DNA of 64,000 nt, from positions 40,355 to 104,354 of the forward strand of contig JAISUK010000015.1 of assembly GCA_031272075.1 (NCBI GenBank), read 5' to 3'. Below the pieces are notes generated by a model that saw only the letters and a program-made list of their open reading frames with translations, had not been told where the DNA came from and made no database searches. Made by a program: the position numbers and the translations under genes. This document shows, piece by piece, positions 1-64,000 of the stretch. The stretch is from Dysgonamonadaceae bacterium (GTDB taxonomy: Bacteria; Bacteroidota; Bacteroidia; Bacteroidales; Azobacteroidaceae). How positions within the stretch are numbered: the stretch's first letter is position 1; each line of letters begins with the position of its first letter.

Positions 1-663
1 AATGAAAACAATGACTATTTCACGGCGGAATTGCTGGTTCAGGCGCGACGTCCGGTATACAATTCTTCCTATTCGACCCTGCTGATCAATTTCAGGGATG
101 TGCAGCTGGATTTTGAATACATGGAAAATTCGCCGGTAGAATTTGTCGCTACACGCATTGACAACAACCTGGTGGCGACGATTGCTTTCTATGCCAACCT
201 GATATTGGCGCTGGATTTCGACAGTTTTTCTCCCAACGGTGGTTCGGTTTTCTACCGGCAAGCACAAAGCATCGCCATGCAAGCGCAGGGAATCTCTTCA
301 TGGACAGGATGGACGGCTTTCGACAAGCCCAACAACCGGCATGGGATCATTACCGCCTATACCGATGAGGCCATCAGCGCTTTTCGCGATTTCTGGTATA
401 CCTACCACCGGAAAGGCATGGACGAGATGGCGGCTAATCCCGACAGGGCGCGGACAACCATCCTGAACGCCCTCCCCGTGCTGGATGAAATCCGCAGCGC
501 TCGTTCGGCCTCCGTCGTTTTACAACTCCTTGCCGACAGTAAATTAAGTGAGATCGTGGCATTATCGAGCAAGGCGACTGCGGAAGAGAAGAAAACCGTT
601 TACGACTTGCTTCGCAAGATTTATCCCACCATGTCAAGTCAATTGGAACCATTAAAGAAATAA
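1..663 (+). CDS. DUF4835 family protein, 3' part only
   Basis: The frame is open from base 1, so the gene begins upstream and only the last 220 or so residues are present; the ATG at 31 is internal. Motifs such as LLVQARRPVYNSSYSTLL, a FRDVQLDFEYME segment, DNNLVATIAFYANLILALDFDSF and GWTAFDKPNNRHGI match the DUF4835 family of Bacteroidota. Its biochemical role is unknown; members are exported and usually sit next to recN in Bacteroidales. Here two genes separate it from recN. The stop lies 7 bases before the next ATG. The family call is fairly sure; the function is not. Confidence 0.8.
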   Translation, partial: NENNDYFTAELLVQARRPVYNSSYSTLLINFRDVQLDFEYMENSPVEFVATRIDNNLVATIAFYANLILALDFDSFSPNGGSVFYRQAQSIAMQAQGISSWTGWTAFDKPNNRHGIITAYTDEAISAFRDFWYTYHRKGMDEMAANPDRARTTILNALPVLDEIRSARSASVVLQLLADSKLSEIVALSSKATAEEKKTVYDLLRKIYPTMSSQLEPLKK

Positions 664-670
664 TTTATTA

Positions 671-2356
671 ATGATCACAAATATGAAACTTCAGACACTA
701 TCAACAAACACCACGATCGGGATTCTGCTCGGCACCTCCGTCTGCGCTCAAGCCAAGAAACCCGAACGCCCCAATATCATTGTCATCCTGGTGGATGATA
801 TGGGTTACTCCGACTTGGGATGCTATGGGGGCGAAATCCACACACCGAATCTCGACCGGCTGGCAGCCGACGGATTGCGCTTTTCGCATTTCTACAACTG
901 CGGCAAGAGCTGTCCTACCCGCGCATCGTTACTCACCGGTCTCTATCAGCATCAGGCAGGAGTTGGGAGGATGACTTTCGACGATCAATTGCCCGGTTAT
1001 CGCGGCAATATGTCGCACAATGCCGTGACGATTGCCGAAGTATTGAAATCGGCAGGTTATCAGACAGGCATGATCGGCAAATGGCATGTCGCCGAAACGC
1101 CGTTGCGTGACGACCAGCGTCAATGGTTGGCGCATCAGGTCAGGCACGACGAATTTACTCATTTAGACAATTATCCCGTAAACAGGGGCTTCGATCGATT
1201 CTTCGGAACGATCTACGGCGTGATAGACTATTTCGATCCGTTCAGCCTGGTGGATGGCATCACGCCTGTGGATTCGGTGCCGGACGGGTTTTATGATACA
1301 ATAGCCTTGACCGACAGTGCGGTGGCCTATCTCAATCATTTTGAGAAACAGGACGGAAAACCGTTTTTCATGTACCTGGCCTACCATGCCCCACACTGGC
1401 CGCTGCATGCGCTTCCCGAGGACATCAAAAAATATGAAGACACCTACAAGGTGGGATGGGAAAAGATTCGCGACGCCCGTTATGACAGAATAAAAAAGTT
1501 GGGTATTTTCGGCGATGCGGACGATTTCCTGACCCCGCGGCATTTCAGCGATCCTTGGGAAGAAGATGCCACGCAGGAATGGGATGCCCGCGCCATGGCG
1601 GTTCATGCGGCCATGATCGATCGTGTAGACACCGAAATTGGCCGAGTGTTGCAAACGCTTGAAAGCAACGGCGAACTCGACAATACGTTGATACTGTTCC
1701 TTTCCGATAACGGATGCAGCAGCGAAAACTGCCAACTTTATTCGGAAGGAGAGAACGATCGTCCGGCAGAGTTGCGCAACGGCGATCGGATGATTTATCC
1801 CCGCAACAAAGAAGTGTTGCCCGGCCCGCAAAATACCTACGCTTCGGTCGGTCCACGCTGGGCAAACGTGGCCAACACCCCTTTCCGTTTCTGGAAAGGA
1901 AAAAGTTACGAAGGAGGGATCTGTACCCCGATGATCGCCCACTGGCCCAAAGGGATTAAACAACCCAAAGGCGGCATCACCGCACAGGCTGGGCATGTGA
2001 TGGACATCCTGGCGACCTGTATTGACGTCGCGGGTGCGAAATATCCGAAGGAATACAATGGCAACAGTATCATTCCGCTCGAAGGCTTGAGTCTGGTGCC
2101 GATACTCACCAAAGGCGCTCGCAAAGGACATTCGGAGCTTGGTTTCGAGCATTTCGGCGAAAAAGCGCTTTACAGCAACGACGGATGGAAGATCATCCAG
2201 GCAGGCGATAAAGGGAAATGGGAACTCTACGACCTGAAAAATGACCGCACCGAGATGCACGACCTGGCCGACCGCTATCCGGACAAAGTGAACGAATTGC
2301 TATTACAGTATGAACAATGGGCGAAACGTTGCATGGTGATTCCCTCCCCGAAATAA
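671..2356 (+). CDS. Exported sulfatase (arylsulfatase A-type)
   Basis: Secreted type I sulfatase that would remove sulfate esters from glycans. A hydrophobic signal segment is followed by the metal-binding VDDMGYSDLGCYGG block (about residues 41-54). The formylglycine signature SCPTRASLLTG has Cys81 as the residue to be converted; a TLILFLSDNG block carries the second metal ligands. At 561 residues it has normal family length. A second ATG at 683 (MKLQTL) gives a cleaner signal peptide and may be the real start. It is the first of two extracytoplasmic genes lying between the DUF4835 gene and recN. No sulfatase-maturating enzyme is seen in the window. The exact substrate cannot be told. Confidence 0.9.
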   Translation: MITNMKLQTLSTNTTIGILLGTSVCAQAKKPERPNIIVILVDDMGYSDLGCYGGEIHTPNLDRLAADGLRFSHFYNCGKSCPTRASLLTGLYQHQAGVGRMTFDDQLPGYRGNMSHNAVTIAEVLKSAGYQTGMIGKWHVAETPLRDDQRQWLAHQVRHDEFTHLDNYPVNRGFDRFFGTIYGVIDYFDPFSLVDGITPVDSVPDGFYDTIALTDSAVAYLNHFEKQDGKPFFMYLAYHAPHWPLHALPEDIKKYEDTYKVGWEKIRDARYDRIKKLGIFGDADDFLTPRHFSDPWEEDATQEWDARAMAVHAAMIDRVDTEIGRVLQTLESNGELDNTLILFLSDNGCSSENCQLYSEGENDRPAELRNGDRMIYPRNKEVLPGPQNTYASVGPRWANVANTPFRFWKGKSYEGGICTPMIAHWPKGIKQPKGGITAQAGHVMDILATCIDVAGAKYPKEYNGNSIIPLEGLSLVPILTKGARKGHSELGFEHFGEKALYSNDGWKIIQAGDKGKWELYDLKNDRTEMHDLADRYPDKVNELLLQYEQWAKRCMVIPSPK

Positions 2357-2403
2357 CGACATTATTCATGAATCAATATTAACAACCACTTAAATACACT
2401 GAA

Positions 2404-4911
2404 ATGAGAAAGATCTTATCGCTAATCATGTTGATAACAATCGTAACCGGCTGCGGGACAGAAAGCAGTCGTATGATAATGAATACATTGCGCGCTCCGG
2501 CTTATCCGCTGGTAACAATCGATCCCTACACCAGCGCTTGGTCGTTCGGCGATGTATTGTACGACACCCAAGTGACACACTGGACAGGCAAGCCGTTCCC
2601 ACTCGTCGGCGCCATCCGCGTAGACGGAACTGCCTATCGCTTTATGGGAACGGAAGATGTCAGGACAATGCCGGTGATAAAAACGTCGGAACAGGCACCC
2701 TGGGAAGGAAAATATGTGTTTGAAAAGCCCGGCGATAACTGGAAAGAATTGAAATTCAATGATTCACGTTGGAAATCCGGCCCTGCCGCCTTCGGTACGC
2801 CGCATAATGAGCCGACGGCAAAAACCGTTTGGCCTACGCAACATATCTGGGTGCGCAGAAATATTGTGCTGGAGGAAGACCTGTCGGGCAAAACCGTCTT
2901 CCTTGAATATTCTCACGACGACGATATTGAGGTGTATATCAATGGCATCGAAGTGGTGAATACCGGAAATGCCTGCAAAAAAAACGTGCTCATCAAACTG
3001 CCCGACGAAGTGGTGCAAACCTTGAAACAGGGAGAAAACCTGATTGCCGCGCATTGTTGGAACAGGGGCGGCAACGCTTTGCTCGACTTCGGCCTCTCGG
3101 TAGAACTCCCGCTGCAACACAACCTGGAAAATACGGCTATCCAGAAATATGCCAATGTGTTGCCGACACAAACGATCTATGCTTTCGCCTGCGGTCCGGT
3201 CGACTTGACGCTGACGTTCACCGCTCCCTTGTTGATGGACAACCTGGAAGTGCTGTCGCGACCGGTCAATTATATCTCCTACGAAGTGAAATCCAACGAT
3301 GGCGCTTCGCACCTCGTAGAACTGTACCTCGAAGCCGGTACAGCTTGGGCTTTGGATAAACCGAATCAGGAAAGCCAGAGCGAAATCATCGAAAAAGGCG
3401 ATTGCCTGTTCCTCAAGACCGGCAGCAAGTCGCAAACCATTCTGGGGAAGAAAGGAGATGATGTCCGCATCGACTGGGGGCATTTCTATCTGTGCGCCAA
3501 TAAGCAGAATGCCGCTTCCGCTTCCGGCGACAGTTATGCGATGCGTTCGGCGTTTGTTGCCGACGGTACGCTTGATGTGCCAATCCCCGCTTCACCGGAA
3601 GAACAAAACAACCTGGCGTTGAGTTGCACGCTCGGACAGGTGAACAAACCGGTACAGGGTTATTTCATGCTGGGATATGACGATATTTATTCCATCCAAT
3701 ATTTTGAAGAAAATTTGCGTCCATATTGGAATCGCGAAGGGAATAAGGATATCTTCTCCGTATTCCAATCCGCAGCGGAAGAATACCTTGACTTGAAAAA
3801 AGCATGTGACCGGTTTGACGTCCAGTTGATGAACGATGCCACAAAGTCGGGAGGAAAAGAATATGCGGAATTGTGCGCATTGGCCTATCGACAGGCCATC
3901 GCAGCTCACAAACTGGTGGTCGCTCCCAATGGCGACTTGCTCTTCCTGTCGAAAGAAAATTTCAGCAACGGATCCATCGGTACCGTCGATATTTCCTATC
4001 CTTCGGCGCCGTTGTTCCTGTTATATAATCCGGAACTGGCAAAAGGAACGCTCAATCACATTTTTTATTACAGCGAGAGCGGAAAATGGACAAAGCCGTT
4101 TGCCGCACATGATGTGGGCACTTACCCGCTTGCCAACGGACAAACCTACGGAGGAGACATGCCGGTGGAAGAGAGTGGTAACATGCTGATCCTGACGGCT
4201 GCCATTGCTGTGATGGAAGGAAATGCCGATTATGCCGAAAAGCACTGGGAAACGTTGACAGTCTGGGCGAATTACTTGCTGGAGAAAGGATTGGATCCCG
4301 AAAACCAATTGTGTACGGATGACTTCGCCGGACATTTTGCCCACAACACAAACCTGTCGGTAAAAGCCATCATCGGAATCGCTTCTTATGCGCGGCTGGC
4401 GGCGATGTTGAATAAAAAAGAAACGGCGGAAAAATATTTCGATTATGCGAAGACGATGGCGAAGACCTGGATGCAAATGGCGGACGACGGCGATCACTAT
4501 CGCCTGACTTTCGATCAACCGGGCACCTGGAGTCAGAAATACAACCTGGTGTGGGATAAACTACTACGGATGAATATCTTCCCGAAAGAGGTGACCGAAA
4601 AAGAGATTCCGTATTACCTCACCAAACAGAATAATTATGGTCTGCCGTTGGATAACCGGAAAGCCTATACCAAATCCGACTGGATTGTCTGGACCGCTAC
4701 GCTGTCGCCCGACCAGGCAACTTTCCAACAGTTTATCGCACCAATACATAAGTTTATGAATGAAACGGTGACTCGTGTCCCCATGACCGACTGGTACTGG
4801 ACAGACAAGCCCGAACAACGGGGATTCCAGGCACGGTCGGTAGTCGGTGGATACTTTATCAAGATGCTGGAAGACAAAATGATTGCGGACAAATTAATCA
4901 AGGAGGACTGA
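2404..4911 (+). CDS. DUF4964/DUF5127/DUF4965/DUF1793-type lipoprotein (glutaminase A-like)
   Basis: An 835-residue lipoprotein (lipobox Cys after IVTG). The N-terminal RAPAYPLVTIDPYTSAWS block is typical of DUF4964. An inserted jelly-roll (about residues 100-235, with YSHDDDIEVYINGIE) resembles the sugar-binding domain of family-2 glycosidases. The C-terminal half is a six-hairpin-type domain with IGTVDISYPSAPLFLLYNPE, AHDVGTYPLANGQTYGGDMP and VEESGNMLILTAAIA, the hallmarks of DUF4965/DUF1793. Fungal relatives are annotated glutaminase A; in Bacteroidota these sit in glycan loci and may be glycosidases. It follows the sulfatase by 47 bases, so the two probably act on one substrate. Confidence 0.8.
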   Translation: MRKILSLIMLITIVTGCGTESSRMIMNTLRAPAYPLVTIDPYTSAWSFGDVLYDTQVTHWTGKPFPLVGAIRVDGTAYRFMGTEDVRTMPVIKTSEQAPWEGKYVFEKPGDNWKELKFNDSRWKSGPAAFGTPHNEPTAKTVWPTQHIWVRRNIVLEEDLSGKTVFLEYSHDDDIEVYINGIEVVNTGNACKKNVLIKLPDEVVQTLKQGENLIAAHCWNRGGNALLDFGLSVELPLQHNLENTAIQKYANVLPTQTIYAFACGPVDLTLTFTAPLLMDNLEVLSRPVNYISYEVKSNDGASHLVELYLEAGTAWALDKPNQESQSEIIEKGDCLFLKTGSKSQTILGKKGDDVRIDWGHFYLCANKQNAASASGDSYAMRSAFVADGTLDVPIPASPEEQNNLALSCTLGQVNKPVQGYFMLGYDDIYSIQYFEENLRPYWNREGNKDIFSVFQSAAEEYLDLKKACDRFDVQLMNDATKSGGKEYAELCALAYRQAIAAHKLVVAPNGDLLFLSKENFSNGSIGTVDISYPSAPLFLLYNPELAKGTLNHIFYYSESGKWTKPFAAHDVGTYPLANGQTYGGDMPVEESGNMLILTAAIAVMEGNADYAEKHWETLTVWANYLLEKGLDPENQLCTDDFAGHFAHNTNLSVKAIIGIASYARLAAMLNKKETAEKYFDYAKTMAKTWMQMADDGDHYRLTFDQPGTWSQKYNLVWDKLLRMNIFPKEVTEKEIPYYLTKQNNYGLPLDNRKAYTKSDWIVWTATLSPDQATFQQFIAPIHKFMNETVTRVPMTDWYWTDKPEQRGFQARSVVGGYFIKMLEDKMIADKLIKED

Positions 4912-4918
4912 TCACATC

Positions 4919-6583
4919 ATGCTGATTTCGTTATCCATCCAAAACTATGCATTGATCTCTGATCTGGAGATATCGTTTACCAATGGATTTTCTGTGCTTA
5001 CCGGAGAGACTGGCGCCGGAAAATCCATTATTCTGGGCGCTTTGTCCCTGATACTCGGCCAACGTGCGGACAGTAAATCCATCCGGCAGGGTGCAAATAA
5101 ATGTCTGATAGAAGGGATATTTGATTTGTCGGCGTATGATTTGGAAAGCTATTTTACAGAGAGAGAACTCGAATACGATGCCAGACAATGTATCGTCCGT
5201 CGCGAAATATGGGATTCGGGGAAGTCACGGGCTTTTATCAATGATACGCCTGTTAGTCTGAATGACCTGAAAGAACTGGGAATTCGTTTGATTGATATCC
5301 ACTCCCAGCATCAGCACCTGATGTTGAATGACGATTTGTTTCAATTGCACGCGCTCGACGCACTGGCAGGAAACAAATCCCTGAAAGCGGAATACGGGGA
5401 AGCGTATCGGAATTACATCACGATTCGCCGACAGTTGAACCGACTTAAGGAGGAAGCGGCGAAAAATAGCGCCGACGAAGAATACCTGCAATTCCAGTGT
5501 ACGCAATTGCAAGAAGCGAGACTGAAAGAAGGCGAACAACAACTGCTCGAAGAGGAAGCGCGGACTTTGTTGCACATCGAAGAAATCAAAAACGGACTGT
5601 TCAAGATTGACCGGATGTTGTCGGACGACGAGCAGGGGGTGGTGCGCTCGCTGAAAAACGGTACGGACACCGCCCTGTCACTCAAACAGATCTTTGCTCC
5701 TGCCAAAGAATTGTCCGAACGGTTGCAGTCGGCTTACCTGGATTTGAAAGACTTGGCGCTGGAAACCGCTTCGCTGCAAGAAGACCTGGAATTTAGCCCC
5801 GAACGCCTGCAAACAGTCAACGAGCGACTCGATCAGTTGTATTCGCTGCAACAGAAACACAAAGTCAGCTCTACCGAAGCATTGATCACTTTGCTGTCGG
5901 AAATGGAAAATAAACTGCAGTCGATCCATAACCTGGATAGCGAACTGGAGACTTTACAGAAGCAATTAGACGCACTGTATGAGCAGACGCTGGCCTTGGC
6001 AGAGTCGATCTCGCAATCCAGACAAAAAGCGGCGGCCACGCTCGAAATGGAATTGGTAGCGAAAGCCAAAACGCTGGGGATGCCCTACGTGAAATTCCGT
6101 TGCCTGTTGACACCGAAGTCGGCGCCGGACGAGTCGGGAATGGATGACGTAGAATACTTGTTCTCTGCGAATAAAGACATGCCGTTGAAACCGGTATCCG
6201 AGACGGCTTCCGGTGGGGAAATCTCAAGACTGATGCTGTGTATCAAAGTATTGATCGCTGGCGCCATGGAGCTTCCAACCATCATCTTTGATGAAATCGA
6301 TACCGGCGTATCCGGCGAGATTGCCGACCGAATGGGCGGAATCATGCATGCACTCGGACGGAAGATTCAGGTGATTGCCATCACACACTTGCCCCAAATT
6401 GCTGCCAAGGGCGAGAAGCATTATTTCGTCTACAAAGATGAAATGGGAAATGCCACAGAAACGCATATCCGTGCGCTTTCGGAGGAAGAACGCGTCAGGG
6501 AAATCGCGTCGATGCTCAGCGGTTCGGAACTGTCGGAAGCTGCGCTGGCCAATGCAAAGGAATTGTTGAAAAGTAAATATTGA
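4919..6583 (+). CDS. recN: DNA repair protein RecN
   Basis: SMC-like ATPase for double-strand break repair, 554 residues, normal length. Walker A GETGAGKS spans residues 29-36. A central coiled-coil-rich region follows; the signature TASGGEISRLML and Walker B IIFDEIDTGVSGEIADRMGG lie in the C-terminal third. The ATG at 4919 begins the canonical MLISLSIQNYALI head. An AAGGAGG stretch lies about 15 bases upstream, inside the end of the preceding gene. The stop TGA belongs to TTGACGTATG, so rlmB starts three bases after it and the two are surely co-transcribed. Confidence 0.97.
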   Translation: MLISLSIQNYALISDLEISFTNGFSVLTGETGAGKSIILGALSLILGQRADSKSIRQGANKCLIEGIFDLSAYDLESYFTERELEYDARQCIVRREIWDSGKSRAFINDTPVSLNDLKELGIRLIDIHSQHQHLMLNDDLFQLHALDALAGNKSLKAEYGEAYRNYITIRRQLNRLKEEAAKNSADEEYLQFQCTQLQEARLKEGEQQLLEEEARTLLHIEEIKNGLFKIDRMLSDDEQGVVRSLKNGTDTALSLKQIFAPAKELSERLQSAYLDLKDLALETASLQEDLEFSPERLQTVNERLDQLYSLQQKHKVSSTEALITLLSEMENKLQSIHNLDSELETLQKQLDALYEQTLALAESISQSRQKAAATLEMELVAKAKTLGMPYVKFRCLLTPKSAPDESGMDDVEYLFSANKDMPLKPVSETASGGEISRLMLCIKVLIAGAMELPTIIFDEIDTGVSGEIADRMGGIMHALGRKIQVIAITHLPQIAAKGEKHYFVYKDEMGNATETHIRALSEEERVREIASMLSGSELSEAALANAKELLKSKY

Positions 6584-6592
6584 CGTATGAAA
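6580..6592 (+). promoter_or_regulatory. TTGACGTATGAAA start motif without leader (rlmB)
   Basis: The 13-mer found at the inner end of the interspersed leaders occurs here alone. Its TGA is the recN stop and its ATG is the rlmB start. Either it is a favoured stop-start linker in this genome or it is an empty or healed site of the leader element. Confidence 0.5.
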
Positions 6593-7339
6593 GAAAACGA
6601 AATGATCTTTGGCACCCGTGCCATCATCGAAGCCATCCGGGCAGGAAAAGAGATCGACAAAATATTGCTGAAAAAGAGTTTCCAGGGAGAATTGTCGCAT
6701 GAACTCTTCCAACTCGTCAAGAATACGAATATTCCGCTTCAGCGGGTTCCGCAGGAAAAATTAGACCGGCTGACGCGAAAGAATCATCAGGGCGCCATTG
6801 CATTTATTTCCGCAGTAACCTATCAAACGATTGAAGCCATTGTGCCGGGCATATACGAAGCGGGGAAAGACCCGTTTCTCGTTTTGCTGGATGGCATCAC
6901 AGACGTCCGCAATTTCGGTGCGATCGCCCGTTCGTGCGAATGTGCCGGAGTGGATGCGCTGGTGATTCCTTCACATAACAGCGTGTCGGTAAATGCCGAT
7001 GCGATAAAGACTTCTGCGGGCGCGTTGCATTCACTGCCGGTATGTAAAGAATCGAGCATCCGCAATGCAATCCGGTTCTTGAAAGACAGTGGCATCAAGG
7101 TGGTGGCAGCGACTGAAAAAGCGGCGCAGGAATATACCGCCGTAGACTATTGCGTCCCGGTCGCGTTTGTGCTGGGCAGCGAAGATCTCGGTATTGCAGC
7201 AGAGCATTTACGCCAATGTGATGAACTTGTCCGGATTCCTGTCGCCGGAACCATTGCTTCTTTGAATGTATCGGCGGCGACCGCCGTGTTGGTATATGAA
7301 GTGGTGAGGCAACGGTCGGCAATTTTGCCCCATCGATAA
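6587..7339 (+). CDS. rlmB: TrmH-family rRNA 2'-O-methyltransferase RlmB
   Basis: SPOUT methyltransferase expected to methylate the ribose of a 23S rRNA guanosine, 250 residues. An N-terminal substrate-binding domain (FGTRAIIEAIRAGKEIDKIL) precedes the knotted SAM domain with motif 1 DGITDVRNFGAIARSCECAG, motif 2 VLGSEDLGIAAEHLRQCDE and motif 3 IPVAGTIASLNVSAATAV. It starts three bases after recN. The TrmH family is certain; the RlmB assignment rests on length and motif style. Confidence 0.9.
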   Translation: MKENEMIFGTRAIIEAIRAGKEIDKILLKKSFQGELSHELFQLVKNTNIPLQRVPQEKLDRLTRKNHQGAIAFISAVTYQTIEAIVPGIYEAGKDPFLVLLDGITDVRNFGAIARSCECAGVDALVIPSHNSVSVNADAIKTSAGALHSLPVCKESSIRNAIRFLKDSGIKVVAATEKAAQEYTAVDYCVPVAFVLGSEDLGIAAEHLRQCDELVRIPVAGTIASLNVSAATAVLVYEVVRQRSAILPHR

Positions 7340-7379
7340 ATAATAGTAACTTTACCTGCTTAATAACATTTGTATAACT

Positions 7380-7757
7380 ATGATACAAGTCATTTCAACT
7401 CACAATGCGCCTGCGGCAATCGGCCCTTACAGCCAGGCGATAAAAACCGGATCCGTCATTTATACCTCCGGACAGTTGGGCATCGATACTGCCACCGGCA
7501 ACCTGGCGGAAGGCGGCATCACAGCGCAAACACACCAGGCATTTCGGAACCTCATCGCCATCCTGGAAGCTGCCGGAGCATCGCTGAATCAGGTTGTCAA
7601 GACCACTGTATTCTTAGCGGATATGGCAGATTTCGCCGCCATGAATGGCGTGTATGCCGAGTATTTTCAAGAACCATTCCCTGCGCGCTCAACGATCGCC
7701 GTCAAATCGCTGCCCAAAAACGGACTGGTGGAGATCGAAGCCGTCGCCGTACTCTAA
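7380..7757 (+). CDS. ridA: RidA family reactive intermediate deaminase
   Basis: A 125-residue YjgF/RidA protein that hydrolyses enamine/imine intermediates released by PLP enzymes. Visible are the APAAIGPYSQAI head with Tyr17, the GQLGIDTATGN turn, Arg103 in FPARSTIAV (the arginine that grips the carboxylate in active RidA proteins), and a C-terminal EIEAVAVL with the conserved glutamate. It sits between rlmB and the helicase on the same strand, 40 bases after rlmB, and is probably a trimer in the cytoplasm. Confidence 0.93.
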   Translation: MIQVISTHNAPAAIGPYSQAIKTGSVIYTSGQLGIDTATGNLAEGGITAQTHQAFRNLIAILEAAGASLNQVVKTTVFLADMADFAAMNGVYAEYFQEPFPARSTIAVKSLPKNGLVEIEAVAVL

Positions 7758-7786
7758 ATTCGATCTGTTGATAACGGTTAGTTCGC

Positions 7787-10093
7787 GTGGAAGATTTTTT
7801 GAAAGAATTAAATGAAAGCCAGCACAAAGCCGTCGTTTACAACGACGGCCCTTCGTTGGTGATTGCCGGTGCGGGTTCCGGTAAAACCCGCGTATTGACC
7901 TACAAGATTGCCTATCTGCTGAAGAACGGAATCGCGCCGTACAATATCCTGGCGTTGACTTTCACCAACAAAGCGGCGCGGGAAATGAAAAACCGTATCG
8001 CGACGCTGGTGGGAGCAGATATCGCTTGGCGATTGCAGATGGGGACTTTCCATTCCATCTTTTCCAGAATCCTGCGGCGCGAAGCGGACAAAATCGGCTT
8101 TCGTTCCGATTTCACTATTTACGACAGTCAGGATTCCCGGAATCTCATCAAGGCGATTATCAAGGAACTGAAATTGGATGACAAGCTCTATAAACCGGCG
8201 ACTGTCCAAGCGCGGATCTCCAAAGTGAAAAATGCACTGATTACTCCGGATCAATATGCGGTCGATTATGAACTGAATACGACGGATATCCGTTGCAATC
8301 GACCGGCTACCCGTGACATCTATTCCATTTACTGTAACCGCTGCCGCATCTCCGGCGTGATGGATTTCGACGACTTGCTGCTGTATACTTATCTGTTATT
8401 CCGTGACTTTCCGGATGTGATCGCTCGCTACCGCAATCAGTTTCGGTTTATCATGGTAGACGAATACCAGGACACCAATTCCGCACAGCACGAGATTATG
8501 CTGCAATTGGCGGAAGAACACCGCCGGATCTGTGTTGTTGGCGACGATGCCCAGAGTATCTACTCGTTTCGCGGTGCGAATATCGGCAATATCCTGAATT
8601 TTATGAACATTTACCCGGAAAGTCGATTATTCAAACTGGAACAGAATTACCGTTCGACACAGACCATCGTCAATGCGGCTAATTCATTGATACATAAAAA
8701 CAAGGAACAGATACCCAAAACCATTTTCTCGACCAGACAACATGGAGACAAGATTCAGGTCATCGGCGCTTATTCCGACCTGGAAGAAGGTTCGATCGTG
8801 GCCGGAAGAATTGCGGAAATGCGCATGCTGCAACATCTTCCATATACCGATTTCGCTATCCTTTACCGAACAAATGCCCAAAGCCGGATTTTTGAAGAAG
8901 CATTGCGCAAACGCAACATCCCTTACCGAATCTACGGCGGCCTCTCGTTTTTTCAAAGAAAGGAAATCAAAGACATTATCGCCTATTATCGAATCGTGTG
9001 CAATCCGAACGACGAAGAGGCATTCAAACGGATTATCAATTACCCGATACGCGGCATCGGCGACACCACAGTAGGAAAAATTATTTCCAGCGCTACTACG
9101 CACGGCGTGAGCCTGTGGAGAATTATTTCCGATCCGTTGGCTTACAACCTGCCGGTAAACAACGGCGTGATCAATAAATTGAACATCTTCAAATCCTTGA
9201 TTGGAGATTTTATGGAATCGAACAAAACGATGGATGCCTATGAATTGGGAAAACTGGTCGTAAACCGGGCAGGAATCGCCGAAGAACTGTATCGCGATAA
9301 GACTCCAGAGGGATTGAGCCGTGTCCAGAATATCGAGGAATTGATCAATAGCTTGCACGAATTTGTTTCAAGCAGACAGGAGCAGGGACTTGAAGATGTG
9401 AAATTATCCGATTTTCTGGCGGAGATTTCACTTATGACAGACCAGGATACAGACCAGGATGAATCTGCAGAACGTGTGGTATTGATGACGGTTCATTCTG
9501 CCAAAGGGCTGGAATTTAAGAATGTGTTCGTGGTAGGCCTTGAAGAGGAATTGTTTCCTTCGCAACTCAGCAATAACAGTGAAAGCGAGATTGAAGAAGA
9601 GCGGCGCTTATTCTATGTAGCCCTCACGCGCGCAGAAGAGAATTGCATCTTGTGTTATGCCAAATCCCGTTTCCACAACGGCATGTCGCGTGTGTGCAAA
9701 CCCAGCCGCTTCATCCGTGACATCGACAAGGCTTATCTGAAACTGCCATCCAATTTTGAGCCGAAAGATTCGTTTTCGTCGGGTTTTCTCTTGGAAGAAA
9801 CGCCGACACGCGCTTCCGCGTTTAGATCGACGGCGCCGACCGTTCGCCGGTTGACGCCCATCGAAAAAGTCTCGCTGCCGCCTTCCGCTACGTCCGCAGC
9901 AATCCCCGGTTCCGTTCAATTTGCTCCAAATGACTTGCATGTGAACGATAAGATCATGCACGAACGATTTGGCATTGGGAAAATAGTGGCTTTTGAGGGC
10001 ATCGATGAGAGTGCCAAGGCAACGGTAGAATTTGAGAATTTCGGCAGAAAAAATTTATTGCTTAAATTTGCAAGATTCAAGGTAATCAAATGA
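7787..10093 (+). CDS. UvrD/PcrA-type ATP-dependent DNA helicase
   Basis: Superfamily 1A 3'-5' helicase for repair or replication restart, 768 residues. In order: Walker A GAGSGKT (28-34), LALTFTNKAAREMKNR (Ia), VDEYQDTN (II), GDDAQSIYSFRGA (III), LEQNYRSTQ (IV), VVLMTVHSAKGLEF (V) and EEERRLFYVALTRAEE (VI). The C-terminus KIMHERFGIGKIVAFEG is the PcrA-type Tudor-like tail that binds RNA polymerase in other bacteria. The start is a GTG at 7787; no better ATG exists before MEDFLKELNESQ. It overlaps nspC by four bases (ATGA), so translation is probably coupled. Confidence 0.95.
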   Translation: MEDFLKELNESQHKAVVYNDGPSLVIAGAGSGKTRVLTYKIAYLLKNGIAPYNILALTFTNKAAREMKNRIATLVGADIAWRLQMGTFHSIFSRILRREADKIGFRSDFTIYDSQDSRNLIKAIIKELKLDDKLYKPATVQARISKVKNALITPDQYAVDYELNTTDIRCNRPATRDIYSIYCNRCRISGVMDFDDLLLYTYLLFRDFPDVIARYRNQFRFIMVDEYQDTNSAQHEIMLQLAEEHRRICVVGDDAQSIYSFRGANIGNILNFMNIYPESRLFKLEQNYRSTQTIVNAANSLIHKNKEQIPKTIFSTRQHGDKIQVIGAYSDLEEGSIVAGRIAEMRMLQHLPYTDFAILYRTNAQSRIFEEALRKRNIPYRIYGGLSFFQRKEIKDIIAYYRIVCNPNDEEAFKRIINYPIRGIGDTTVGKIISSATTHGVSLWRIISDPLAYNLPVNNGVINKLNIFKSLIGDFMESNKTMDAYELGKLVVNRAGIAEELYRDKTPEGLSRVQNIEELINSLHEFVSSRQEQGLEDVKLSDFLAEISLMTDQDTDQDESAERVVLMTVHSAKGLEFKNVFVVGLEEELFPSQLSNNSESEIEEERRLFYVALTRAEENCILCYAKSRFHNGMSRVCKPSRFIRDIDKAYLKLPSNFEPKDSFSSGFLLEETPTRASAFRSTAPTVRRLTPIEKVSLPPSATSAAIPGSVQFAPNDLHVNDKIMHERFGIGKIVAFEGIDESAKATVEFENFGRKNLLLKFARFKVIK

Positions 10094-11232
10094 AGTATCC
10101 GAATCAAATAAAAACGCCGTGTTATGTGCTGGAAGAAGCGCCGCTTCGACGAAATCTCGCGCTGATTAAAGCGGTAAAAGAGCGTGCCGGAGTCACCATC
10201 ATCTTGGCATTCAAGGCCTTTGCATTGTGGAAAGCGTTCCCGATCATCCGCGAATACATCCCTTACGCCACCGCCAGTTCTCCTTTCGAAGCGCGACTGG
10301 CTTATGAAGAAATGAAGCATCCGGCGCATACTTATTCGCCTGCCTACACTGACGACGGTTTTTCGGACATCATGAAATACAGCAGCCACATCACATTCAA
10401 TTCTCTTTCACAATTTGAACGCTTCTACCCCCGCATCCGGCAATATCCGAAGAAAATTTCCTGCGGATTACGCATCAATCCGGAATATTCCAATGTGAAA
10501 ACAGCGATCTACAATCCCTGCACGCCCGGCTCGCGCCTGGGAATCTCCGCTTCATTATTGGGCGACCGGCTGCCCGAAGGGATCGAAGGACTGCATTTCC
10601 ATACGCTCTGCGAATCGTCTTCCGACGATCTGGAGAAGGTGTTGATTCGCGTGGAACGGCAATTCGGCAAACAGCTGCAATTGATCCGATGGCTCAACAT
10701 GGGCGGCGGTCACCTGATGACCCGCAACGGCTACGATACCGAACACCTGATTCGGTTGCTGTTGGACTTTCGTTGCAGATATCCACATCTGGAAGTGATC
10801 CTGGAACCAGGCAGCGCTTTTTTGTGGGAAACGGGAAGTCTGGTGTCTTCGGTAGTGGATATTGTGGAAAATAATGGTATCTGCACCGCCATCGTGGATG
10901 TTTCATTCACCTGTCACATGCCCGACTGTCTGGAGATGCCCTATCAGCCGGCGATACGCGGCGCTTTCCAACAACCCGTGCCCGGCAAACCGACGTATCG
11001 TATCGGCGGCAATTCCTGCCTGAGCGGCGACTTCATGGGCGACTGGTCGTTCGAGGTCCCGCTGAAAATAGGCGACCGCATCATCTTTGAAGACATGATC
11101 CATTACACGATCGTCAAGACCACCATGTTCAACGGCGTTCCCCATCCCGACATCGCACTGCTGAAGACCGACGGGACACTCGAAATGCTGCGCCGTTTCG
11201 ACTATGACGATTATAAGCGCCGCATGGATTAA
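10090..11232 (+). CDS. nspC: Carboxynorspermidine decarboxylase
   Basis: PLP enzyme of the alanine-racemase fold that makes spermidine or norspermidine from the carboxy precursor, 380 residues. Lys42 in LAFKAFALWKAF is the PLP lysine. CGLRINPEYSN, GLHFHTLCES, the EPGSAFLWETGSLVSSVVD phosphate-binding block and GGNSCLSGDFMGDW (active-site Cys) are all present. It overlaps the helicase stop by four bases. The carboxynorspermidine dehydrogenase partner is not in the window. Confidence 0.93.
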   Translation: MKYPNQIKTPCYVLEEAPLRRNLALIKAVKERAGVTIILAFKAFALWKAFPIIREYIPYATASSPFEARLAYEEMKHPAHTYSPAYTDDGFSDIMKYSSHITFNSLSQFERFYPRIRQYPKKISCGLRINPEYSNVKTAIYNPCTPGSRLGISASLLGDRLPEGIEGLHFHTLCESSSDDLEKVLIRVERQFGKQLQLIRWLNMGGGHLMTRNGYDTEHLIRLLLDFRCRYPHLEVILEPGSAFLWETGSLVSSVVDIVENNGICTAIVDVSFTCHMPDCLEMPYQPAIRGAFQQPVPGKPTYRIGGNSCLSGDFMGDWSFEVPLKIGDRIIFEDMIHYTIVKTTMFNGVPHPDIALLKTDGTLEMLRRFDYDDYKRRMD

Positions 11233-11266
11233 TCCCGATTAATCAATATCAAAAATCCAGCCGTAA

Positions 11267-12520
11267 TCAAGCGCGCTTGGATCCGATTTTATGGCCGAAA
11301 ACTGCGTAAAACAATATATAGAGGTAGCAAGGGATAAAAATCAGATACGCCATACGAAAGTCGGCGGGCGTAGCGGTAGCGCCGGTCTTGAAAGCGTCCA
11401 GCAGTAACCCGAACAACAGCGGCAGCGCGGCTCCACCTACAATGGCAACCACCATCAATGCGGCTCCGGGTTTGGTGAACTTCCCCAGTCGGGTGATGGT
11501 CAGCGCCCAGATCGCACCCCACATGATGGAATGGGCGAAACCCAATCCCGACAGGCAATAGATAGCGATCTGCGGGGGAAGAAACGCCATGATGACGGAA
11601 GTCGCCAGCGCTATCGACAGGAAGATGACCAAGGCTCTATTTTGTGGAATCAGCTGAAGGACAAAAATACTCACAATGTAGCCGGTAATCATTCCCAAAG
11701 GCCCGAAAGCGGCATATTGTACCGGAGATTCCATCCCGATCGATTTGGCAAAATCAATCACCGAAGCCATCGGCAGCGTTTCTACTCCGACATACAAGAA
11801 CAAAGCGACCATTCCCATGATCAGGTGTGGAAAATGCCAGACGCTTTTCTTCCTGTTTGCTTCGATAATATCTTCATCTTCAGTCTCTTGCGATTCGCTT
11901 TCTCCTTCGGCTTTCACCTCCGGAAGCGAGACGAAAATCATGATGAGCGCAAACAGTGCGATGATGCCGCCCGCCAGTCCGAAAGGCACTGCCGCCTGAT
12001 CCAGTTCCGGTTGTTTGACATCAATAAACAGGCTCAGGAATACAGGTCCCAAATACCAGGCCGACTGGTTCATTATTCCCATGAGGCACATACGTTGCGC
12101 GGCTTTTTCTGTTGGCCCGCAGATCGTTACATAAGGATTGATGGCTGTTTGCAACAATGTATTGCCTATTCCGCCGACAAAAGAAGCTGCCAGAAATAAA
12201 TAAAATCCTGAAATGGATGGACTTAACAGGGCAGAAGGAATAAACATCAACACGCCGAGACTCATGATCAGCAGAGCGGCGACGAGCGATTTTTTGTAAC
12301 CGTATTTTTTGACAACCTGCCCGGAGGGCGCGCCGAAGAGCAGGAACGCTGAAAAAGTGGCGGTCAGGATCAGATAGGAAGCGCCCTTACTCAACGAGAA
12401 CGTCGATTCCAGAATGGGCACCATAATACCGTTGATTCCCACGCCAAAGCCGATCACGAAAAACGACAGTGCGATGATAATCAATGGAAAAAAATAAACA
12501 GGGAGTTTGGGTTGTTTCAT
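11267..12520 (-). CDS. MFS sugar transporter, MurT-like
   Basis: A 417-residue, 12-helix major facilitator of the FucP/GlcP-type sugar branch, with FGAPSGQVVKKYGYKKSL between helices 2 and 3 and a long charged loop around residues 210-225. It is the last gene of the minus-strand cluster, after murQ and the kinase. This transporter-kinase-etherase set is the one described for N-acetylmuramic acid scavenging in Tannerella forsythia (MurT, MurK, MurQ), so MurNAc is the likely cargo; glucose or another hexose remains possible. The start is the ATG at 12520; a TTG two codons upstream belongs to the leader repeat. Confidence 0.8.
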   Translation of the reverse strand: MKQPKLPVYFFPLIIIALSFFVIGFGVGINGIMVPILESTFSLSKGASYLILTATFSAFLLFGAPSGQVVKKYGYKKSLVAALLIMSLGVLMFIPSALLSPSISGFYLFLAASFVGGIGNTLLQTAINPYVTICGPTEKAAQRMCLMGIMNQSAWYLGPVFLSLFIDVKQPELDQAAVPFGLAGGIIALFALIMIFVSLPEVKAEGESESQETEDEDIIEANRKKSVWHFPHLIMGMVALFLYVGVETLPMASVIDFAKSIGMESPVQYAAFGPLGMITGYIVSIFVLQLIPQNRALVIFLSIALATSVIMAFLPPQIAIYCLSGLGFAHSIMWGAIWALTITRLGKFTKPGAALMVVAIVGGAALPLLFGLLLDAFKTGATATPADFRMAYLIFIPCYLYILFYAVFGHKIGSKRA

Positions 12521-12609
12521 CGTCAATAATTTGTTTTTAAAAGGTCGTATGGAATTCGCATGTCATTATTGTCATCAACTTGGATGTTTGAAAATCATGC
12601 TCGTTTCAT
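12518..12609 (-). repeat. Interspersed start-site leader, copy 1 (before murT-like gene)
   Basis: Read on the minus strand, ATGAAACGAGCATGA opens a micro-ORF (MKRA) whose stop overlaps MIFKHPS. That stop overlaps MTIMTCEFHTTF, and the element ends in ATTGACG-ATG, where ATG is the transporter start. One T is missing from the usual GACGTATG, so the ATG-to-ATG span is 89. The CEFHTT glutamate codon is GAA here and GAG elsewhere, a synonymous change. The leader fills the gap between the kinase and transporter genes. Confidence 0.85.
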
Positions 12610-12629
12610 AGATTTATGAAGTATTCGTT

Positions 12630-13481
12630 TTATACAAGGCTTTCGCGATGATATCGCACCAATCCTTCTATCGGACTTTGAATGATGTTTCCGATCTTCA
12701 TTCGGAACTCCTGCGCCACCTCCGACAGTGCGTTGCGGAAAATCCATCCGATAGAACCTACACAGTTGAAAGTGTAGCTGGAATAATCGGGATAGCGGCT
12801 CACGATATTGCGGAAAAAGTCGCGAAAAGAATCGCGGATGATGTGTTGTTCCAGATAGTCGTGTCCGGCAAGCGGGCCTGTCAGGAAACGGGTGAAAGAA
12901 GCGCAATAGCTGTTAGGCGTCGGATGCCCGTAAAGCTGGATGATCAACTCGTCGTTGGTGAGCCGGTAGGTATCGCGGAAAACTTGTTGTACCGCTTCAG
13001 GCATATACCCTCGGATGTATTCGCCGATCAGTTTCTTGCCCATGTAGGCACCACTGCCCTCATCGCCCAGCAGGAAGCCGAGCGAGTCGATGTAATGGGT
13101 GATTTTCTGTCCGTCGTAGATGCAGGAATTGGTGCCCGTGCCGAGGATTGCCGCAAAACCGCTGTGACGCCCCAATAATGACCGCGCCGAGCCGACTAAG
13201 TCCATCGCAGCCTCTATCGCTGCATTGGGAAATACCGAACGGATGGCTTTCACCACCACCTCATGGTTGTCGTCATACACGCCTGCACCATAGAAGGCTA
13301 CCGTCGTGACGGACGACAAGTCAAAATCCGGCGGGAGATTCGGTTGCAACATCTCCGGCAGTTTGTCGCTGCCGGTGTAGCAGGGGTTGTAACCTTCGGT
13401 AGTAAATTCCGTGGTTTTTCCGGCCTCGTCAATCAAGCACCAGGAAGTCTTGCTTCCGCCGCTGTCAGCAATCAGTATCAT
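12630..13481 (-). CDS. BadF/BadG/BcrA-type N-acetyl sugar kinase, MurK-like
   Basis: ASKHA-fold kinase of 283 residues. MILIADSGGSKTSW is the phosphate-1 loop, ILGTGTNSCIYDG the phosphate-2 loop, and LGDEGSGAYMGKKLIGEYIRG is typical of GlcNAc/MurNAc kinases of this family. The start is the ATG at 13481, which overlaps the murQ stop by four bases (ATGA). A longer reading from 13532 would overlap murQ without a recognisable motif. Expected product: MurNAc-6-phosphate (and/or GlcNAc-6-phosphate), the substrate of MurQ encoded just upstream. Cytoplasmic. Confidence 0.85.
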   Translation of the reverse strand: MILIADSGGSKTSWCLIDEAGKTTEFTTEGYNPCYTGSDKLPEMLQPNLPPDFDLSSVTTVAFYGAGVYDDNHEVVVKAIRSVFPNAAIEAAMDLVGSARSLLGRHSGFAAILGTGTNSCIYDGQKITHYIDSLGFLLGDEGSGAYMGKKLIGEYIRGYMPEAVQQVFRDTYRLTNDELIIQLYGHPTPNSYCASFTRFLTGPLAGHDYLEQHIIRDSFRDFFRNIVSRYPDYSSYTFNCVGSIGWIFRNALSEVAQEFRMKIGNIIQSPIEGLVRYHRESLV

Positions 13482-14299
13482 GACACGTGATTGGTTTGGA
13501 TGTAATTCATGGATTTTTTTACGTTTCCGCATTTCAGCAGCAACGCTTTTACCTGCTCGTGATCAGTCAGTCCGGATAATTTCATAATCATATTCACACT
13601 GCGTTCCACTACTTTATTGTTGATAAGGCGGACATTCACCATGTTGTTGTCTTCCACCCTTCCCAGCCTGATCAGTACGGTTGTGCTGATCATGTCGAAA
13701 AGCATTTTTTGGGCGGTTCCGCATTTCATGCGTGTACTTCCGGTAACGAACTCAGGGCCGGTGATCACTTCCACCGGGTAGTCCGACATGGCTGCAATGG
13801 GCGAATTGGGGTTACTGACGATGCATCCGCAGGGAATATGGAATTCGCGACATTTCTTCAGTCCAGCCAGCACAAACGGCGTTGTGCCGCTGGCGGATAT
13901 GCCTATCACGAAATCTTTTTCAGTCACTTTGAATGTTTGCATTTGATTCCACGCGTCCTCCAGATCGTCTTCCATTTCTTCCAGCGCCAGCACCAGATTT
14001 TTTTCGCCGCCTGCAAGAATGACGTTGATGACACCTTCTTCAATGCCGTAAGTATTCGGCAGTTCGATTTTGTCCAACACCGACAGGCGTCCGCCGCTGC
14101 CGCATCCGAGATAAAACATGCGTCCGCCTGCTTTCAACTGTTTTTCGATTGCGGAGATCATCCTGCTGATGCTCGGCAGTTCCTTTTGGATTGCTAATGC
14201 TACTTTCTGATCCTCTGTATTAATATTGGTAATTAACTCATCTATCGACATCTGTTCCAGATGCCGATAGATGGATGGCTGTTCTGTTATCCTTTCCAT
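13478..14299 (-). CDS. murQ: N-acetylmuramic acid 6-phosphate etherase
   Basis: SIS-domain etherase that removes the D-lactyl group from MurNAc-6-phosphate to give GlcNAc-6-phosphate, 273 residues. MFYLGCGSGGRLSVLDKIEL, VIGISASGTTPFV and the family signature GPEFVTGSTRMKCGTAQKM are all intact. It is co-directional with the MurK-like kinase (four-base overlap) and lies 50 bases downstream of the ceramidase-like gene. A complete MurNAc salvage set inside a SusC/SusD cluster suggests that muropeptide or murein sugars are among the goods imported. Confidence 0.96.
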   Translation of the reverse strand: MERITEQPSIYRHLEQMSIDELITNINTEDQKVALAIQKELPSISRMISAIEKQLKAGGRMFYLGCGSGGRLSVLDKIELPNTYGIEEGVINVILAGGEKNLVLALEEMEDDLEDAWNQMQTFKVTEKDFVIGISASGTTPFVLAGLKKCREFHIPCGCIVSNPNSPIAAMSDYPVEVITGPEFVTGSTRMKCGTAQKMLFDMISTTVLIRLGRVEDNNMVNVRLINNKVVERSVNMIMKLSGLTDHEQVKALLLKCGNVKKSMNYIQTNHVS

Positions 14300-14349
14300 T
14301 AATTTTTGTTATGTACTGCAAAGATAATAATTGTTATTGATATTTCTAG

Positions 14350-16272
14350 TTATTTGATGTTTCGTACTTTATCTATCACCACATTCAATGTGCCTTCCGG
14401 GAACTGCGTCGGCTGTCCGTACCAAAAGAAAGATCCATAGCCTTCGTAATCCCTGGCTTTGATGTGTGGATCGGAAGGCAGGTAGCTGGCGACATCGTTG
14501 GTATAACCGATTACCGAAACGGGTTTTTCGGGCCACAGGTTTTTGATTGCGAGACCATACTCCGTAGTTGCTTCACGCGAGAGGCCGATCAGTCGCCAGT
14601 TGCCGATGTCAAACACCTGGATGTAGACCGGCATTGATGTCGGCATGGTGTTCGTAGCATAATAATTCAACATTTTGTCTGCCCAACGAACATCCCGCCC
14701 GTGTCCGTCGCTGGGAACACCGCCCGGCGCCGTCTCCATCAGCGGCAGGTTTTTGTCTCTAAATGCCACGACCTCCTCTTTTGTCCATGGCTGGATGGGA
14801 ACGCAGATAGAGTCTGTCTTATAACTGATGCTCCCACTGAGCGGAACGTTTTTTTTTGCCAATGCCCTCAGCACATCGGCGGCCAACATGCCACCCGATA
14901 CCTTGAAAGGATGCTTGGGATTGATGTCGCCGGCGCATCCTTGTAAGAAGATGCTGTTTTCGTAGCCCGTTGTCTGGAGTGTGTCTTTGGCATATCCGGG
15001 GAAGTTGGGACTGATGTTGAAATGTCCGGATGAAGGATCCGCATACACCGGATGGCAGCCTGTAAGAAACAACAGGGACTTGTGTTGCTGGTCTTTTGAA
15101 GTCACTTGCAACACCTGTACCGCGTTGTCGTAAATCGCCAAATCGTCGCTCAAACTCCGGTTCCAGCCGATGCCGGTGGTGTCTTGCGCAAACGAGAGAT
15201 TGGCAGGCAGCATATTGTCGAGCGCTTCCTGGATGGCGCGGACGATTCCGGCACGGACTACCTTGTTGAGGTAAGTGCTATCGGGATATTGACATTGGAT
15301 GCCCCAGGTTTGCCAGTTTTGCGTTACCGGGACATAATGGGTATGTGAAGCGTTGATCATGATTGCTTCTGCGGGGATGCCCTGTTGTTCTGCAATTTCC
15401 TGTTTGATACTCTGTGTGAAAGAATAGTCCAGGCCGCACACGTCCGCGCCGACAATCACCACTGTTGATTTTCCTTTTTTGATGGCCATTGCCCTGGCCG
15501 ACATCGTGCCTTCGGTACTGTGTCGGCTCCGATACAGGTGGCCGTCGGCTGCAAGGGCGTAGAGCTTGTGACGGGCATACAATACCTGCTTGACGTCGAT
15601 GGTATAGGTTTCGCCGTTCTTATATCCGATGCGTTGCCATTCAGCTTGGTTGGGTTGGCGTTGCAACAGGTAATTGTCGGCGGTTGCAGCGAAGAGTTTC
15701 TCCCCGTCTCCGGTCAGACTGATCACATTTTGGGCGTCACCTTTCTGCTGCCAAGCGATATTTTTGTCGGAAACTGTTCCTTCCCACAGTTTATTTTTCG
15801 CCACTGCATAGAGGTAAGTGCCGGAAGCAGCGATGGCTGTTGCTCCGTCAAGTCGTCCGACGTTAGCCCATTCTTTCGCCGATGGGTCGGCGGTAGCCAA
15901 TACGTTGCCGTCAGGTGTTATCGCATACAGGCGGTCGTGGAAAAATACCGCTGAAAGTATCCGAGGAACCTTCCCCGCCGGTTGAGCGGTATTGGGGTCA
16001 TCGTTTTGCAGCGTTGCATATTCTCCTTTGCTGTTAGCGAAATAGAGTTGGTCATCGATCGATGCCAATGTGACGGCATCGGGCAATAACCCCAGGTCGT
16101 CCCAAGTGATGGTAAACCTGCCCAGCGCAGGTCCGGCGTATCCGGCCAGGGCTAAAGAAATCGTTTCATCCGTTGGCTCGATGCTTACGGACGAAGTTCC
16201 AACCTGATAGGTCGTAGAGCCGCAAGCGCACAATCCAATCGCTATTCCGATGAGGAATATTGTGTTTTTCAT
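14350..16272 (-). CDS. Neutral/alkaline ceramidase-like lipoprotein with inserted five-blade propeller
   Basis: A 640-residue lipoprotein (lipobox LCAC). The first 45 residues and the region from about 250 onward match the neutral ceramidase-type hydrolase: MSARAMAIKKGKSTVVIVGADVCG, NASHTHYVP with zinc-binding His, LTGCHPVYADPSSGHFN, FLQGCAGDINP. Between them, about residues 48-250, lie five repeats of roughly 40 residues (LYFANSKG, LYAITPDG, LYAVAKNK, LFAATADN, LYALAADG) that look like a five-bladed propeller inserted in the N-terminal strand region. It lies between the DegT gene and murQ. The true substrate is unknown; amide hydrolysis of an N-acyl group is a reasonable guess. Confidence 0.75.
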   Translation of the reverse strand: MKNTIFLIGIAIGLCACGSTTYQVGTSSVSIEPTDETISLALAGYAGPALGRFTITWDDLGLLPDAVTLASIDDQLYFANSKGEYATLQNDDPNTAQPAGKVPRILSAVFFHDRLYAITPDGNVLATADPSAKEWANVGRLDGATAIAASGTYLYAVAKNKLWEGTVSDKNIAWQQKGDAQNVISLTGDGEKLFAATADNYLLQRQPNQAEWQRIGYKNGETYTIDVKQVLYARHKLYALAADGHLYRSRHSTEGTMSARAMAIKKGKSTVVIVGADVCGLDYSFTQSIKQEIAEQQGIPAEAIMINASHTHYVPVTQNWQTWGIQCQYPDSTYLNKVVRAGIVRAIQEALDNMLPANLSFAQDTTGIGWNRSLSDDLAIYDNAVQVLQVTSKDQQHKSLLFLTGCHPVYADPSSGHFNISPNFPGYAKDTLQTTGYENSIFLQGCAGDINPKHPFKVSGGMLAADVLRALAKKNVPLSGSISYKTDSICVPIQPWTKEEVVAFRDKNLPLMETAPGGVPSDGHGRDVRWADKMLNYYATNTMPTSMPVYIQVFDIGNWRLIGLSREATTEYGLAIKNLWPEKPVSVIGYTNDVASYLPSDPHIKARDYEGYGSFFWYGQPTQFPEGTLNVVIDKVRNIK

Positions 16273-16372
16273 ACGTCAATAATTTATTTATTTTTTAAAG
16301 GTCGTATGGAACTCGCATGTCATTATTTTCATCAACTTGGATGTTTGAAAATCATGCTCGTTTCATACGTTA
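16270..16372 (-). repeat. Interspersed start-site leader, copy 2 (before ceramidase-like gene)
   Basis: Same architecture on the minus strand. An outer AACGTATGAAACGAGC, the three micro-ORFs (MKRA; MIFKHPS; MKIMTCEFHTTFKK), an AT-rich spacer slightly longer than in the other copies, and TTGACGTATGAAA with the gene's ATG at 16272. The ATG-to-ATG span is 94. The outer flank AATATTAACGTATGAAA repeats the inner one, so the unit has direct repeats at both ends. Confidence 0.85.
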
Positions 16373-16388
16373 ATATTTTATTTATTCA

Positions 16389-17732
16389 TTATGTATTCTT
16401 CAATTCTTTGGCATATTTCTGGATTTTCCGCATGGCTTCAGCAATCTGCTCCATGTCGGTTTTTGAACCCAGCAACATGGTTTGGAACATCCACACCACT
16501 TCCTCGCTACTCGCTTTGTCGTTATTGGGGCAGTGGTTACGTTCCAGCCATTCGTTCATCGTCTTTTCACCGTATATTTTCAGGTAATGTTTGTTCTTCG
16601 CCAGTCCGGTAACATAATCGTCCTTGTTCATCTGGCCGTAACCGGTGCCGCAGGGTACGCCTTCTGCATTCATTGCAGCGATAAACTTGTCGAGTTCCAT
16701 CCCGTCGAAGCGGGTTTTGTCGTACTTGAACATATAGAGGTGATAAGCGCTGTTGGTGGTGCCTTTGTAGAGCTTGGCAGGGGTGATGCCCGGTATGTCG
16801 TTGAGCATTTTGGACAGGTAAGCAGCATTTTCGCTCCGCAGTTTTGCCTGCGCTTCCAAGCGGGTCATCTGTGCATTCAGGATTGCGGATTGGAACTCGG
16901 TAATGCGGACGTTTGTGCCGCGTATGCCTTCGCCCGGCGCACTGAAAGCGGCGGTATTGGCTCCTTGTCCCTGGTGGTGGAAACTCCGACAACTCTTGAA
17001 AAAATTGTCATCCATACAGGAGATAGCGCCCCCTTCACCGCAGTTGAGATTTTTCGACGCTTGGAAACTGAAAGCGCCGGCAATACCAAACGATCCCACT
17101 TTTTTGCCTTTCCACGCGGCCAAGTGAGCTTGACAAGCGTCTTCGACGACCGGCAGGTTGTGTTTTTTACCGATTTCCATCACGCGATCTACGTCGAACG
17201 GCGAACCGGCAATGTGTACCGGCAACAATGCCGCCGTTTGCGGGGTAATGGCTTTTTCCATCGCCACAGGGTCAATCTGCATGCTCTCAGGATCGATGTC
17301 GACGATGATCGGCAAGGCATAGTGGAGCGTCACTACGTTGTAAGTCGCAATAAAAGTATAAACCGGCAAAATGACCTCGTCGCCCGGACCAATACCTAAT
17401 GCGCCTAAGATGGTATAAAGCGCGCTTGTGCCGCTGGTTACGCCCAGCACATGCGGGACGCCCAACATGGCAGCGTATCCTTGTTCAAATCCCTTGGTAG
17501 CGGCAGCGGTTCCCAGTCTGCCCCATTCGCCGCTGTTCAGCACTTCCATCAGGGCTTTTTCTTCTGTACTGTCTTGTAGCGGCCAACCGGAGAAATCGCC
17601 GGGATGCGCTTTCGGTCCGCCCAGCAGCGCCGGTTTGGCAACAGTACCGGTACTACAGAAAGAGAGAGATGGCGTTGCTGCTAACCCCACGCCCAAAATG
17701 GCGGAGGTTTTTAAAAACTGTCTTTTATCCAT
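16389..17732 (-). CDS. Exported DegT/DnrJ/EryC1-family PLP protein
   Basis: 447 residues. The N-terminus KRQFLKTSAILGVGLA is a Tat-type export signal with KR in place of RR, followed by a Cys in SLSFCSTG. The rest is a DegT-fold aminotransferase: VTSGTSALYTILGALG, VEDACQAHLAAWKGKKVG with the pyridine-binding Asp198, and FSFQASKNLNCGEGGAI with PLP Lys227. The C-terminal part carries a GTGYGQMNKDDYVTG loop. DegT enzymes usually act on nucleotide sugars in the cytoplasm; a folded, cofactor-loaded Tat passenger would act on free or glycan-bound keto or amino sugars in the periplasm. It sits between the SusE-like gene and the ceramidase-like gene. Confidence 0.85.
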   Translation of the reverse strand: MDKRQFLKTSAILGVGLAATPSLSFCSTGTVAKPALLGGPKAHPGDFSGWPLQDSTEEKALMEVLNSGEWGRLGTAAATKGFEQGYAAMLGVPHVLGVTSGTSALYTILGALGIGPGDEVILPVYTFIATYNVVTLHYALPIIVDIDPESMQIDPVAMEKAITPQTAALLPVHIAGSPFDVDRVMEIGKKHNLPVVEDACQAHLAAWKGKKVGSFGIAGAFSFQASKNLNCGEGGAISCMDDNFFKSCRSFHHQGQGANTAAFSAPGEGIRGTNVRITEFQSAILNAQMTRLEAQAKLRSENAAYLSKMLNDIPGITPAKLYKGTTNSAYHLYMFKYDKTRFDGMELDKFIAAMNAEGVPCGTGYGQMNKDDYVTGLAKNKHYLKIYGEKTMNEWLERNHCPNNDKASSEEVVWMFQTMLLGSKTDMEQIAEAMRKIQKYAKELKNT

Positions 17733-17785
17733 GATATTACTAATTAAATATTAAATATTAATTATACATTTTACATTTTACATTA

Positions 17786-19561
17786 TTAATCAATGTTCCA
17801 CGACAAATCGGGATTAAAATCATACCGCCACAAATCGCCGTTTGCATCTATACACAACAGCGCCGTTCCGCATTTGATGACATCAATATATTTATTCCAT
17901 CCGCCGCCCAACTTCATGGCGCTGCCCAATACGAAATCGTCGGATAATGACGCCATGTATAAATCGCCGACCTGGTCGATGCCCAATACCAAATTGTCGT
18001 ATGGAACAATTTTCCAGTAGTTTTTGAATCCTGATGCGATGATGGTGACAAAACCGGTGGTCCACCCATTGGCTGCATTGATGCCTATTCTGCGTAATGC
18101 GCCGTCGGTGTTCGTCATGATCAGTGCAAAATCTTTGAACGGCATTAGCCGGTCGATATTCAAAGATGTCCATCCGCTGCCGACGTATTCGGCAAGCCCA
18201 AGTACATTGTAGTTATCATCGATGGTCATGACGTCGACACGCGACTGATCGTATCGGAAAATCCGGTTATCGGGCAAGTAAAAAATCGAGCTGAAACCTG
18301 TCCATCCGCTGGTAATCAGTGTGGGAGCGCCGAATGTATTATCCGCTCCGGGACGATACAGCCACATGTCGCCTGTTGCATCCACACGCAGCAAGTCGTT
18401 CTCGCGGCTAAAGAAGATCCCGTCTTTGTTGGCGCCGAAGCTATATACTTTTTGCGGAACAACGGGGAAACTGATATTGGGAGGCAAGAATGTCTCCTCT
18501 ACGATGGAATAAGCCCCGTTGCTTTTAAGGATTTTATACTTCAGCGTCAACTTTTGCTGGTCGGCGGTGTATTTGCTGGCATCGGCGTTCGACAAGGTGT
18601 TCAGCAGTCCGTTGTAATAGCCCTCCATGGTTATATCTTCACCTTTCAACACCAGTCGGAACAAGGTGTTGGCGATGCCGCTGGGGGAATCGGCCACGCG
18701 GTTGCAGTCGTAAGCATCGGTAGCGTTCAATACGGCCACTCGGTTCAGGATTTTGATCAAATCGGTATAGGGGGTGGTGGAGGTCAGTTCCCCGCTGCTG
18801 CTGTACTCATAGCGCGTTCCGCTGACTGTATAGACGCAGGTCTGCTCTTTCCTTGGAGTTGTCACCAGCGTGTCGATGGTGTTGGATTCGAAATACCGGG
18901 TGGCGATTTGCAGTAGATCATCCGGATGATTCAGTCGGGCGCCGACATCGGTGATGATGGTCGTTGTGGCGTCGTCGCTGGCATAGACTACCGCTTGCTC
19001 ACCGGTCGAACGTTTCTTATACGAAACTTTCGTCCCAATGAATCCTACGAGGCGCGGCCCCCAGGTAATTTCGATACTGCACGTTTGCGTTTCCTTGTCG
19101 TAAGCCAACAGTTTCAATGCGGAGATTGTCCTGTTTTTCAGCGAGGCGATGTAAGTATCGCCATACGACACACCCTGTGTTGTGGAAAAAATAGACCGTT
19201 CTCCGGCTGAATTTCTGTTTACCAGTTCAAAATCATACGTTCCTTCGGGCAGGTTGTCGATAATGATAGAATCGGCCTGTATGCCTCTTTCGGTTCGCAC
19301 GAAGTTTTTTACGATGGAGTCCTGCCGGTTATTCCAATAAATCACCGTCGTTTCAATATTGGGGTCGGCGTTGTAATACCATTTCAACTTGATCCTGCCT
19401 TGCCCTGCAAAGGTCTCCAAGCTATCGGTAGCTCCCAGGTAGGTTATCTCGCCTTCGTCAACGTATTTTTGATAAAGGTCGTCCATATCGTCGCATCGGC
19501 AGAACATGATGGCGATCAGCACCGCTACTGTCCATATAAATGTGTTTATTATCTTTTTCAT
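17786..19561 (-). CDS. DUF4998 lipoprotein with tachylectin-like propeller
   Basis: A 591-residue surface lipoprotein in the SusE position. The lipobox (Cys near 22-24) precedes a DUF4998-type region with LKWYYNADPNIETTVIYWN and an LPEGTYDFELVNRNSAGERS fibronectin-like motif. From about residue 385 to the end there are five repeats of about 45 residues ending in SGW/GGGW turns (TSGWTGFSS, GSGWTSLNI, ASGFKNYW, GGGWNKY) with DLLRVDATGDMWLY and LLCIDANGDLWRYD, a tachylectin-2-like five-bladed propeller. Tachylectin-2 binds GlcNAc/GalNAc. It lies just downstream of the DUF5000 gene. Confidence 0.8.
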   Translation of the reverse strand: MKKIINTFIWTVAVLIAIMFCRCDDMDDLYQKYVDEGEITYLGATDSLETFAGQGRIKLKWYYNADPNIETTVIYWNNRQDSIVKNFVRTERGIQADSIIIDNLPEGTYDFELVNRNSAGERSIFSTTQGVSYGDTYIASLKNRTISALKLLAYDKETQTCSIEITWGPRLVGFIGTKVSYKKRSTGEQAVVYASDDATTTIITDVGARLNHPDDLLQIATRYFESNTIDTLVTTPRKEQTCVYTVSGTRYEYSSSGELTSTTPYTDLIKILNRVAVLNATDAYDCNRVADSPSGIANTLFRLVLKGEDITMEGYYNGLLNTLSNADASKYTADQQKLTLKYKILKSNGAYSIVEETFLPPNISFPVVPQKVYSFGANKDGIFFSRENDLLRVDATGDMWLYRPGADNTFGAPTLITSGWTGFSSIFYLPDNRIFRYDQSRVDVMTIDDNYNVLGLAEYVGSGWTSLNIDRLMPFKDFALIMTNTDGALRRIGINAANGWTTGFVTIIASGFKNYWKIVPYDNLVLGIDQVGDLYMASLSDDFVLGSAMKLGGGWNKYIDVIKCGTALLCIDANGDLWRYDFNPDLSWNID

Positions 19562-19571
19562 GATTTACAGG

Positions 19572-20798
19572 TTAATTAATTCGGTTAGATCCAAAGAAAC
19601 TCAATTCGCCCAACTGCCAATAGTTGTTAGGCACCGGTTTGCCGTCGGCGGTGGCACGACAGTAGAACCGGATGTAGCGTACGGGCCCCAGTTCCAAAGG
19701 CAGCTCCCATTCATCGCCATCGACCGCCCCTCTTTGCCAAATCTCATCGTTGGTGGCGCCTTGCAAGTCGAGCCGTTCGCGGATGAAATAACCCAAGTAT
19801 TCCCAGTCTTCCTTGAAAGTGCCGGTGGGATCTTCGTTGTCTGCCCAATAGGAAGCAGGCTTGTCGGTATCGAAGACAGCCGAGCCCCAGATTTCAAATT
19901 CCGTGATGTTCACATTGCCGTAAACATCCCCCACGATGCCTGATCGCAGACTTGGCCAGAATTTATACCGACTCAGTTTAAATACCTCTTTGAAATCGAG
20001 GGTGAACGAACAGCCTGCCGATCCGGCGATGCAGAGCCAGCCGGTGGTGCCGATCTTGCCGTCGAAAATATTCGTGAAGACATGGGTAGCGAGAAATTCG
20101 GTGGTATTGTCACCGATGGCATACGTCCGCATGTCGCCCCAAGGTTTGGGTACTTCCATCTCAAACAGCGGGGTAGTGTAGTAATGCGCTGTATCTGAGA
20201 TGTTTCCCCATTTGTCGCCGATGGTTATCGCAAAATCAGTTTCTACCGCATCGTAGCCGCGATAAGAACGTTTGTCCTCCGATAGCGTTGAGAAGTAGAT
20301 GTCGTCTTTTGTCATCTCGCCGTCTACAAAGGCCATCAGATGGATGTTGAGTTCGGTATTAGAAATATTTTCCCAACTCATATTCAATCCTCCGAAAGAG
20401 GTGGTGAACTCCAAGGATTCTTTCGCAAGGTCAACCAAGCTTTTCAGCGGTGTAAACGTGATGGTAAGCGGGTCGGAATGGTCTTCCGAGCGATTTTGAG
20501 TATAGAGGGTGACAGTGACCGGATCGGTAGTTTTGAAACCCTCCACACGCAGGGAATTATTATAAGCGGAAGAACGTTCCAGGTACGGTTCGCCGTTTCG
20601 GGTGTATTCCGCTGTGACACACATGATGTTGGGGTCTTTCGGAATCGCATAAGTGATGATAGCGCCGCCGTTGATGGGCGTCACCTCGTAGTCGGTGATT
20701 GCGGAGGGCTTTACCGTGCCTCCTTTTTCTTCTTCACCACACGCGAGCACGATGCACGCGAGTGAAAACAATGCCAGAAATATTTTAATATTCTTCAT
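19572..20798 (-). CDS. DUF4959/DUF5126/DUF5000-type lipoprotein
   Basis: A 408-residue lipoprotein (lipobox IVLAC) of the kind found after SusD. The N-terminal fibronectin-like region has YEVTPINGGAIITYAIPKD (DUF4959), the middle FTTSFGGLNMSWEN (DUF5126), and the C-terminal third is a discoidin-like fold with FDGKIGTTGWLC, FTLDFKEVFKLSRYKFWPS and VRYIRFYC (DUF5000). Such proteins bind glycan on the cell surface next to SusCD. It is followed closely by the DUF4998 gene and is probably translated from the same message. Confidence 0.85.
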   Translation of the reverse strand: MKNIKIFLALFSLACIVLACGEEEKGGTVKPSAITDYEVTPINGGAIITYAIPKDPNIMCVTAEYTRNGEPYLERSSAYNNSLRVEGFKTTDPVTVTLYTQNRSEDHSDPLTITFTPLKSLVDLAKESLEFTTSFGGLNMSWENISNTELNIHLMAFVDGEMTKDDIYFSTLSEDKRSYRGYDAVETDFAITIGDKWGNISDTAHYYTTPLFEMEVPKPWGDMRTYAIGDNTTEFLATHVFTNIFDGKIGTTGWLCIAGSAGCSFTLDFKEVFKLSRYKFWPSLRSGIVGDVYGNVNITEFEIWGSAVFDTDKPASYWADNEDPTGTFKEDWEYLGYFIRERLDLQGATNDEIWQRGAVDGDEWELPLELGPVRYIRFYCRATADGKPVPNNYWQLGELSFFGSNRIN

Positions 20799-20838
20799 GA
20801 TAACATATTATTAGCGTTTGTTTGTTCGTTGTTGTAGC

Positions 20839-22761
20839 TTACCATCCATAAGTCTGAACCAGATTTTTATTGATTTGTAAGTCGTTCAGGCTGATTGGCC
20901 ACAAATAGTCTTTAACGGTGACTTTGCGTGGCTCCCTGATTTGCATCAGCGTGTAATACTCTTCGGCGGTACGTCCGTCGTTGTTCCAATTATAGCCCGG
21001 AAGCGTCCAGAACTCACCGATTCGTTTCCACCTCCTGACGTCCCAAAAGCGTTGGCCTTCAAAGGCAAACTCGATCATGCGTTCCTGCTGAATGATTTTC
21101 AGCATTTCTTTTTTATCGAAAGGACGGGTCGGATAGAGTGAATTTTTCCACGCTTCCACCACACCGGGCAGCCCGGTGATATCCCTTACCTTGTCGATCC
21201 ATACATATACTTCCGGATCGGGGGTATCCGTTTCGGACGCCTCATTCAATGCTTCGCTGTACAGCAAATAGAGGTCGGCAAGCCGGATAAGGGGTATCAG
21301 GTATTTATCCAGTACATAAGCGCCGGCGGCATTGGAATTGGACTCGAAAGATACCAATTTTTTCATATAATACGCAAGCGGCTTTTCATAATTTGAAACA
21401 TCTCCCAGCCGAGCTTTCAGATATGGGGTAAAGGTTTTCCCTCTGTCGGTGGTCAGCATGGAGGTTTCAAAATAGCCGCGGTCGAACCCCAGGCAGGCGT
21501 AAAAGCGCGGTTCGCGGTCGAAATGGAGCGCTACCGTTTTTTCACCAATGGGGATGTGCGTCCCGTTTCCGGCTTCCACAGTGGATACCCGCAGCTGGTA
21601 GCGGGCATCGTAGTTCCAATCAGGGTCTTCGGTGATGGGGATGCCTTTGTTGGTATAGAACAGCTCGGTCATGTTGAAAGAGGCATGAAACCTGCAAACG
21701 ATTTTCCCCAAGTCAATCGACTTCATGATGGGGATACTGAATTGCAGCAGGTCGTGGGTAAGTCGGGTGTCAGACCATACAATGCCGTTGTTCCACCTTT
21801 CCGACAAGCCATACCGCACGCTCATTTCCTTCACCAGGGTGTCGTTCATGGCGCTGGTATTGGCGTTCGACATCTTGTCGTAGCGATACAGTTCCATTCC
21901 TGCCGAGTGGCACACGTCGATGGCTTCTTTGATAGCTGTGGCTGCTCTTTGCCATTTTGCTCTGCTGTATTCCTGGGGTACCAGTTGTTTTCCGCGGGAA
22001 TCAATCCATCCGGCATAATCGGTGTTGCCGTTAAACAGCGGGCTGGCCGCCCACGCCAATGCTTTTGCTTTCACCGCAAGGGCGATAGGCTTGGTAATCC
22101 TGCCGAGTTCGTCTACAGGGTTATCGATGATCGTGGGCAAATCGGGCGCTGCTTCATCAAGCAGTTCCACGATGTAGTCGATACATTCGTCCACCGGCTC
22201 ACGATAGAGCCAAGTATCTTCCGGCGGCGCCGACAGCGGGATGTTCTCCTTGACCAGCACGATGGGGCCGTAAAGTTGTACCAGGAAAAAATGGTAATAC
22301 GCTTTCAGGAATTTTACTTCCGCAATCCACCGATTTCTTTCTTTTTCATCGATGTCACGCGGATGATGGATTTCTTCCAGGAAGATATTGCATTGTCGTA
22401 GAGCCAAAAACAGGTTTGTTCCACCACGTCCTCCCGACCAGTAATTCTGGAGCGGGCTGTCGGAGTTTTGTCCTCCATAAGCGATGATCCCGGTGTATGT
22501 TGTTTGGAATGTACTGATATAGAACAACGAAACATCAAACTCATCCAAACTGTTAAAGTAGGCAGGGTAATACCACTCCGCTGTGGGGTTGGGAAGAAAG
22601 GAATAACAGGAAAAAAGGAAACGTTCTGCCGTTGCCCGGTTCGCGAAAGCGTGTTCAAGTTCAGGCACGTTGTTGGGCACGACGTCCAGGTAATCGCCGC
22701 AGCCGATTGTGGTGGCCGCAATCAAGGCGAAAAGCATGGTTTTTATGATTGTCTGTTTCAT
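20839..22761 (-). CDS. RagB/SusD family nutrient-uptake lipoprotein
   Basis: A 640-residue SusD-type lid lipoprotein. Lipobox TIGC followed by GDYLDVVPN is the classic SusD head; FLKAYYHFFLVQLYGPIVLV and a C-terminal PFDKKEMLKIIQQERMIEFAFEGQRFWDVRRW are family hallmarks. It sits directly after SusC and should close over the barrel's substrate cavity. The start ATG lies within TTGACGTATGAAA. Confidence 0.95.
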   Translation of the reverse strand: MKQTIIKTMLFALIAATTIGCGDYLDVVPNNVPELEHAFANRATAERFLFSCYSFLPNPTAEWYYPAYFNSLDEFDVSLFYISTFQTTYTGIIAYGGQNSDSPLQNYWSGGRGGTNLFLALRQCNIFLEEIHHPRDIDEKERNRWIAEVKFLKAYYHFFLVQLYGPIVLVKENIPLSAPPEDTWLYREPVDECIDYIVELLDEAAPDLPTIIDNPVDELGRITKPIALAVKAKALAWAASPLFNGNTDYAGWIDSRGKQLVPQEYSRAKWQRAATAIKEAIDVCHSAGMELYRYDKMSNANTSAMNDTLVKEMSVRYGLSERWNNGIVWSDTRLTHDLLQFSIPIMKSIDLGKIVCRFHASFNMTELFYTNKGIPITEDPDWNYDARYQLRVSTVEAGNGTHIPIGEKTVALHFDREPRFYACLGFDRGYFETSMLTTDRGKTFTPYLKARLGDVSNYEKPLAYYMKKLVSFESNSNAAGAYVLDKYLIPLIRLADLYLLYSEALNEASETDTPDPEVYVWIDKVRDITGLPGVVEAWKNSLYPTRPFDKKEMLKIIQQERMIEFAFEGQRFWDVRRWKRIGEFWTLPGYNWNNDGRTAEEYYTLMQIREPRKVTVKDYLWPISLNDLQINKNLVQTYGW

Positions 22762-22769
22762 ACGTCAAT
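22757..22769 (-). promoter_or_regulatory. TTGACGTATGAAA start motif without leader (susD)
   Basis: Read on the minus strand the 13-mer carries the SusD ATG at 22761 and touches the SusC stop (22769). It is the same sequence as the inner end of the interspersed leaders, here with no leader. Confidence 0.5.
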
Positions 22770-25700
22770 TAGAAAATAATATTTACACCAAGATTATAAA
22801 CTCTTTGCAGGGGATAGCCCAAGCCATTGCCTGCCATTTCCGGATCCCAAAGTTTGAACTTTGACCATACTGCCAGGTTGATTCCACTCAGGTACACTCG
22901 AAAAGTTTTTATCCTTGCTCTTCGTATCAGCTTTTCGGGCAGTGAATAGCCGACTTCGGCTGTTTTCAGGCGTAGGAAAGAACCGTCCTGAAGCCAGTAG
23001 GTACTGTTCTGCGAGTTGTTCAGAATCACATTTTCCGACAAACGCGGCCAGAAAGGATGAAGACTCCGATCGTGTTCCGACCAGTGGTCGTCGGCAATGT
23101 ATTTCAACAAAGCCCGTTGTCCGTAATTGAGAAAAGGTGAATTGGAGGCGACATCCAGCATGAACGACGATCGGGCGGACCCTTGGAAGAAGCAGGAGAC
23201 ATCAAAATGTTTCATGCCGAAGGTGAAGCCGGTGCCATAAATGATTTCCGGTGTAGTGGGGTAACCGATCGGCACCAAATCTTTGCTGTTGATCACGTCG
23301 TCGCCGTTGATATCCTTGTATTTGATGTCTCCGGCCATGGTGCCCGTGGCATCACCGAAATTCTGTGCAGGAGAGTTGTGCACTTCTTCTTCGTCGATGA
23401 AGAGACGTTCGGCAATATATCCATAATATTGGTTGAGTTTCTGGCCTACTTGCGACCGCCAGGGTGTGCTGGAATAGTCGGGCTCTTCTAATTTCAAATA
23501 TTTGCTGGTGGCATAAGTGAAGTTGGTGTTTGCAATCAGGTAAATATCGTTGGTAAACGATTTCTGGTATTTGATTTCAAATTCAAAACCTTTACCTTCG
23601 GCAATACCGAGATTAGATTGCGGGATCACCGCCAATCCCATGGTGCTGGGCACATTCTGCCGTGTTTGCAGGATATTCTCGCGCCTTTCCCTGAAATAGT
23701 CGGCCAGGATGCTCAGGTCGTTGAAAAGGCCTAACTCAATACCCAGGTTCAACTTTTTGGCCACCTCCCAAGTAACCAACGGGTTGGCATAGCGGCTGAT
23801 GCTGATACCCGATTTGGTATTGTCTAAATTCTTGCCGAAAGTAAAACCTCTACTGGCGGCTTCCAGATCTATCTGCGACATGTAGAAAAACCGGTCGGTC
23901 AGCGAGCCGATCTGGTCATTACCTACCAGACCATAAGTCGCTTTGAGCTTCAGGTTGTTAATCACCGACTTCAACGGATCCATGAACGATTCGCTCGAAA
24001 TGAGCCAACCTGCTCCAACCGAGGGGAAGAAACCGAAGCGGTTGTCTTTGGAAAAGCGCTCGCTTCCGTTGTAGCCGAAATTGAACTCGGCGAAATAGCG
24101 GGAGTTATAGCCGTAGGCAAATCTCCCCGCCGTCGTCAGGTTGCGTTGCGGAAGCGACTGCTGGATGGTCGTGACGGCGGTGTTGGTAATCTGTTGCATC
24201 GTTGTCACCAACAGCAGATTCAAGTCGTGCTTCTCCAAGAATTTCTTGTTGTAACCCGCGCGAAATTCGGCATACATGCTCGTTCCGATGGTCTTGCTTC
24301 CGAAGTCATACGACAGATACTCCGATCCTCCGGTGGGGTTGAAATTACGCAACTGATACGATCCGTCCAAGGTGGTTACCGGTTCGTAGTAATAGGGTCG
24401 GTAAGAACGGTTCAGGTCGTAGTACGACTCACGTTTCAGGTTGAGTATTCCCCTGATCGACAATCCTGTCAGCGCTCTGTCGAACAGATGTTCAAACTCC
24501 AATTGGGCGAGCATCATCGAAGATTTGGATTCTTTATATCCGCTGACCACCTCGGCCAATGGGTTGGTATAGTACACGCCATCAGAGATGAGGGCGGTTC
24601 CGAAAAGGAGGTGATTGGTATAGAGATTGGCGTCATCTTTGGGATATACCGGCTGAAACCGGACAGACGTGGCGTTTCGTGCCAGGTTGAATACTTCCGC
24701 ACCTCCTTGTTTGGGGCCGTGCGAGTCATCAAACGTGCCATAGAATCGCAGCATGGCGGTTGATTTGGGTGTCAGTTTGATTGTCACATTCGAACGCAAC
24801 TGGAAGCGGGTGACATCAATGTTGCTGTTGATGCTGTTTTCAGGAGTTTCTTTCAAAATACCGGTGTCGTGCTGCATGTTGCCGGCAATGTAATACTGCA
24901 CCATCTTGCCGCCGCCGGAAATATTGGCATTGATGCGTTGGTTAAGTGTCTGGTCTTTAATCAGGTAATCATACCAGTCTACCGAGGGGTACATCAGTGA
25001 GTTTCCTCCACGTTCGGTATTGTAAATCTTCGTTGGAGAATAGACGTAGTCTAACCGTCCCAACCGCGTGATCCTGGCTTCGTTGTGCAGTTTCATGTAG
25101 GTGACCGGATCTGCCAATTCCACCAACTCGGTATTGGCAGAAGTGGATAATTCCGCCCTGACATTCACATTCAATTGCTCGGCAACCCCTTCCTTGGTGG
25201 TTACCAAAATGACGCCATTTGCACCGCGAGCGCCGTACAATGCCGCGGAATTGGCATCTTTCATCACAGAAAAGGAGGCAATGTCGTCTGGGTTAACCCT
25301 GGCCAAGTCGGTGGCGTTCATCTCGATTCCGTCAATCAGAATCAGCGGGTCTTTTTTTCCCGATGCACTAAAAGAAGTAATTCCACGAATAAAAAATTGG
25401 GCATCGTCCAATCCCGGTTCGCCCGATCGCTGGTAAGCAATCACGCCTGCCAAGCGCCCCGCAAACGCCGTAGTCATGTTGCTCGCAGGTATCTTCAATT
25501 CGGCAGGGTTGATCGTGGTGATGGAGCTGACGACACTCTCCTTCTTCTGTTTACCGAAGGCGACAATCGTTACCTCGCCCACATCCTGGATTTCCTCTTC
25601 AAGGGTGATGGTGACCTTGTCCACTTCGCCCGCAATTTTTTCAATGGTTTTGAAACCGATGAAAGAATAGACCAGCGTTTCTTTGGAATCGCACTCAATG

Positions 25701-25969
25701 GCGTATTTCCCTTCCTGATCGCTGATGGTGCCTACATCTTTCCTGCTTTTCAGGAAAATGGTCACGCCGGGCAGGGGAAACCCGTCCTGATCGACTACAC
25801 GCCCCGAAATTTTTACGCGCTGTTGCACATCGAAGGGTTGTTTTCCCTCGTTTTGCGCCGAAACACTTCCCGCGACAATTTCTCTTCGATTCTCCGCAAA
25901 ACCGAAGTTGCAAATCAACATCCAGAAAGTGACGAAAAATACTTTAAGTAATAGGTGTTTGTTTTTCAT
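22769..25969 (-). CDS. SusC/RagA family TonB-linked outer membrane transporter
   Basis: A 1066-residue barrel with signal peptide, a carboxypeptidase-regulatory-like domain (VSGRVVDQDGFPLPGVTIFL), the plug (VGEVTIVAFGKQKKESVVSS, VNPDDIASFSVMKDANSAAL, YGARGANGVILVTTK) and the outer-membrane barrel ending in FKLWDPEMAGNGLGYPLQRV and a terminal aromatic. It has no STN domain, so it should not signal to an anti-sigma factor; control probably comes from the DeoR-type gene 23 bases upstream. It forms a complex with the following SusD. Confidence 0.95.
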   Translation of the reverse strand: MKNKHLLLKVFFVTFWMLICNFGFAENRREIVAGSVSAQNEGKQPFDVQQRVKISGRVVDQDGFPLPGVTIFLKSRKDVGTISDQEGKYAIECDSKETLVYSFIGFKTIEKIAGEVDKVTITLEEEIQDVGEVTIVAFGKQKKESVVSSITTINPAELKIPASNMTTAFAGRLAGVIAYQRSGEPGLDDAQFFIRGITSFSASGKKDPLILIDGIEMNATDLARVNPDDIASFSVMKDANSAALYGARGANGVILVTTKEGVAEQLNVNVRAELSTSANTELVELADPVTYMKLHNEARITRLGRLDYVYSPTKIYNTERGGNSLMYPSVDWYDYLIKDQTLNQRINANISGGGKMVQYYIAGNMQHDTGILKETPENSINSNIDVTRFQLRSNVTIKLTPKSTAMLRFYGTFDDSHGPKQGGAEVFNLARNATSVRFQPVYPKDDANLYTNHLLFGTALISDGVYYTNPLAEVVSGYKESKSSMMLAQLEFEHLFDRALTGLSIRGILNLKRESYYDLNRSYRPYYYEPVTTLDGSYQLRNFNPTGGSEYLSYDFGSKTIGTSMYAEFRAGYNKKFLEKHDLNLLLVTTMQQITNTAVTTIQQSLPQRNLTTAGRFAYGYNSRYFAEFNFGYNGSERFSKDNRFGFFPSVGAGWLISSESFMDPLKSVINNLKLKATYGLVGNDQIGSLTDRFFYMSQIDLEAASRGFTFGKNLDNTKSGISISRYANPLVTWEVAKKLNLGIELGLFNDLSILADYFRERRENILQTRQNVPSTMGLAVIPQSNLGIAEGKGFEFEIKYQKSFTNDIYLIANTNFTYATSKYLKLEEPDYSSTPWRSQVGQKLNQYYGYIAERLFIDEEEVHNSPAQNFGDATGTMAGDIKYKDINGDDVINSKDLVPIGYPTTPEIIYGTGFTFGMKHFDVSCFFQGSARSSFMLDVASNSPFLNYGQRALLKYIADDHWSEHDRSLHPFWPRLSENVILNNSQNSTYWLQDGSFLRLKTAEVGYSLPEKLIRRARIKTFRVYLSGINLAVWSKFKLWDPEMAGNGLGYPLQRVYNLGVNIIF

Positions 25970-25992
25970 ACATAAGTAATTAATAAATTATA

Positions 25993-26748
25993 TTAGAGTA
26001 TACACAAATTTGGGAAACTGCGTGAAACAGGCTTCAGCAGTTCATCATGGGGGGGCAGTTCGGTGATCAGGTAATCGATACGGGACAAATCGGCTATTTG
26101 ATAACGCTTTTGAACATTCATTTTCTCTGAAATGGTGATCAACACCTTTTTGTTCGATACTTCAAACATCGCTTTGTTGACTTCCACAAGATCAAGATCG
26201 ATGTCCGTAAGTCCGCGTTCGACAGATAAAGCATTTACACCCATGAAACAGAGGTCGCAACGTAATCGGTAAAGTTCATTGATGGTGCGCGTCCCGACAT
26301 GGATATTGCTGTTCTTGTGCAACCTGCCACCGATGGTATATACGTTCACATTCTCGTGGTCTGACAAGGCGATTGCGATCTGGGGACTAACCGTGAAGAT
26401 GGTGAGGTTGTAACTGTCGGGAATAATGTTGGCGATCTCAAACATGGTGGTTCCTCCTTCCATCAGTATTGTCATATCGTCTTTGATGAGTGCAATCGCT
26501 TTTTTTGCTATCGTTTGCTTCTCTTCCTGCGCATATACGCTCTGTCCTGAAATGAAAGGCTTGACCATCGTTTTACTCACCGCGCCGCCATGCACCCGAA
26601 CCAGCTGATCGGCATCGGCCAACTCTTTCAGGTCTCTGCGGACAGTATCTTCCGATACCTTCAACAGCGAACTGAGATCGATCGACAATACTTTATTATG
26701 AAGATTGATCTGCTTCATAATCTTCTTAAAGCGTTCCTCTTTCAACAT
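25993..26748 (-). CDS. DeoR-family transcriptional regulator
   Basis: 251 residues. N-terminal helix-turn-helix with LLKVSEDTVRRDLKELADAD followed by QLVRVHGGAV is the DeoR signature. The C-terminal sugar-phosphate-sensing domain shows MEGGTTMFEIANIIP, IGGRLHKNSNIHVG and CDLCFMGVNALSVERGLTD. It is the first gene of the minus-strand cluster, 23 bases before susC. DeoR proteins respond to phosphorylated sugars, which fits the kinases and MurQ encoded in the same cluster and across the divergent promoter. Confidence 0.92.
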   Translation of the reverse strand: MLKEERFKKIMKQINLHNKVLSIDLSSLLKVSEDTVRRDLKELADADQLVRVHGGAVSKTMVKPFISGQSVYAQEEKQTIAKKAIALIKDDMTILMEGGTTMFEIANIIPDSYNLTIFTVSPQIAIALSDHENVNVYTIGGRLHKNSNIHVGTRTINELYRLRCDLCFMGVNALSVERGLTDIDLDLVEVNKAMFEVSNKKVLITISEKMNVQKRYQIADLSRIDYLITELPPHDELLKPVSRSFPNLCIL

Positions 26749-26810
26749 GCCGTAAATTCAAGTAATAGAGTTAATTAAAACCAATCTATGCGGTTTTTTG
26801 CGTTTTTATA

Positions 26811-26844
26811 ATTGCAAAAATACGCTTTTACACGAAACAACAAA
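26811..26844 (-). promoter_or_regulatory. Bacteroidota-type promoter for deoR-susC cluster
   Basis: On the minus strand TATTTTTG (-7 type TAnnTTTG) lies about 18 bases after a TTTG (-33 type), in the order expected for the main sigma factor of Bacteroidota. It should start transcription about 65 bases before the deoR ATG. Confidence 0.65.
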
Positions 26845-27069
26845 ATAATTTTCACATTTTTAACAAACTTTCACTATTAAATAGCTGCAATCAGGAATAA
26901 TAAACCGCCTTTTTTTTCTTTTTTGAGGAAAATAATGTCATTTCTGCTCATAATCAGTGTCTTGCTATAAAGTCGACAAATATAGAAATTCCGAACTCCG
27001 TTGCCCAAGCATGAATGAATAACTGCCACTTTTTTTTCTTTATAGATAGACACGAATGATAATATTTTT

Positions 27070-27077
27070 TATTTTTG
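27070..27077 (+). promoter_or_regulatory. -7 element for GH109-like gene
   Basis: TATTTTTG followed by TAG fits the TAnnTTTG consensus and lies 30 bases before the ATG at 27108. The -33 box is weak. Confidence 0.55.
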
Positions 27078-27107
27078 TAGTCTTAATTCAATCATAATTT
27101 AATTTAC

Positions 27108-28478
27108 ATGAGAAATACAGTTAATTTTACATCTTTGCTATTGTGCTTGAGCATGATATGCTCAAACTGCGGCGAAAGTAAACAAGCGAACAGTCAAAGC
27201 AACCGTCCGGCAGGACAGGAAAGCGTTCTGAAACTGGCCGTCGACCCCATCCCAACTGTACGCATCGGTTTTATCGGATTGGGAAATCGCGGGGAATCGG
27301 CCGTTTACCGATACACTTTCCTCGAAGGCGTGGAAATTAAAGCCCTTTGCGACCTGAAACAGGACTATATCGACCGCGCGCAAAAACAGCTTGCGGACAA
27401 AAGCCTGCCAAAAGCGGACGAATACATCGGTCAAGAAGCCTGGAAACAACTGTGTGAACGCGATGATATCGATCTGGTGTATATCTGTACCGACTGGCTC
27501 ACACATACCCCCATGGCGGTTTACGCCATGCAGCACGGCAAGCACGTTGCAGTGGAAGTGCCCGCCGCGACTACCCTGCAGGAATGTTGGGATTTGGTCA
27601 ATACGGCTGAAAAAACAAGAAAACACTGCATGATGCTAGAAAACTGCTGCTACGACTTCTTCGAACTGAATACCCTCAATATGGTGCAACAAGGCTTATT
27701 CGGCGAATTGGTGCACGGTGAAGGCGCCTATATCCACGATCTTCGCTCACTCAATTTCGACGGTTCAGGCGAATCGAAATCCTATTATGTCAATATGTGG
27801 CGGTTACGCTTCAACGAACAACATACCGGAAATCCCTATCCCACACACGGACTGGGCCCCATCTGTCAAGCTTTCAATATCCATCGCGGCGACAAGTTGA
27901 ATTACCTGGTGTCCGTCTCAACCAACCAGTTCGGCATGACTGAATATGCAAAACAAAAATTCGGTGACGACTCCCCGGAAGCCCAACAGGAATATTCGCT
28001 CGGTGATATGAATACCACCATCATCCGTACAGAGCTGGGTAAAACCATCGTGATTCAGCACGACGTGACCAGTCCCCGCCCGTACAACCGCCATCATATC
28101 CTGAGCGGCACCAAAGGGTTTGCACAGAAATACCCCGTGCAAGGAATTGCCCTCGAACCCCAGGCGCACAGTTTTGTGCCCGCCGCACAGTTCGACTCGC
28201 TGATGACGACATACAAACACCCTTTCATTCAGGAAATCGGCGAATATGCCAAAAAGGTCGGCGGTCACGGCGGCATGGATTTTATCATGGATTACCGCCT
28301 GATCCACTGCCTACGAAACGGATTGCCGCTCGACCAGGATGTCTACGACGCTGCGGAATGGTCATGCCTCGTAGAACTGACCGAACAATCGGTCAAAGCG
28401 GGTGGAAAACCGGTAGAGATTCCCGACTTTACGCGCGGAGAATGGAACAAGTTGAACGGACTGAATTTCGCCAAATAA
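27108..28478 (+). CDS. GH109-like Gfo/Idh/MocA glycosidase (alpha-N-acetylgalactosaminidase type), lipoprotein
   Basis: 456 residues with a lipoprotein-like signal (Cys in CSNCGESK) and a Rossmann domain (VRIGFIGLGNRGESAV). Motifs YPTHGLGPICQAFNIHRGD, GHGGMDFIMDYRLIHCLRNG and LPLDQDVYDAAEWSCLVELT are those of GH109, the NAD-dependent retaining alpha-N-acetylgalactosaminidases. It would release terminal GalNAc in the periplasm or at the surface using a bound NAD. Neighbour: a NahK-like kinase 29 bases downstream, a natural partner for the released sugar. A plain oxidoreductase of the same fold is the alternative. Confidence 0.82.
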   Translation: MRNTVNFTSLLLCLSMICSNCGESKQANSQSNRPAGQESVLKLAVDPIPTVRIGFIGLGNRGESAVYRYTFLEGVEIKALCDLKQDYIDRAQKQLADKSLPKADEYIGQEAWKQLCERDDIDLVYICTDWLTHTPMAVYAMQHGKHVAVEVPAATTLQECWDLVNTAEKTRKHCMMLENCCYDFFELNTLNMVQQGLFGELVHGEGAYIHDLRSLNFDGSGESKSYYVNMWRLRFNEQHTGNPYPTHGLGPICQAFNIHRGDKLNYLVSVSTNQFGMTEYAKQKFGDDSPEAQQEYSLGDMNTTIIRTELGKTIVIQHDVTSPRPYNRHHILSGTKGFAQKYPVQGIALEPQAHSFVPAAQFDSLMTTYKHPFIQEIGEYAKKVGGHGGMDFIMDYRLIHCLRNGLPLDQDVYDAAEWSCLVELTEQSVKAGGKPVEIPDFTRGEWNKLNGLNFAK

Positions 28479-28500
28479 CAAGAAAAATAACTATCAATTA

Positions 28501-28513
28501 TTGACGTATGAAA
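28501..28513 (+). promoter_or_regulatory. TTGACGTATGAAA start motif without leader (nahK-like)
   Basis: The 13-mer carries the ATG of the NahK-like kinase (28508), preceded by an AT-rich stretch as in the leaders but with no leader body. Confidence 0.5.
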
Positions 28514-29590
28514 AACATCGCTGCCCAATTTGAGATAAACGGAGAAATTGCCGACATCACGCCACTCAAGATCGGGCATATCAACGACTCCTATATCGTA
28601 CATGCGAAAAATGCAAACGATCCTTCCTACTTTTTACAAAAGATCAATGCCAATATCTTCAAAGATGTAGCGGGATTGCAACAAAACATACAGCTGGTGA
28701 CCGATCACCTGCGCAAAAAACTTGCGGACAAAGGAGTATCAGACCTCGACCGGAAGGTGCTGCGGCTGATTCCGACCAAAGACGGCAAACTGTTCTATCA
28801 GACAGCCGATGACGACTATTGGCGGATGTATGTCTATATCCAAAACACCCATGGCTACGACGCCATCACGCCGGAATTGGCCTATAAAGCCGGAGTCGCT
28901 TTCGGCGATTTCCAGGACATGCTCTCCGATATCGATAAAACACATCTGATCGAGACCATTCCCGATTTCCATAACATGGAATTTCGATTGCAACAATTCC
29001 GTGATGCCGTCGAAGACAACAAAGCAGGACGCCTGGCCAAGACACAGCAGATTGTGGCGGAAATAGAAAAACGCGCGGACGAAATGTGTCGCCCGCAACA
29101 GCTTTTCCGCGAAGGTAGACTGGTGAAACGCATCAATCACTGCGATACGAAAGTAAACAACATGCTCTTCGACGAAAATGACGAACCCACCTGCATTGTT
29201 GACCTGGATACCGTCATGCCGGGGTTTGTGCTCTCGGATTTCGGCGATTTCATGCGCACTGCTGCCAATACCGGCGCTGAAGATGATGCAAATCTCGACA
29301 ATATCGGCGTCGACATGGAAATCTTTGAGGCGTATACGAAAGGGTATCTGCGAAAGGCGACATTCCTGACGCCCGTCGAACTCGATAACCTGGCGTTTGG
29401 CGCTAAATTGTTGAGCTATATGCAAACCGTACGCTTCTTTACCGACTATCTCAACGGGGATACCTATTATAAAATACAATATCCGGAACACAACCTGCAA
29501 CGCACCCTCGCGCAACTCAGACTGTTGCAAAGCCAGGAAGCGCATTTCGATACGATGCGGCAGATTGTTCAAAAATACAGCGGCAGGTAA
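28508..29590 (+). CDS. N-acetylhexosamine 1-kinase-like phosphotransferase
   Basis: A 360-residue kinase of the aminoglycoside phosphotransferase fold. It parallels NahK of Bifidobacterium longum along its length: an N-terminal GHINDSYIVHA glycine loop, AGVAFGDFQDMLSDID, INHCDTKVNNMLFDE (catalytic loop), IVDLDTVMPGFVLSDFGD (metal-binding Asp), and the FFTDYLNGDTYYKIQYPEHN tail. The expected reaction is ATP-dependent formation of GalNAc-1-phosphate or GlcNAc-1-phosphate. Paired with the GH109-like gene. The uridylyltransferase and 4-epimerase of a full route are not in the window. Confidence 0.85.
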   Translation: MKNIAAQFEINGEIADITPLKIGHINDSYIVHAKNANDPSYFLQKINANIFKDVAGLQQNIQLVTDHLRKKLADKGVSDLDRKVLRLIPTKDGKLFYQTADDDYWRMYVYIQNTHGYDAITPELAYKAGVAFGDFQDMLSDIDKTHLIETIPDFHNMEFRLQQFRDAVEDNKAGRLAKTQQIVAEIEKRADEMCRPQQLFREGRLVKRINHCDTKVNNMLFDENDEPTCIVDLDTVMPGFVLSDFGDFMRTAANTGAEDDANLDNIGVDMEIFEAYTKGYLRKATFLTPVELDNLAFGAKLLSYMQTVRFFTDYLNGDTYYKIQYPEHNLQRTLAQLRLLQSQEAHFDTMRQIVQKYSGR

Positions 29591-29641
29591 AGGGGAGGAT
29601 TCTCGTTGAATTAGAAAATCGTCTTCCTGTCGCGTGGCAAG

Positions 29642-32044
29642 TTACAGGATGAGGTTGTCGCGATGTTTTACAGCCTGCTTTTTCCCGTTGATGATGATGG
29701 TTTCCAGCGATTGGAGCGGCGGGAGATGCAGCACGATTTTCTGAGGTCTTTCCCTCCATTCGCCGGAGAAAGCAACGGTGAGCGTTTTGCCGTCAGTCGA
29801 TTTTTTGAAGCGGAGATTGACGGGTCCGTATTCCGTAGGCATCTTTTCAAACACCGTCTCTTCTTCCGAAGACAGCCAAGCCAGGGGGCATAGTCGCAAC
29901 AAATGCAATTCGCCGTTCACAATCTGCTCGTCGATCACCGACAGTCGGGCGAGGTTGAATGCCATAGCTACCGTCATGGGCGTCGACTGTATGCCGTGGC
30001 GATGTTCACACCCGATATATGTGTTTTGCGCCGATGCGCCGATCATCAGACTGTACATCCCTTCCAGGAAATGTTTCCTGTCCCGCAATTGCCATGAATG
30101 GAACACATTCCAGCTATAACACGGCTCACAGGTAGAAATTTCCCTGTCTAGAAAAGGTCGACAAAGGGGATTAAACCGTGTGCCGTACAGTTTTTTGTTT
30201 GGCCCTTCTCGGAAAAAATCCACGATGTCGCGCATGATCTGATCGTCTGCATCCATCAGTCCTGCCCAAACCAAAATCATCGGGCCTGTATCCAGGTAAA
30301 AGGCATCCGAGAAATAATGGTACGGCGCAGGTTGCAGGGTGAGGTTTGTGGGCGGTTTATAGCGTTTGTTGCCTTGTGCGTCCGTCCAACGTTGTCCGTC
30401 TTCCGCCAACTGGTGGTAGACTTCATTGAATCTTTTCCTGAAATCATTCGCAAAATGGTCAAATTCCGCTGCACGGGGATGGTTGATAAGGTATAAAAAA
30501 CGGACGGCAGTAGTAAGTCCTTTATAGCTCCAAGCCATATTCCACACCGCCTGCACCGGCATCAACTCGTCGGTGGCATTGCCGGGCGGAAGCATGCCCT
30601 TGACGCCGTCGTGATTTTCTTTGGCGCACATATCTTTGATGAAATCGCATCCCTTGACGATCGGTTCCGTCCATTTTTCTATGAATGACATATTGTTAGA
30701 CAGCAACGCATGCGTGCAAACTTCGTGCATGATCGCTCCGTGATCGGTGAGCCAGTCAAAAGCCGTCAGGTGCTTGGGTGTGCTGAAATATCCGGGATGC
30801 AGGTCGTATGCCGGTCCGGGTGGTTTCACTGTGCCCTGGTTTTTCCTGAAGAGTTCGAGGTGTCGGTCTACTGCTTCATAATATCCCATGAGGTCGAGCA
30901 ACATGTGCGCCGTAGCAGAAGTCGGTGTGCTCCACAGGTTGTCGTAACCCCACGAACCCGTCAAGAAAGTATATTCTCCGGAGACATAATCTTTTTCCGC
31001 CACTACTTCGGCGAGTTTCAAATTCTGTGAAAGCCATTTATTGAAAAAATCTTCCGGAACGTGCACTTCGGCGGCTGTGGCGGGTGTGGTTTTCCAGTAA
31101 TTTTCCGATTGCGCAAGCGCACTTTCGAATCCCAAGGCTGCCTCCTGTTCCATTTCCTCCAAAGATTCGGGTAGCATCGGCAGTAAGAGATCGACATGGT
31201 CACCCACTTGTGCTGCAAAATCGATTTTTAAGTTGTAAATGCCTTCTTTAAATTCGGAAAAAATCACTTTTCCTGCATTTACAGGCAATACGGTCATCCT
31301 CACTTTGCCGTCAGGTTCCAGGATATTCATTCCCATTTTGTCGTTTTGCTTAAAATCTACGCTTTTCAATTGCTTGGAGTAGGGAGCCAACGCCGGATTG
31401 ATATCCACCGTAATGCCGTCGTCTTGCAGATAGCGTTGTGCATGAAAATAATATAGCCTGCTGAGTTGCATCGAGAAGGTGAATTTTTCGGGGTGGCGGA
31501 GTGCATCCACATGCGTTACCGACAGGCGTATCCAGGCATACAGCGGTTCAATGCCGGATTGTACTTCGGTCGCGCCTTTGATGTGAGCGAACACTTCCTG
31601 CCGCACTACCAAGCCTTCCTGCAACGGGAAGTCCGTCCATAAGACAGGCGTCTGCTTGTCGAAACGCCAGCCTTGCAGCCCGTGTCCGCCATCTACACGC
31701 CACTGAGAAGTGATCGTCGCAGGCAGTTCTTCGGGATTGCCGTTTGCCGAAGGAATCAGTTTCAACATAAAATCCTGTCCGAGCCATTTCAATGCATGCG
31801 GGCGAGCGGGCGTCCAATTGGGACAGGGTTCGGCCATGATGGCGCCGTTGTAAAGAACGTTGAAACGAAAATAATGGTCTTTCCAACCGATGGGCGTCCA
31901 TACATGCCGTTGGTCGGGCCACCACAGTTTTGCCAGCTCTACATTCGGTTCGTTGTCCGGGCTGTATACAGCAGGCTTTCCCGCAAACAATGATGCTGCC
32001 GCGATGCTTGCTGACAGCAAGAAAGTGATAAGCAGTGTTTTCAT
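29642..32044 (-). CDS. Secreted six-hairpin-type glycosidase-like protein
   Basis: 800 residues with a signal peptide. An N-terminal beta-sandwich (WWPDQRHVWTPIGWKDHYFR; NVLYNGAIMAEPCPNW) is followed by an alpha/alpha-barrel-like domain with TGSWGYDNLWSTPTSATAHM, LTDHGAIMHEVCTHALLSNN, WNMAWSYKGLTTAV and YTGCEHRHG-like elements, and a short C-terminal beta-domain. I recognise the general (alpha/alpha)6 glycosidase architecture but not a named GH family. It is the last gene of the second cluster, converges with the kinase gene, and is preceded by leader copy 3, so its expression may be set apart from susCD. Confidence 0.6.
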   Translation of the reverse strand: MKTLLITFLLSASIAAASLFAGKPAVYSPDNEPNVELAKLWWPDQRHVWTPIGWKDHYFRFNVLYNGAIMAEPCPNWTPARPHALKWLGQDFMLKLIPSANGNPEELPATITSQWRVDGGHGLQGWRFDKQTPVLWTDFPLQEGLVVRQEVFAHIKGATEVQSGIEPLYAWIRLSVTHVDALRHPEKFTFSMQLSRLYYFHAQRYLQDDGITVDINPALAPYSKQLKSVDFKQNDKMGMNILEPDGKVRMTVLPVNAGKVIFSEFKEGIYNLKIDFAAQVGDHVDLLLPMLPESLEEMEQEAALGFESALAQSENYWKTTPATAAEVHVPEDFFNKWLSQNLKLAEVVAEKDYVSGEYTFLTGSWGYDNLWSTPTSATAHMLLDLMGYYEAVDRHLELFRKNQGTVKPPGPAYDLHPGYFSTPKHLTAFDWLTDHGAIMHEVCTHALLSNNMSFIEKWTEPIVKGCDFIKDMCAKENHDGVKGMLPPGNATDELMPVQAVWNMAWSYKGLTTAVRFLYLINHPRAAEFDHFANDFRKRFNEVYHQLAEDGQRWTDAQGNKRYKPPTNLTLQPAPYHYFSDAFYLDTGPMILVWAGLMDADDQIMRDIVDFFREGPNKKLYGTRFNPLCRPFLDREISTCEPCYSWNVFHSWQLRDRKHFLEGMYSLMIGASAQNTYIGCEHRHGIQSTPMTVAMAFNLARLSVIDEQIVNGELHLLRLCPLAWLSSEEETVFEKMPTEYGPVNLRFKKSTDGKTLTVAFSGEWRERPQKIVLHLPPLQSLETIIINGKKQAVKHRDNLIL

Positions 32045-32131
32045 ACGTCAATATTTTTTTTAAAGGTCGTATGGAACTCGCATGTCATTATTGTCATCAA
32101 CTTGGATGTTAGAACATCATGCTCGTTTCAT
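32042..32131 (-). repeat. Interspersed start-site leader, copy 3 (before six-hairpin glycosidase)
   Basis: On the minus strand the first ATG (32131) overlaps the stop of the upstream lipoprotein gene as ATGA. Micro-ORF 1 (MKRA) is intact, micro-ORF 2 is cut to MMF by a changed base, and micro-ORF 3 is MTIMTCEFHTTFKKNIDV, whose stop TGA overlaps the ATG of the glycosidase (ATGA). Upstream gene, leader and downstream gene are thus tied by stop-start overlaps. The ATG-to-ATG span is 87. Confidence 0.85.
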
Positions 32132-33342
32132 TTACTTACATCCCAAAATCCATTGATATCGAAATGATATTTCCACAAGATCTTGTTGGCATCCAAGGCC
32201 AGCAGGTCGCTGCCAAAAGCGGTGACAATGCTGTATTTATTCCATCCGCTGCCGATTTGTTTCTTTTCGCCGACATTTTTCTGATTGTCAACGGGGATCA
32301 GCCATAAATTGCCTGCATTGTCGATCGCCAGCAGATCGGAGCCATACGCGAGTATCTGAACGTATGCGTCCCATCCGCTCCCCATATTGATCGCTGCGTC
32401 GACCAAATTGGCGGATAATACCGGAAGCGCTGTCATATTGCCGTACGCATCAACGCAGAACAGGCATTGTTGATCGAACGAAGAGAAGACTTTGCTGTAG
32501 CCGTTCAGGGTGACAAGCGTACCCAGATTGGAATTGACCATGGCCGTGTTTCGATCCCAACTGTAGTAAATCACTGCGCCGTTGGGATAATGCCCAAGTA
32601 TAGCGTCGATATAGGGGATTGTCCAATCAAATCCGTCCCATCCATACCATTGAACTCCGGTAATATTGGAATCAAAGGTCTCGTTTCCGGCATTGTAGGC
32701 ATAGTATTGCATGATTCCGCCATTGATTTCCGGCTCGCAAATGACCAGGTAATTGTAGAACATAAACAGGTTCTTGATGGTCTTGTCGGAGGCGTCAAAC
32801 ACCTTTACCGGCGGTTCTTCACCCAGTGGATAGGTGCCGGAAATGAGAAAATACACTGTTTTCAGTTTTTCATTCACTGTGAATCCCTCATCCACAGAAC
32901 TGATGGTGATCGGAAGCAATTGTGGTTCGCCGGGGATGAGATAGCCTTCGGTTACCAGGTTGATGTTTACCTTGCTGCTGTTCAGTTCGCCGGGCGGAAT
33001 CACGCACTGCGATTGCCCGATCGTATAACTTGCAGCGGAAAGTAACGGATAATTGGTGCCGTTGGCTGCATTGAACTCCGCAACCGATTCGGGCGAAACA
33101 GCAAAGTTTACTGCAATATTGTTGTTATTCGAGACATAGCCTCCAAGACAGGCATTGAAAAATATTGTCTGCACTTCGTCCGACACATCCAGTTGCGCGA
33201 GGTATGGATAATCGTACGCTTGGCGTAAATAGATGTTGCTGTATTGTGCTATATCTTTCATCGGATCGTCTACCGTTTCTCCGCAAGAAAAGAGTAAACC
33301 TGCGATGACTATCAATGGAACTATTTTTACTATTGTTTTCAT
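32128..33342 (-). CDS. DUF1735-like lipoprotein with tachylectin-like propeller
   Basis: A 404-residue lipoprotein (lipobox LFSC). An N-terminal DUF1735-type region with VNFAVSPESVAEFNAANGTN and YPLLSAASYTI is followed, from about residue 185, by five repeats of about 42 residues with GSGWDAYVQI, GSGWNKYSIV and DLLAIDNAGNLWLIP / DLLALDANKILWKYH, again tachylectin-2-like. It lies in the SusE position of the second cluster, after SusD. The stop overlaps leader copy 3. Predicted role: surface capture of N-acetylhexosamine-containing glycan. Confidence 0.78.
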   Translation of the reverse strand: MKTIVKIVPLIVIAGLLFSCGETVDDPMKDIAQYSNIYLRQAYDYPYLAQLDVSDEVQTIFFNACLGGYVSNNNNIAVNFAVSPESVAEFNAANGTNYPLLSAASYTIGQSQCVIPPGELNSSKVNINLVTEGYLIPGEPQLLPITISSVDEGFTVNEKLKTVYFLISGTYPLGEEPPVKVFDASDKTIKNLFMFYNYLVICEPEINGGIMQYYAYNAGNETFDSNITGVQWYGWDGFDWTIPYIDAILGHYPNGAVIYYSWDRNTAMVNSNLGTLVTLNGYSKVFSSFDQQCLFCVDAYGNMTALPVLSANLVDAAINMGSGWDAYVQILAYGSDLLAIDNAGNLWLIPVDNQKNVGEKKQIGSGWNKYSIVTAFGSDLLALDANKILWKYHFDINGFWDVSK

Positions 33343-33349
33343 ACGTCAA
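33337..33349 (-). promoter_or_regulatory. TTGACGTATGAAA start motif, possibly a shrunken leader (DUF1735 gene)
   Basis: The 13-mer holds the ATG at 33342. Upstream on the minus strand, between the SusD stop and this site, ATGAAACAGGAC and TTTTAAAA recall the two ends of the leader, as if its middle had been deleted. The resemblance is weak. Confidence 0.35.
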
Positions 33350-33383
33350 TTAATTGATTTTAAAATGTCCTGTTTCATTTTTC

Positions 33384-35159
33384 TTACCATCCCGGAGTTT
33401 GTAACAAGGCTCCTTGCGAACGAGCGATATCGTCTTGCGGGATTGGGAATAAATAATGCTTCGGGGCTTCAAAAACCCGGTCTTCCACCACGCGACGAGA
33501 GAAAAAATCGTTGCCCGATACATCGATATTCAGTCCGTGGATAGGCCGATTGTCGATGACAGCAGCCGTTTTCCAGCGATGGCAATCGAAATAGCGATGC
33601 GTTTCAAAAGCCAACTCTATCTTGCGCTCGATATGGATGCGGATGCGCATCTCGTCTTTGTTGAGCGTGTTGGGGAGATTCGGCATTCCCGCCCTGGCGC
33701 GAATCAAGTTCACATATTTGAATACATCGGGGTCGGGCGTATTGCCTCCCGCTTCGTTGAGCGCTTCGGCATAGTTCAGGTAGATTTCTCCTAAACGGAA
33801 GCGAATCCAGGTCTTCACTTCATATTTGCCTTGCACTACATTGACGTTCGGGCTGGACATCTTACGCATCAGGTAGCCGGTCTTGCTGTATCCGCCGGTA
33901 GTCTTTTTACCGTCCAGCCCGCCGGAATAAAATTGCAGCACACGTCCGCGCCATTCCGCTCCGTTGTAATTGATAGAGGCATAGAAGCGCGGTTCGCGGC
34001 CAACAAATTTGTTTCCCAAATTGTCATTGTAACCCGAAGCGGCATTGACCACCGGATTGCCGTCATCGTTGTAACGTGGATCGCCGTTTTCATCCAGCAC
34101 GAAAGGATATTCGTTGGTGCCCGCCATACCATAAGAATCCACGATCTCCTGGGTAGGAGCGTAATATGATACGCCTCCCATGCCGTTGGGAGTCATTCGC
34201 AATTCACAGTCCGAAGCGGCGCTCAATTCCAGGTTAGAGGTAAAGATAATTTCTTTATTGTAGCGTTCAAGGAACAGTTCCGAGTAAGAGTCAACCGGGT
34301 CGCCGCTGGCAGCATAATACAATGCTCCGCCGGCGGCCTCAAAAGCTTTGATACATTCCAATGAGGCGTCTGCGGCCTCTTTCCATTTGTTGGCATCATA
34401 GTCGGGGAAGAGTTTGCGCCCCTGCGCATCGAAATAATTGGCATAATTTGCATTGCCGTTGAACAATGGGCTGGCGGCATACAGCAGAATACGTGATTTC
34501 AGGGCCAAGGCAGCAGCGGCAATCGGCTTGCCCATTTCTGCCGAGTTTCTGCTGGCAGGTAATAAGGCGCCCGACTCATCACATTCTTGCACTATAAAAT
34601 CGATGCAATCTGCCAGCGGTTCGCGGACGATAGTGGTGAAATCTTCGTTAGCTCCATACGACCTCCTGGCAAGCGGGATCGGTCCGTGCGTCCTGATGCC
34701 CAGGAAATGGAAGTACGCACGAAGAAATTTCATTTCGCCGATCCATTCTTGTTTCAACTTTTCATCCATGGGAGTCACGTCGATATTTTCCAGGAACAGG
34801 TTCACTTTGCGCGATCCTTCCCAAACCGTCGACCAGATTCGTGCGTTCAATACGTTTGCAGGACTCCACGATCCGCTGTTCATGGCTTGGCTGAAAGCAT
34901 CTGCCAGCGACATTTCCATCTCGTCCGAAGCGCCTACAAAAGGATTGCGACCGTAGGAGAAGTCGAACCACAATTCATTGGATAAGTGGGCGTAGGTAGC
35001 AGCCATAAATCGTTCTACATATTCCCGTTTGGCAAACACGTCGTCCAGGGTTAAGTCTTCATTCGGTTGTTTATCGAGATAATCAGCGCATGAGCTAACC
35101 AATACAGTCATGCCGACGGTGATTATTGTAATTATATTTTTCCAGTTCATAGCGTTCAT
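33384..35159 (-). CDS. RagB/SusD family nutrient-uptake lipoprotein
   Basis: 591 residues. Lipobox VSSC followed by ADYLDKQPNED is a standard SusD head; MKFLRAYFHFLGIRTHGPIP and a C-terminal LNKDEMRIRIHIERKIELAFETHRYFDCHRW fit the family. A second ATG three codons in gives MNWKNIIT and could be the real start. It follows the STN-type SusC by two bases, so the pair is translationally close and acts as one transporter. Confidence 0.94.
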   Translation of the reverse strand: MNAMNWKNIITIITVGMTVLVSSCADYLDKQPNEDLTLDDVFAKREYVERFMAATYAHLSNELWFDFSYGRNPFVGASDEMEMSLADAFSQAMNSGSWSPANVLNARIWSTVWEGSRKVNLFLENIDVTPMDEKLKQEWIGEMKFLRAYFHFLGIRTHGPIPLARRSYGANEDFTTIVREPLADCIDFIVQECDESGALLPASRNSAEMGKPIAAAALALKSRILLYAASPLFNGNANYANYFDAQGRKLFPDYDANKWKEAADASLECIKAFEAAGGALYYAASGDPVDSYSELFLERYNKEIIFTSNLELSAASDCELRMTPNGMGGVSYYAPTQEIVDSYGMAGTNEYPFVLDENGDPRYNDDGNPVVNAASGYNDNLGNKFVGREPRFYASINYNGAEWRGRVLQFYSGGLDGKKTTGGYSKTGYLMRKMSSPNVNVVQGKYEVKTWIRFRLGEIYLNYAEALNEAGGNTPDPDVFKYVNLIRARAGMPNLPNTLNKDEMRIRIHIERKIELAFETHRYFDCHRWKTAAVIDNRPIHGLNIDVSGNDFFSRRVVEDRVFEAPKHYLFPIPQDDIARSQGALLQTPGW

Positions 35160-35161
35160 AA

Positions 35162-38100
35162 TTAAAACTTGACATTAAATCCAACATTGATATTCCGTTG
35201 TATCGGATAGTCCCCGTCTCCATCGTTGGATTCAGGGTCAACGATTTTCAACTTGTCCCAGGTGGCCAGATTCATCCCGTTGAGGAAAAACCGGATGCTT
35301 GCGATACTCAACGATTTGCAGATATGCTGAGGGACTGTATATCCGATTTCCGCATTTTTCAATCGCAGGTAATTGCCGTTCCTTAGCCACAACGTGGAAG
35401 TCACGTCCGGAATGAAGTTGTTCTCATTGTTTTCGTTGATAACGGCGGGGTATTTCGCATTCGTGTTGTCGGCGCCCGGAATCCAGCGGTTGTCGTAGTA
35501 TTCCCGCAAGATATTCGATTCGCCTTCGTAAAAAGGACTCATTGTCCGGCCACCAAGAATGAAACTGGTATGCGCAGCACCGGTGAAGAAAAGGCTGGCA
35601 TCGAAATTTTTATAAACGAGCGTGGCGCCGAATCCGAACATGATTTCTGGCGTACGGGGATACCCGATCGGCACCTGGTCGTATAAATCAATCACCCCGT
35701 CGCTGTTAACATCCTGATATTTGATGTCGCCCGGACGTATAATTGTCATAAATGATTGTTTCGGACTCCGGTCGATGTCGTCCTGATCTTTGAAAAATCC
35801 GAGAGCGATCAGACCCAATGGTTGGCTGATCGATAGCCCTTTCTGCGACTGATAGGCGTATTTCTGTATCGGTTCGTCATTTTCAATGATGGTATTGCGA
35901 GCAAAGGTCAGGTTCGATTTGAAGTTCAGGAAGAAATCTTTGGTGAATTGTTTCTTTATGTCCAGTTGTCCGTCGATCCCTTTGTTTTCAGCCTTTCCGA
36001 GATTGCCGTAAGGACTGGTGCCGTAAAACCCTACCATGGTTGGGATGTCTTGCCGTTGAATCAGAATGCCGTCGCGTGATTCGTGAAAGACATCAACCTG
36101 TAGATTGATCAACCCTTTAAGCAGTTCCAGGTCTACACCGAGATTCATTTTGGTAGAAACTTCCCAGGTGATGTCGTCCGTACCGGTTTGTCCTTCTTCG
36201 ATGCCATTGATGAACGTTTGTAAGTCTTTCCCGAAGTAATAATGATTCACCACTCCCGTCGATTTCATGGTGGTGAGAAACAGGAAGCGCGTCCCGCTTT
36301 GGTCGTTACCGGCTTGTCCTACCGACGCTCTGAGCTTGAGGTGGTTGATAAACGGCGCTTTCCAGAATTTTTCTCCGGAGACGACCCATCCCACCGAAGC
36401 GGAAGGGAAAAATCCGAAGCGGTGTCCTTTCGGGAAGTTCTCCGATCCATTGTAGCCGAAGTTAAATTCGGCAAAATAGCGACTGTCGAAATCGTAGGTC
36501 GCTCTGCCGGCAATGCCCTGATGACGGTAGGGCAGGTTGGCGATCGTGGTGGAGGCTGTGATATCCACATAGTCGCGCTGGTTGTACATCAGCATGCCGG
36601 TAACGCCATGCTGTCCAAAACGGCGATCGTAATTCAACAATCCTTCGAGGTACAATGCACGGTTTCCGTAATACGCATAATTGTAGCTGAGCGGTGTTTC
36701 CTGACGATGAATCACGTATTGGTCTTCCCCCGTTTCGGGATCTTTGCCGATGTATTGCTTTACTTCGTAATTTTTCTGACGACTCGCGCCACCGTATGAA
36801 GTGTTGTCGTAAGAAAATTTGCCGTTGATGCTCAGCCCTTGTGTGACAAGCGAAGACAAATCCCATTTCAACCCGAAAGTGCTCTGCACGGTATTGTAAT
36901 GGAATGACCGGTATCCTTGCTGTGTAGCTGTCGCCCAAGGATTATATCCCGTATATGCCCCCGTAGGTTGCGTACCGCCCGGAGTGCCGTCGGGATTTCG
37001 CATGGGGAAAGCGATCGGTGTCGTTGATTTGATCGCATTAAAAATCCACCAGCTGTCATTTCCGGGATAGTTTCGTTGCTGAATGATTCCACCTACGCCG
37101 AGATTGAGCGACAAAGATTTTGTGATGTTGATATCCACGCGCGAACGGAAATTATAGCGGTTCAGGTTGGCATTGGTGTTATATTCGTTCTGGTCGTCGC
37201 CTTTATACAATCCATTCTGGAAGGTATATCCAACATTCACAAAATATTGGAGGAGTTCGGACCCTCCCGACACATTCAGATTGTGAACACTTTGGTAAGT
37301 ATTGTCGCGGATGGTTTCTTTCCACCAGTCGACGTTCGGGTAGAGGTAGGGATCCGATCCGTCTTCAAATTTTCGGAGTTCCTCTTCGGAAAAACGCATG
37401 TTGGTCTCTCCGCGGTTTGTCAATGCCTCATTGATTAATCTGGCATATTCCGGGCCATTGATGTATTTCGGAGTGCGGGTAGGCGTCAGCACTGCCGCTT
37501 CCGAACGCAAGGTGACGACGGGTTTGCCGATGATTCCTTTTTTGGTGGTGATGACTATAACGCCGTTAGCTCCACGTACGCCGTAAACCGCTGTCGCTGA
37601 GGCGTCCTTCAGGATATACATGCTTTCTATCTCTTGCGTATTGATGGCGTTCATGTCGCGCTCGATGCCGTCTACCAACACCAAGGGTGAGTTGGAAACC
37701 CACGAAGCGATTCCCCTGATATACACCGCCGCTTGGTCGGCTCCCGGTTCTCCCGAACTCTGACGGGTGATGATTCCTGGGATTTTACCGCCTATGGCGA
37801 CCGATAGCGAGGGGGTCGCCGACTGTTCCAGTTGTTTGATTTCCACATTGGAGATGGAAGCGGTGACGCTCGATTTTTTCTGTAAACCATAACCTACCAC
37901 CACGACATCTTGCAATTCGTTTTCCCGTGGTGTAAGCCGGACGCTGAGAAATGTCTGTTTCCCAATGACGATTGTCTTCGTGTCGTAGCCGAGGTAGCTG
38001 ACCTCGAACACATCTTCAGGCCTGACTTCGATGCTGAAAGTTCCGTCGGTGTCGGTGATAACCCCGCGCGTAGAGCCTTTGATCACGATACTGACGCCGG

Positions 38101-38527
38101 CCAAAGGCTCGCCGTCTTCATCCATGACGATTCCTTTCACGGTTGTCTGCGATGGCTTTGCCGGAATCTGTTTGCTTTCGGTTTTTTCCGCACGAACGAT
38201 GAATACCTGTTGACCGTCGATCCGGTATTTGTTGTCCGTGCCTTCAAAAAGTTTGTCCAGCACCTTTTCTATCGGTTCTCCCGTCACTTGCAGCGTCGCG
38301 ATTCGGTCATTATTTACATCTTTTTTGTTGTAGAAAAAGACATAATCGCTGACTGATTCAATCTTTCGAATGATTTCTTTTACTGTCCTGTTCTTCATGT
38401 CGACGGTAATGGATGCCGCTTGCGCTACAACGCTCTGCAACAGACAAAACACAAATCCCAGAAGAAGCATCATCATTCTCCCCTTTTTTCGGGTTTTCAT
38501 TTTTGCTTTAGTATTTTCCATGTACAT
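35162..38527 (-). CDS. SusC/RagA TonB-linked transporter with N-terminal STN signalling domain
   Basis: 1121 residues. After a signal peptide comes an STN domain (ITVDMKNRTVKEIIRKIE, YVFFYNKKDVNNDRIATL), then a regulatory-like domain (VKGIVMDEDGEPLAGVSIVI), plug (VVVVGYGLQKKSSVTASIS; YGVRGANGVIVITTKKG) and barrel. The STN domain is the part that contacts a FecR-type anti-sigma factor, and exactly such a pair (FecR, ECF sigma) is encoded immediately upstream on the same strand. So this transporter is probably its own sensor. Partner: the SusD two bases downstream. Confidence 0.95.
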   Translation of the reverse strand: MYMENTKAKMKTRKKGRMMMLLLGFVFCLLQSVVAQAASITVDMKNRTVKEIIRKIESVSDYVFFYNKKDVNNDRIATLQVTGEPIEKVLDKLFEGTDNKYRIDGQQVFIVRAEKTESKQIPAKPSQTTVKGIVMDEDGEPLAGVSIVIKGSTRGVITDTDGTFSIEVRPEDVFEVSYLGYDTKTIVIGKQTFLSVRLTPRENELQDVVVVGYGLQKKSSVTASISNVEIKQLEQSATPSLSVAIGGKIPGIITRQSSGEPGADQAAVYIRGIASWVSNSPLVLVDGIERDMNAINTQEIESMYILKDASATAVYGVRGANGVIVITTKKGIIGKPVVTLRSEAAVLTPTRTPKYINGPEYARLINEALTNRGETNMRFSEEELRKFEDGSDPYLYPNVDWWKETIRDNTYQSVHNLNVSGGSELLQYFVNVGYTFQNGLYKGDDQNEYNTNANLNRYNFRSRVDINITKSLSLNLGVGGIIQQRNYPGNDSWWIFNAIKSTTPIAFPMRNPDGTPGGTQPTGAYTGYNPWATATQQGYRSFHYNTVQSTFGLKWDLSSLVTQGLSINGKFSYDNTSYGGASRQKNYEVKQYIGKDPETGEDQYVIHRQETPLSYNYAYYGNRALYLEGLLNYDRRFGQHGVTGMLMYNQRDYVDITASTTIANLPYRHQGIAGRATYDFDSRYFAEFNFGYNGSENFPKGHRFGFFPSASVGWVVSGEKFWKAPFINHLKLRASVGQAGNDQSGTRFLFLTTMKSTGVVNHYYFGKDLQTFINGIEEGQTGTDDITWEVSTKMNLGVDLELLKGLINLQVDVFHESRDGILIQRQDIPTMVGFYGTSPYGNLGKAENKGIDGQLDIKKQFTKDFFLNFKSNLTFARNTIIENDEPIQKYAYQSQKGLSISQPLGLIALGFFKDQDDIDRSPKQSFMTIIRPGDIKYQDVNSDGVIDLYDQVPIGYPRTPEIMFGFGATLVYKNFDASLFFTGAAHTSFILGGRTMSPFYEGESNILREYYDNRWIPGADNTNAKYPAVINENNENNFIPDVTSTLWLRNGNYLRLKNAEIGYTVPQHICKSLSIASIRFFLNGMNLATWDKLKIVDPESNDGDGDYPIQRNINVGFNVKF

Positions 38528-38572
38528 TCATTAGTTTAAGTATTAAATATATTGGTTTTTCATTGATTCGAT

Positions 38573-39787
38573 TTATTCATCATCGATGTATTGTATGGTG
38601 TAGCGGTTGTCTTTGACGGCATAATTGAACCGGGCAATCTGCGAGAGGTTTTTCATCAGCGGATCGAGTTCGTCTCGCAGTTTGAGTTTCCCGAAACAGA
38701 TGGTTCCCGACTCTTTCTCCGGAAGCGTCATGGTGACATTATAATACCGAGCGAGTTTTAACAGTATTTTTTCTATCGGTTCGTTATCTAAAATATAGAT
38801 GCCGTTTTTCCATGAGGTATAGATTTCGGTATCCGTCGTTTTGAGTGAATTGCCTTCGGAAGTGGTTGTAAATACCTGACCTGGTTCCAGATTGAGGTCG
38901 TTTTCGTTTTGGCGTACTTTCACCGAGCCTTCTACCAATGCCACCTGGCTGATGTTGTCTCGACTGTAGGCTGCGACATTAAACTTCGTGCCCAGCACGC
39001 TTATTTCCATCGCATTGGTTTTGACGATAAAGGGCTTGTCGTCTGATTTGGCGACATCGACATAGATCTCGCCGTCGACATAAATTTCGCGCGCCTCGCC
39101 AACGAAGCGTTCGGGATATACCACGACAGTACCCGTATTGATCCAGATGTGGCTGCCGTCGGATAGCGTCAGTTGCGCCCGTTTCCCGAAAGGCACCCAA
39201 AGGCGGTTCATGGCAGGATTTTCGGTTGTTGCTGCCGGTTTCGCGGTTTTCAAGTCGATCACTTTGCGGTTTATTTTCAGCGTTCCATTGCTGTCGTAAC
39301 TGACTTGGGGATTTGCTTCGTCGATCTTCATTTCTTCATTCCCTGAGGAGAGACGAATCACGTCGGAGGGTTGCTCCTGGTTGATGATTCGAAATTGAGT
39401 ATATTCGGACGGTGGCGTCTGCTGCTTATTGTTCAACGGGAAGTAAAACAGGCAAGCTACGACGGCGGCTACGGTACCTACAGCAGTCGCAGAAAGGATT
39501 AGCAATTTCTTGATCCGAGTTCGCTTTCCGGCTTTCTGTGCTTGCTCAATCGATTTGGCAATCTTTATTCTTAAGTCGTTTAATTGTTCGGCGTCGGGTT
39601 CCTGTTGGGTATTCATCCAGGCTTCCAACATGAGATTGGCTTCCAGAAATTCGTCTATATCAATCTCGCAGTTGTCAATGAGGCTATTCCACAAAGCGCA
39701 GTCTTCGGGGTTCATTGTTGTCTGTGCTCGGATAAACGAATCATCGTCAAGAAAATCGATGCATTTATAATCCCTGTACTTTTTCAT
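38573..39787 (-). CDS. FecR-family anti-sigma factor
   Basis: 404 residues: a cytoplasmic N-terminal part of about 95 residues, one membrane segment (LLILSATAVGTVAAVVACLF), the periplasmic FecR domain (RLWVPFGKRAQLTLSDGSHI; VYPERFVGEAREIYVDGEIY; MEISVLGTKFNVAAYSRDN) and a C-terminal DUF4974 (IEKILLKLARYYNVTM). It overlaps the sigma gene by 23 bases. It would hold the ECF sigma until the STN-SusC signals substrate. Confidence 0.94.
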   Translation of the reverse strand: MKKYRDYKCIDFLDDDSFIRAQTTMNPEDCALWNSLIDNCEIDIDEFLEANLMLEAWMNTQQEPDAEQLNDLRIKIAKSIEQAQKAGKRTRIKKLLILSATAVGTVAAVVACLFYFPLNNKQQTPPSEYTQFRIINQEQPSDVIRLSSGNEEMKIDEANPQVSYDSNGTLKINRKVIDLKTAKPAATTENPAMNRLWVPFGKRAQLTLSDGSHIWINTGTVVVYPERFVGEAREIYVDGEIYVDVAKSDDKPFIVKTNAMEISVLGTKFNVAAYSRDNISQVALVEGSVKVRQNENDLNLEPGQVFTTTSEGNSLKTTDTEIYTSWKNGIYILDNEPIEKILLKLARYYNVTMTLPEKESGTICFGKLKLRDELDPLMKNLSQIARFNYAVKDNRYTIQYIDDE

Positions 39788-40310
39788 TTTTGGAAAATAC
39801 CTTTCTCAGTTTATTAATCGTCCGTTGAAACAGGTTCTGAACCGATTGCGGATTGATATTCATGATCCTGGAAATTTCATTGAAAGTCATGCCTTCGTGG
39901 AATCGCAGGAACAGGACTTCTTTTTGGCGCTGGTTCAAGTGCGAAAGCATTTCCCTTATCAGCACCTCGCGGTCTGTTTTTTCTTCAAACTTCAGGTGTT
40001 CGTTTTTTGTATCATATTCCAGATACTCAATATCCACATCATTGATATCGGCATACACAGCGCTTTTCTTCAGTAGGAATAAAATCTTGTGCCGCAACGC
40101 AGAAAACAGGTAGGCTTTGTTGTTGCGTATGTTGAGAAAATTTTCTTTGTAGCGGTAGAAATCAAGCATCAGGTCGTGTATGGCATCTGCGACAAGAAAT
40201 TCATCGGCACACAACGACATCCCGTACTGATACATATCTTTAGCATACGTATTGTAAAGCGTTGAGATATCGCTCAATTCGATATTAAATTCATTTTCAG
40301 AATGCGTCAT
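39765..40310 (-). CDS. ECF-type RNA polymerase sigma factor
   Basis: 181 residues from the ATG at 40310 (a TTG two codons upstream is less likely). Region 2: DAIHDLMLDFYRYKENF and NKAYLFSALRHKILFLLKK. Region 4: HLNQRQKEVLFLRFHEGMTF followed by NEISRIMNINPQSVQNLFQR. This is the RpoE-like subfamily paired with FecR in Bacteroidota glycan loci. First gene of the second cluster; probable targets are the susC-susD-lipoprotein-glycosidase genes downstream. Confidence 0.94.
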   Translation of the reverse strand: MTHSENEFNIELSDISTLYNTYAKDMYQYGMSLCADEFLVADAIHDLMLDFYRYKENFLNIRNNKAYLFSALRHKILFLLKKSAVYADINDVDIEYLEYDTKNEHLKFEEKTDREVLIREMLSHLNQRQKEVLFLRFHEGMTFNEISRIMNINPQSVQNLFQRTINKLRKVFSKNEKVQGL

Positions 40311-40413
40311 GTTCAAAGATAAATCAAGACCCTTTTTAATAATGAGTTTAATTTCGAACCGAATATACTCACTTTGCGGAGAAAAACGTAAAAAAATGGA
40401 ATTAAGTCATGGG

Positions 40414-40707
40414 TTACACCATCTTCTCACAGTTCCACACGAAAGCGTGCAAACCTTGCGCCTCCGTCGCCGCATCCATTTCGTGCAGCCGGGCAAGCAG
40501 GTTGTCGACCTTTTCATCGGGAACGACGGTGAGAAAAGCGGAATTAAGTGTCGGCCAAGCGTGGTCGCCGTAGTGGGGCTCGCCGCGACGCGAACCCCTG
40601 CCCTGTACGGTTTCCCAAAGCGTGAAACCGCGAATGTTTAAGTTGTCGAAAAGCGTTAAAATTCTATCTTTATACGCTTGATTATATGGAATAAATACCG
40701 TTTTCAT
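40414..40707 (-). CDS. PG0541-like transporter-associated small protein
   Basis: 97 residues from the ATG at 40707 (MKTVFIPYNQAYKDRI). It has a ferredoxin-like/PII-like pattern with GFTLWETVQGRGSRRGEPHY, LNSAFLTVVPDEKVDNLLARLHEMD and a C-terminal FVWNCEKMV. Such proteins are found at the end of RND efflux operons in Bacteroidales; their job is unknown, and a PII-like regulatory or metal-sensing role is only a guess. It lies after the RND pump, separated by a heptamer repeat. Confidence 0.75.
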   Translation of the reverse strand: MKTVFIPYNQAYKDRILTLFDNLNIRGFTLWETVQGRGSRRGEPHYGDHAWPTLNSAFLTVVPDEKVDNLLARLHEMDAATEAQGLHAFVWNCEKMV

Positions 40708-40710
40708 TTC

Positions 40711-40745
40711 AATTAACAATTAACAATTAACAATTAACAATTAAC
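40711..40745. repeat. Tandem heptamer (AATTAAC)5
   Basis: Five perfect AATTAAC units fill the gap between the small protein and the RND pump gene; a shorter, related AATTAACAATGAAT stretch lies before the pump gene near 43893-43920. Simple period-7 spacer, no gene. Confidence 0.85.
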
Positions 40746-40747
40746 AA

Positions 40748-43700
40748 TTAGGCTTTGAGTTTTGCCTTTTTGAGTTTCTTTCTTGTCCGTTTTACGCCGT
40801 TTGCTCCGAAAATTGAATAGAGAGCGGGGACGTAGAGCAACGTCAACAAAGTTGAAAGCGTCAGACCGCCCACAACGGCGACGCCCATCGGCTGCCACAT
40901 TTCCGAGCCGGTACCGCGTGGAATCGCCATCGGAATCATGCCGAGTACGGTGGTTGCAGTGGTCATCAATATCGGGCGCAGACGTGATCGTCCGGCTGCA
41001 ATGACCGCATGGTCTATCGACATGCCACGCTCTCGGTTGAGGTTGGCATAGTCGATGAATACAATGCCGTTTTTCACTACGATCCCAATCAGCATCACCA
41101 TCCCGACCATCGACATCAGACTGACCGGCTGACCGGTAATCATCAGCGCCAACATCACACCTGCAACGCCGAAAGTGAGCGAGAGGATGATGATGAACGG
41201 GTAGGTGAGCGACTCAAACTGCGCTGCCATCACGATGTATACAAGGAGTACACAGAGCAGCATCAATAGTCCGAGGTCGGCATTGGTGTCCTGCTGGTCT
41301 TCGAGCGAGCCGCCGATTTGGATGCCGATTTCGGTAGGAATTTTACCTTCCGCACGCATCTCGTCGATCACATTGTTGACTCCGTCGACCACATCGCTCA
41401 ATGCGGCTTTGTAGAGCGAACCGCTGACTTTCACAATGCGTTCGCGGTTCTGCCGATCGATTTGCGGAAGTGTCTGACGTTCAACAATCTTGCCGAGTTC
41501 TTTAACCCTGATAGCAGCGCCGGCCGCGTTGTAAACCGTGATGTCTTCGATGGCTTGCAGCGATTGACGGTAAACCTCGTCGTAGCGCACCACAATATCG
41601 TATTCATCACCCTCTTCGCGGTAGGTGGAAATATACGAGCCGTTGATCCGGTTGCGGACAAAATTGGCTGCCGTAGCCGAATTTAAGCCGTTCTCGGCAA
41701 GTTTCTCGCGGTCGAAATCAATCTGATATTCCTGCCGGTAGTCCTGACGACTGATGAAGAGGTCGCGCAAGCCTTTCACTTCACCCAATCGTTGCTTCAT
41801 TTCCGCAGCAATGCGGTCGGTGGTGGCGAGGTCGAATCCGTAAATCTCAACGTCAACCGTGCTCGCTCCCTGTCCCATCATACCGCCGCTGCCGCCAGGG
41901 GAAACGGAGTATTTGTAGATTTCGGGCATATTCTCCATGATATTTCGCATCTCGTCGCCAACATCGTAGATCGAGACATCGCGATATTCGGGATCCACAC
42001 AGCGGATACGGAACGAAATCAGGTTCGAGGCATTAGACTGCAATGCGGCCATGGTATTGTCCTCGTCAGCCTGACCGACAGAGAACGAGAGCGTGCGGAA
42101 AACATCTCCGCATTTTTCTCTCACAAGGCTGTCAATTTTCAATGCTGTGGCGCGTGCGACTTCCATCCGCGTGCCGGTAGGCAGATAGACGTTGGCCGTG
42201 ATGAAACTGTTGTCAGATGCCGGCATGAAGTCGACTTTGATCAGTTGACTTGCCGGAATCATGATCAGCAAAAACAGTCCGAAGCAGGCAATCAGCGTTT
42301 TCCAGCGGTTGCGTACGCAGAGGTTGACCATTTTGGCGTAAGTAGCGTCGAGTTTGTTAAGGAAAACCTTGATAGGCGCGTGGATACGGTCGAAAAATCG
42401 TCCCTGCGTATTGGTCAGTCGCAGCATCTGCGACGAAAGCATCGGCGTCAGTGAGAGGGCGCAGATGAGTGACACGACAATCATGATTGTTACTGTCCAG
42501 CCGAGTTCGCCAAACATGACGCCTGCCAGCCCGGTCGCCATTGTCATCGGGAAGAACACCGCGATGATCGTCAATGTCGATGCGATCACAGCGACGCCCA
42601 CTTCGTTGGTGGCATATACTGCCGCCTCTTTGGGGGTGGAGCCGCGCTCGATATGTTTGGTGATATTTTCAAGCACCACGATGGCGTCGTCCACCACCAG
42701 GCCAATCGCGATCGTCAATGATGACAGCGAGATGATATTCAGCGAACTGCCCACCGCCATCAGGTAGATAAACGAGGCGATCAGCGAAATCGGGATCGTG
42801 AGGATAATGATGATTGTTGCACGCCAGCGACCGAGGAAAAACATCACAACAAACATCACGAAGATGGCCGCCAGCAGGATGGTCTCGGTCAACGAGTCGA
42901 TTGACTGCTGGATAAAGTCCGACGAGTCCATCAACAACGTCAGTTTGATGTCGGGCGGAAGCGTTTTTTGCAGTTCGGGAATGATTTTTTTTACGTCTTT
43001 GGCGATAGACACCGTGTTTGCACCCGACTGTTTCTGAATCACTACCAAGGCGCCTTTCACACCATCGGTATAGGATTCCATCACACGGGTTTCGATCGTG
43101 TCGTTCAGCGTGGCGACGTCTTTCAGATAGATATTCCGACCTTGTTGCGAGCCGACGACGATGCCGAGCAATTGTTCGGAAGCCTTAAATTCGCCTTCTA
43201 CACGCAGGGAGTAGGTTTCTGTGCCGATGTCGAAACTGCCTGCCGGCACGTTGAGGTTTTCGGCGGCGATGACCTGCGCAATCTGTTCTACCGTCAGGTT
43301 GTACGATTCGAGCCGTTCGGGATTGACATTGACTTGAACCTGACGCTGCGGCGCGCCGGATACAGTAACTGCACCTACGCCCGTGACGCGGTTGAGCGGG
43401 TTGGCTACTTTTTCGTCGAGAATTTTATACAGCCCGTTCACGCTTTCGGTTGCCGTTGCCGAATAAATCGAAACGGGAATCATGTCCATCGAAAATTTGA
43501 AGATGATAGGCGTCGAAATGCCGTCGGGCAGCGACGACTTGACCATATCAATCTTGTCGCGCACGTCGTTGGTGGCGATGTCGATGTTGGTGCCGTAGTT
43601 AAATTCGAGGCTGACTATCGACATGTTGTCTTTCGACTGCGAAGTAATCTCTTTGAGGTTTTCGCAGGAATTGAGGCTGTTTTCGAGCGGTCGGGTGATA

Positions 43701-43885
43701 TTTGTTTCAATGTCCGAAGCGCTCGCGCCCGGATAGGCGATGATGACCGACAGCATATTTGTTTCGATGTCGGGAAAAAGGTCTACCGCCAGACGGGTAT
43801 AAGAGAACAAGCCGATGATGGCGACGCCTACAAACACGAGGGCGGTGAAGATGGGGCGCTTAACTGCAGAGGAATATAAACTCAT
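40748..43885 (-). CDS. RND efflux pump inner-membrane subunit (AcrB/HAE1 type)
   Basis: 1045 residues, 12 membrane segments with two large periplasmic loops. VKRPIFTALVFVGVAIIGL is the family's N-terminal helix; the proton-relay aspartates are in GLVVDDAIVVLENI. VFRTLSFSVGQADEDN and the late LMSMVGMVMLIGIVVKNGIV block are typical. It forms a tripartite pump with the membrane fusion protein and TolC-type channel encoded just upstream. Likely exports drugs, bile-type detergents or metabolites; specificity cannot be read. Confidence 0.96.
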   Translation of the reverse strand: MSLYSSAVKRPIFTALVFVGVAIIGLFSYTRLAVDLFPDIETNMLSVIIAYPGASASDIETNITRPLENSLNSCENLKEITSQSKDNMSIVSLEFNYGTNIDIATNDVRDKIDMVKSSLPDGISTPIIFKFSMDMIPVSIYSATATESVNGLYKILDEKVANPLNRVTGVGAVTVSGAPQRQVQVNVNPERLESYNLTVEQIAQVIAAENLNVPAGSFDIGTETYSLRVEGEFKASEQLLGIVVGSQQGRNIYLKDVATLNDTIETRVMESYTDGVKGALVVIQKQSGANTVSIAKDVKKIIPELQKTLPPDIKLTLLMDSSDFIQQSIDSLTETILLAAIFVMFVVMFFLGRWRATIIIILTIPISLIASFIYLMAVGSSLNIISLSSLTIAIGLVVDDAIVVLENITKHIERGSTPKEAAVYATNEVGVAVIASTLTIIAVFFPMTMATGLAGVMFGELGWTVTIMIVVSLICALSLTPMLSSQMLRLTNTQGRFFDRIHAPIKVFLNKLDATYAKMVNLCVRNRWKTLIACFGLFLLIMIPASQLIKVDFMPASDNSFITANVYLPTGTRMEVARATALKIDSLVREKCGDVFRTLSFSVGQADEDNTMAALQSNASNLISFRIRCVDPEYRDVSIYDVGDEMRNIMENMPEIYKYSVSPGGSGGMMGQGASTVDVEIYGFDLATTDRIAAEMKQRLGEVKGLRDLFISRQDYRQEYQIDFDREKLAENGLNSATAANFVRNRINGSYISTYREEGDEYDIVVRYDEVYRQSLQAIEDITVYNAAGAAIRVKELGKIVERQTLPQIDRQNRERIVKVSGSLYKAALSDVVDGVNNVIDEMRAEGKIPTEIGIQIGGSLEDQQDTNADLGLLMLLCVLLVYIVMAAQFESLTYPFIIILSLTFGVAGVMLALMITGQPVSLMSMVGMVMLIGIVVKNGIVFIDYANLNRERGMSIDHAVIAAGRSRLRPILMTTATTVLGMIPMAIPRGTGSEMWQPMGVAVVGGLTLSTLLTLLYVPALYSIFGANGVKRTRKKLKKAKLKA

Positions 43886-43918
43886 TTCAATGAATAATTA
43901 ACAATGAATAATTAACAA

Positions 43919-44938
43919 TTATTGATTGAGAACTTCCACTTCCGTTCCGTCAATCAGCCTTGTCTGTCCATCGGTAACGATCACATCGCCATCGTTGATG
44001 CCTGCACGTATTTCGTAATTTTCACCAATGCGCTGGCCGAGTTCCACCTTGTTGTAGCGGGCGATGCCATCGACCACCGTGAAGACGTATTTATCGTTCG
44101 CACCTGCCTGTTTCTGCACCGCACGGTCGGGAATGACGATGCTTTCGCCGGTGCCGAAATTAACCATCACGCGGGCGTACATGCCCGGCCGCACTTTCAG
44201 GTCGCGGTTGTCGATGGTGATTTCCACCCCGAAAGTGTGCGTCGTGGCGTCGATGGTGGGATAGATCAGTGTGACCTTTCCGGTAAATTGCTCATTTTCG
44301 TACACGTCGAGGTTTAGATCGACAGACATTCCGAGTTTTACTTTTGCAAAATACGATTCCGAAACATTGATACGCGCCTTGACGGGATTGAGTTGCTGGA
44401 CAGTGATGATGGGTTGTGCGGCATAAACGTCGCCATTGTCATAGTTGCGGGCAGTAACGACACCGTAGATGGGGCTGCGCAATTGGGTATTGTCGTTGAT
44501 GTTGTTGATGGCGGTGCGGAGAACGTCGATTTGGGTTTTAATCTGGTCGACTTGCTGCTGGGCGATGCCTCCCACTGCGAGCAGCTCGTTGTAACGTTGG
44601 TAGTCGCGTTCGAGGTTTTCCAACTGCTTTGTCTGCTGGAGCAGGTTGGAGGCATCCATCTGGACGAGCAGTTGCCCTTTCTGGACACGGTCGCCGACCT
44701 CGACGAAGATTTTTTCGATACGTCCGGGCGTTGCGGGGGTGATTTGGTTGATGACGTCGGCCTGCACCGTTGCCGTGTAGGTCGAGATGCGTTCTACGGG
44801 CTGGGTTCGAGCGATGGTTGTGTTAACCTTTGCGCGTTTGTTTGCACCTTCTTCCTGTTTTTTCTCGCTTCCTCCACAGGAAGCCAGGACTACCGCGCAT
44901 ACGAGGGGCAAAAATCTGAATACAATTTTCCGTTTCAT
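43919..44938 (-). CDS. RND efflux membrane fusion lipoprotein
   Basis: 339-residue periplasmic adaptor anchored by a lipidated Cys (VVLASC). Split lipoyl-like halves (PGRIEKIFVEVGDRVQKGQL; AQPIITVQQLNPVKARINVS) flank a coiled-coil hairpin of about 60 residues; the beta-barrel and membrane-proximal parts follow (VRPGMYARVMVNFGTGESIV). Encoded between the TolC-type gene and the pump, same strand. Confidence 0.95.
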   Translation of the reverse strand: MKRKIVFRFLPLVCAVVLASCGGSEKKQEEGANKRAKVNTTIARTQPVERISTYTATVQADVINQITPATPGRIEKIFVEVGDRVQKGQLLVQMDASNLLQQTKQLENLERDYQRYNELLAVGGIAQQQVDQIKTQIDVLRTAINNINDNTQLRSPIYGVVTARNYDNGDVYAAQPIITVQQLNPVKARINVSESYFAKVKLGMSVDLNLDVYENEQFTGKVTLIYPTIDATTHTFGVEITIDNRDLKVRPGMYARVMVNFGTGESIVIPDRAVQKQAGANDKYVFTVVDGIARYNKVELGQRIGENYEIRAGINDGDVIVTDGQTRLIDGTEVEVLNQ

Positions 44939-44963
44939 AATGCTATTTTGTTGTTTAATTTCC

Positions 44964-46316
44964 TTATTTCTCTACTCCTAATATCTTTTCCAAATCCGCT
45001 TTCGAAGAAAGGTAATCTGAAATCGCTTGATGATATGAAAGTCGTGCTTGGGTGACGGCAAGCGAAGCATTTTGCAGTTCGAGGATGGTGCCGGTACCGT
45101 TTTCGTAGCGTTTTGAGGCGATGAAATTGGCGGTATCAGACAATGCCACGCTTTGCTTGGCGGCGCTGACCTGTTTCACGGCTTTATTCATATTGTTGAG
45201 CGCCGACACGGCCTGCACGCGCAGTGCATCCTTGGCATAATCGCGCTGCAAAACCAGTTCTTTACTCTGGATTTTCAGTTGTTTTTCTTTCGCCGTAAGT
45301 GTAAAAATGGAAGTGATCGGCACATTCAACTGGAATCCACCGAGCAATCCCTGGCTGAACCATTCTGTCGTAGCAGGTTGATATTCTTGTGTGAAGAAAC
45401 TCACTCCGGCTTTGTTGCCGGTCCCTGCATAAGTATAGTTTAAAAAGGCGGCGAGCGTCGGCAAGCGTTGTGAACGCTGCAGCAACAGCGAACGGTCGAG
45501 TTGCAATTTCTGTATATCCAGTTGTCGCAAGTCGGTATTATTTTCAAGCGCATACTCATCGAGATTGTCTACCTCCACGATGTCCGCTTCGAAATCAGCA
45601 AGCGTGTTGGATATCTCAATCGGCTGAGCGGCGTCGATGCCTATCAGCACTTTGAGGTACATTTTTGCTTGTTCGATGCCGTTTTCGGTCTGGAATAGCG
45701 TCGGCTCCAGGTTTTTTACCTGCACTTCTGCCGAGAGGTGGTCGTAAGCGGCTACAACACCCACTTCAAACGATTTTTTTGCCGTTTCGAGGTTCTTTTG
45801 CGCCAGTGCGTATCCATCCAGCAAAGTGTTATACGAATCCTGCGCCACCAACACATTATAATAGGCTTTTGCCACTTCGTTGCGAAGCGAGATTTTCGAG
45901 GCTTTCGCTTTTTCTACCGCACTTTGCATTTCGAGCGTGGTCAATTTGATGGAATGCCACAGTGCGGGGGCATACAGCGGCAACGACGCGCTCAGGGTGG
46001 CGTTGGCATTGAAGTTGGTGGGCAATTCGATGACCATACCTGCGAGCGCCATGGTGGCCGGTTTCAGATATTTGGAATATTGCGCCGTCGCTTCCACGTT
46101 GGGAATGAGGGCATACCAGGCGCTTTTTTTGGAATAATCGACGCGTTGCAGTTCCATTTCTGCAATTTTGATGGTCGGGTTTTCGCTGAGCGCTATGCGC
46201 AACGCGTCGTCGAGTGTGATGCTGACAGGCCGGAGGGTGTCTTGCCCCGCAGCGCTTGCCGAAATAAGTATTGATGCGCCGACAATACCTGTCTGAATTA
46301 ATTTTAATAGTTTCAT
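44964..46316 (-). CDS. TolC-family outer membrane efflux protein
   Basis: 450 residues with a cleavable signal (SASAAGQ). Two repeats of the outer-membrane efflux type: ITLDDALRIALSENPTIKIA with the coiled-coil LRNEVAKAYYNVLVAQDSYN, and a second copy ending in LAVTQARLSYHQAISDYLSS. Channel part of the efflux system whose adaptor and pump genes follow. Confidence 0.94.
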   Translation of the reverse strand: MKLLKLIQTGIVGASILISASAAGQDTLRPVSITLDDALRIALSENPTIKIAEMELQRVDYSKKSAWYALIPNVEATAQYSKYLKPATMALAGMVIELPTNFNANATLSASLPLYAPALWHSIKLTTLEMQSAVEKAKASKISLRNEVAKAYYNVLVAQDSYNTLLDGYALAQKNLETAKKSFEVGVVAAYDHLSAEVQVKNLEPTLFQTENGIEQAKMYLKVLIGIDAAQPIEISNTLADFEADIVEVDNLDEYALENNTDLRQLDIQKLQLDRSLLLQRSQRLPTLAAFLNYTYAGTGNKAGVSFFTQEYQPATTEWFSQGLLGGFQLNVPITSIFTLTAKEKQLKIQSKELVLQRDYAKDALRVQAVSALNNMNKAVKQVSAAKQSVALSDTANFIASKRYENGTGTILELQNASLAVTQARLSYHQAISDYLSSKADLEKILGVEK

Positions 46317-46384
46317 ATCTTTTTGCCTTGTTTGTTATGCTTCTAGGAATATCGACAAATGAAGATTAATTTTATTTTAAATGT

Positions 46385-46996
46385 TCACCTTTTTTTCTCT
46401 TTTTTTAAGATGTTATCCATCAACTCAACTCCGCGCGGAGTCGCCATTCCGCGAATGAAATTGAGCGTCATTGCACTCAGATAATCTATCAGGGAATAGT
46501 GCTCGTTAAGAACACGCTCATCGTCCAACATTGTTCGCATCTGTTGGCTGAACAGCCAAAGCAGAATATCAAACGGCGTGTCCTTGCGGATCAGCCCTTG
46601 CTTGATGCCTTTTTCGAGAAGCGGAATAAAAGTGGATATTTTATGATTTTGCTGTGCCTCAACCCTGAGATACAGTTCGCGGTGATAGCGGCGCAGGTCG
46701 TTGGCGATTGTGCGGCCAACCGACCACCTGGTCGTCAGTTGCAATGAATGAAACCGCATCAACGTAACAATCACGTTTTCATCGCTCTCGATGATTTTTG
46801 CAATCTCGCGGTCACTTTTCTGAATATGGTTGTCGATGCAGGCTTCAAGCAGATCATCCTTGTCGCGAAAAGTTTCATACAGCGTGCGTTTGGATATTCC
46901 CGCTTCGGCGGCTATATCCGACATAGTCATACTTTTAATGCCGTTTTTGAAAAACAGCGATGATGCACATTCGATAATTTTTTGCCTTAAATCCAT
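46385..46996 (-). CDS. TetR-family regulator of the efflux operon
   Basis: 203 residues. N-terminal helix-turn-helix FFKNGIKSMTMSDIAAEAG followed by ISKRTLYETFRDKDDLLEAC. The C-terminal ligand domain is variable. First gene of the efflux operon, so probably an autorepressor. An AT-rich inverted repeat lies over its promoter region. Confidence 0.92.
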   Translation of the reverse strand: MDLRQKIIECASSLFFKNGIKSMTMSDIAAEAGISKRTLYETFRDKDDLLEACIDNHIQKSDREIAKIIESDENVIVTLMRFHSLQLTTRWSVGRTIANDLRRYHRELYLRVEAQQNHKISTFIPLLEKGIKQGLIRKDTPFDILLWLFSQQMRTMLDDERVLNEHYSLIDYLSAMTLNFIRGMATPRGVELMDNILKKEKKR

Positions 46997-47021
46997 ATTT
47001 CTGTACTAAAGAAACAGGCGG

Positions 47022-47058
47022 CAAAGCTATATAAAACTTTTTAAACGAAAAAAGTTTT
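47022..47058 (-). promoter_or_regulatory. tetR promoter with candidate operator
   Basis: On the minus strand TAGCTTTG (47029-47022) is a -7 box 26 bases before the tetR ATG. Just upstream, AAAACTTTTT (47033-47042) and AAAAAGTTTT (47049-47058) form a perfect 10-base inverted repeat with a six-base gap over the -33 area, a good size and place for TetR autorepression. Confidence 0.5.
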
Positions 47059-47175
47059 TTTGGTGCGATATGAATATTTAAAGATAATTAACGGCAAGCG
47101 GGGAGTGTAGCGACGTAGCGCGCCAAGTCTCTACATTGGGTTTGTCATCGAAATAACAGCCACTGTGAAGCGCAT

Positions 47176-47318
47176 TTATTTTGTGATTTTCAGCCCTTCG
47201 GTGCGTTGGCCTTCGAGGTCGATGACATCCAAAGTCAACGTATTGCTATCGGCTCGTCGGCATAAACGAGTTTGCTTAAAGCAAAAAAAATCAGGAAAAA
47301 TAGATATTTTGTCTTCAT
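47176..47318 (-). pseudogene. Metallophosphatase remnant A: signal peptide fused out of frame to the last 20 residues
   Basis: The minus-strand ATG at 47318 opens MKTKYLFFLIFFALSKLVY, identical to the start of remnant B at 50898, but runs into a stop just after the repeat ends. In another frame LTLDVIDLEGQRTEGLKITK and a stop follow (47176). That tail is like the end of purple-acid-phosphatase-type metallophosphoesterases. So this is the two ends of one gene with the whole middle deleted. Confidence 0.7.
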
Positions 47319-47348
47319 CTCTCAAAAAAAAATCTTCTGCAAAAATAA
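47241..47348. repeat. 108-bp direct repeat, left copy
   Basis: Bases 47241-47348 are identical to 50821-50928, same orientation, 3,580 bases apart. They cover the signal-peptide end and the upstream region of the broken metallophosphatase gene. The repeats bracket higBA, the integrase fragment and the phage-type toxin genes. Confidence 0.95.
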
Positions 47349-47352
47349 ATAT

Positions 47353-47664
47353 TTACAATATCGCCGCCACTTTCTGTATTTGGGCGAGGCGGTCGGCAAA
47401 AGATTTGTCTTGCCGTACAATCTGCATATTGTATTTCAACTGCATACGCATAAGCAAATCGGCGCTTATGCCCAATGCCGCCTCAAACAGCATAGCGGTG
47501 TTGGCAGTCAGCGGCCGCCGCCCGTTCAGAATATCATTCAACGCCGTGTAGGGAATCCCCATCTGTTTTGCCAAATAACTTTGTGTGATTTTACGGTATT
47601 CTATTTCCTCTTTCAGCAATTCCCCCGGATGGGTGGGGCAAAAACCATATCCTAAATTTCCCAT
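47353..47664 (-). CDS. higA: HigA-type antitoxin (XRE family)
   Basis: 103 residues. HPGELLKEEIEYRKITQSYL followed by AKQMGIPYTALNDILNGRR is the HigA helix-turn-helix; TANTAMLFEAALGISADLLM completes the domain. It follows the toxin gene by seven bases in the toxin-first order typical of higBA and should neutralise HigB and repress the operon with it. Confidence 0.92.
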   Translation of the reverse strand: MGNLGYGFCPTHPGELLKEEIEYRKITQSYLAKQMGIPYTALNDILNGRRPLTANTAMLFEAALGISADLLMRMQLKYNMQIVRQDKSFADRLAQIQKVAAIL

Positions 47665-47671
47665 ATTGCTT

Positions 47672-47989
47672 TTATTTATAATGATTTGACAATTCTAATA
47701 TATTACATATCGTTACAACGGTTTCCGATTCTACTTTGCTTGCACGAAACTCAATACGGTATTTGTCGTTTACTCTGATAGAAGAAATACCCGCCTTGTT
47801 GCCTTTCAATACTTCATAATGCAGTGCATTGATTTGAAACAAATCCTCAATGCAATCAGCGCTTTCAAGGGCTTCAATACGGAGTTTGTACCGCTTTATT
47901 ACGTCCGGTTGAAATCGGTGCTTTTTATCCGATGTATTCCCTTTGTAATAGAGTTCCGACAGGTATTCTTGCTCAAAAGTAATTTCCAT
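47672..47989 (-). CDS. higB: HigB/RelE-type toxin
   Basis: 105 residues, type II mRNA interferase fold: YKLRIEALESADCIEDLFQI, LHYEVLKGNKAGISSIRVND and KYRIEFRASKVESETVVTIC. The family cleaves mRNA on the ribosome. Encoded first, before higA. Its own promoter and a palindromic operator lie upstream. Confidence 0.9.
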   Translation of the reverse strand: MEITFEQEYLSELYYKGNTSDKKHRFQPDVIKRYKLRIEALESADCIEDLFQINALHYEVLKGNKAGISSIRVNDKYRIEFRASKVESETVVTICNILELSNHYK

Positions 47990-48008
47990 ATCGTTTTTTT
48001 ATCCGGTG

Positions 48009-48050
48009 CAAAGATAGGGTTATTTTCCGACATACACAAAAAAAGTGTAT
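48009..48050 (-). promoter_or_regulatory. higBA promoter and operator
   Basis: On the minus strand TATCTTTG (48016-48009) is a clean -7 box with TTTG about 20 bases upstream. The sequence 48032-48050 is a perfect inverted repeat, ATACAC and GTGTAT around a seven-base A/T core, overlapping the -33 box. This fits binding of HigA. Confidence 0.65.
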
Positions 48051-48077
48051 TTTTTATGGTATTGCCGCTCCATATGA

Positions 48078-48377
48078 TGCAATACAGAAAGTACGCGATG
48101 CGGTGAGGTATTACCGATAGTTGTTTCTGCAATTACCGTGCTCTATGAGCGCACCGACGGCACGAAGGTAGTGCGCAAACGAATGAAGAAATACGCGCTT
48201 GTATCGTCGCACACGGCGCGGCGGTCCGGCGCAACGAATATGTACCTTGCAGGCATACCCGTAGCGCGTATTATGCTACTGACTGGTCATAAAACCGAGC
48301 AGGCGTTCTTTAAGTATATCCCTATCGGCAAGCAAGAAAACGCAAAGACGCTGTTAGAGCATAATTTTTTCCAGTAA
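48078..48377 (+). pseudogene. Tyrosine recombinase (integrase) C-terminal fragment
   Basis: The frame is open from 48078 to the stop at 48377. It keeps the catalytic C-terminal boxes: VSSHTARRSGATNMYLAGIP (H..R), LLTGHKTEQAFFKYI (second His and the nucleophilic Tyr). The N-terminal domain and the first catalytic Arg are missing, and the linker before RMKKYALVSS is shortened, so it should be inactive. It marks the island as once mobile. Confidence 0.85.
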
Positions 48378-48444
48378 AAAATTGGTCCTAATCTGTTTTT
48401 TTGGATAAAACGGGGATTAATAAAAAATTCAACAACTATTAGAT

Positions 48445-48699
48445 ATGAGCAAAACGAAATCCAAATTACCAAAACGACGTCCACTCCTCGAAGCGCGACT
48501 GTTTCTTACAGAACAAGATCTGTGCGATATGTGCCGCGTCGCCAATGCCTGTGGGCAGTGCTGCAATAAGTGTAGAAATGTCTGTAACGGTGCGCAATTA
48601 TGCGCTCGAAAAAATAGCATTGAAGCCGAATACGACCGATATATGGCGTGGGTGCGTATTCAGCGCGAATGTCCGGCGTTTATTGACGATTATTTCTGA
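48445..48699 (+). CDS. Cys-rich small hypothetical protein
   Basis: 84 residues with eight or nine cysteines grouped as C-x2-C, C-x2-CC-x2-C and C-x3-C plus a late Cys in ECPAF (CDMCRVANACGQCCNKCRN). The pattern suggests metal binding, perhaps zinc. Basic N-terminus (SKTKSKLPKRRPLLEARL). I do not recognise the family. It lies between the integrase fragment and the immunity-like gene and is probably part of the phage-derived load. Confidence 0.55.
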   Translation: MSKTKSKLPKRRPLLEARLFLTEQDLCDMCRVANACGQCCNKCRNVCNGAQLCARKNSIEAEYDRYMAWVRIQRECPAFIDDYF

Positions 48700-48750
48700 T
48701 TAAAACATCTTTTTTTCTCTGTTTTGCTTGCAGGTATTACTGAAGATGAG

Positions 48751-48767
48751 TACGAAATAATTTCGTA
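48751..48767. promoter_or_regulatory. 17-bp perfect palindrome upstream of immunity-like gene
   Basis: TACGAAATAATTTCGTA is an exact palindrome around a central base, 62 bases before the ATG at 48829. A weak -7-like AACTTTG follows about 20 bases later. It could be an operator; nothing shows which regulator would use it. Confidence 0.4.
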
Positions 48768-48828
48768 GTCTCAAGAAAAATTAGAAACTTTGCAGGAAAA
48801 AAAATGTCGAAAACTTAAAATTAAAGTG

Positions 48829-49059
48829 ATGTCAAAGCAAATTTTTAACTTCTGCAAGAATGACCCAACGGACACAATCTTCTGGGTTGATGCCCCGCAA
48901 ATAATTGGTGAATTTCTATTCTCTTTTGATAAGAATAAAATTTACAACCTTTTTGCCGATTATCCGCACAACTTAACAACAGAAGAAAAAGTCATTTTCG
49001 ACCGGGAAAACCCTTATTGGGTCGAATTTTTCAAAGACAGAAAGGGGGTAATCATTTGA
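48829..49059 (+). CDS. Candidate immunity protein for the MuF-linked toxin (DUF7675-like)
   Basis: 76 residues from the ATG at 48829: acidic and aromatic-rich, with FCKNDPTDTIFWVDAP, GEFLFSFDKNKIYNLFADYP and FDRENPYWVEFFKDRKG. A small soluble acidic protein of this kind is a typical immunity protein; the resemblance to DUF7675 is from memory. The gene converges on the MuF toxin gene and the two overlap tail to tail by eight bases (49052-49059). That is unusual, since immunity genes normally follow the toxin on the same strand, so the pairing is an inference. Confidence 0.55.
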   Translation: MSKQIFNFCKNDPTDTIFWVDAPQIIGEFLFSFDKNKIYNLFADYPHNLTTEEKVIFDRENPYWVEFFKDRKGVII

Positions 49060-50329
49060 TTGTCCCCCAGTCTCCTTTTTTCTGCTGGTCTGCTTGGGTA
49101 TTTATGTACCCAAGTAGCTTGCGGAAAGAGGCATCTTTTTTCAGCAAATCGATGTCGATAAGGGTGCTTGTTGTTTCGTATTTTGTCCCAAGCAAAGTGT
49201 GGGATTTTCTTGCGTCGAAACGATTCCCCAATACTGATGTTGTTAGTCTTTTGAAACCATTTTCTGTTGGTGATTGCAATTCCAAATATTCGAAAACCCC
49301 TGATTCCAACTTTCTAACAACGGCTGCATGTCTTCCGCAAGAGAAGTAATATTCTTTGCCCGGTACTACTTGTTTTAGCAGTTGGACGGCACTGTGAAAA
49401 TCGCTTGTATCTGATTCAAGCTTGCCGCCGATACGTTTTACAATATCCTGTATATTGTTCTTATTGGCGAAAAATTTGCGGCTTATTCCGTCTCTAAAAT
49501 CTTGCACATCAAAGCCACAGACGTTACCCAGATAAGTTAAGGCGAGTGATGAACAAGAACCTTGTGTTAAATCTCCGCCACCCACCCTCGCGATGATTTC
49601 GTCCTCCGAGAGCGGCTTTTCCAGGTCTTTGACTTCAAAGAAATCAATGCCTTGAATCTCTAATTTTTCAATCACCTCGGTAAACGCAGGGGGCGATAGT
49701 GTTTCTACCACCTTTGAAGATGTATCAGCCTTTCGTGGATATTCAAGTTTATCCTTTACCGCCCTCGGCACCACCGCCTCATTGACCGGGATCAATTCGT
49801 GTCCGCAGTTCCAGCCGCCGCGATTGACTATGAAATTATCCTCGTTTGTCCCGTCCTTTGCACCCAGCCAAAGCCCCGTCGCTTCATTGATTTTGCATTT
49901 GTGCCCGTCGATTTCTCCTTTGAGGATCGTAGGGATTTCCGAGATATGCACGTAGCGCTTTTTTGTCAAATGCTCGCAAAACTCCCGCGTGGTAGTCAGG
50001 TTGGAACCTACATATTGAAACCATTGCGAATCGAGCGCCGTCGCAATGAGTTTGTTTCCCTGCCCCGCAAACTGTCCAAGCGTGTCCGTAACATAGGTTT
50101 TGGCGTATTTTGAGATCATTCCGGGCTTATCTTCCGCCCCAAGCAGTGCCGTTTGTATCTGATCCAGCATATCATTGTACGACATGCCCGACGTGACGGC
50201 AGTAGTAAGCATTTGTTTAAGGCTGTCGGTGACTATTTGTCGGTATCCCGATCCGATAAGGCTGTCGGTGGTGTCCTCGATGCGTTGCTTTGCAATAGCT
50301 GACAGCATTTTTCTGCTTTGGCCCGGCAA
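49052..50329 (-). CDS. Phage MuF-type minor head protein with C-terminal papain-like toxin domain, 5' truncated
   Basis: 425 residues from the first ATG, but the frame is open to 50446, so the true N-terminus has been lost. Residues 60-195 are the MuF/phage head morphogenesis domain (SNLTTTREFCEHLTKKRYVH, GTNEDNFIVNRGGWNCGHEL). After a linker, residues 245-425 form another domain with Cys259 in GSCSSLALTYLG, His334 in CGRHAAVVRK and an EYLELQSP strand, the Cys-His-polar arrangement of papain-like (Tox-PL type) toxins. MuF proteins with toxin tips are a known polymorphic toxin class in prophages. No other head, tail or packaging gene remains nearby. Confidence 0.7.
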   Translation of the reverse strand: MPGQSRKMLSAIAKQRIEDTTDSLIGSGYRQIVTDSLKQMLTTAVTSGMSYNDMLDQIQTALLGAEDKPGMISKYAKTYVTDTLGQFAGQGNKLIATALDSQWFQYVGSNLTTTREFCEHLTKKRYVHISEIPTILKGEIDGHKCKINEATGLWLGAKDGTNEDNFIVNRGGWNCGHELIPVNEAVVPRAVKDKLEYPRKADTSSKVVETLSPPAFTEVIEKLEIQGIDFFEVKDLEKPLSEDEIIARVGGGDLTQGSCSSLALTYLGNVCGFDVQDFRDGISRKFFANKNNIQDIVKRIGGKLESDTSDFHSAVQLLKQVVPGKEYYFSCGRHAAVVRKLESGVFEYLELQSPTENGFKRLTTSVLGNRFDARKSHTLLGTKYETTSTLIDIDLLKKDASFRKLLGYINTQADQQKKGDWGTIK

Positions 50330-50410
50330 AGCGGCCGTTTGTGCCTGAAAACTTGAGATTGTCGGGATGTTTTCTACAAACTTGCGTACAAGTTCGGCAT
50401 ATTCCCAAAA

Positions 50411-50619
50411 ATGCAGAGCGTTGAGGCGCGGATAGACATTGAACGACTAACCGATGAGCAGTTGAACACAGTTATAAATAACTTTCAAAAACGATTGACA
50501 ATGGAAAATAAGACGATAGACAGAGAGATGAAAATAAGCTTTTGCAGGCATTGAAGCGCGGCTGTTTTACAGCAGGCGACCTTGATATGTTAAGCGGAAA
50601 GCAGGTTATGAACCGATAA
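50411..50619 (+). pseudogene. Phage gene scrap with a frameshift
   Basis: Plus-strand frame from the ATG at 50411 (ARIDIERLTDEQLNTVINNF) stops at 50554, while the overlapping frame from 50527 continues as LLQALKRGCFTAGDLDMLSG to 50619. Joined by a one-base shift they read like a short phage regulatory-type protein with an LKRG-x-FT-x-GDLD motif. It overlaps the lost 5' end of the MuF gene and runs into phosphatase remnant B, so two deletion joints lie here. Confidence 0.4.
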
Positions 50620-50898
50620 CCGTTGAGATAATAGACCGGCGTGTACGACGTTTTCAATCTTGATGCCGTTCTTTGAGGCATAAAACTTAGGTCGCTCAGT
50701 GAAATAAAAAATGCTCTTGTCATCGGGCGCCAACTCGACCCACGAAACAGCAACATTGTTTGTAGTCCATACAATGGTAACCTCGTCCGAACCGAGGTTC
50801 TGCAGATACGGACCATGCGTTATTGCTATCGGCTCGTCGGCATAAACGAGTTTGCTTAAAGCAAAAAAAATCAGGAAAAATAGATATTTTGTCTTCAT
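50590..50898 (-). pseudogene. Metallophosphatase remnant B: N-terminal 80 residues
   Basis: Signal peptide MKTKYLFFLIFFALSKLVYA followed by ITHGPYLQNLGSDEVTIVWT and SWVELAPDDKSIFYFTERPK, the fibronectin-like start of a purple-acid-phosphatase-type metallophosphoesterase. From about 50640 the family likeness ends and the frame runs into phage-derived sequence. The catalytic domain is absent. The first 78 coding bases and the upstream region are identical to remnant A. Confidence 0.8.
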
Positions 50899-50928
50899 CT
50901 CTCAAAAAAAAATCTTCTGCAAAAATAA
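50821..50928. repeat. 108-bp direct repeat, right copy
   Basis: Exact partner of 47241-47348. Beyond the repeat the two copies diverge at once on both sides. Confidence 0.95.
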
Positions 50929-50957
50929 TAAAAACGCAAAAAAAATCGCAAATAACG

Positions 50958-50986
50958 TTTGTTGATAGAAATAAATTGTATATTTG
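50958..50986 (+). promoter_or_regulatory. Strong Bacteroidota promoter
   Basis: TTTG (50958-50961), 17 bases, then TATATTTG (50979-50986) followed by TAG: nearly ideal -33/-7 boxes. There is no plus-strand gene for more than 1.5 kb downstream; a terminator hairpin starts 17 bases after the -7 box. Confidence 0.7.
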
Positions 50987-50992
50987 TAGTCT

Positions 50993-51056
50993 TAAAGGAT
51001 AAGACCTGAATGCTGAATCGGATTGTATTTCCGATGACCGGTTCAGGTTTTTTCTT
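50993..51056 (+). ncRNA. Candidate short RNA ending in an intrinsic terminator
   Basis: From the predicted start (about 50993) a transcript would be some 60 nt. It folds into a two-part hairpin: ACCTGAA (51004-51010) with TTCAGGT (51042-51048), and inner TCGGA (51018-51022) with TCCGA (51030-51034). A TTTTTTCTTTTT run follows. Its 3' end overlaps the end of the nuclease gene on the other strand by about 13 bases, so it could also be antisense to that message. Confidence 0.45.
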
Positions 51057-51447
51057 TTTCTATTCCTATCAAAACATTTTCGCTGTCGGATATACTGTAT
51101 AATAGCGGTTTGCTGCCGACGTATTGGTTGACAATGATATAACTTTTTTCGCACATTAACTCTATTTCAAAAATATAGGACATTTTACGGTCGAATTTTT
51201 TAACCCCTCTGTATATTGTATTTTCTGCATTAAATACCCCCTGTAAATCTTTCAATAACTCATTCTTTTCAAAGAAATATTTATGCGGTTGGTTTGTAAA
51301 TTCGCGAATACCGCCGCCTGATATGTGTATTTCTTGATGAAATTGTGCATGTTTGATCGTTGTGCCTTGAATGTTTTCTTTTGCCCATTTCCTAATGGCT
51401 TTTGCGCCCCTGGTTTTGTTCAGTAAATGATATAAGGAATTAGTCAT
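51043..51447 (-). CDS. Orphan MuF-type C-terminal nuclease domain (PBECR-like)
   Basis: 134 residues. AKAIRKWAKENIQGTTIKHA is the linker style seen before toxin tips of MuF phage proteins; SGGGIREFTNQPHKYFFEKN, ELLKDLQGVFNAENTIYRGV and SYIIVNQYVGSKPLLYSISD match the phage Barnase-EndoU-ColicinE5/D-RelE-like nuclease group as I recall it. The head domain is absent, so this looks like a detached toxin tip. It lies upstream of the broken metallophosphatase and the MuF toxin gene, same strand. No cognate immunity gene is evident. Confidence 0.6.
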   Translation of the reverse strand: MTNSLYHLLNKTRGAKAIRKWAKENIQGTTIKHAQFHQEIHISGGGIREFTNQPHKYFFEKNELLKDLQGVFNAENTIYRGVKKFDRKMSYIFEIELMCEKSYIIVNQYVGSKPLLYSISDSENVLIGIEKEKT

Positions 51448-51501
51448 ATAAAAAAGTTTTAGTTAGGTTTTCCTGGTTCGTTGGTGGTTTTGGAGTTGAA
51501 A

Positions 51502-51594
51502 GTTGAAAGTGGTTAGCGGCTAGCCGCTAACCACTAACCACTAACCACTAACCACTAACCACTAACCACTAACCACTAACCACTAACTTTCAAC
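51502..51594. repeat. Palindrome plus (CTAACCA)8 tandem array
   Basis: A perfect 28-bp palindrome (51508-51535, core GCGGCTAGCCGC) runs into eight perfect CTAACCA heptamers (51527-51582). The whole is framed by GTTGAAAGT (51502-51510) and its complement ACTTTCAAC (51586-51594). It lies just before the M48 gene stop and the island edge; it may act as a terminator and may be a slippage hot spot. Confidence 0.85.
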
Positions 51595-51598
51595 TAAA

Positions 51599-52456
51599 TC
51601 AAAAGCTCCATTTGGTGTCGGTTTTTGGTTGCAGGGTGCTTCCGCTGGATGGTTTAGTTACTTGATTATAATACTGCAAAGCTTCGGGGAGGTATTTCTG
51701 TATTTCCGCGATGCGGGTTTCGTCGGAGGGATGGGTACTCATAAATTCAGGTGTTGCGGTGCCTTGAGTTGACATTCGTTGCCAGAAAGGAAGCGCCTCA
51801 TTGGGGTTGTAGCCGGCGATGCCCATAAAAATAAGCCCTAAATGGTCGGCTTCCAGTTCCTGTTTGCGGTTGAAAGGCAACAATACACCGTATTGCGCAC
51901 CTACGCCGAAGACGGTGTTCCCCAACGACTGGACGGCAGAGGAGGATTTGCTCAGCAATCCGCTGAGGGCAGATGCGCCATACTGCGCGACCATTTCCTG
52001 CGACATCCGCTCGTTCGCATGTTTGGCTACCGCATGCGCCACTTCGTGCCCCAATACCACTGCCAGACCGGTCTCGGTTTGGGTGTAAGGAAGTATTCCG
52101 TCGTACACGACGATTTTACCGCCCGGCATGCAAAAAGCATTGACCTGTGAGTCTTTCACCAGGTTAAACTCCCAGGAATACTCACTCAGCAACGATTCCA
52201 TACCGCTGGCTTTGAGGTAAAGTTCGACAGCAGCTGCGATGTTTTTCCCTACCTTCACCACCAATGCCGTATTTGTCTTGTCGGTGGAGATGGGTGCGGT
52301 TTTAATAAACTCGTTGTATTGCTGTAAACTCAGTGTAAGGACTTCCTCGTCGGAAACCAAAGATAATTGTCTGCGTCCGGTTACCGGAACGCTGCTGCAA
52401 TCGTAAAGGAAAGCGGCAATAATTGTTAAAATAAAAACCTTCTTAAGCAGATTCAT
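51599..52456 (-). CDS. M48 family metallopeptidase, lipoprotein
   Basis: 285 residues from the ATG at 52456 (MNLLKKVFILT), chosen because it gives a lipobox (AAFLYDC); longer readings start before the promoter. Zinc motif HEVAH in VVLGHEVAHAVAKHANERMS, third ligand in RKQELEADHLGLIFMGIAGY. This is the BepA/LoiP-type of periplasmic M48 protease involved in outer-membrane protein quality control. Divergent from argR. Confidence 0.92.
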   Translation of the reverse strand: MNLLKKVFILTIIAAFLYDCSSVPVTGRRQLSLVSDEEVLTLSLQQYNEFIKTAPISTDKTNTALVVKVGKNIAAAVELYLKASGMESLLSEYSWEFNLVKDSQVNAFCMPGGKIVVYDGILPYTQTETGLAVVLGHEVAHAVAKHANERMSQEMVAQYGASALSGLLSKSSSAVQSLGNTVFGVGAQYGVLLPFNRKQELEADHLGLIFMGIAGYNPNEALPFWQRMSTQGTATPEFMSTHPSDETRIAEIQKYLPEALQYYNQVTKPSSGSTLQPKTDTKWSF

Positions 52457-52512
52457 AATTGTAAGTATTTGAATGTTCAACATTTTAAATAAGTAACAAA
52501 TCATTTCTTTTG

Positions 52513-52520
52513 CAAAAATA
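52513..52520 (-). promoter_or_regulatory. -7 element for the M48 gene
   Basis: TATTTTTG on the minus strand followed by CA, 57 bases before the chosen ATG; supports the start at 52456 over the longer frame. Confidence 0.5.
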
Positions 52521-52566
52521 GAATAAAAAATAATATGATTTTCATACAAGAGTAAAAGAATTTGTA

Positions 52567-52574
52567 TACTTTTG
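52567..52574 (+). promoter_or_regulatory. -7 element for the arginine operon
   Basis: TACTTTTG followed by CAG, 26 bases before the argR ATG. Good TAnnTTTG match; the -33 box is poor, as expected for a regulated promoter. Confidence 0.6.
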
Positions 52575-52599
52575 CAGTTCGTTCGTATAATTATTCATC

Positions 52600-53091
52600 A
52601 TGACCAGAAAGCATCAACGTCTGAACGCGATTCGGAAAATTATTCTAAATCATAAGGTTGGCAGCCAGGAGATTTTGCGGACTTACCTCGAAAGGGAAGG
52701 TTTTTCTTTCACCCAGGCCACCCTGTCGCGGGATATGAAGCAACTGAAAATTGTAAAATATCCGGATGATGAAGGCAATTATTTTTATACATTGCCCGGA
52801 GAGAATAATTATGCAATGATTTTAAACAGGCAACGGGAGGCGATCAAGGAGCATGAGCGAACGCCCGTTATTCCCGTCACACTGGCATTTTCAGGCAATC
52901 TGGCGGTAATCAAGACCCGTTCGGGTTACGCGATGGGGATTGCTTCTGACATCGATAGGATGGCGTCGCTCGATATTTTGGGTACCATCGCGGGCGACGA
53001 TACGATTTTAATTGTTCCCGCCGAAGGTGTGCATCGGGAAAAAATCATGGAAATTATTTCGGTTGTTATTCCGGGAATCCGGTTTAAATAA
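52600..53091 (+). CDS. argR: Arginine repressor ArgR
   Basis: 163 residues. Winged helix-turn-helix: [41 protein letters not shown]-terminal oligomerisation/arginine-binding domain with the [17 protein letters not shown] motif (GTIAGDDT). First gene of the arginine operon and so probably self-regulated; the GNAT gene begins seven bases after its stop. Confidence 0.95.
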
Positions 53092-53098
53092 TAAACAA

Positions 53099-53662
53099 AT
53101 GGATAAGGATATTCATAATGAAATTATTAAAGTGCTGATTGCTAACGAGTCTCATCTCGGTTATGTGCCGGTAATATTGGAAACAATCGAAGCGGCCGCA
53201 AAAGTCAGAGGGACAGGTATCGCCAAGCGATCGCCCGAATATATCGAGCAGAAAATGAAGGAAGGGAAAGCCATCATTGCCCTGGCAGGAAAAGAATTTG
53301 CCGGGTTTTGCTATATTGAAAGTTGGGGAAACCGGCAATATGTCGCCAATTCCGGACTGATTGTGGTGGAAAAATTCCGTGGACATGGGCTGGCGATGCG
53401 AATCAAAAAGAAATCTTTTGACTTGTCGCGACAGATGTTTCCCGAAGCGAAATTGTTCGGTTTGACTTCGGGGGCAGCGGTGATGAAAATCAATACGAAA
53501 TTGGGGTATGTCCCCGTCACTTTTGCTGATTTGACCGACGATGAGGCGTTCTGGAGAGGATGCCAGGGGTGCGTGAATTACGATATCCTGCTCCGTACGG
53601 GACGTAAATATTGTATCTGTACGGCGATGCTGTTTGATCCGAGTAAGAAACACAGGAAATAG
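53099..53662 (+). CDS. GNAT acyltransferase of the arginine operon (ArgA-like candidate)
   Basis: 187 residues from the ATG at 53099; a longer frame from 53012 lies inside argR and lacks likeness. GNAT fold with GLIVVEKFRGHGLAMRIKKK (acyl-CoA loop) and LTSGAAVMKINTKLGYVPVT; a Cys-containing WRGCQGCVNYDIL tail. Placed between argR and argG. Some Bacteroidales make arginine through N-succinylated intermediates, and no classical argA or argJ is visible here, so this is a good candidate for the first, glutamate-acylating step. Donor (acetyl or succinyl) unknown. Confidence 0.75.
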   Translation: MDKDIHNEIIKVLIANESHLGYVPVILETIEAAAKVRGTGIAKRSPEYIEQKMKEGKAIIALAGKEFAGFCYIESWGNRQYVANSGLIVVEKFRGHGLAMRIKKKSFDLSRQMFPEAKLFGLTSGAAVMKINTKLGYVPVTFADLTDDEAFWRGCQGCVNYDILLRTGRKYCICTAMLFDPSKKHRK

Positions 53663-53705
53663 AGGTTAGTTAATAGTAAAACATAAAAATATAAAATTAA
53701 TTATA

Positions 53706-54908
53706 ATGAATAAAGAGAAAGTGGTTTTGGCGTTCAGTGGAGGATTGGATACCTCATTTTGTGCGATGTATCTGTCGCAAGAGAAAGGATATGAGGTTTA
53801 TACTGTGATTGCCAACACGGGCGGCTTCGATCAAGAAGACCTCAAACGGATCGAAGAGCGGGCGTATCGTTTGGGTGTCAAGAAGCACGTAGCGATAGAT
53901 ATTACGCAAGAATATTACGAAAAGAGCATCAAATACATGGTTTACGGCAATGTGCTGCGCAACGGCACCTATCCCATTTCAGTCAGTTCCGAACGGATCT
54001 TCCAGGCGATTGCGGTGATAAACTATGCGAAAGCAATCGGAGCGAATTATGTGGCGCATGGCAGCACTGGTGCCGGGAACGACCAAGTACGCTTTGACCT
54101 CACTTTCGAGGTGTTGGCGCCCGAAATCTCCATTATTGCTCCTACCCGCGACATGACGCTGACCCGCGAATATGAAATCGACTATCTGAAAAAGCACGGA
54201 TACGAAGCGGATTTTGCTAAAATGGAATATTCCATCAACAAAGGACTGTGGGGCACAAGCATCGGCGGGAAAGAAACATTGAAATCCGAACAGACTTTGC
54301 CGGAGCACGCCTATCCTTCGCAAGTGACTAAACAGCAGGAAGAACTGCTCTCCCTGGGTTTTGAGAAAGGAGAAATCGCATCCGTCAACGGACGTGCCTA
54401 CTGCAATAAGGTGGAAGCGATCCAGGCGATCGAAGCGATCGGTTCGCCGTTCGGCATCGGGCGCGATATGCACATCGGCGACACGATCATCGGCATCAAA
54501 GGCCGTGTGGGCTTTGAAGCGGCTGCGCCTTTGCTGATCATCAATGCACATAAAATGCTGGAAAAGCACACCTTGTCCAAATGGCAGCTTTATTGGAAAG
54601 ACCAGATCGCCAATTGGTACGGCATGTTTTTGCACGAAGCCCAATACCTCGAACCCGTCATGCGTGACATGGAAGTCTTCTTGGAAAGCACCCAACAGCA
54701 CGTCACCGGCACCGTCGGCGTGAAACTGCGACCCTGCCATTTTCAGCTGGTGGGCGTGGAAAGCGATTTTGACTTGATGAAGACAGATTTCGGCGAATAT
54801 GGCGAGATCAATAAAGCATGGACGGCGCAGGATGCCAAGGGATTCACCCGGATTACCGCTGTCCCGATCAAGATTTTCCATGCGGTGCAGACCAAAGCAA
54901 AGAAATAA
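53706..54908 (+). CDS. argG: Argininosuccinate synthase
   Basis: 400 residues, ATP-dependent ligation of citrulline and aspartate. ATP-pyrophosphatase P-loop VLAFSGGLDTSFCAMYL at the N-terminus, VAHGSTGAGNDQVRFDL, APTRDMTLTREYEIDYLKKH and SINKGLWGTSIGGKE are the family blocks. Normal length. It follows the GNAT gene by 43 bases and precedes leader copy 4. Confidence 0.97.
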   Translation: MNKEKVVLAFSGGLDTSFCAMYLSQEKGYEVYTVIANTGGFDQEDLKRIEERAYRLGVKKHVAIDITQEYYEKSIKYMVYGNVLRNGTYPISVSSERIFQAIAVINYAKAIGANYVAHGSTGAGNDQVRFDLTFEVLAPEISIIAPTRDMTLTREYEIDYLKKHGYEADFAKMEYSINKGLWGTSIGGKETLKSEQTLPEHAYPSQVTKQQEELLSLGFEKGEIASVNGRAYCNKVEAIQAIEAIGSPFGIGRDMHIGDTIIGIKGRVGFEAAAPLLIINAHKMLEKHTLSKWQLYWKDQIANWYGMFLHEAQYLEPVMRDMEVFLESTQQHVTGTVGVKLRPCHFQLVGVESDFDLMKTDFGEYGEINKAWTAQDAKGFTRITAVPIKIFHAVQTKAKK

Positions 54909-54925
54909 CAATCGGGAAATCGACA

Positions 54926-55013
54926 GTAAAACGAGCATCATTTTCAAACATCCAAATTGATGACATTAATGAAATGCGAGTTCCATACGACCCTTAAAAA
55001 AAATTGACGTATG
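54926..55013 (+). repeat. Interspersed start-site leader, copy 4 (before argC)
   Basis: The most diverged full-length copy. The first ATG is GTA and the second is ATC, so micro-ORFs 1 and 2 are dead. Micro-ORF 3 survives as MTLMKCEFHTTLKKN, with its stop inside TTGACGTATG. The inner 13-mer's ATG (55011) does not start argC but a further micro-ORF (see next entry). Confidence 0.8.
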
Positions 55014-55034
55014 AAAAAGGAGGTAAATGCATGA
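55011..55034 (+). CDS. Leader peptide MKKEVNA overlapping the argC start
   Basis: The ATG of the leader's TTGACGTATGAAA opens a seven-codon frame whose TGA overlaps the argC ATG (ATGA at 55031-55034). A GGAGG (55018-55022) inside it sits at Shine-Dalgarno distance from argC. So at this gene the element brought its own start codon, distinct from that of the gene. Confidence 0.45.
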   Translation: MKKEVNA

Positions 55035-55999
55035 TTAAAGCAGGAATAATTGGTGGGGCGGGCTATACCGCCGGAGAATTGATCCGGTTATTGATCAATC
55101 ATCCGGAAGTGGATATCCATTTCGTGCACAGTGTGAGTAATGCCGGAAATAAAATCACCGACGTTCATGGAGGACTGCTCGGTGAAACGGAATTGTTGTT
55201 TTCCGATCGTTATCCGTTAGAAGAAATAGATGTGCTGTTCCTCTGCTCCGCGCATGGCGACAGTAAACGATTTGTCGATGAAAACAACATCCCGCCGCAA
55301 CTGAAGCTGATTGATCTCTCGACGGACTATCGTCAAGCACGCAGCGATCACGATTTTGTTTACGGACTTCCGGAACTGAATATGGCACAGATCCGGAACG
55401 CACAACACCTGGCCAACCCCGGATGTTTCGCTACGGCGATTCAGTTGGCGTTGTTGCCGCTGGCTTCCGCACAACTGCTTCATGATGAGATTCATGTGCA
55501 TGCCGTTACCGGTTCTACGGGCGCAGGCGTGAAACCGACAGCCACCGGTCATTTCAGTTGGCGCGACAACAATCTTTCGATATACAAACCGTTTGAACAC
55601 CAACATCTGAGCGAGATCCGCCAGTCGATACGCCAATTGCAACCGGATTTCGATCGAGCCGTCAACTTCATTCCCCTGCGGGGAGATTTCCCACGCGGCA
55701 TCTTTGCAAGTGTATACCTGCCTTGTGCGCTCTCTGCAGAATCGATCATGACGCTTTATCGGCAATATTATCAAAATGCCGCATTCACCTTCGTCACGGA
55801 CAAAAATCCCGATCTGAAAGCGGTGGTAAATACCAATAAATGTATCCTCTTTCCTGAGAAACACGGAGATAAATTATTGATCGTATCGGTGATCGACAAT
55901 TTGTTGAAAGGCGCTTCAGGCCAAGCGGTGCAAAACTTCAATCTGATGTTCGGCCTCGACGAACATACAGCGTTGCGGTTGAAACCGAGCGCGTTTTGA
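55031..55999 (+). CDS. argC: N-acyl-gamma-glutamyl-phosphate reductase
   Basis: 322 residues from the ATG at 55031, which begins MIKAGIIGGAGYTAGELIRL; a TTG-initiated longer reading comes only from leader sequence. Nucleotide-binding GGAGYTAGELIRLL, active-site Cys132 in NPGCFATAIQLALLPL, and HAVTGSTGAGVKPTATGHF. Reduces the acyl-glutamyl phosphate to the semialdehyde for ArgD. Substrate may be N-acetyl or N-succinyl. Confidence 0.95.
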   Translation: MIKAGIIGGAGYTAGELIRLLINHPEVDIHFVHSVSNAGNKITDVHGGLLGETELLFSDRYPLEEIDVLFLCSAHGDSKRFVDENNIPPQLKLIDLSTDYRQARSDHDFVYGLPELNMAQIRNAQHLANPGCFATAIQLALLPLASAQLLHDEIHVHAVTGSTGAGVKPTATGHFSWRDNNLSIYKPFEHQHLSEIRQSIRQLQPDFDRAVNFIPLRGDFPRGIFASVYLPCALSAESIMTLYRQYYQNAAFTFVTDKNPDLKAVVNTNKCILFPEKHGDKLLIVSVIDNLLKGASGQAVQNFNLMFGLDEHTALRLKPSAF

Positions 56000-56054
56000 A
56001 TGAAAGTGCAGACGAAAATAACAAGAAAACGTATCCAATAAACGAACGTATAAC

Positions 56055-57182
56055 ATGGAATTATTCAAAATATATCCGACTTGGGATATCGATTTGGTAA
56101 AAGGACGCGGTTGCCGGTTGTTTGACGACAAAGGCGTGGAGTACCTCGATTTTTACGGCGGCCACGCGGTGATTTCCATCGGTCATGCCCATCCTTATTA
56201 TGTAGAGAAGATTACCGCACAACTGAAGGAGATCGGGTTTTATTCAAACTTTATTTGTAATCATTTGCAAAAAGAACTTGCGGAGAAATTGGGTAAGATC
56301 TCAGGATATGCCGATTACGCGCTGTTTTTGATCAATTCTGGAGCAGAAGCCAACGAAAATGCGATGAAACTGGCCTCTTTTCATAATGGACGGAAAAAGA
56401 TCGTCGCTTTCAAAAGCGCTTTTCATGGACGCACCTCGCTGGCAGTCGCCGCAACAGATATCGCGAAATACCGCGCACGGGTGAACGAGGGTTCCGAAGT
56501 GGAATTTTTTCCGCTAAACGACATCGATGCTGTTGTCAAGGCATTGAGTAAACAAGATGTCGCTGCGGTGATTATCGAAGGGATTCAAGGCGTTGGCGGC
56601 ATCCGCATCCCAACTCCCGACTTCTTGCAAGCATTGAGCCGCGCCTGTAGAAACACCGGAACGGTACTGATTTTGGATGAAATACAGTCAGGTTATGGCC
56701 GGAGTGGGCGGTTTTTCGCCCATCAACATGCCGACATCCGTCCCGATTTGATTACGGTGGCCAAAGGAATGGGCAATGGTTTTCCGATTGCAGGATTGCT
56801 GATCAGTCCGGAATTTGAAGCGGTATTCGGACAGTTGGGCACCACCTTCGGCGGTAACCACTTGGCATGTGCGGCCGCCATTGCTGTGGTCGATGTGATG
56901 AACGATGAACGTCTGGTGGACAATGCCGCTCAGGTAGGCAGTTTTCTCATTTCCGAATTACGAAAATTTCCGCAAATCAAGGAAGTGCGTGGTCATGGCC
57001 TGATGATCGGACTGGAATTTGAGCAACCGATCGGCGAAAAACGCACCCGGTTGTTGTTTGAAGAAAAAGTGTTTACCGGCATGTCGGGCACGAATATATT
57101 CCGCTTGCTTCCACCGCTTTGTGTCACCATGGAAGAAGCCGACGCGTTCCTCCATAGATTTAGTAAAATAGTAAACCTCTAA
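56055..57182 (+). CDS. argD: Acetyl-/succinylornithine aminotransferase
   Basis: 375 residues, class III PLP aminotransferase. INSGAEANENAMKLAS (phosphate binding), TVLILDEIQSGYGRSGRF (Asp for the pyridine N), LITVAKGMGNGFPIAG with PLP Lys237, GTTFGGNHLACAAAIAVVD. Makes N-acyl-ornithine from the semialdehyde. Follows argC by 55 bases and precedes leader copy 5. Confidence 0.95.
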   Translation: MELFKIYPTWDIDLVKGRGCRLFDDKGVEYLDFYGGHAVISIGHAHPYYVEKITAQLKEIGFYSNFICNHLQKELAEKLGKISGYADYALFLINSGAEANENAMKLASFHNGRKKIVAFKSAFHGRTSLAVAATDIAKYRARVNEGSEVEFFPLNDIDAVVKALSKQDVAAVIIEGIQGVGGIRIPTPDFLQALSRACRNTGTVLILDEIQSGYGRSGRFFAHQHADIRPDLITVAKGMGNGFPIAGLLISPEFEAVFGQLGTTFGGNHLACAAAIAVVDVMNDERLVDNAAQVGSFLISELRKFPQIKEVRGHGLMIGLEFEQPIGEKRTRLLFEEKVFTGMSGTNIFRLLPPLCVTMEEADAFLHRFSKIVNL

Positions 57183-57190
57183 TATACAAA

Positions 57191-57294
57191 TTATTATCGT
57201 ATGAAACGAGCATGATTTTCAAACATCCAAGTTGATGACAAGAATGACATGCGAGTTCCATACGACCTTATTAAAAACAAATGATGGACGTATG
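57191..57294 (+). repeat. Interspersed start-site leader, copy 5 (before proC)
   Basis: Outer TTATTATCGTATGAAA, intact MKRA and MIFKHPS micro-ORFs, then MTRMTCEFHTTLLKTNDGR running in frame, without a stop, into proC (ATG 57292). An extra base and two changed bases remove the usual stop. The ATG-to-ATG span is 91. The proC product could therefore carry a 19-residue extension if the third micro-ORF is translated. Confidence 0.85.
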
Positions 57295-58089
57295 AAAATC
57301 GTAATTATCGGTGGCGGCAATATGGGTGGCGCCATTGCACGCGGACTTGTGTCCGGCAGCATGTTCAAAGTGAATGACATCACGGTGATCGATGTCAATA
57401 AAAAACCGTTGGAACTCCTGCAAAGTCAGTTGCCGGGAATTCAGACAGCACTGTCGGATTATGACAGTCTGCCGAACGCAGACATCATCATCATGGCGGT
57501 AAAACCCTGGTTCATTGAAGATGTCATCTTGGATATAAAATTCAAGCTGGATTACGGCAAACAAATCCTCGTGTCGATTGCAGCGGGTGTGACCCTCAGC
57601 ATGATGGAGAAAAGCCTGTCCAAACCGAAAGAAGACATTTCGCTCCCGGCTTTGTTTCGCGTCATTCCAAATACCGCTATTGCCATCGGGCAGAGTATGA
57701 CGCTGGTGTCGACAACGAATGCCTCCGACACTCAAAAAGCATTGATATTGAAGATATTCAACGAATTGGGAAAGGCCATCTTGATGGATGAAGACCGATT
57801 GCCGGCGGGGATTGCATTGACTTCGTGCGGGATCGCCTACCTGTTCAGGTACGTCCGCGCCGCTTCACTGGCGGGGGTTGAGTTGGGATTTTATCCCTCG
57901 CAGGCACAGGAATTGATTGTCAATACGATGAAGGGGGCTGCAGAGCTGTTGCTGCACACCAATGTCAATCCGGAAGTGGAGATTGATAAAGTCATTACGC
58001 CGGGAGGAATCACGATCAAGGGATTGAACGAATTGGAAGCCAATGGATTTTCCGATGCCATCATCAAAGCGATAAAAACAAGCAAATAA
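57292..58089 (+). CDS. proC: Pyrroline-5-carboxylate reductase
   Basis: 265 residues from the ATG at 57292 (MKIVIIGGGNMGGAIARGLV). Rossmann loop GGGNMGGA, IIMAVKPWFIEDVI, LFRVIPNTAIAIGQSM and the C-terminal dimer signature TPGGITIKGLNELEANGFSD. Last step of proline synthesis, NADPH-dependent. Its place in the arginine operon suits shared glutamate/ornithine chemistry. An in-frame start in the leader (57235) would add 19 residues. Confidence 0.95.
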   Translation: MKIVIIGGGNMGGAIARGLVSGSMFKVNDITVIDVNKKPLELLQSQLPGIQTALSDYDSLPNADIIIMAVKPWFIEDVILDIKFKLDYGKQILVSIAAGVTLSMMEKSLSKPKEDISLPALFRVIPNTAIAIGQSMTLVSTTNASDTQKALILKIFNELGKAILMDEDRLPAGIALTSCGIAYLFRYVRAASLAGVELGFYPSQAQELIVNTMKGAAELLLHTNVNPEVEIDKVITPGGITIKGLNELEANGFSDAIIKAIKTSK

Positions 58090-58107
58090 ACAACAAAATA
58101 TGAATGT

Positions 58108-58200
58108 ATGAAACGGGCATGATTTTCAAACATCCAAGTTGATGACAATAAAGAAATGCGAGTTCCATACGACCTTTTAAAAACAAATTATTGACGTATG
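58108..58200 (+). repeat. Interspersed start-site leader, copy 6 (before XRE-cupin gene)
   Basis: Starts ATGAAACGGGCATGA: CGG for CGA, a synonymous change in MKRA. MIFKHPS is intact; micro-ORF 3 is MTIKKCEFHTTF with TAA stop; then AT-rich spacer and TTGACGTATGAA with the gene's ATG at 58198. The ATG-to-ATG span is exactly 90. Confidence 0.87.
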
Positions 58201-58752
58201 AACAAACAAATTAAACAGATTGCGGAGCGGCTGAAAGGGCTGAGAGATTCGCTCGACCTTAGCTATGAAGAAATGGCCGACCGCTGCGGAAAAGATCCTT
58301 ACGAGATTGAACTGTACGAGTCGGGTGATGCGGATATTCCAATGAGCTACCTCTTTGATGTGGCTCAACACCTGAAAATTGACACCTCGACCTTGCTTTC
58401 AGGCGACGAACCCAAGATGAGCGCCTATTTCGTTACCCGCAAAGGCAAGGGCGTCTCCGTAGAACGCACGAAAGCCTATAAATATCAGGCGCTTGCGGCA
58501 GGATTCTCGAAGTGCAAAGCCAACCCGTTCATGGTAACGGTTCACCCCAAGCCCGATGACGAGCCGGTCTATCAGAATACGCACGATGGACAGGAATACA
58601 ATTATGTCATCAGCGGTCGTATGTTGCTGCAAATAAACGGAAAAGACATCGTCCTCGAAGAGGGTGACAGCATTTATTTCGACGCACTGCAGCCACATGG
58701 CATGAAAGCGCTTGACGGTCAGACAGTTCAGTTTCTCGCAATAATAATTTAA
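58198..58752 (+). CDS. XRE-family regulator with C-terminal cupin
   Basis: 184 residues. N-terminal helix-turn-helix (LKGLRDSLDLSYEEMADRCG; YEIELYESGDADIPMSYLFD), C-terminal cupin with HDGQEYNYVISGRMLLQING and EEGDSIYFDALQPHGMKALD, the His/Glu metal-binding pattern. A one-component sensor of a small metabolite. It sits 11 bases before the acyl-CoA synthetase gene and probably controls it. Confidence 0.9.
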   Translation: MNKQIKQIAERLKGLRDSLDLSYEEMADRCGKDPYEIELYESGDADIPMSYLFDVAQHLKIDTSTLLSGDEPKMSAYFVTRKGKGVSVERTKAYKYQALAAGFSKCKANPFMVTVHPKPDDEPVYQNTHDGQEYNYVISGRMLLQINGKDIVLEEGDSIYFDALQPHGMKALDGQTVQFLAIII

Positions 58753-58763
58753 CTCGTAATAAG

Positions 58764-60410
58764 ATGATAGAAAGGTTTTTAAAGCAAACGACATTTGTGT
58801 CGCAGGATGATTTCAGAGAGAACTTCAAGATAACGCCGCCCGAACAGTATAACTTCGGTTATGACGTGGTAGATGCGTGGGCGGCGGAAGAGCCTGATAA
58901 AAAGGCGCTTTGCTGGACTAACGACAAGGGGGCGCACATAGACGTTACCTTTGCGCAGATGAAAGACTACAGCGACCGCACTGCCTCGTATTTTCAGTCG
59001 CTCGGAATAGGGCGCGGCGATATGGTGATGCTCATCCTCAAACGACGCCTCGAATTCTGGTTTTCAATCATAGCGCTTCACAAACTTGGCGCCGTAGTCA
59101 TTCCCGCTACCCATCTGCTGACGAAGAAAGACATCGTCTATCGCGCTAATGCCGCTGATATTAAGATGATTGTGTGCGTAGGCGAGGAAGTTGTGCTTCA
59201 ACACGTCCGCGAAGCCATGCCGGAATCGCCTACCGTTCAGACGCTTGTCTCCATCGGACCCGATATCCCCGATGGCTTCGGCGACTTCCATAAAGGCATC
59301 GAAACGGCGCAACCCTTTGTGCGTCCGGCGTTTGTGAACAATAACGACGATACGTCTATCATGTACTTCACCTCCGGCACTTCCGGCGAGCCTAAGATGG
59401 TGATACACGACCACCTCTATTCGCTCGGACATATCACTACCGGCAGTTTCTGGCACAACCTTTCGGAAGACAGCCTGCACCTGACGATAGCCGACACGGG
59501 CTGGGGCAAGGCGGTATGGGGCAAACTTTACGGGCAGTGGATTGCCGGCGCTACGGTCTTCGTCTATGATCACGAGAAATTCACCCCCGCCGATATGTTG
59601 CAAAAGATTCAGGACTACCGCATTACGTCGCTCTGCGCCCCGCCGACCATCTTCCGCTTCCTTATACGCGAAGACCTGAGCAAATACGACCTCTCGTCGC
59701 TACGTTACTGCACTATCGCAGGCGAGGCGCTCAACCCCGCCGTTTTCGACGCTTTTCTCAATCTGACGGGCATCAAACTCATGGAAGGTTTCGGACAGAC
59801 CGAAACAACGCTCTCTATCTGCACTTTCCCATGGACGACGCCCAAACCGGGCTCTATGGGGCTGCCTAATCCGCAGTACGATGTAGACTTGTTGCGACCC
59901 GACGGCACCCGCGCTGAAGACGGCGAACAGGGGCAAATAGTTATTCATGTCGACAACAAGCCTGTCGGTCTGTTCAAAGAGTACTACCGCGACCCTGAAC
60001 GCACCCTCGAGGCTATGCACGACGGAATCTATTACACAGGCGACGTGGCATGGCGCGACGAAGATGGCTACTACTGGTTCGTTGGTCGCGCAGACGACGT
60101 GATAAAGAGTTCCGGCTACCGCATTGGACCATTCGAGGTTGAAAGCGCGTTGATGACTCACCCCGCCGTAGTGGAATGCGCCATCACCGGCGTTCCCGAC
60201 GAGATACGCGGCCAGGTCGTCAAAGCCACAATCGTACTCTCAAAAGAATACCGCAACCGCGCTGACGACACGCTCGTAAAAGAGATACAGGAACACGTCA
60301 AGCGCGTTACAGCCCCCTACAAATACCCCCGCATAGTAGAGTTCGTTGATGAACTCCCTAAAACAATTAGCGGGAAGATTCGGAGAGTGGAAATTAGGGG
60401 GAAGAGCTGA
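58764..60410 (+). CDS. AMP-forming acyl-CoA synthetase
   Basis: 548 residues of the ANL superfamily. ATP loop YFTSGTSGEPKMVIHDH, A5 LMEGFGQTETTLSIC, A7/A8 YYTGDVAWRDEDGYYWFVGR and ADDVIKSSGYRIGPFEVESA, and the C-terminal catalytic Lys in PKTISGKIRRVEIR. Medium-chain or acetate-type acyl-CoA ligase; substrate cannot be settled. Last gene of the arginine-proline run, just after the XRE-cupin gene. Confidence 0.9.
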   Translation: MIERFLKQTTFVSQDDFRENFKITPPEQYNFGYDVVDAWAAEEPDKKALCWTNDKGAHIDVTFAQMKDYSDRTASYFQSLGIGRGDMVMLILKRRLEFWFSIIALHKLGAVVIPATHLLTKKDIVYRANAADIKMIVCVGEEVVLQHVREAMPESPTVQTLVSIGPDIPDGFGDFHKGIETAQPFVRPAFVNNNDDTSIMYFTSGTSGEPKMVIHDHLYSLGHITTGSFWHNLSEDSLHLTIADTGWGKAVWGKLYGQWIAGATVFVYDHEKFTPADMLQKIQDYRITSLCAPPTIFRFLIREDLSKYDLSSLRYCTIAGEALNPAVFDAFLNLTGIKLMEGFGQTETTLSICTFPWTTPKPGSMGLPNPQYDVDLLRPDGTRAEDGEQGQIVIHVDNKPVGLFKEYYRDPERTLEAMHDGIYYTGDVAWRDEDGYYWFVGRADDVIKSSGYRIGPFEVESALMTHPAVVECAITGVPDEIRGQVVKATIVLSKEYRNRADDTLVKEIQEHVKRVTAPYKYPRIVEFVDELPKTISGKIRRVEIRGKS

Positions 60411-60422
60411 AACTCAACCCCT

Positions 60423-60452
60423 CAATCCCTCAATCCTTCAATCCTTCAATCT
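60423..60452. repeat. Tandem octamer TCAATCC(C/T)
   Basis: About three and a half TCAATCCY units lie 13 bases after the synthetase stop. Simple repeat with no gene; the rest of the gap to 60537 shows nothing I can name. Confidence 0.75.
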
Positions 60453-60537
60453 GCGTGTCCTTTGCGGTAAAAAATACTTTTGCGACAACCCCGTATGCCG
60501 ACGCTTGCAGAACAATAGTTCCTGCATAAAGCGTTTA

Positions 60538-60777
60538 TTACTTCTTTCCGCCCAGCAGACCGCCCAAGCCGCCCAGGATATCATCCAGTCCGCCTTCCGA
60601 TTTCTTTTTGGAAGTCGTAGCGCTTGTGCCTGCGCCCAACATCGAATCGAGTTGTGTGCCGAGACCGGCAGGCAATTTGTCTTTGAGCATACTTACAACC
60701 ACATTGACTGCTATCTGTGATACGGATTCTGAAATCCCTGCTTTTTTTGCTACCGCTTTAATAATATCGTTCAACAT
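60538..60777 (-). CDS. Small DUF937-like protein
   Basis: 79 residues: a helical N-terminal half (MLNDIIKAVAKKAGISESVS; IAVNVVVSMLKDKLPAGLGT) and a Gly/Leu-rich end (GGLDDILGGLGGLLGGKK). This resembles the short DUF937/YidB-like proteins; function unknown. Stands alone on the minus strand, 40 bases after the membrane protein gene. Confidence 0.6.
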   Translation of the reverse strand: MLNDIIKAVAKKAGISESVSQIAVNVVVSMLKDKLPAGLGTQLDSMLGAGTSATTSKKKSEGGLDDILGGLGGLLGGKK

Positions 60778-60817
60778 ATCTTTTTTATATTAATAATTTC
60801 TAAATTTCTAAATTTCT

Positions 60818-61630
60818 TCATTCTTCACCCTTCTCTTCCGTGAGCACAGAAGCGCCTTTCTTTGCGGCTTCTATGGCTTTGTCCTTGGCTTGCTGAAGCT
60901 GTTCGTCCGTCCATCCTTTCGCTTTGGCTGCGCGTTTTTCACAGGCGCTACAGAGCGACGACATTTCGGGTTTGATCCTTGAATTGTTGGCATAAGCTTC
61001 TGCTACCGTGCCGCCTTCAAAAATTTCGGTAGTACGATCGCTTTTCAGGTATTGACAATCGTCGTAAAGGTGGTACTTTGTGCCTGATTTCGTCCAGTAA
61101 ACGTGGTCGGCGTCCATCAGTTCGGTCACAAAAGACGATTGTTGGGCGTATTCTTCCTGTGAAGCAGGTTTGTAGTCGGCGCTAGCGGCACCTCCGCCAA
61201 TCATCGCCGCAGTTGCCAATGCGGTAATCAGGTACTCTTTCTTGATGAATGCAACAATGATGACCGGCAAGAAACACACTGCGGCCATGATGACGCCGAA
61301 TTGGCTTTGGATGCCAAAAAGGGCGCTTGCTTTGGAAGGAGGATCGAGGCGGTTGGCCTTTTTCCAGAAGAACGAGCCGATAATGAGCAGAATCAGGTCA
61401 ACGACGAGCAATGCGATCATTATCACTTTTTCACTGCCTTCAAGAGGCGTGTATTTGCACAGGTACCAGATGCCGACGGCTTGTGTTGCGATTGCTAAAA
61501 TCCAGAAAACAGCCGCTAAAAGGCGATTCTTTCCTGCCTGACCTTTCGCTTCGGCAGTGGGGACCCATTTTTGTCCAGTAGGTGCATTGGAAGCACTTTC
61601 CACACGAGTAACTTTTTTAGTTGTTGCCAT
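60818..61630 (-). CDS. Membrane protein with Cys/His metal-binding-like tail
   Basis: 270 residues. A hydrophilic N-terminus of about 35 residues, three to four membrane segments (LLAAVFWILAIATQAVGIWY; VIMIALLVVDLILLIIGSFF; FGVIMAAVCFLPVIIVAFI), then a soluble part with VYWTKSGTKYHLYDDCQYLK and SSLCSACEKRAAKAKGW. The H-x4-C ... C-x2-C arrangement may bind zinc, and the VYWT-x-YH-x-C pattern recurs in surface proteins. Not a named family to me. Probably co-transcribed with the small gene downstream. Confidence 0.65.
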   Translation of the reverse strand: MATTKKVTRVESASNAPTGQKWVPTAEAKGQAGKNRLLAAVFWILAIATQAVGIWYLCKYTPLEGSEKVIMIALLVVDLILLIIGSFFWKKANRLDPPSKASALFGIQSQFGVIMAAVCFLPVIIVAFIKKEYLITALATAAMIGGGAASADYKPASQEEYAQQSSFVTELMDADHVYWTKSGTKYHLYDDCQYLKSDRTTEIFEGGTVAEAYANNSRIKPEMSSLCSACEKRAAKAKGWTDEQLQQAKDKAIEAAKKGASVLTEEKGEE

Positions 61631-61796
61631 AATTGTTAGTTTTTTTCGATAAGATAATTTTTTAATTTGTAATTAATCTTAATACAAAGATATACATTTT
61701 TTTCTTTTCACAAATTAATCTGAATTTTTCTTTGAGATTTCATATTGATCACCTATTTTTGTGGAGACGTACGGCCGTGCGTCTCTACAAAATAAA

Positions 61797-61904
61797 ACAA
61801 ATTTTTGACGTATGAAACGAGCATGATTTTCAAACATCCAAGCTGATGAAAATAATGACATGCGAGTTCCATACGACCTTTTAAAAACAAATTATTGACG
61901 TATG
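61797..61904 (+). repeat. Interspersed start-site leader, copy 7 (before double-barrel glycosidase)
   Basis: The clearest copy. The 21 bases at 61797-61817 and at 61887-61907 agree in 20 positions and both contain TTGACGTATGAAA, so a 90-base unit is bounded by direct repeats. Between them lie MKRA, MIFKHPS (AGC for AGT, synonymous) and MKIMTCEFHTTF. The arms GTATGAAACGAGCATG and CATGCGAGTTCCATAC are an imperfect inverted repeat, 13 of 16 paired. The inner ATG (61902) starts the glycosidase. Confidence 0.9.
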
Positions 61905-63746
61905 AAAAACACAGCTATTATCATCAGTGTATTATTTTTGTCTGTCGTTAATCTCTATGCCCGGCAAGGACGATCGCAATGGACGGAAAAAAAGGCGTGG
62001 GCTTGGCATCAGAAAGTTGGTGCCATCAAGGGATTTAACGAGCCGTATCCGGCTTATCCGGGGATGTCGAACAAAGACATCCTGAAAAAAGCGGCGGAAC
62101 TCGGATTCAATTGTGTTCGGTTTTGGTTAAAAGGCAACACGCCCGATGAGCAAGAAACCTTTCTCCGTCAAATGATTGCCGAAGCCGACGAATTTGGATT
62201 GAAATCCTCACCTGTACTGTCGATTGAGTACATTTATTACCGCAAAGACGACTTGGGAGGAGCAAAAAAATACGTACAACAACTCATTGGGGCATTTGCC
62301 GACGATGAACGCATCGCATTGTGGGACATCTGGAACGAACCGAACTGGGCAGATGCACCTGAACGGTCGGCGAAAATCATGGACTGGCTGAAATCGGCTG
62401 TGGAATGGAGTAGGGAAATGTCACCCATTCAACCGATTTCGGCTTCTATTTTCATTGATTGCGGAAATTCTGTCGATTCCACGAACAAATACCTGGAACA
62501 ATGGCGAGCAGTGGAAGCCATGATGGATATCCATAATTTTCATTTCTACGATTGCGGACAAAGACAAAAGGACTTAGAACCCATGATCAACTATCTGAGA
62601 CAGATAAGCGATCGACCGCTGGCATGTACCGAAGTCATCGCCCGTACCAAAGGATCGTCGTTTCCTCGTTCACTGTCCGCTTTTTCTAAATACCATATTC
62701 ATTTCTTTTCCTGGGGATTATATATGAACGATCGCAATTGGACCGTTACCTGGGGCAACAGCACCTACGAACCGTTTGATCCGCCATTTCACGACTTGCT
62801 GCATCCCGACGGAGAGCCCTACGACAGAAGGGATTTGGATTGGATCCGGAATTTCCATTTTGCACAGGAAGGCGAAACGACCGACCCCGGCGCCGAAATG
62901 ACGGAACGATGGCCAAAAGACCGCGCTTGGAGATGGATGGCTCTGGGTCCCGTCAAAGGATATTCCTGCATGAAGGGAGAAAACGACAACCTGAAGCCAG
63001 AAGAGTTCACTTCTAAAGGTTATAATGCGTTGCGGATTCGATGCGACTACCGTGAATGGACAGCAGACAAACAGCATTTCTTTCAACAAATGGACGAATT
63101 GCTGGCTTCCGCAGAAAAAGCGGGTTTGCGTGTCATGCCGGTTTTGCTGACCGATGGCTACAGCAATGAAAAAGATACTGCATTGGCTGCGTATGTGGCG
63201 GATGTGATTAAACGGTATGCGACGAATCCGGTCGTCCAGGCGTGGGAGATCTACGAACATCCGGGAGAAACCCAGATCAATACGGCCAGACTGACCGCGC
63301 TGTTGCACCTGTTGTTCCGCGTTGCCAGGCTTGAATTGCCGAATCAACCCTTAACGGCAACTCCTTTTTTGAGTGTAAAAGATTTCCCCGACGATTATAA
63401 ATACCGCGAAGCATTGATACATGGCATTACGGGAGGTTGGAATCAATTGGTATGTGAGGGCGGAAGCACTCCCGAACTCTGCAACCTGGTCTGGCAATTG
63501 TCGGATATCACGGCTTTCTCCAGCGATCAAGCAGCGCCAGAAACAGGATGGCTGGCGAGCATGGCTTACCGCTACGGACGACCTGTCGTCTGCACCTCTT
63601 GGCAGTCTTCCGACAATGCTTCGGCTCAACAAACCCTCGATATTTTTGCCAAAAGTCATGTCTTTTGGTATCTTTCGGGCGATTCGCTTAACGAAGGATT
63701 AATCAAGCAGTTCCGATTCATTCCGATCAGTACGCCGATTCGGTGA
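61902..63746 (+). CDS. Tandem TIM-barrel glycosidase, second barrel inactive, C-terminus frameshifted
   Basis: 614 residues with signal peptide. Residues 30-325 form a GH5/clan GH-A-like barrel with acid/base Glu146 in LWDIWNEPNW and likely nucleophile Glu244 in PLACTEVIAR. Residues 335-570 repeat the pattern: WRWMALGPVKGYSC mirrors WAWHQKVGAIKGFN, AWEIYEHPGE mirrors the acid/base motif, and PVVCTSWQSS mirrors the nucleophile motif, so the two Glu positions are now His453 and Ser566. The frame ends early: a one-base shift near 63711-63714 would restore a YADSVRGMIYKFAWFYKKRY ending (stop 63796). Preceded by leader copy 7. Confidence 0.78.
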   Translation: MKNTAIIISVLFLSVVNLYARQGRSQWTEKKAWAWHQKVGAIKGFNEPYPAYPGMSNKDILKKAAELGFNCVRFWLKGNTPDEQETFLRQMIAEADEFGLKSSPVLSIEYIYYRKDDLGGAKKYVQQLIGAFADDERIALWDIWNEPNWADAPERSAKIMDWLKSAVEWSREMSPIQPISASIFIDCGNSVDSTNKYLEQWRAVEAMMDIHNFHFYDCGQRQKDLEPMINYLRQISDRPLACTEVIARTKGSSFPRSLSAFSKYHIHFFSWGLYMNDRNWTVTWGNSTYEPFDPPFHDLLHPDGEPYDRRDLDWIRNFHFAQEGETTDPGAEMTERWPKDRAWRWMALGPVKGYSCMKGENDNLKPEEFTSKGYNALRIRCDYREWTADKQHFFQQMDELLASAEKAGLRVMPVLLTDGYSNEKDTALAAYVADVIKRYATNPVVQAWEIYEHPGETQINTARLTALLHLLFRVARLELPNQPLTATPFLSVKDFPDDYKYREALIHGITGGWNQLVCEGGSTPELCNLVWQLSDITAFSSDQAAPETGWLASMAYRYGRPVVCTSWQSSDNASAQQTLDIFAKSHVFWYLSGDSLNEGLIKQFRFIPISTPIR

Positions 63747-63796
63747 GAGGAATGATCTATAAATTTGCTTGGTTTTACAAAAAACGCTACTGGTAA
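63712..63796 (+). other. Out-of-frame tail of the double-barrel glycosidase
   Basis: Reading IHSDQYADSVRGMIYKFAWF and on to YKKRYW-stop, in the frame shifted from the annotated end. It looks like a normal C-terminus for this protein type. Either a real frameshift or a one-base sequencing error. Confidence 0.6.
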
Positions 63797-63860
63797 TTGA
63801 GTGTTAATTATTTTTCTTCAGCATTTTTTTCTCAAACGAGCTTAAGCCTGCGCCGTAATC

Positions 63861-63926
63861 CTTTAAAAACTGGATGTCGTTATTTTTTTCATCAACTTAG
63901 ATGTTTGAAAATCATGCTCGTTTCAT
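63861..63926 (-). repeat. Decayed leader, copy 8
   Basis: Minus strand: ATGAAACGAGCATGA and MIFKHPS-type sequence (CATCTAAG in place of CATCCAAG) followed by a degenerated middle; the CEFHTT part and the TTGACGTATG end are lost. It points toward the end of the glycosidase gene, so there is no gene for it to lead. The rest of 63797-64000 is AT-rich and shows no gene. Confidence 0.7.
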
Positions 63927-64000
63927 AAGAGTTATTTATAGAAATGTTACATAATATTATCTTTAATAGGGTGTAATTAGTATTGCTTTTCCATGGGTCG

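Follow-up and report, generated by a model that had tools for sequence, protein, structure and literature searches.

A short repeat at the starts of genes in a Bacteroidales genome is probably, judging from sequence comparison, a mobile DNA element of the non-autonomous kind. It would insert in sense at the ATG-AA with which a gene begins, and the gene would then start from the element's second ATGAA. The repeat was noticed in a window of 64,000 nt, namely positions 40,355 to 104,354 of the forward strand of contig JAISUK010000015.1, from the genome of Dysgonamonadaceae bacterium GCA_031272075.1 (3.02 Mb, 94 contigs; hereafter G000). A 20-base core searched in G000 with up to three mismatches gave 124 matches (65 forward, 59 reverse), and the reversed pattern gave none in the same search. 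Copies were read from the best 100 of these 124 core matches, so that copies with two to three core mismatches are mostly absent and the read set is biased toward intact cores. In total, 104 matches were read with their flanks and one antisense duplicate of a counted copy was removed; two of the resulting 103 (the window copy at 12516 and L066) had no right end recognised by the script, which leaves 101. At least 80 near-identical copies are present in G000.

All seven copies originally predicted in the window were recovered at their places and on their strands, with covariance-model scores of 70-101 bits (E <= 1.9e-11). They had been described as lying directly before genes in the gene's direction, and the final ATG is indeed the start codon of a long open reading frame (ORF) in six of the seven. 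The remaining case fits the proviso that the final bases may sit just before the start codon, as the copy at 54926-55015 has its ATG 20 nt before position 55031, where argC begins at the start common to its homologs. The lack of a common function among the downstream genes also holds, their Pfam matches in the window being an MFS transporter, a ceramidase-like protein, an ArgC-type semialdehyde dehydrogenase, a pyrroline-5-carboxylate reductase (ProC) and an HTH-cupin regulator, with two genes having no match. The window features are as follows, copy 7 being the one on which the prediction was centred.

12516..12609, minus strand: copy 1; its ATG at 12518-12520 opens an MFS transporter ORF (417 aa), although the right end is short of one base (GACGATG)
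16268..16366, minus strand: copy 2; start codon of a ceramidase-like ORF (640 aa)
32040..32131, minus strand: copy 3; start codon of an ORF of 800 aa with no Pfam match
54926..55015, plus strand: copy 4; ATG upstream of argC, left ATG decayed to GTA
57201..57296, plus strand: copy 5; start codon of proC, whose element-free homologs begin at the same ATGAA
58108..58202, plus strand: copy 6; start codon of an HTH-cupin regulator, whose element-free homologs begin at the same ATGAA
61812..61906, plus strand: copy 7; start codon of a 614-aa ORF
61797..61811, plus strand: copy 7, extension resembling the right end and preceding the left ATGAA
61812..61816, plus strand: copy 7, left ATGAA, the putative former start codon
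61816..61825, plus strand: copy 7, left arm of helix P1
61859..61868, plus strand: copy 7, right arm of P1 (first half of the internal strand)
61870..61875, plus strand: copy 7, 5' arm of helix P2, CATACG, which forms the internal strand's second half and can pair with the right end
61879..61898, plus strand: copy 7, A/T-rich stretch before the right ATG, the putative replacement initiation region
61899..61904, plus strand: copy 7, 3' arm of P2, CGTATG, including the start codon at 61902-61904
63797..63926, minus strand: eighth copy, truncated to its left half with the right end lost (covariance model 30.3 bits, E 0.0013); no gene start was seen after it, and it sits downstream of a plus-strand ORF ending at 63746

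The unit has the form ATGAA-ACGAGCATG...GACGT-ATGAA, in which ACGAGC follows the left ATGAA. The 101 recognised right ends in G000 carry ATG (97), ATA (3) or CTG (1), and the triplet is followed by AA in every case, giving lysine (93) or asparagine (8) as the second codon. Among the 100 G000 copies with both ends and sufficient flank, ATGAA stands at the right end in 97 and at the left end in 87. The original prediction gave 85-94 bases between the two ATGs; the commonest length is 90 nt (49 of 100 measured G000 copies). Four tandem pairs (L012, L014, L046 and L099) have one ATGAA common to both units. Right-end-like bases precede the left ATGAA in 26 of 100 G000 copies, four of which are the downstream members of tandems; with tandems excluded, 22 of 100 copies carry 8-20 such bases, of variable length, as at 61797-61811 in the window. 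Elsewhere, three copies from one metagenome-assembled genome (MAG; L126, L166 and L208) have the same palindrome-like insert of about 70 nt within the P1 loop, four from one MAG (L147, L148, L160 and L162) are compound, with a partial unit nested in another, and a tandem triple of long-loop copies lies at G236:C1:824925-825322. A conserved peptide read from the left ATG (MKRA...) was considered and rejected, as frames and stops vary among lineages, and conservation is thus at the nucleotide level.

Placement relative to genes was scored by counting a gene as opened when the frame from the element's ATG reached at least 60 aa or ran off the fetched DNA (two such cases, of 39 and 52 aa). On this basis, the downstream gene is opened at the element's ATG in 80 of 101 G000 copies. 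The other 21 comprise four upstream tandem members, 16 copies sense-upstream of a gene and one, L098, without any gene in its direction, its neighbouring genes pointing the opposite way. By simple ORF calls, the distance to the next plausible start is 5-35 nt for eleven of the 16 and about 55-308 nt for the other five. As background, 368 kb of G000 contained 215 non-coding ATGAA sites, which simple ORF calls divide roughly into 84 at starts, 73 upstream of a gene in its direction and 58 elsewhere, and a further 872 coding sites. Compared with these rough classes, non-tandem copies are at starts far more often (80/97 vs 84/215, p = 4e-13) and in antisense or other intergenic positions far less often (1/97 vs 58/215, p = 1e-9). 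As such, avoidance of coding DNA alone is insufficient to account for placement at starts. Random orientation or position relative to genes was not found genome-wide, the exceptions being L098 and the truncated relic at 63797. Of 40 covariance-model copies from other genomes, only 33 open an ORF of at least 50 aa at their ATG, and the seven misses consist of four whose next sense ORF lies 83-253 nt away, one upstream tandem half, one with none (L371) and one with misplaced coordinates (L368). The motif TAnnTTTG, the -7 promoter motif, was matched within 150 nt upstream of 98 copies 39 times in sense, whereas mononucleotide shuffles gave 8.7 matches and the antisense direction 16; of the 39 sense matches, 22 are within 40 nt of the element. 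This sense excess indicates that the element tends to sit between promoter and gene.

Comparison with homologs indicates how the copies came to be at gene starts. The original prediction had recommended comparing orthologs with and without the element, and for seven G000 genes the element-free homologs have ATGAA at the identical codon in 21 of 21 matches (at least 40% identity, alignment from the first 12 residues), 16 of which come from proC and the regulator. In the reverse comparison, six matches were scored as element-free; four of them show ATG at exactly the same codon, three of these as ATGAA, and one of the two misses (L058) actually carries the element and was aligned out of step. 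The argG gene bears the element in G001 but not in G000. Polymorphic or excised sites were not observed, which counts against mobility. Another gene (MKSFKY..) has the element both in G000 (L024) and in G003 (L261) with different lineage types, which is read as independent insertion or conversion. Bacteroidota initiate translation without Shine-Dalgarno sequences. In 74 left flanks without a right-end-like extension, A occupies positions -3, -6, -12 and -13 of the left ATGAA in 161 of 296 cells, compared with 37.9% elsewhere (p = 6e-9), and the true register is the highest of 20 shifts tried. A at these positions promotes initiation in Flavobacterium johnsoniae, according to PMC6847099. The left ATGAA thus resembles a former start that has kept the A signature of a native Bacteroidota start. 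Taken with the element-free homologs that begin at the same ATGAA, this signature indicates that gene starts were the sites of insertion and that ATGAA now stands on both sides of the repeat. Insertion at start codons is established by this homolog comparison at the level of sequence, and from it we infer mobility of the repeat. The original suggestion of a mobile leader targeting translation starts gains further support from the precise ends, the tandems sharing one ATGAA, the unrelated flanks and the spread through the phylum.

The element has the potential to form two adjacent helices, P1 between the left arm and the middle, and P2 between an internal CATNNG and the right-end CNNATG, which includes the start codon. 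One internal strand (..GTT-C-CATNNG) is therefore complementary to both the left end and the right end. In a structure-free alignment of 92 diverse copies, much of which was picked by exact core match and so favours CATACG, 95.5% of P2 cells and 73.2% of P1 cells are paired, with 36 double-change cells vs 12.7 in shuffled alignments; RNAalifold recovered P2 from this alignment and did not recover P1. A further set of 56 more diverse copies gave 112 double-change cells vs 33.1 shuffled (0 of 500 shuffles) and covariation of 0.300 vs 0.103 shuffled, with pairing in 97.6% of P2 cells and 78.6% of P1 cells, and further pair types in this set were not in excess over shuffles (24 vs 22.4; 146 of 500). 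Two P1 positions are mostly GA/GA mismatches, replaced by standard pairs in some lineages, and the P1 loop is variable in both size and sequence. The near-invariant bases are ATGAA at each end and TTCCAT in the middle. On these alignments, P1 and P2 are kept by compensatory change across the phylum.

A start codon enclosed in a covarying helix is also what would be expected of a cis-acting RNA leader under selection, that is, a translation switch that spread through its usefulness to genes: P2 would cover the start codon while P1 competes for the same CAT. The sense orientation of copies between promoter-like motifs and genes would suit such a leader, as would the retention of all six P2 pairs in 87 of 96 G000 copies (102 of 142 elsewhere), although the G000 sample is biased to intact cores and five single-sequence folds have modest stability (z -1.6 to -4.0). 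However, a switch needs neither the left ATGAA nor an obligatory right ATGAA, and the downstream genes in the window belong to no common pathway. We consider this explanation unlikely as the whole account, and a regulatory role, alone or alongside mobility, is possible. A hammerhead-like reading was also tried, because GAAAC and CUGAUGA-like motifs are present, and was rejected as the order of parts is unsuited and Rfam gives no match over the element. Nor does the element satisfy the description of a riboswitch, there being neither an Rfam match nor a pathway shared by the downstream window genes. Rfam gave no match at the gathering threshold in the window, and in four loci nothing with E<=1 overlapped the element. 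Searches of open-access literature turned up no description of the repeat, which had not been recognised in the original prediction.

If the repeat is a mobile element, the question arises of what moves it. The 2.0 Mb examined contained 195 right modules, none of which belonged to an autonomous copy or to one enclosing a transposase gene, and no cognate enzyme was found; both results count against the mobile reading. A left arm was scored within 200 nt for 176 of these, while the other 19 include one cut by a contig end (L189), one right half only (L254) and the rest with a weak nearby left end or none clear. Two far pairings were judged to be due to chance, namely L171, for which a left end exists closer by, and L132, which encloses an opposite-strand DUF2148 ORF and an ORF without a Pfam match.

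The mismatched hairpin, the internal guide-like strand and the guide-matched end recall IS200/IS605 and REP sequences, and the repeat could be a REP-like satellite moved by a RAYT (Y1, HUH) transposase, for example of the mostly Bacteroidota subclass 2.6. Like REPs and REPtrons with their RAYTs, the element is short, dispersed and high in copy number, with a mismatched fold, guide-like bases by the hairpin and no gene of its own. In addition, Y1 is present in 26 of 28 high-copy genomes vs 10 of 14 without the element, and one Y1 transposase gene (268-720 of L288, genome G002) begins at an element (L288:183-272). However, no Y1 match was found in G000, G088 or G279, the last of which has 63 copies, and in a smaller genome comparison Y1 was equally frequent with and without the element (5/9 each). 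Only three of 50 Y1 loci have an element match, one of them abutting. Y1 was consequently rejected as the general owner, being missing from some high-copy genomes and having few loci with the element, and we regard a RAYT satellite as improbable. Moreover, copies are sense-oriented at start codons rather than scattered between genes and generally do not flank Y1 genes, whereas REPs are placed near the 3' ends of genes in PMC3733652. On the bottom strand, CGTATGG before the hairpin was compared with the GT[AG]G-type REP tetranucleotide, a consensus that subclass 2.6 lacks according to PMC6006769; the same paper describes RAYT genes of this subclass, found mostly in Bacteroidota, as having atypical flanking hairpins with copies elsewhere in the genome.

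Elements derived from IS200/IS605 share with the repeat an internal sequence that pairs with a cleavage-site-like end and a fixed orientation to the target. In these elements an internal guide pairs with cleavage site and target; the pairing between internal strand and right end covaries in the repeat, and this strand may be a counterpart of the guide. Unlike them, the repeat has its target-side bases conserved on both flanks (ATG, AA), has one hairpin and P2 instead of two subterminal hairpins, and has no link to Y1. In the near-complete chromosome G279, 13 minus and 5 plus copies lie at 0.03-1.11 Mb and 17 minus and 12 plus copies at 2.57-4.71 Mb, so there is no lock to one replication strand, unlike possible IS200/IS605-type targeting. 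A satellite of a retroelement or of a bridge-RNA (IS110) system, copied from or guided by RNA, would fit the sense position within transcripts and the variable left extension. It is nevertheless very improbable, as RVT_1 had no match in 12 of 20 element-bearing genomes (including G217 and G279) and the IS110 domain likewise had none in 12 of 20; these absences led to rejection of both as general movers and weigh against such an origin unless the copies are all old.

The element is widespread. Covariance-model matches occur in 101 of 295 Bacteroidales genomes, G000 included, corresponding to 87 of 244 good genomes and 76 of 184 genera, and in 29 of 296 genomes of a phylum-wide sample, again with G000. 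The model matched 63 times in G279, 25 times in G236 and 11 times in G217, and the element is also found in records of Parabacteroides sp. PF5-6 and PF5-9 and Proteiniphilum acetatigenes DSM 18083. As it recurs in independent assemblies, an assembly artefact is unlikely. Matches in unrelated phyla (e.g. Paenibacillus and Glycomyces) were discarded because, among those listed, the element ends are absent. Carriage by phages was rejected as well, since the three matches on viral contigs are not accompanied by the remainder of the element, and no viral match came from a second pattern.

Other families of small repeats offer partial parallels. Miniature inverted-repeat elements (MITEs), such as Correia and Porphyromonas MITEs, are small, dispersed and non-coding, and are flanked by a short repeated target. 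The element resembles them in size, dispersal, lack of coding capacity and short repeated target at its flanks, and differs in being sense-oriented at start codons; the terminal inverted repeats of MITEs are not seen, as the ends ACGAGC...GACGT share only 3 bp (ACG/CGT). Rickettsia palindromic elements are palindromic repeats that lie inside coding sequences and are tolerated by genes; the present element is also tolerated and instead replaces the start region. Integron attC sites are recognised as a folded strand, in which stems vary, structure and a few bases are kept and the loop is variable. Conservation of a folded strand is similar here, but the element has no cassette array and its target is ATG-AA at starts. 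Because no narrower family that was considered had all of its defining features established, the repeat is placed among small non-autonomous mobile repeats.

The mechanism that we favour for such a mobile repeat begins with sense-oriented insertion into the ATG-AA that opens a gene. The internal strand, by pairing with both ends, could bring the two ATG/AA junctions side by side, and an enzyme acting in trans may then cut and join a folded single DNA strand at ATG/AA. By analogy with IS200/IS605, REP and integron attC hairpins, the internal strand may serve as guide or splint. After insertion, the A-rich right end would present the second ATGAA to the ribosome and keep the gene translated, which would make insertion at starts tolerable. 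The 8-20 right-end-like bases 5' of the left ATGAA in 22 of 100 copies are not predicted by clean cutting and joining. There is about an even chance that the repeats form a phylum-wide mobile class, with an internal splint to ATG-AA, a portable initiation region that restores the start and a kind of enzyme new to such repeats.

To summarize, if this interpretation is true, the element finds room in crowded bacterial genomes by homing in on start codons and supplying a replacement for whatever its insertion disrupts. It would also present the puzzle of how a DNA insertion recognises a start codon. As the element is found in about a third of the Bacteroidales genomes searched, there may be consequences for the annotation of start sites, for 5' leaders and for the expression of many genes.
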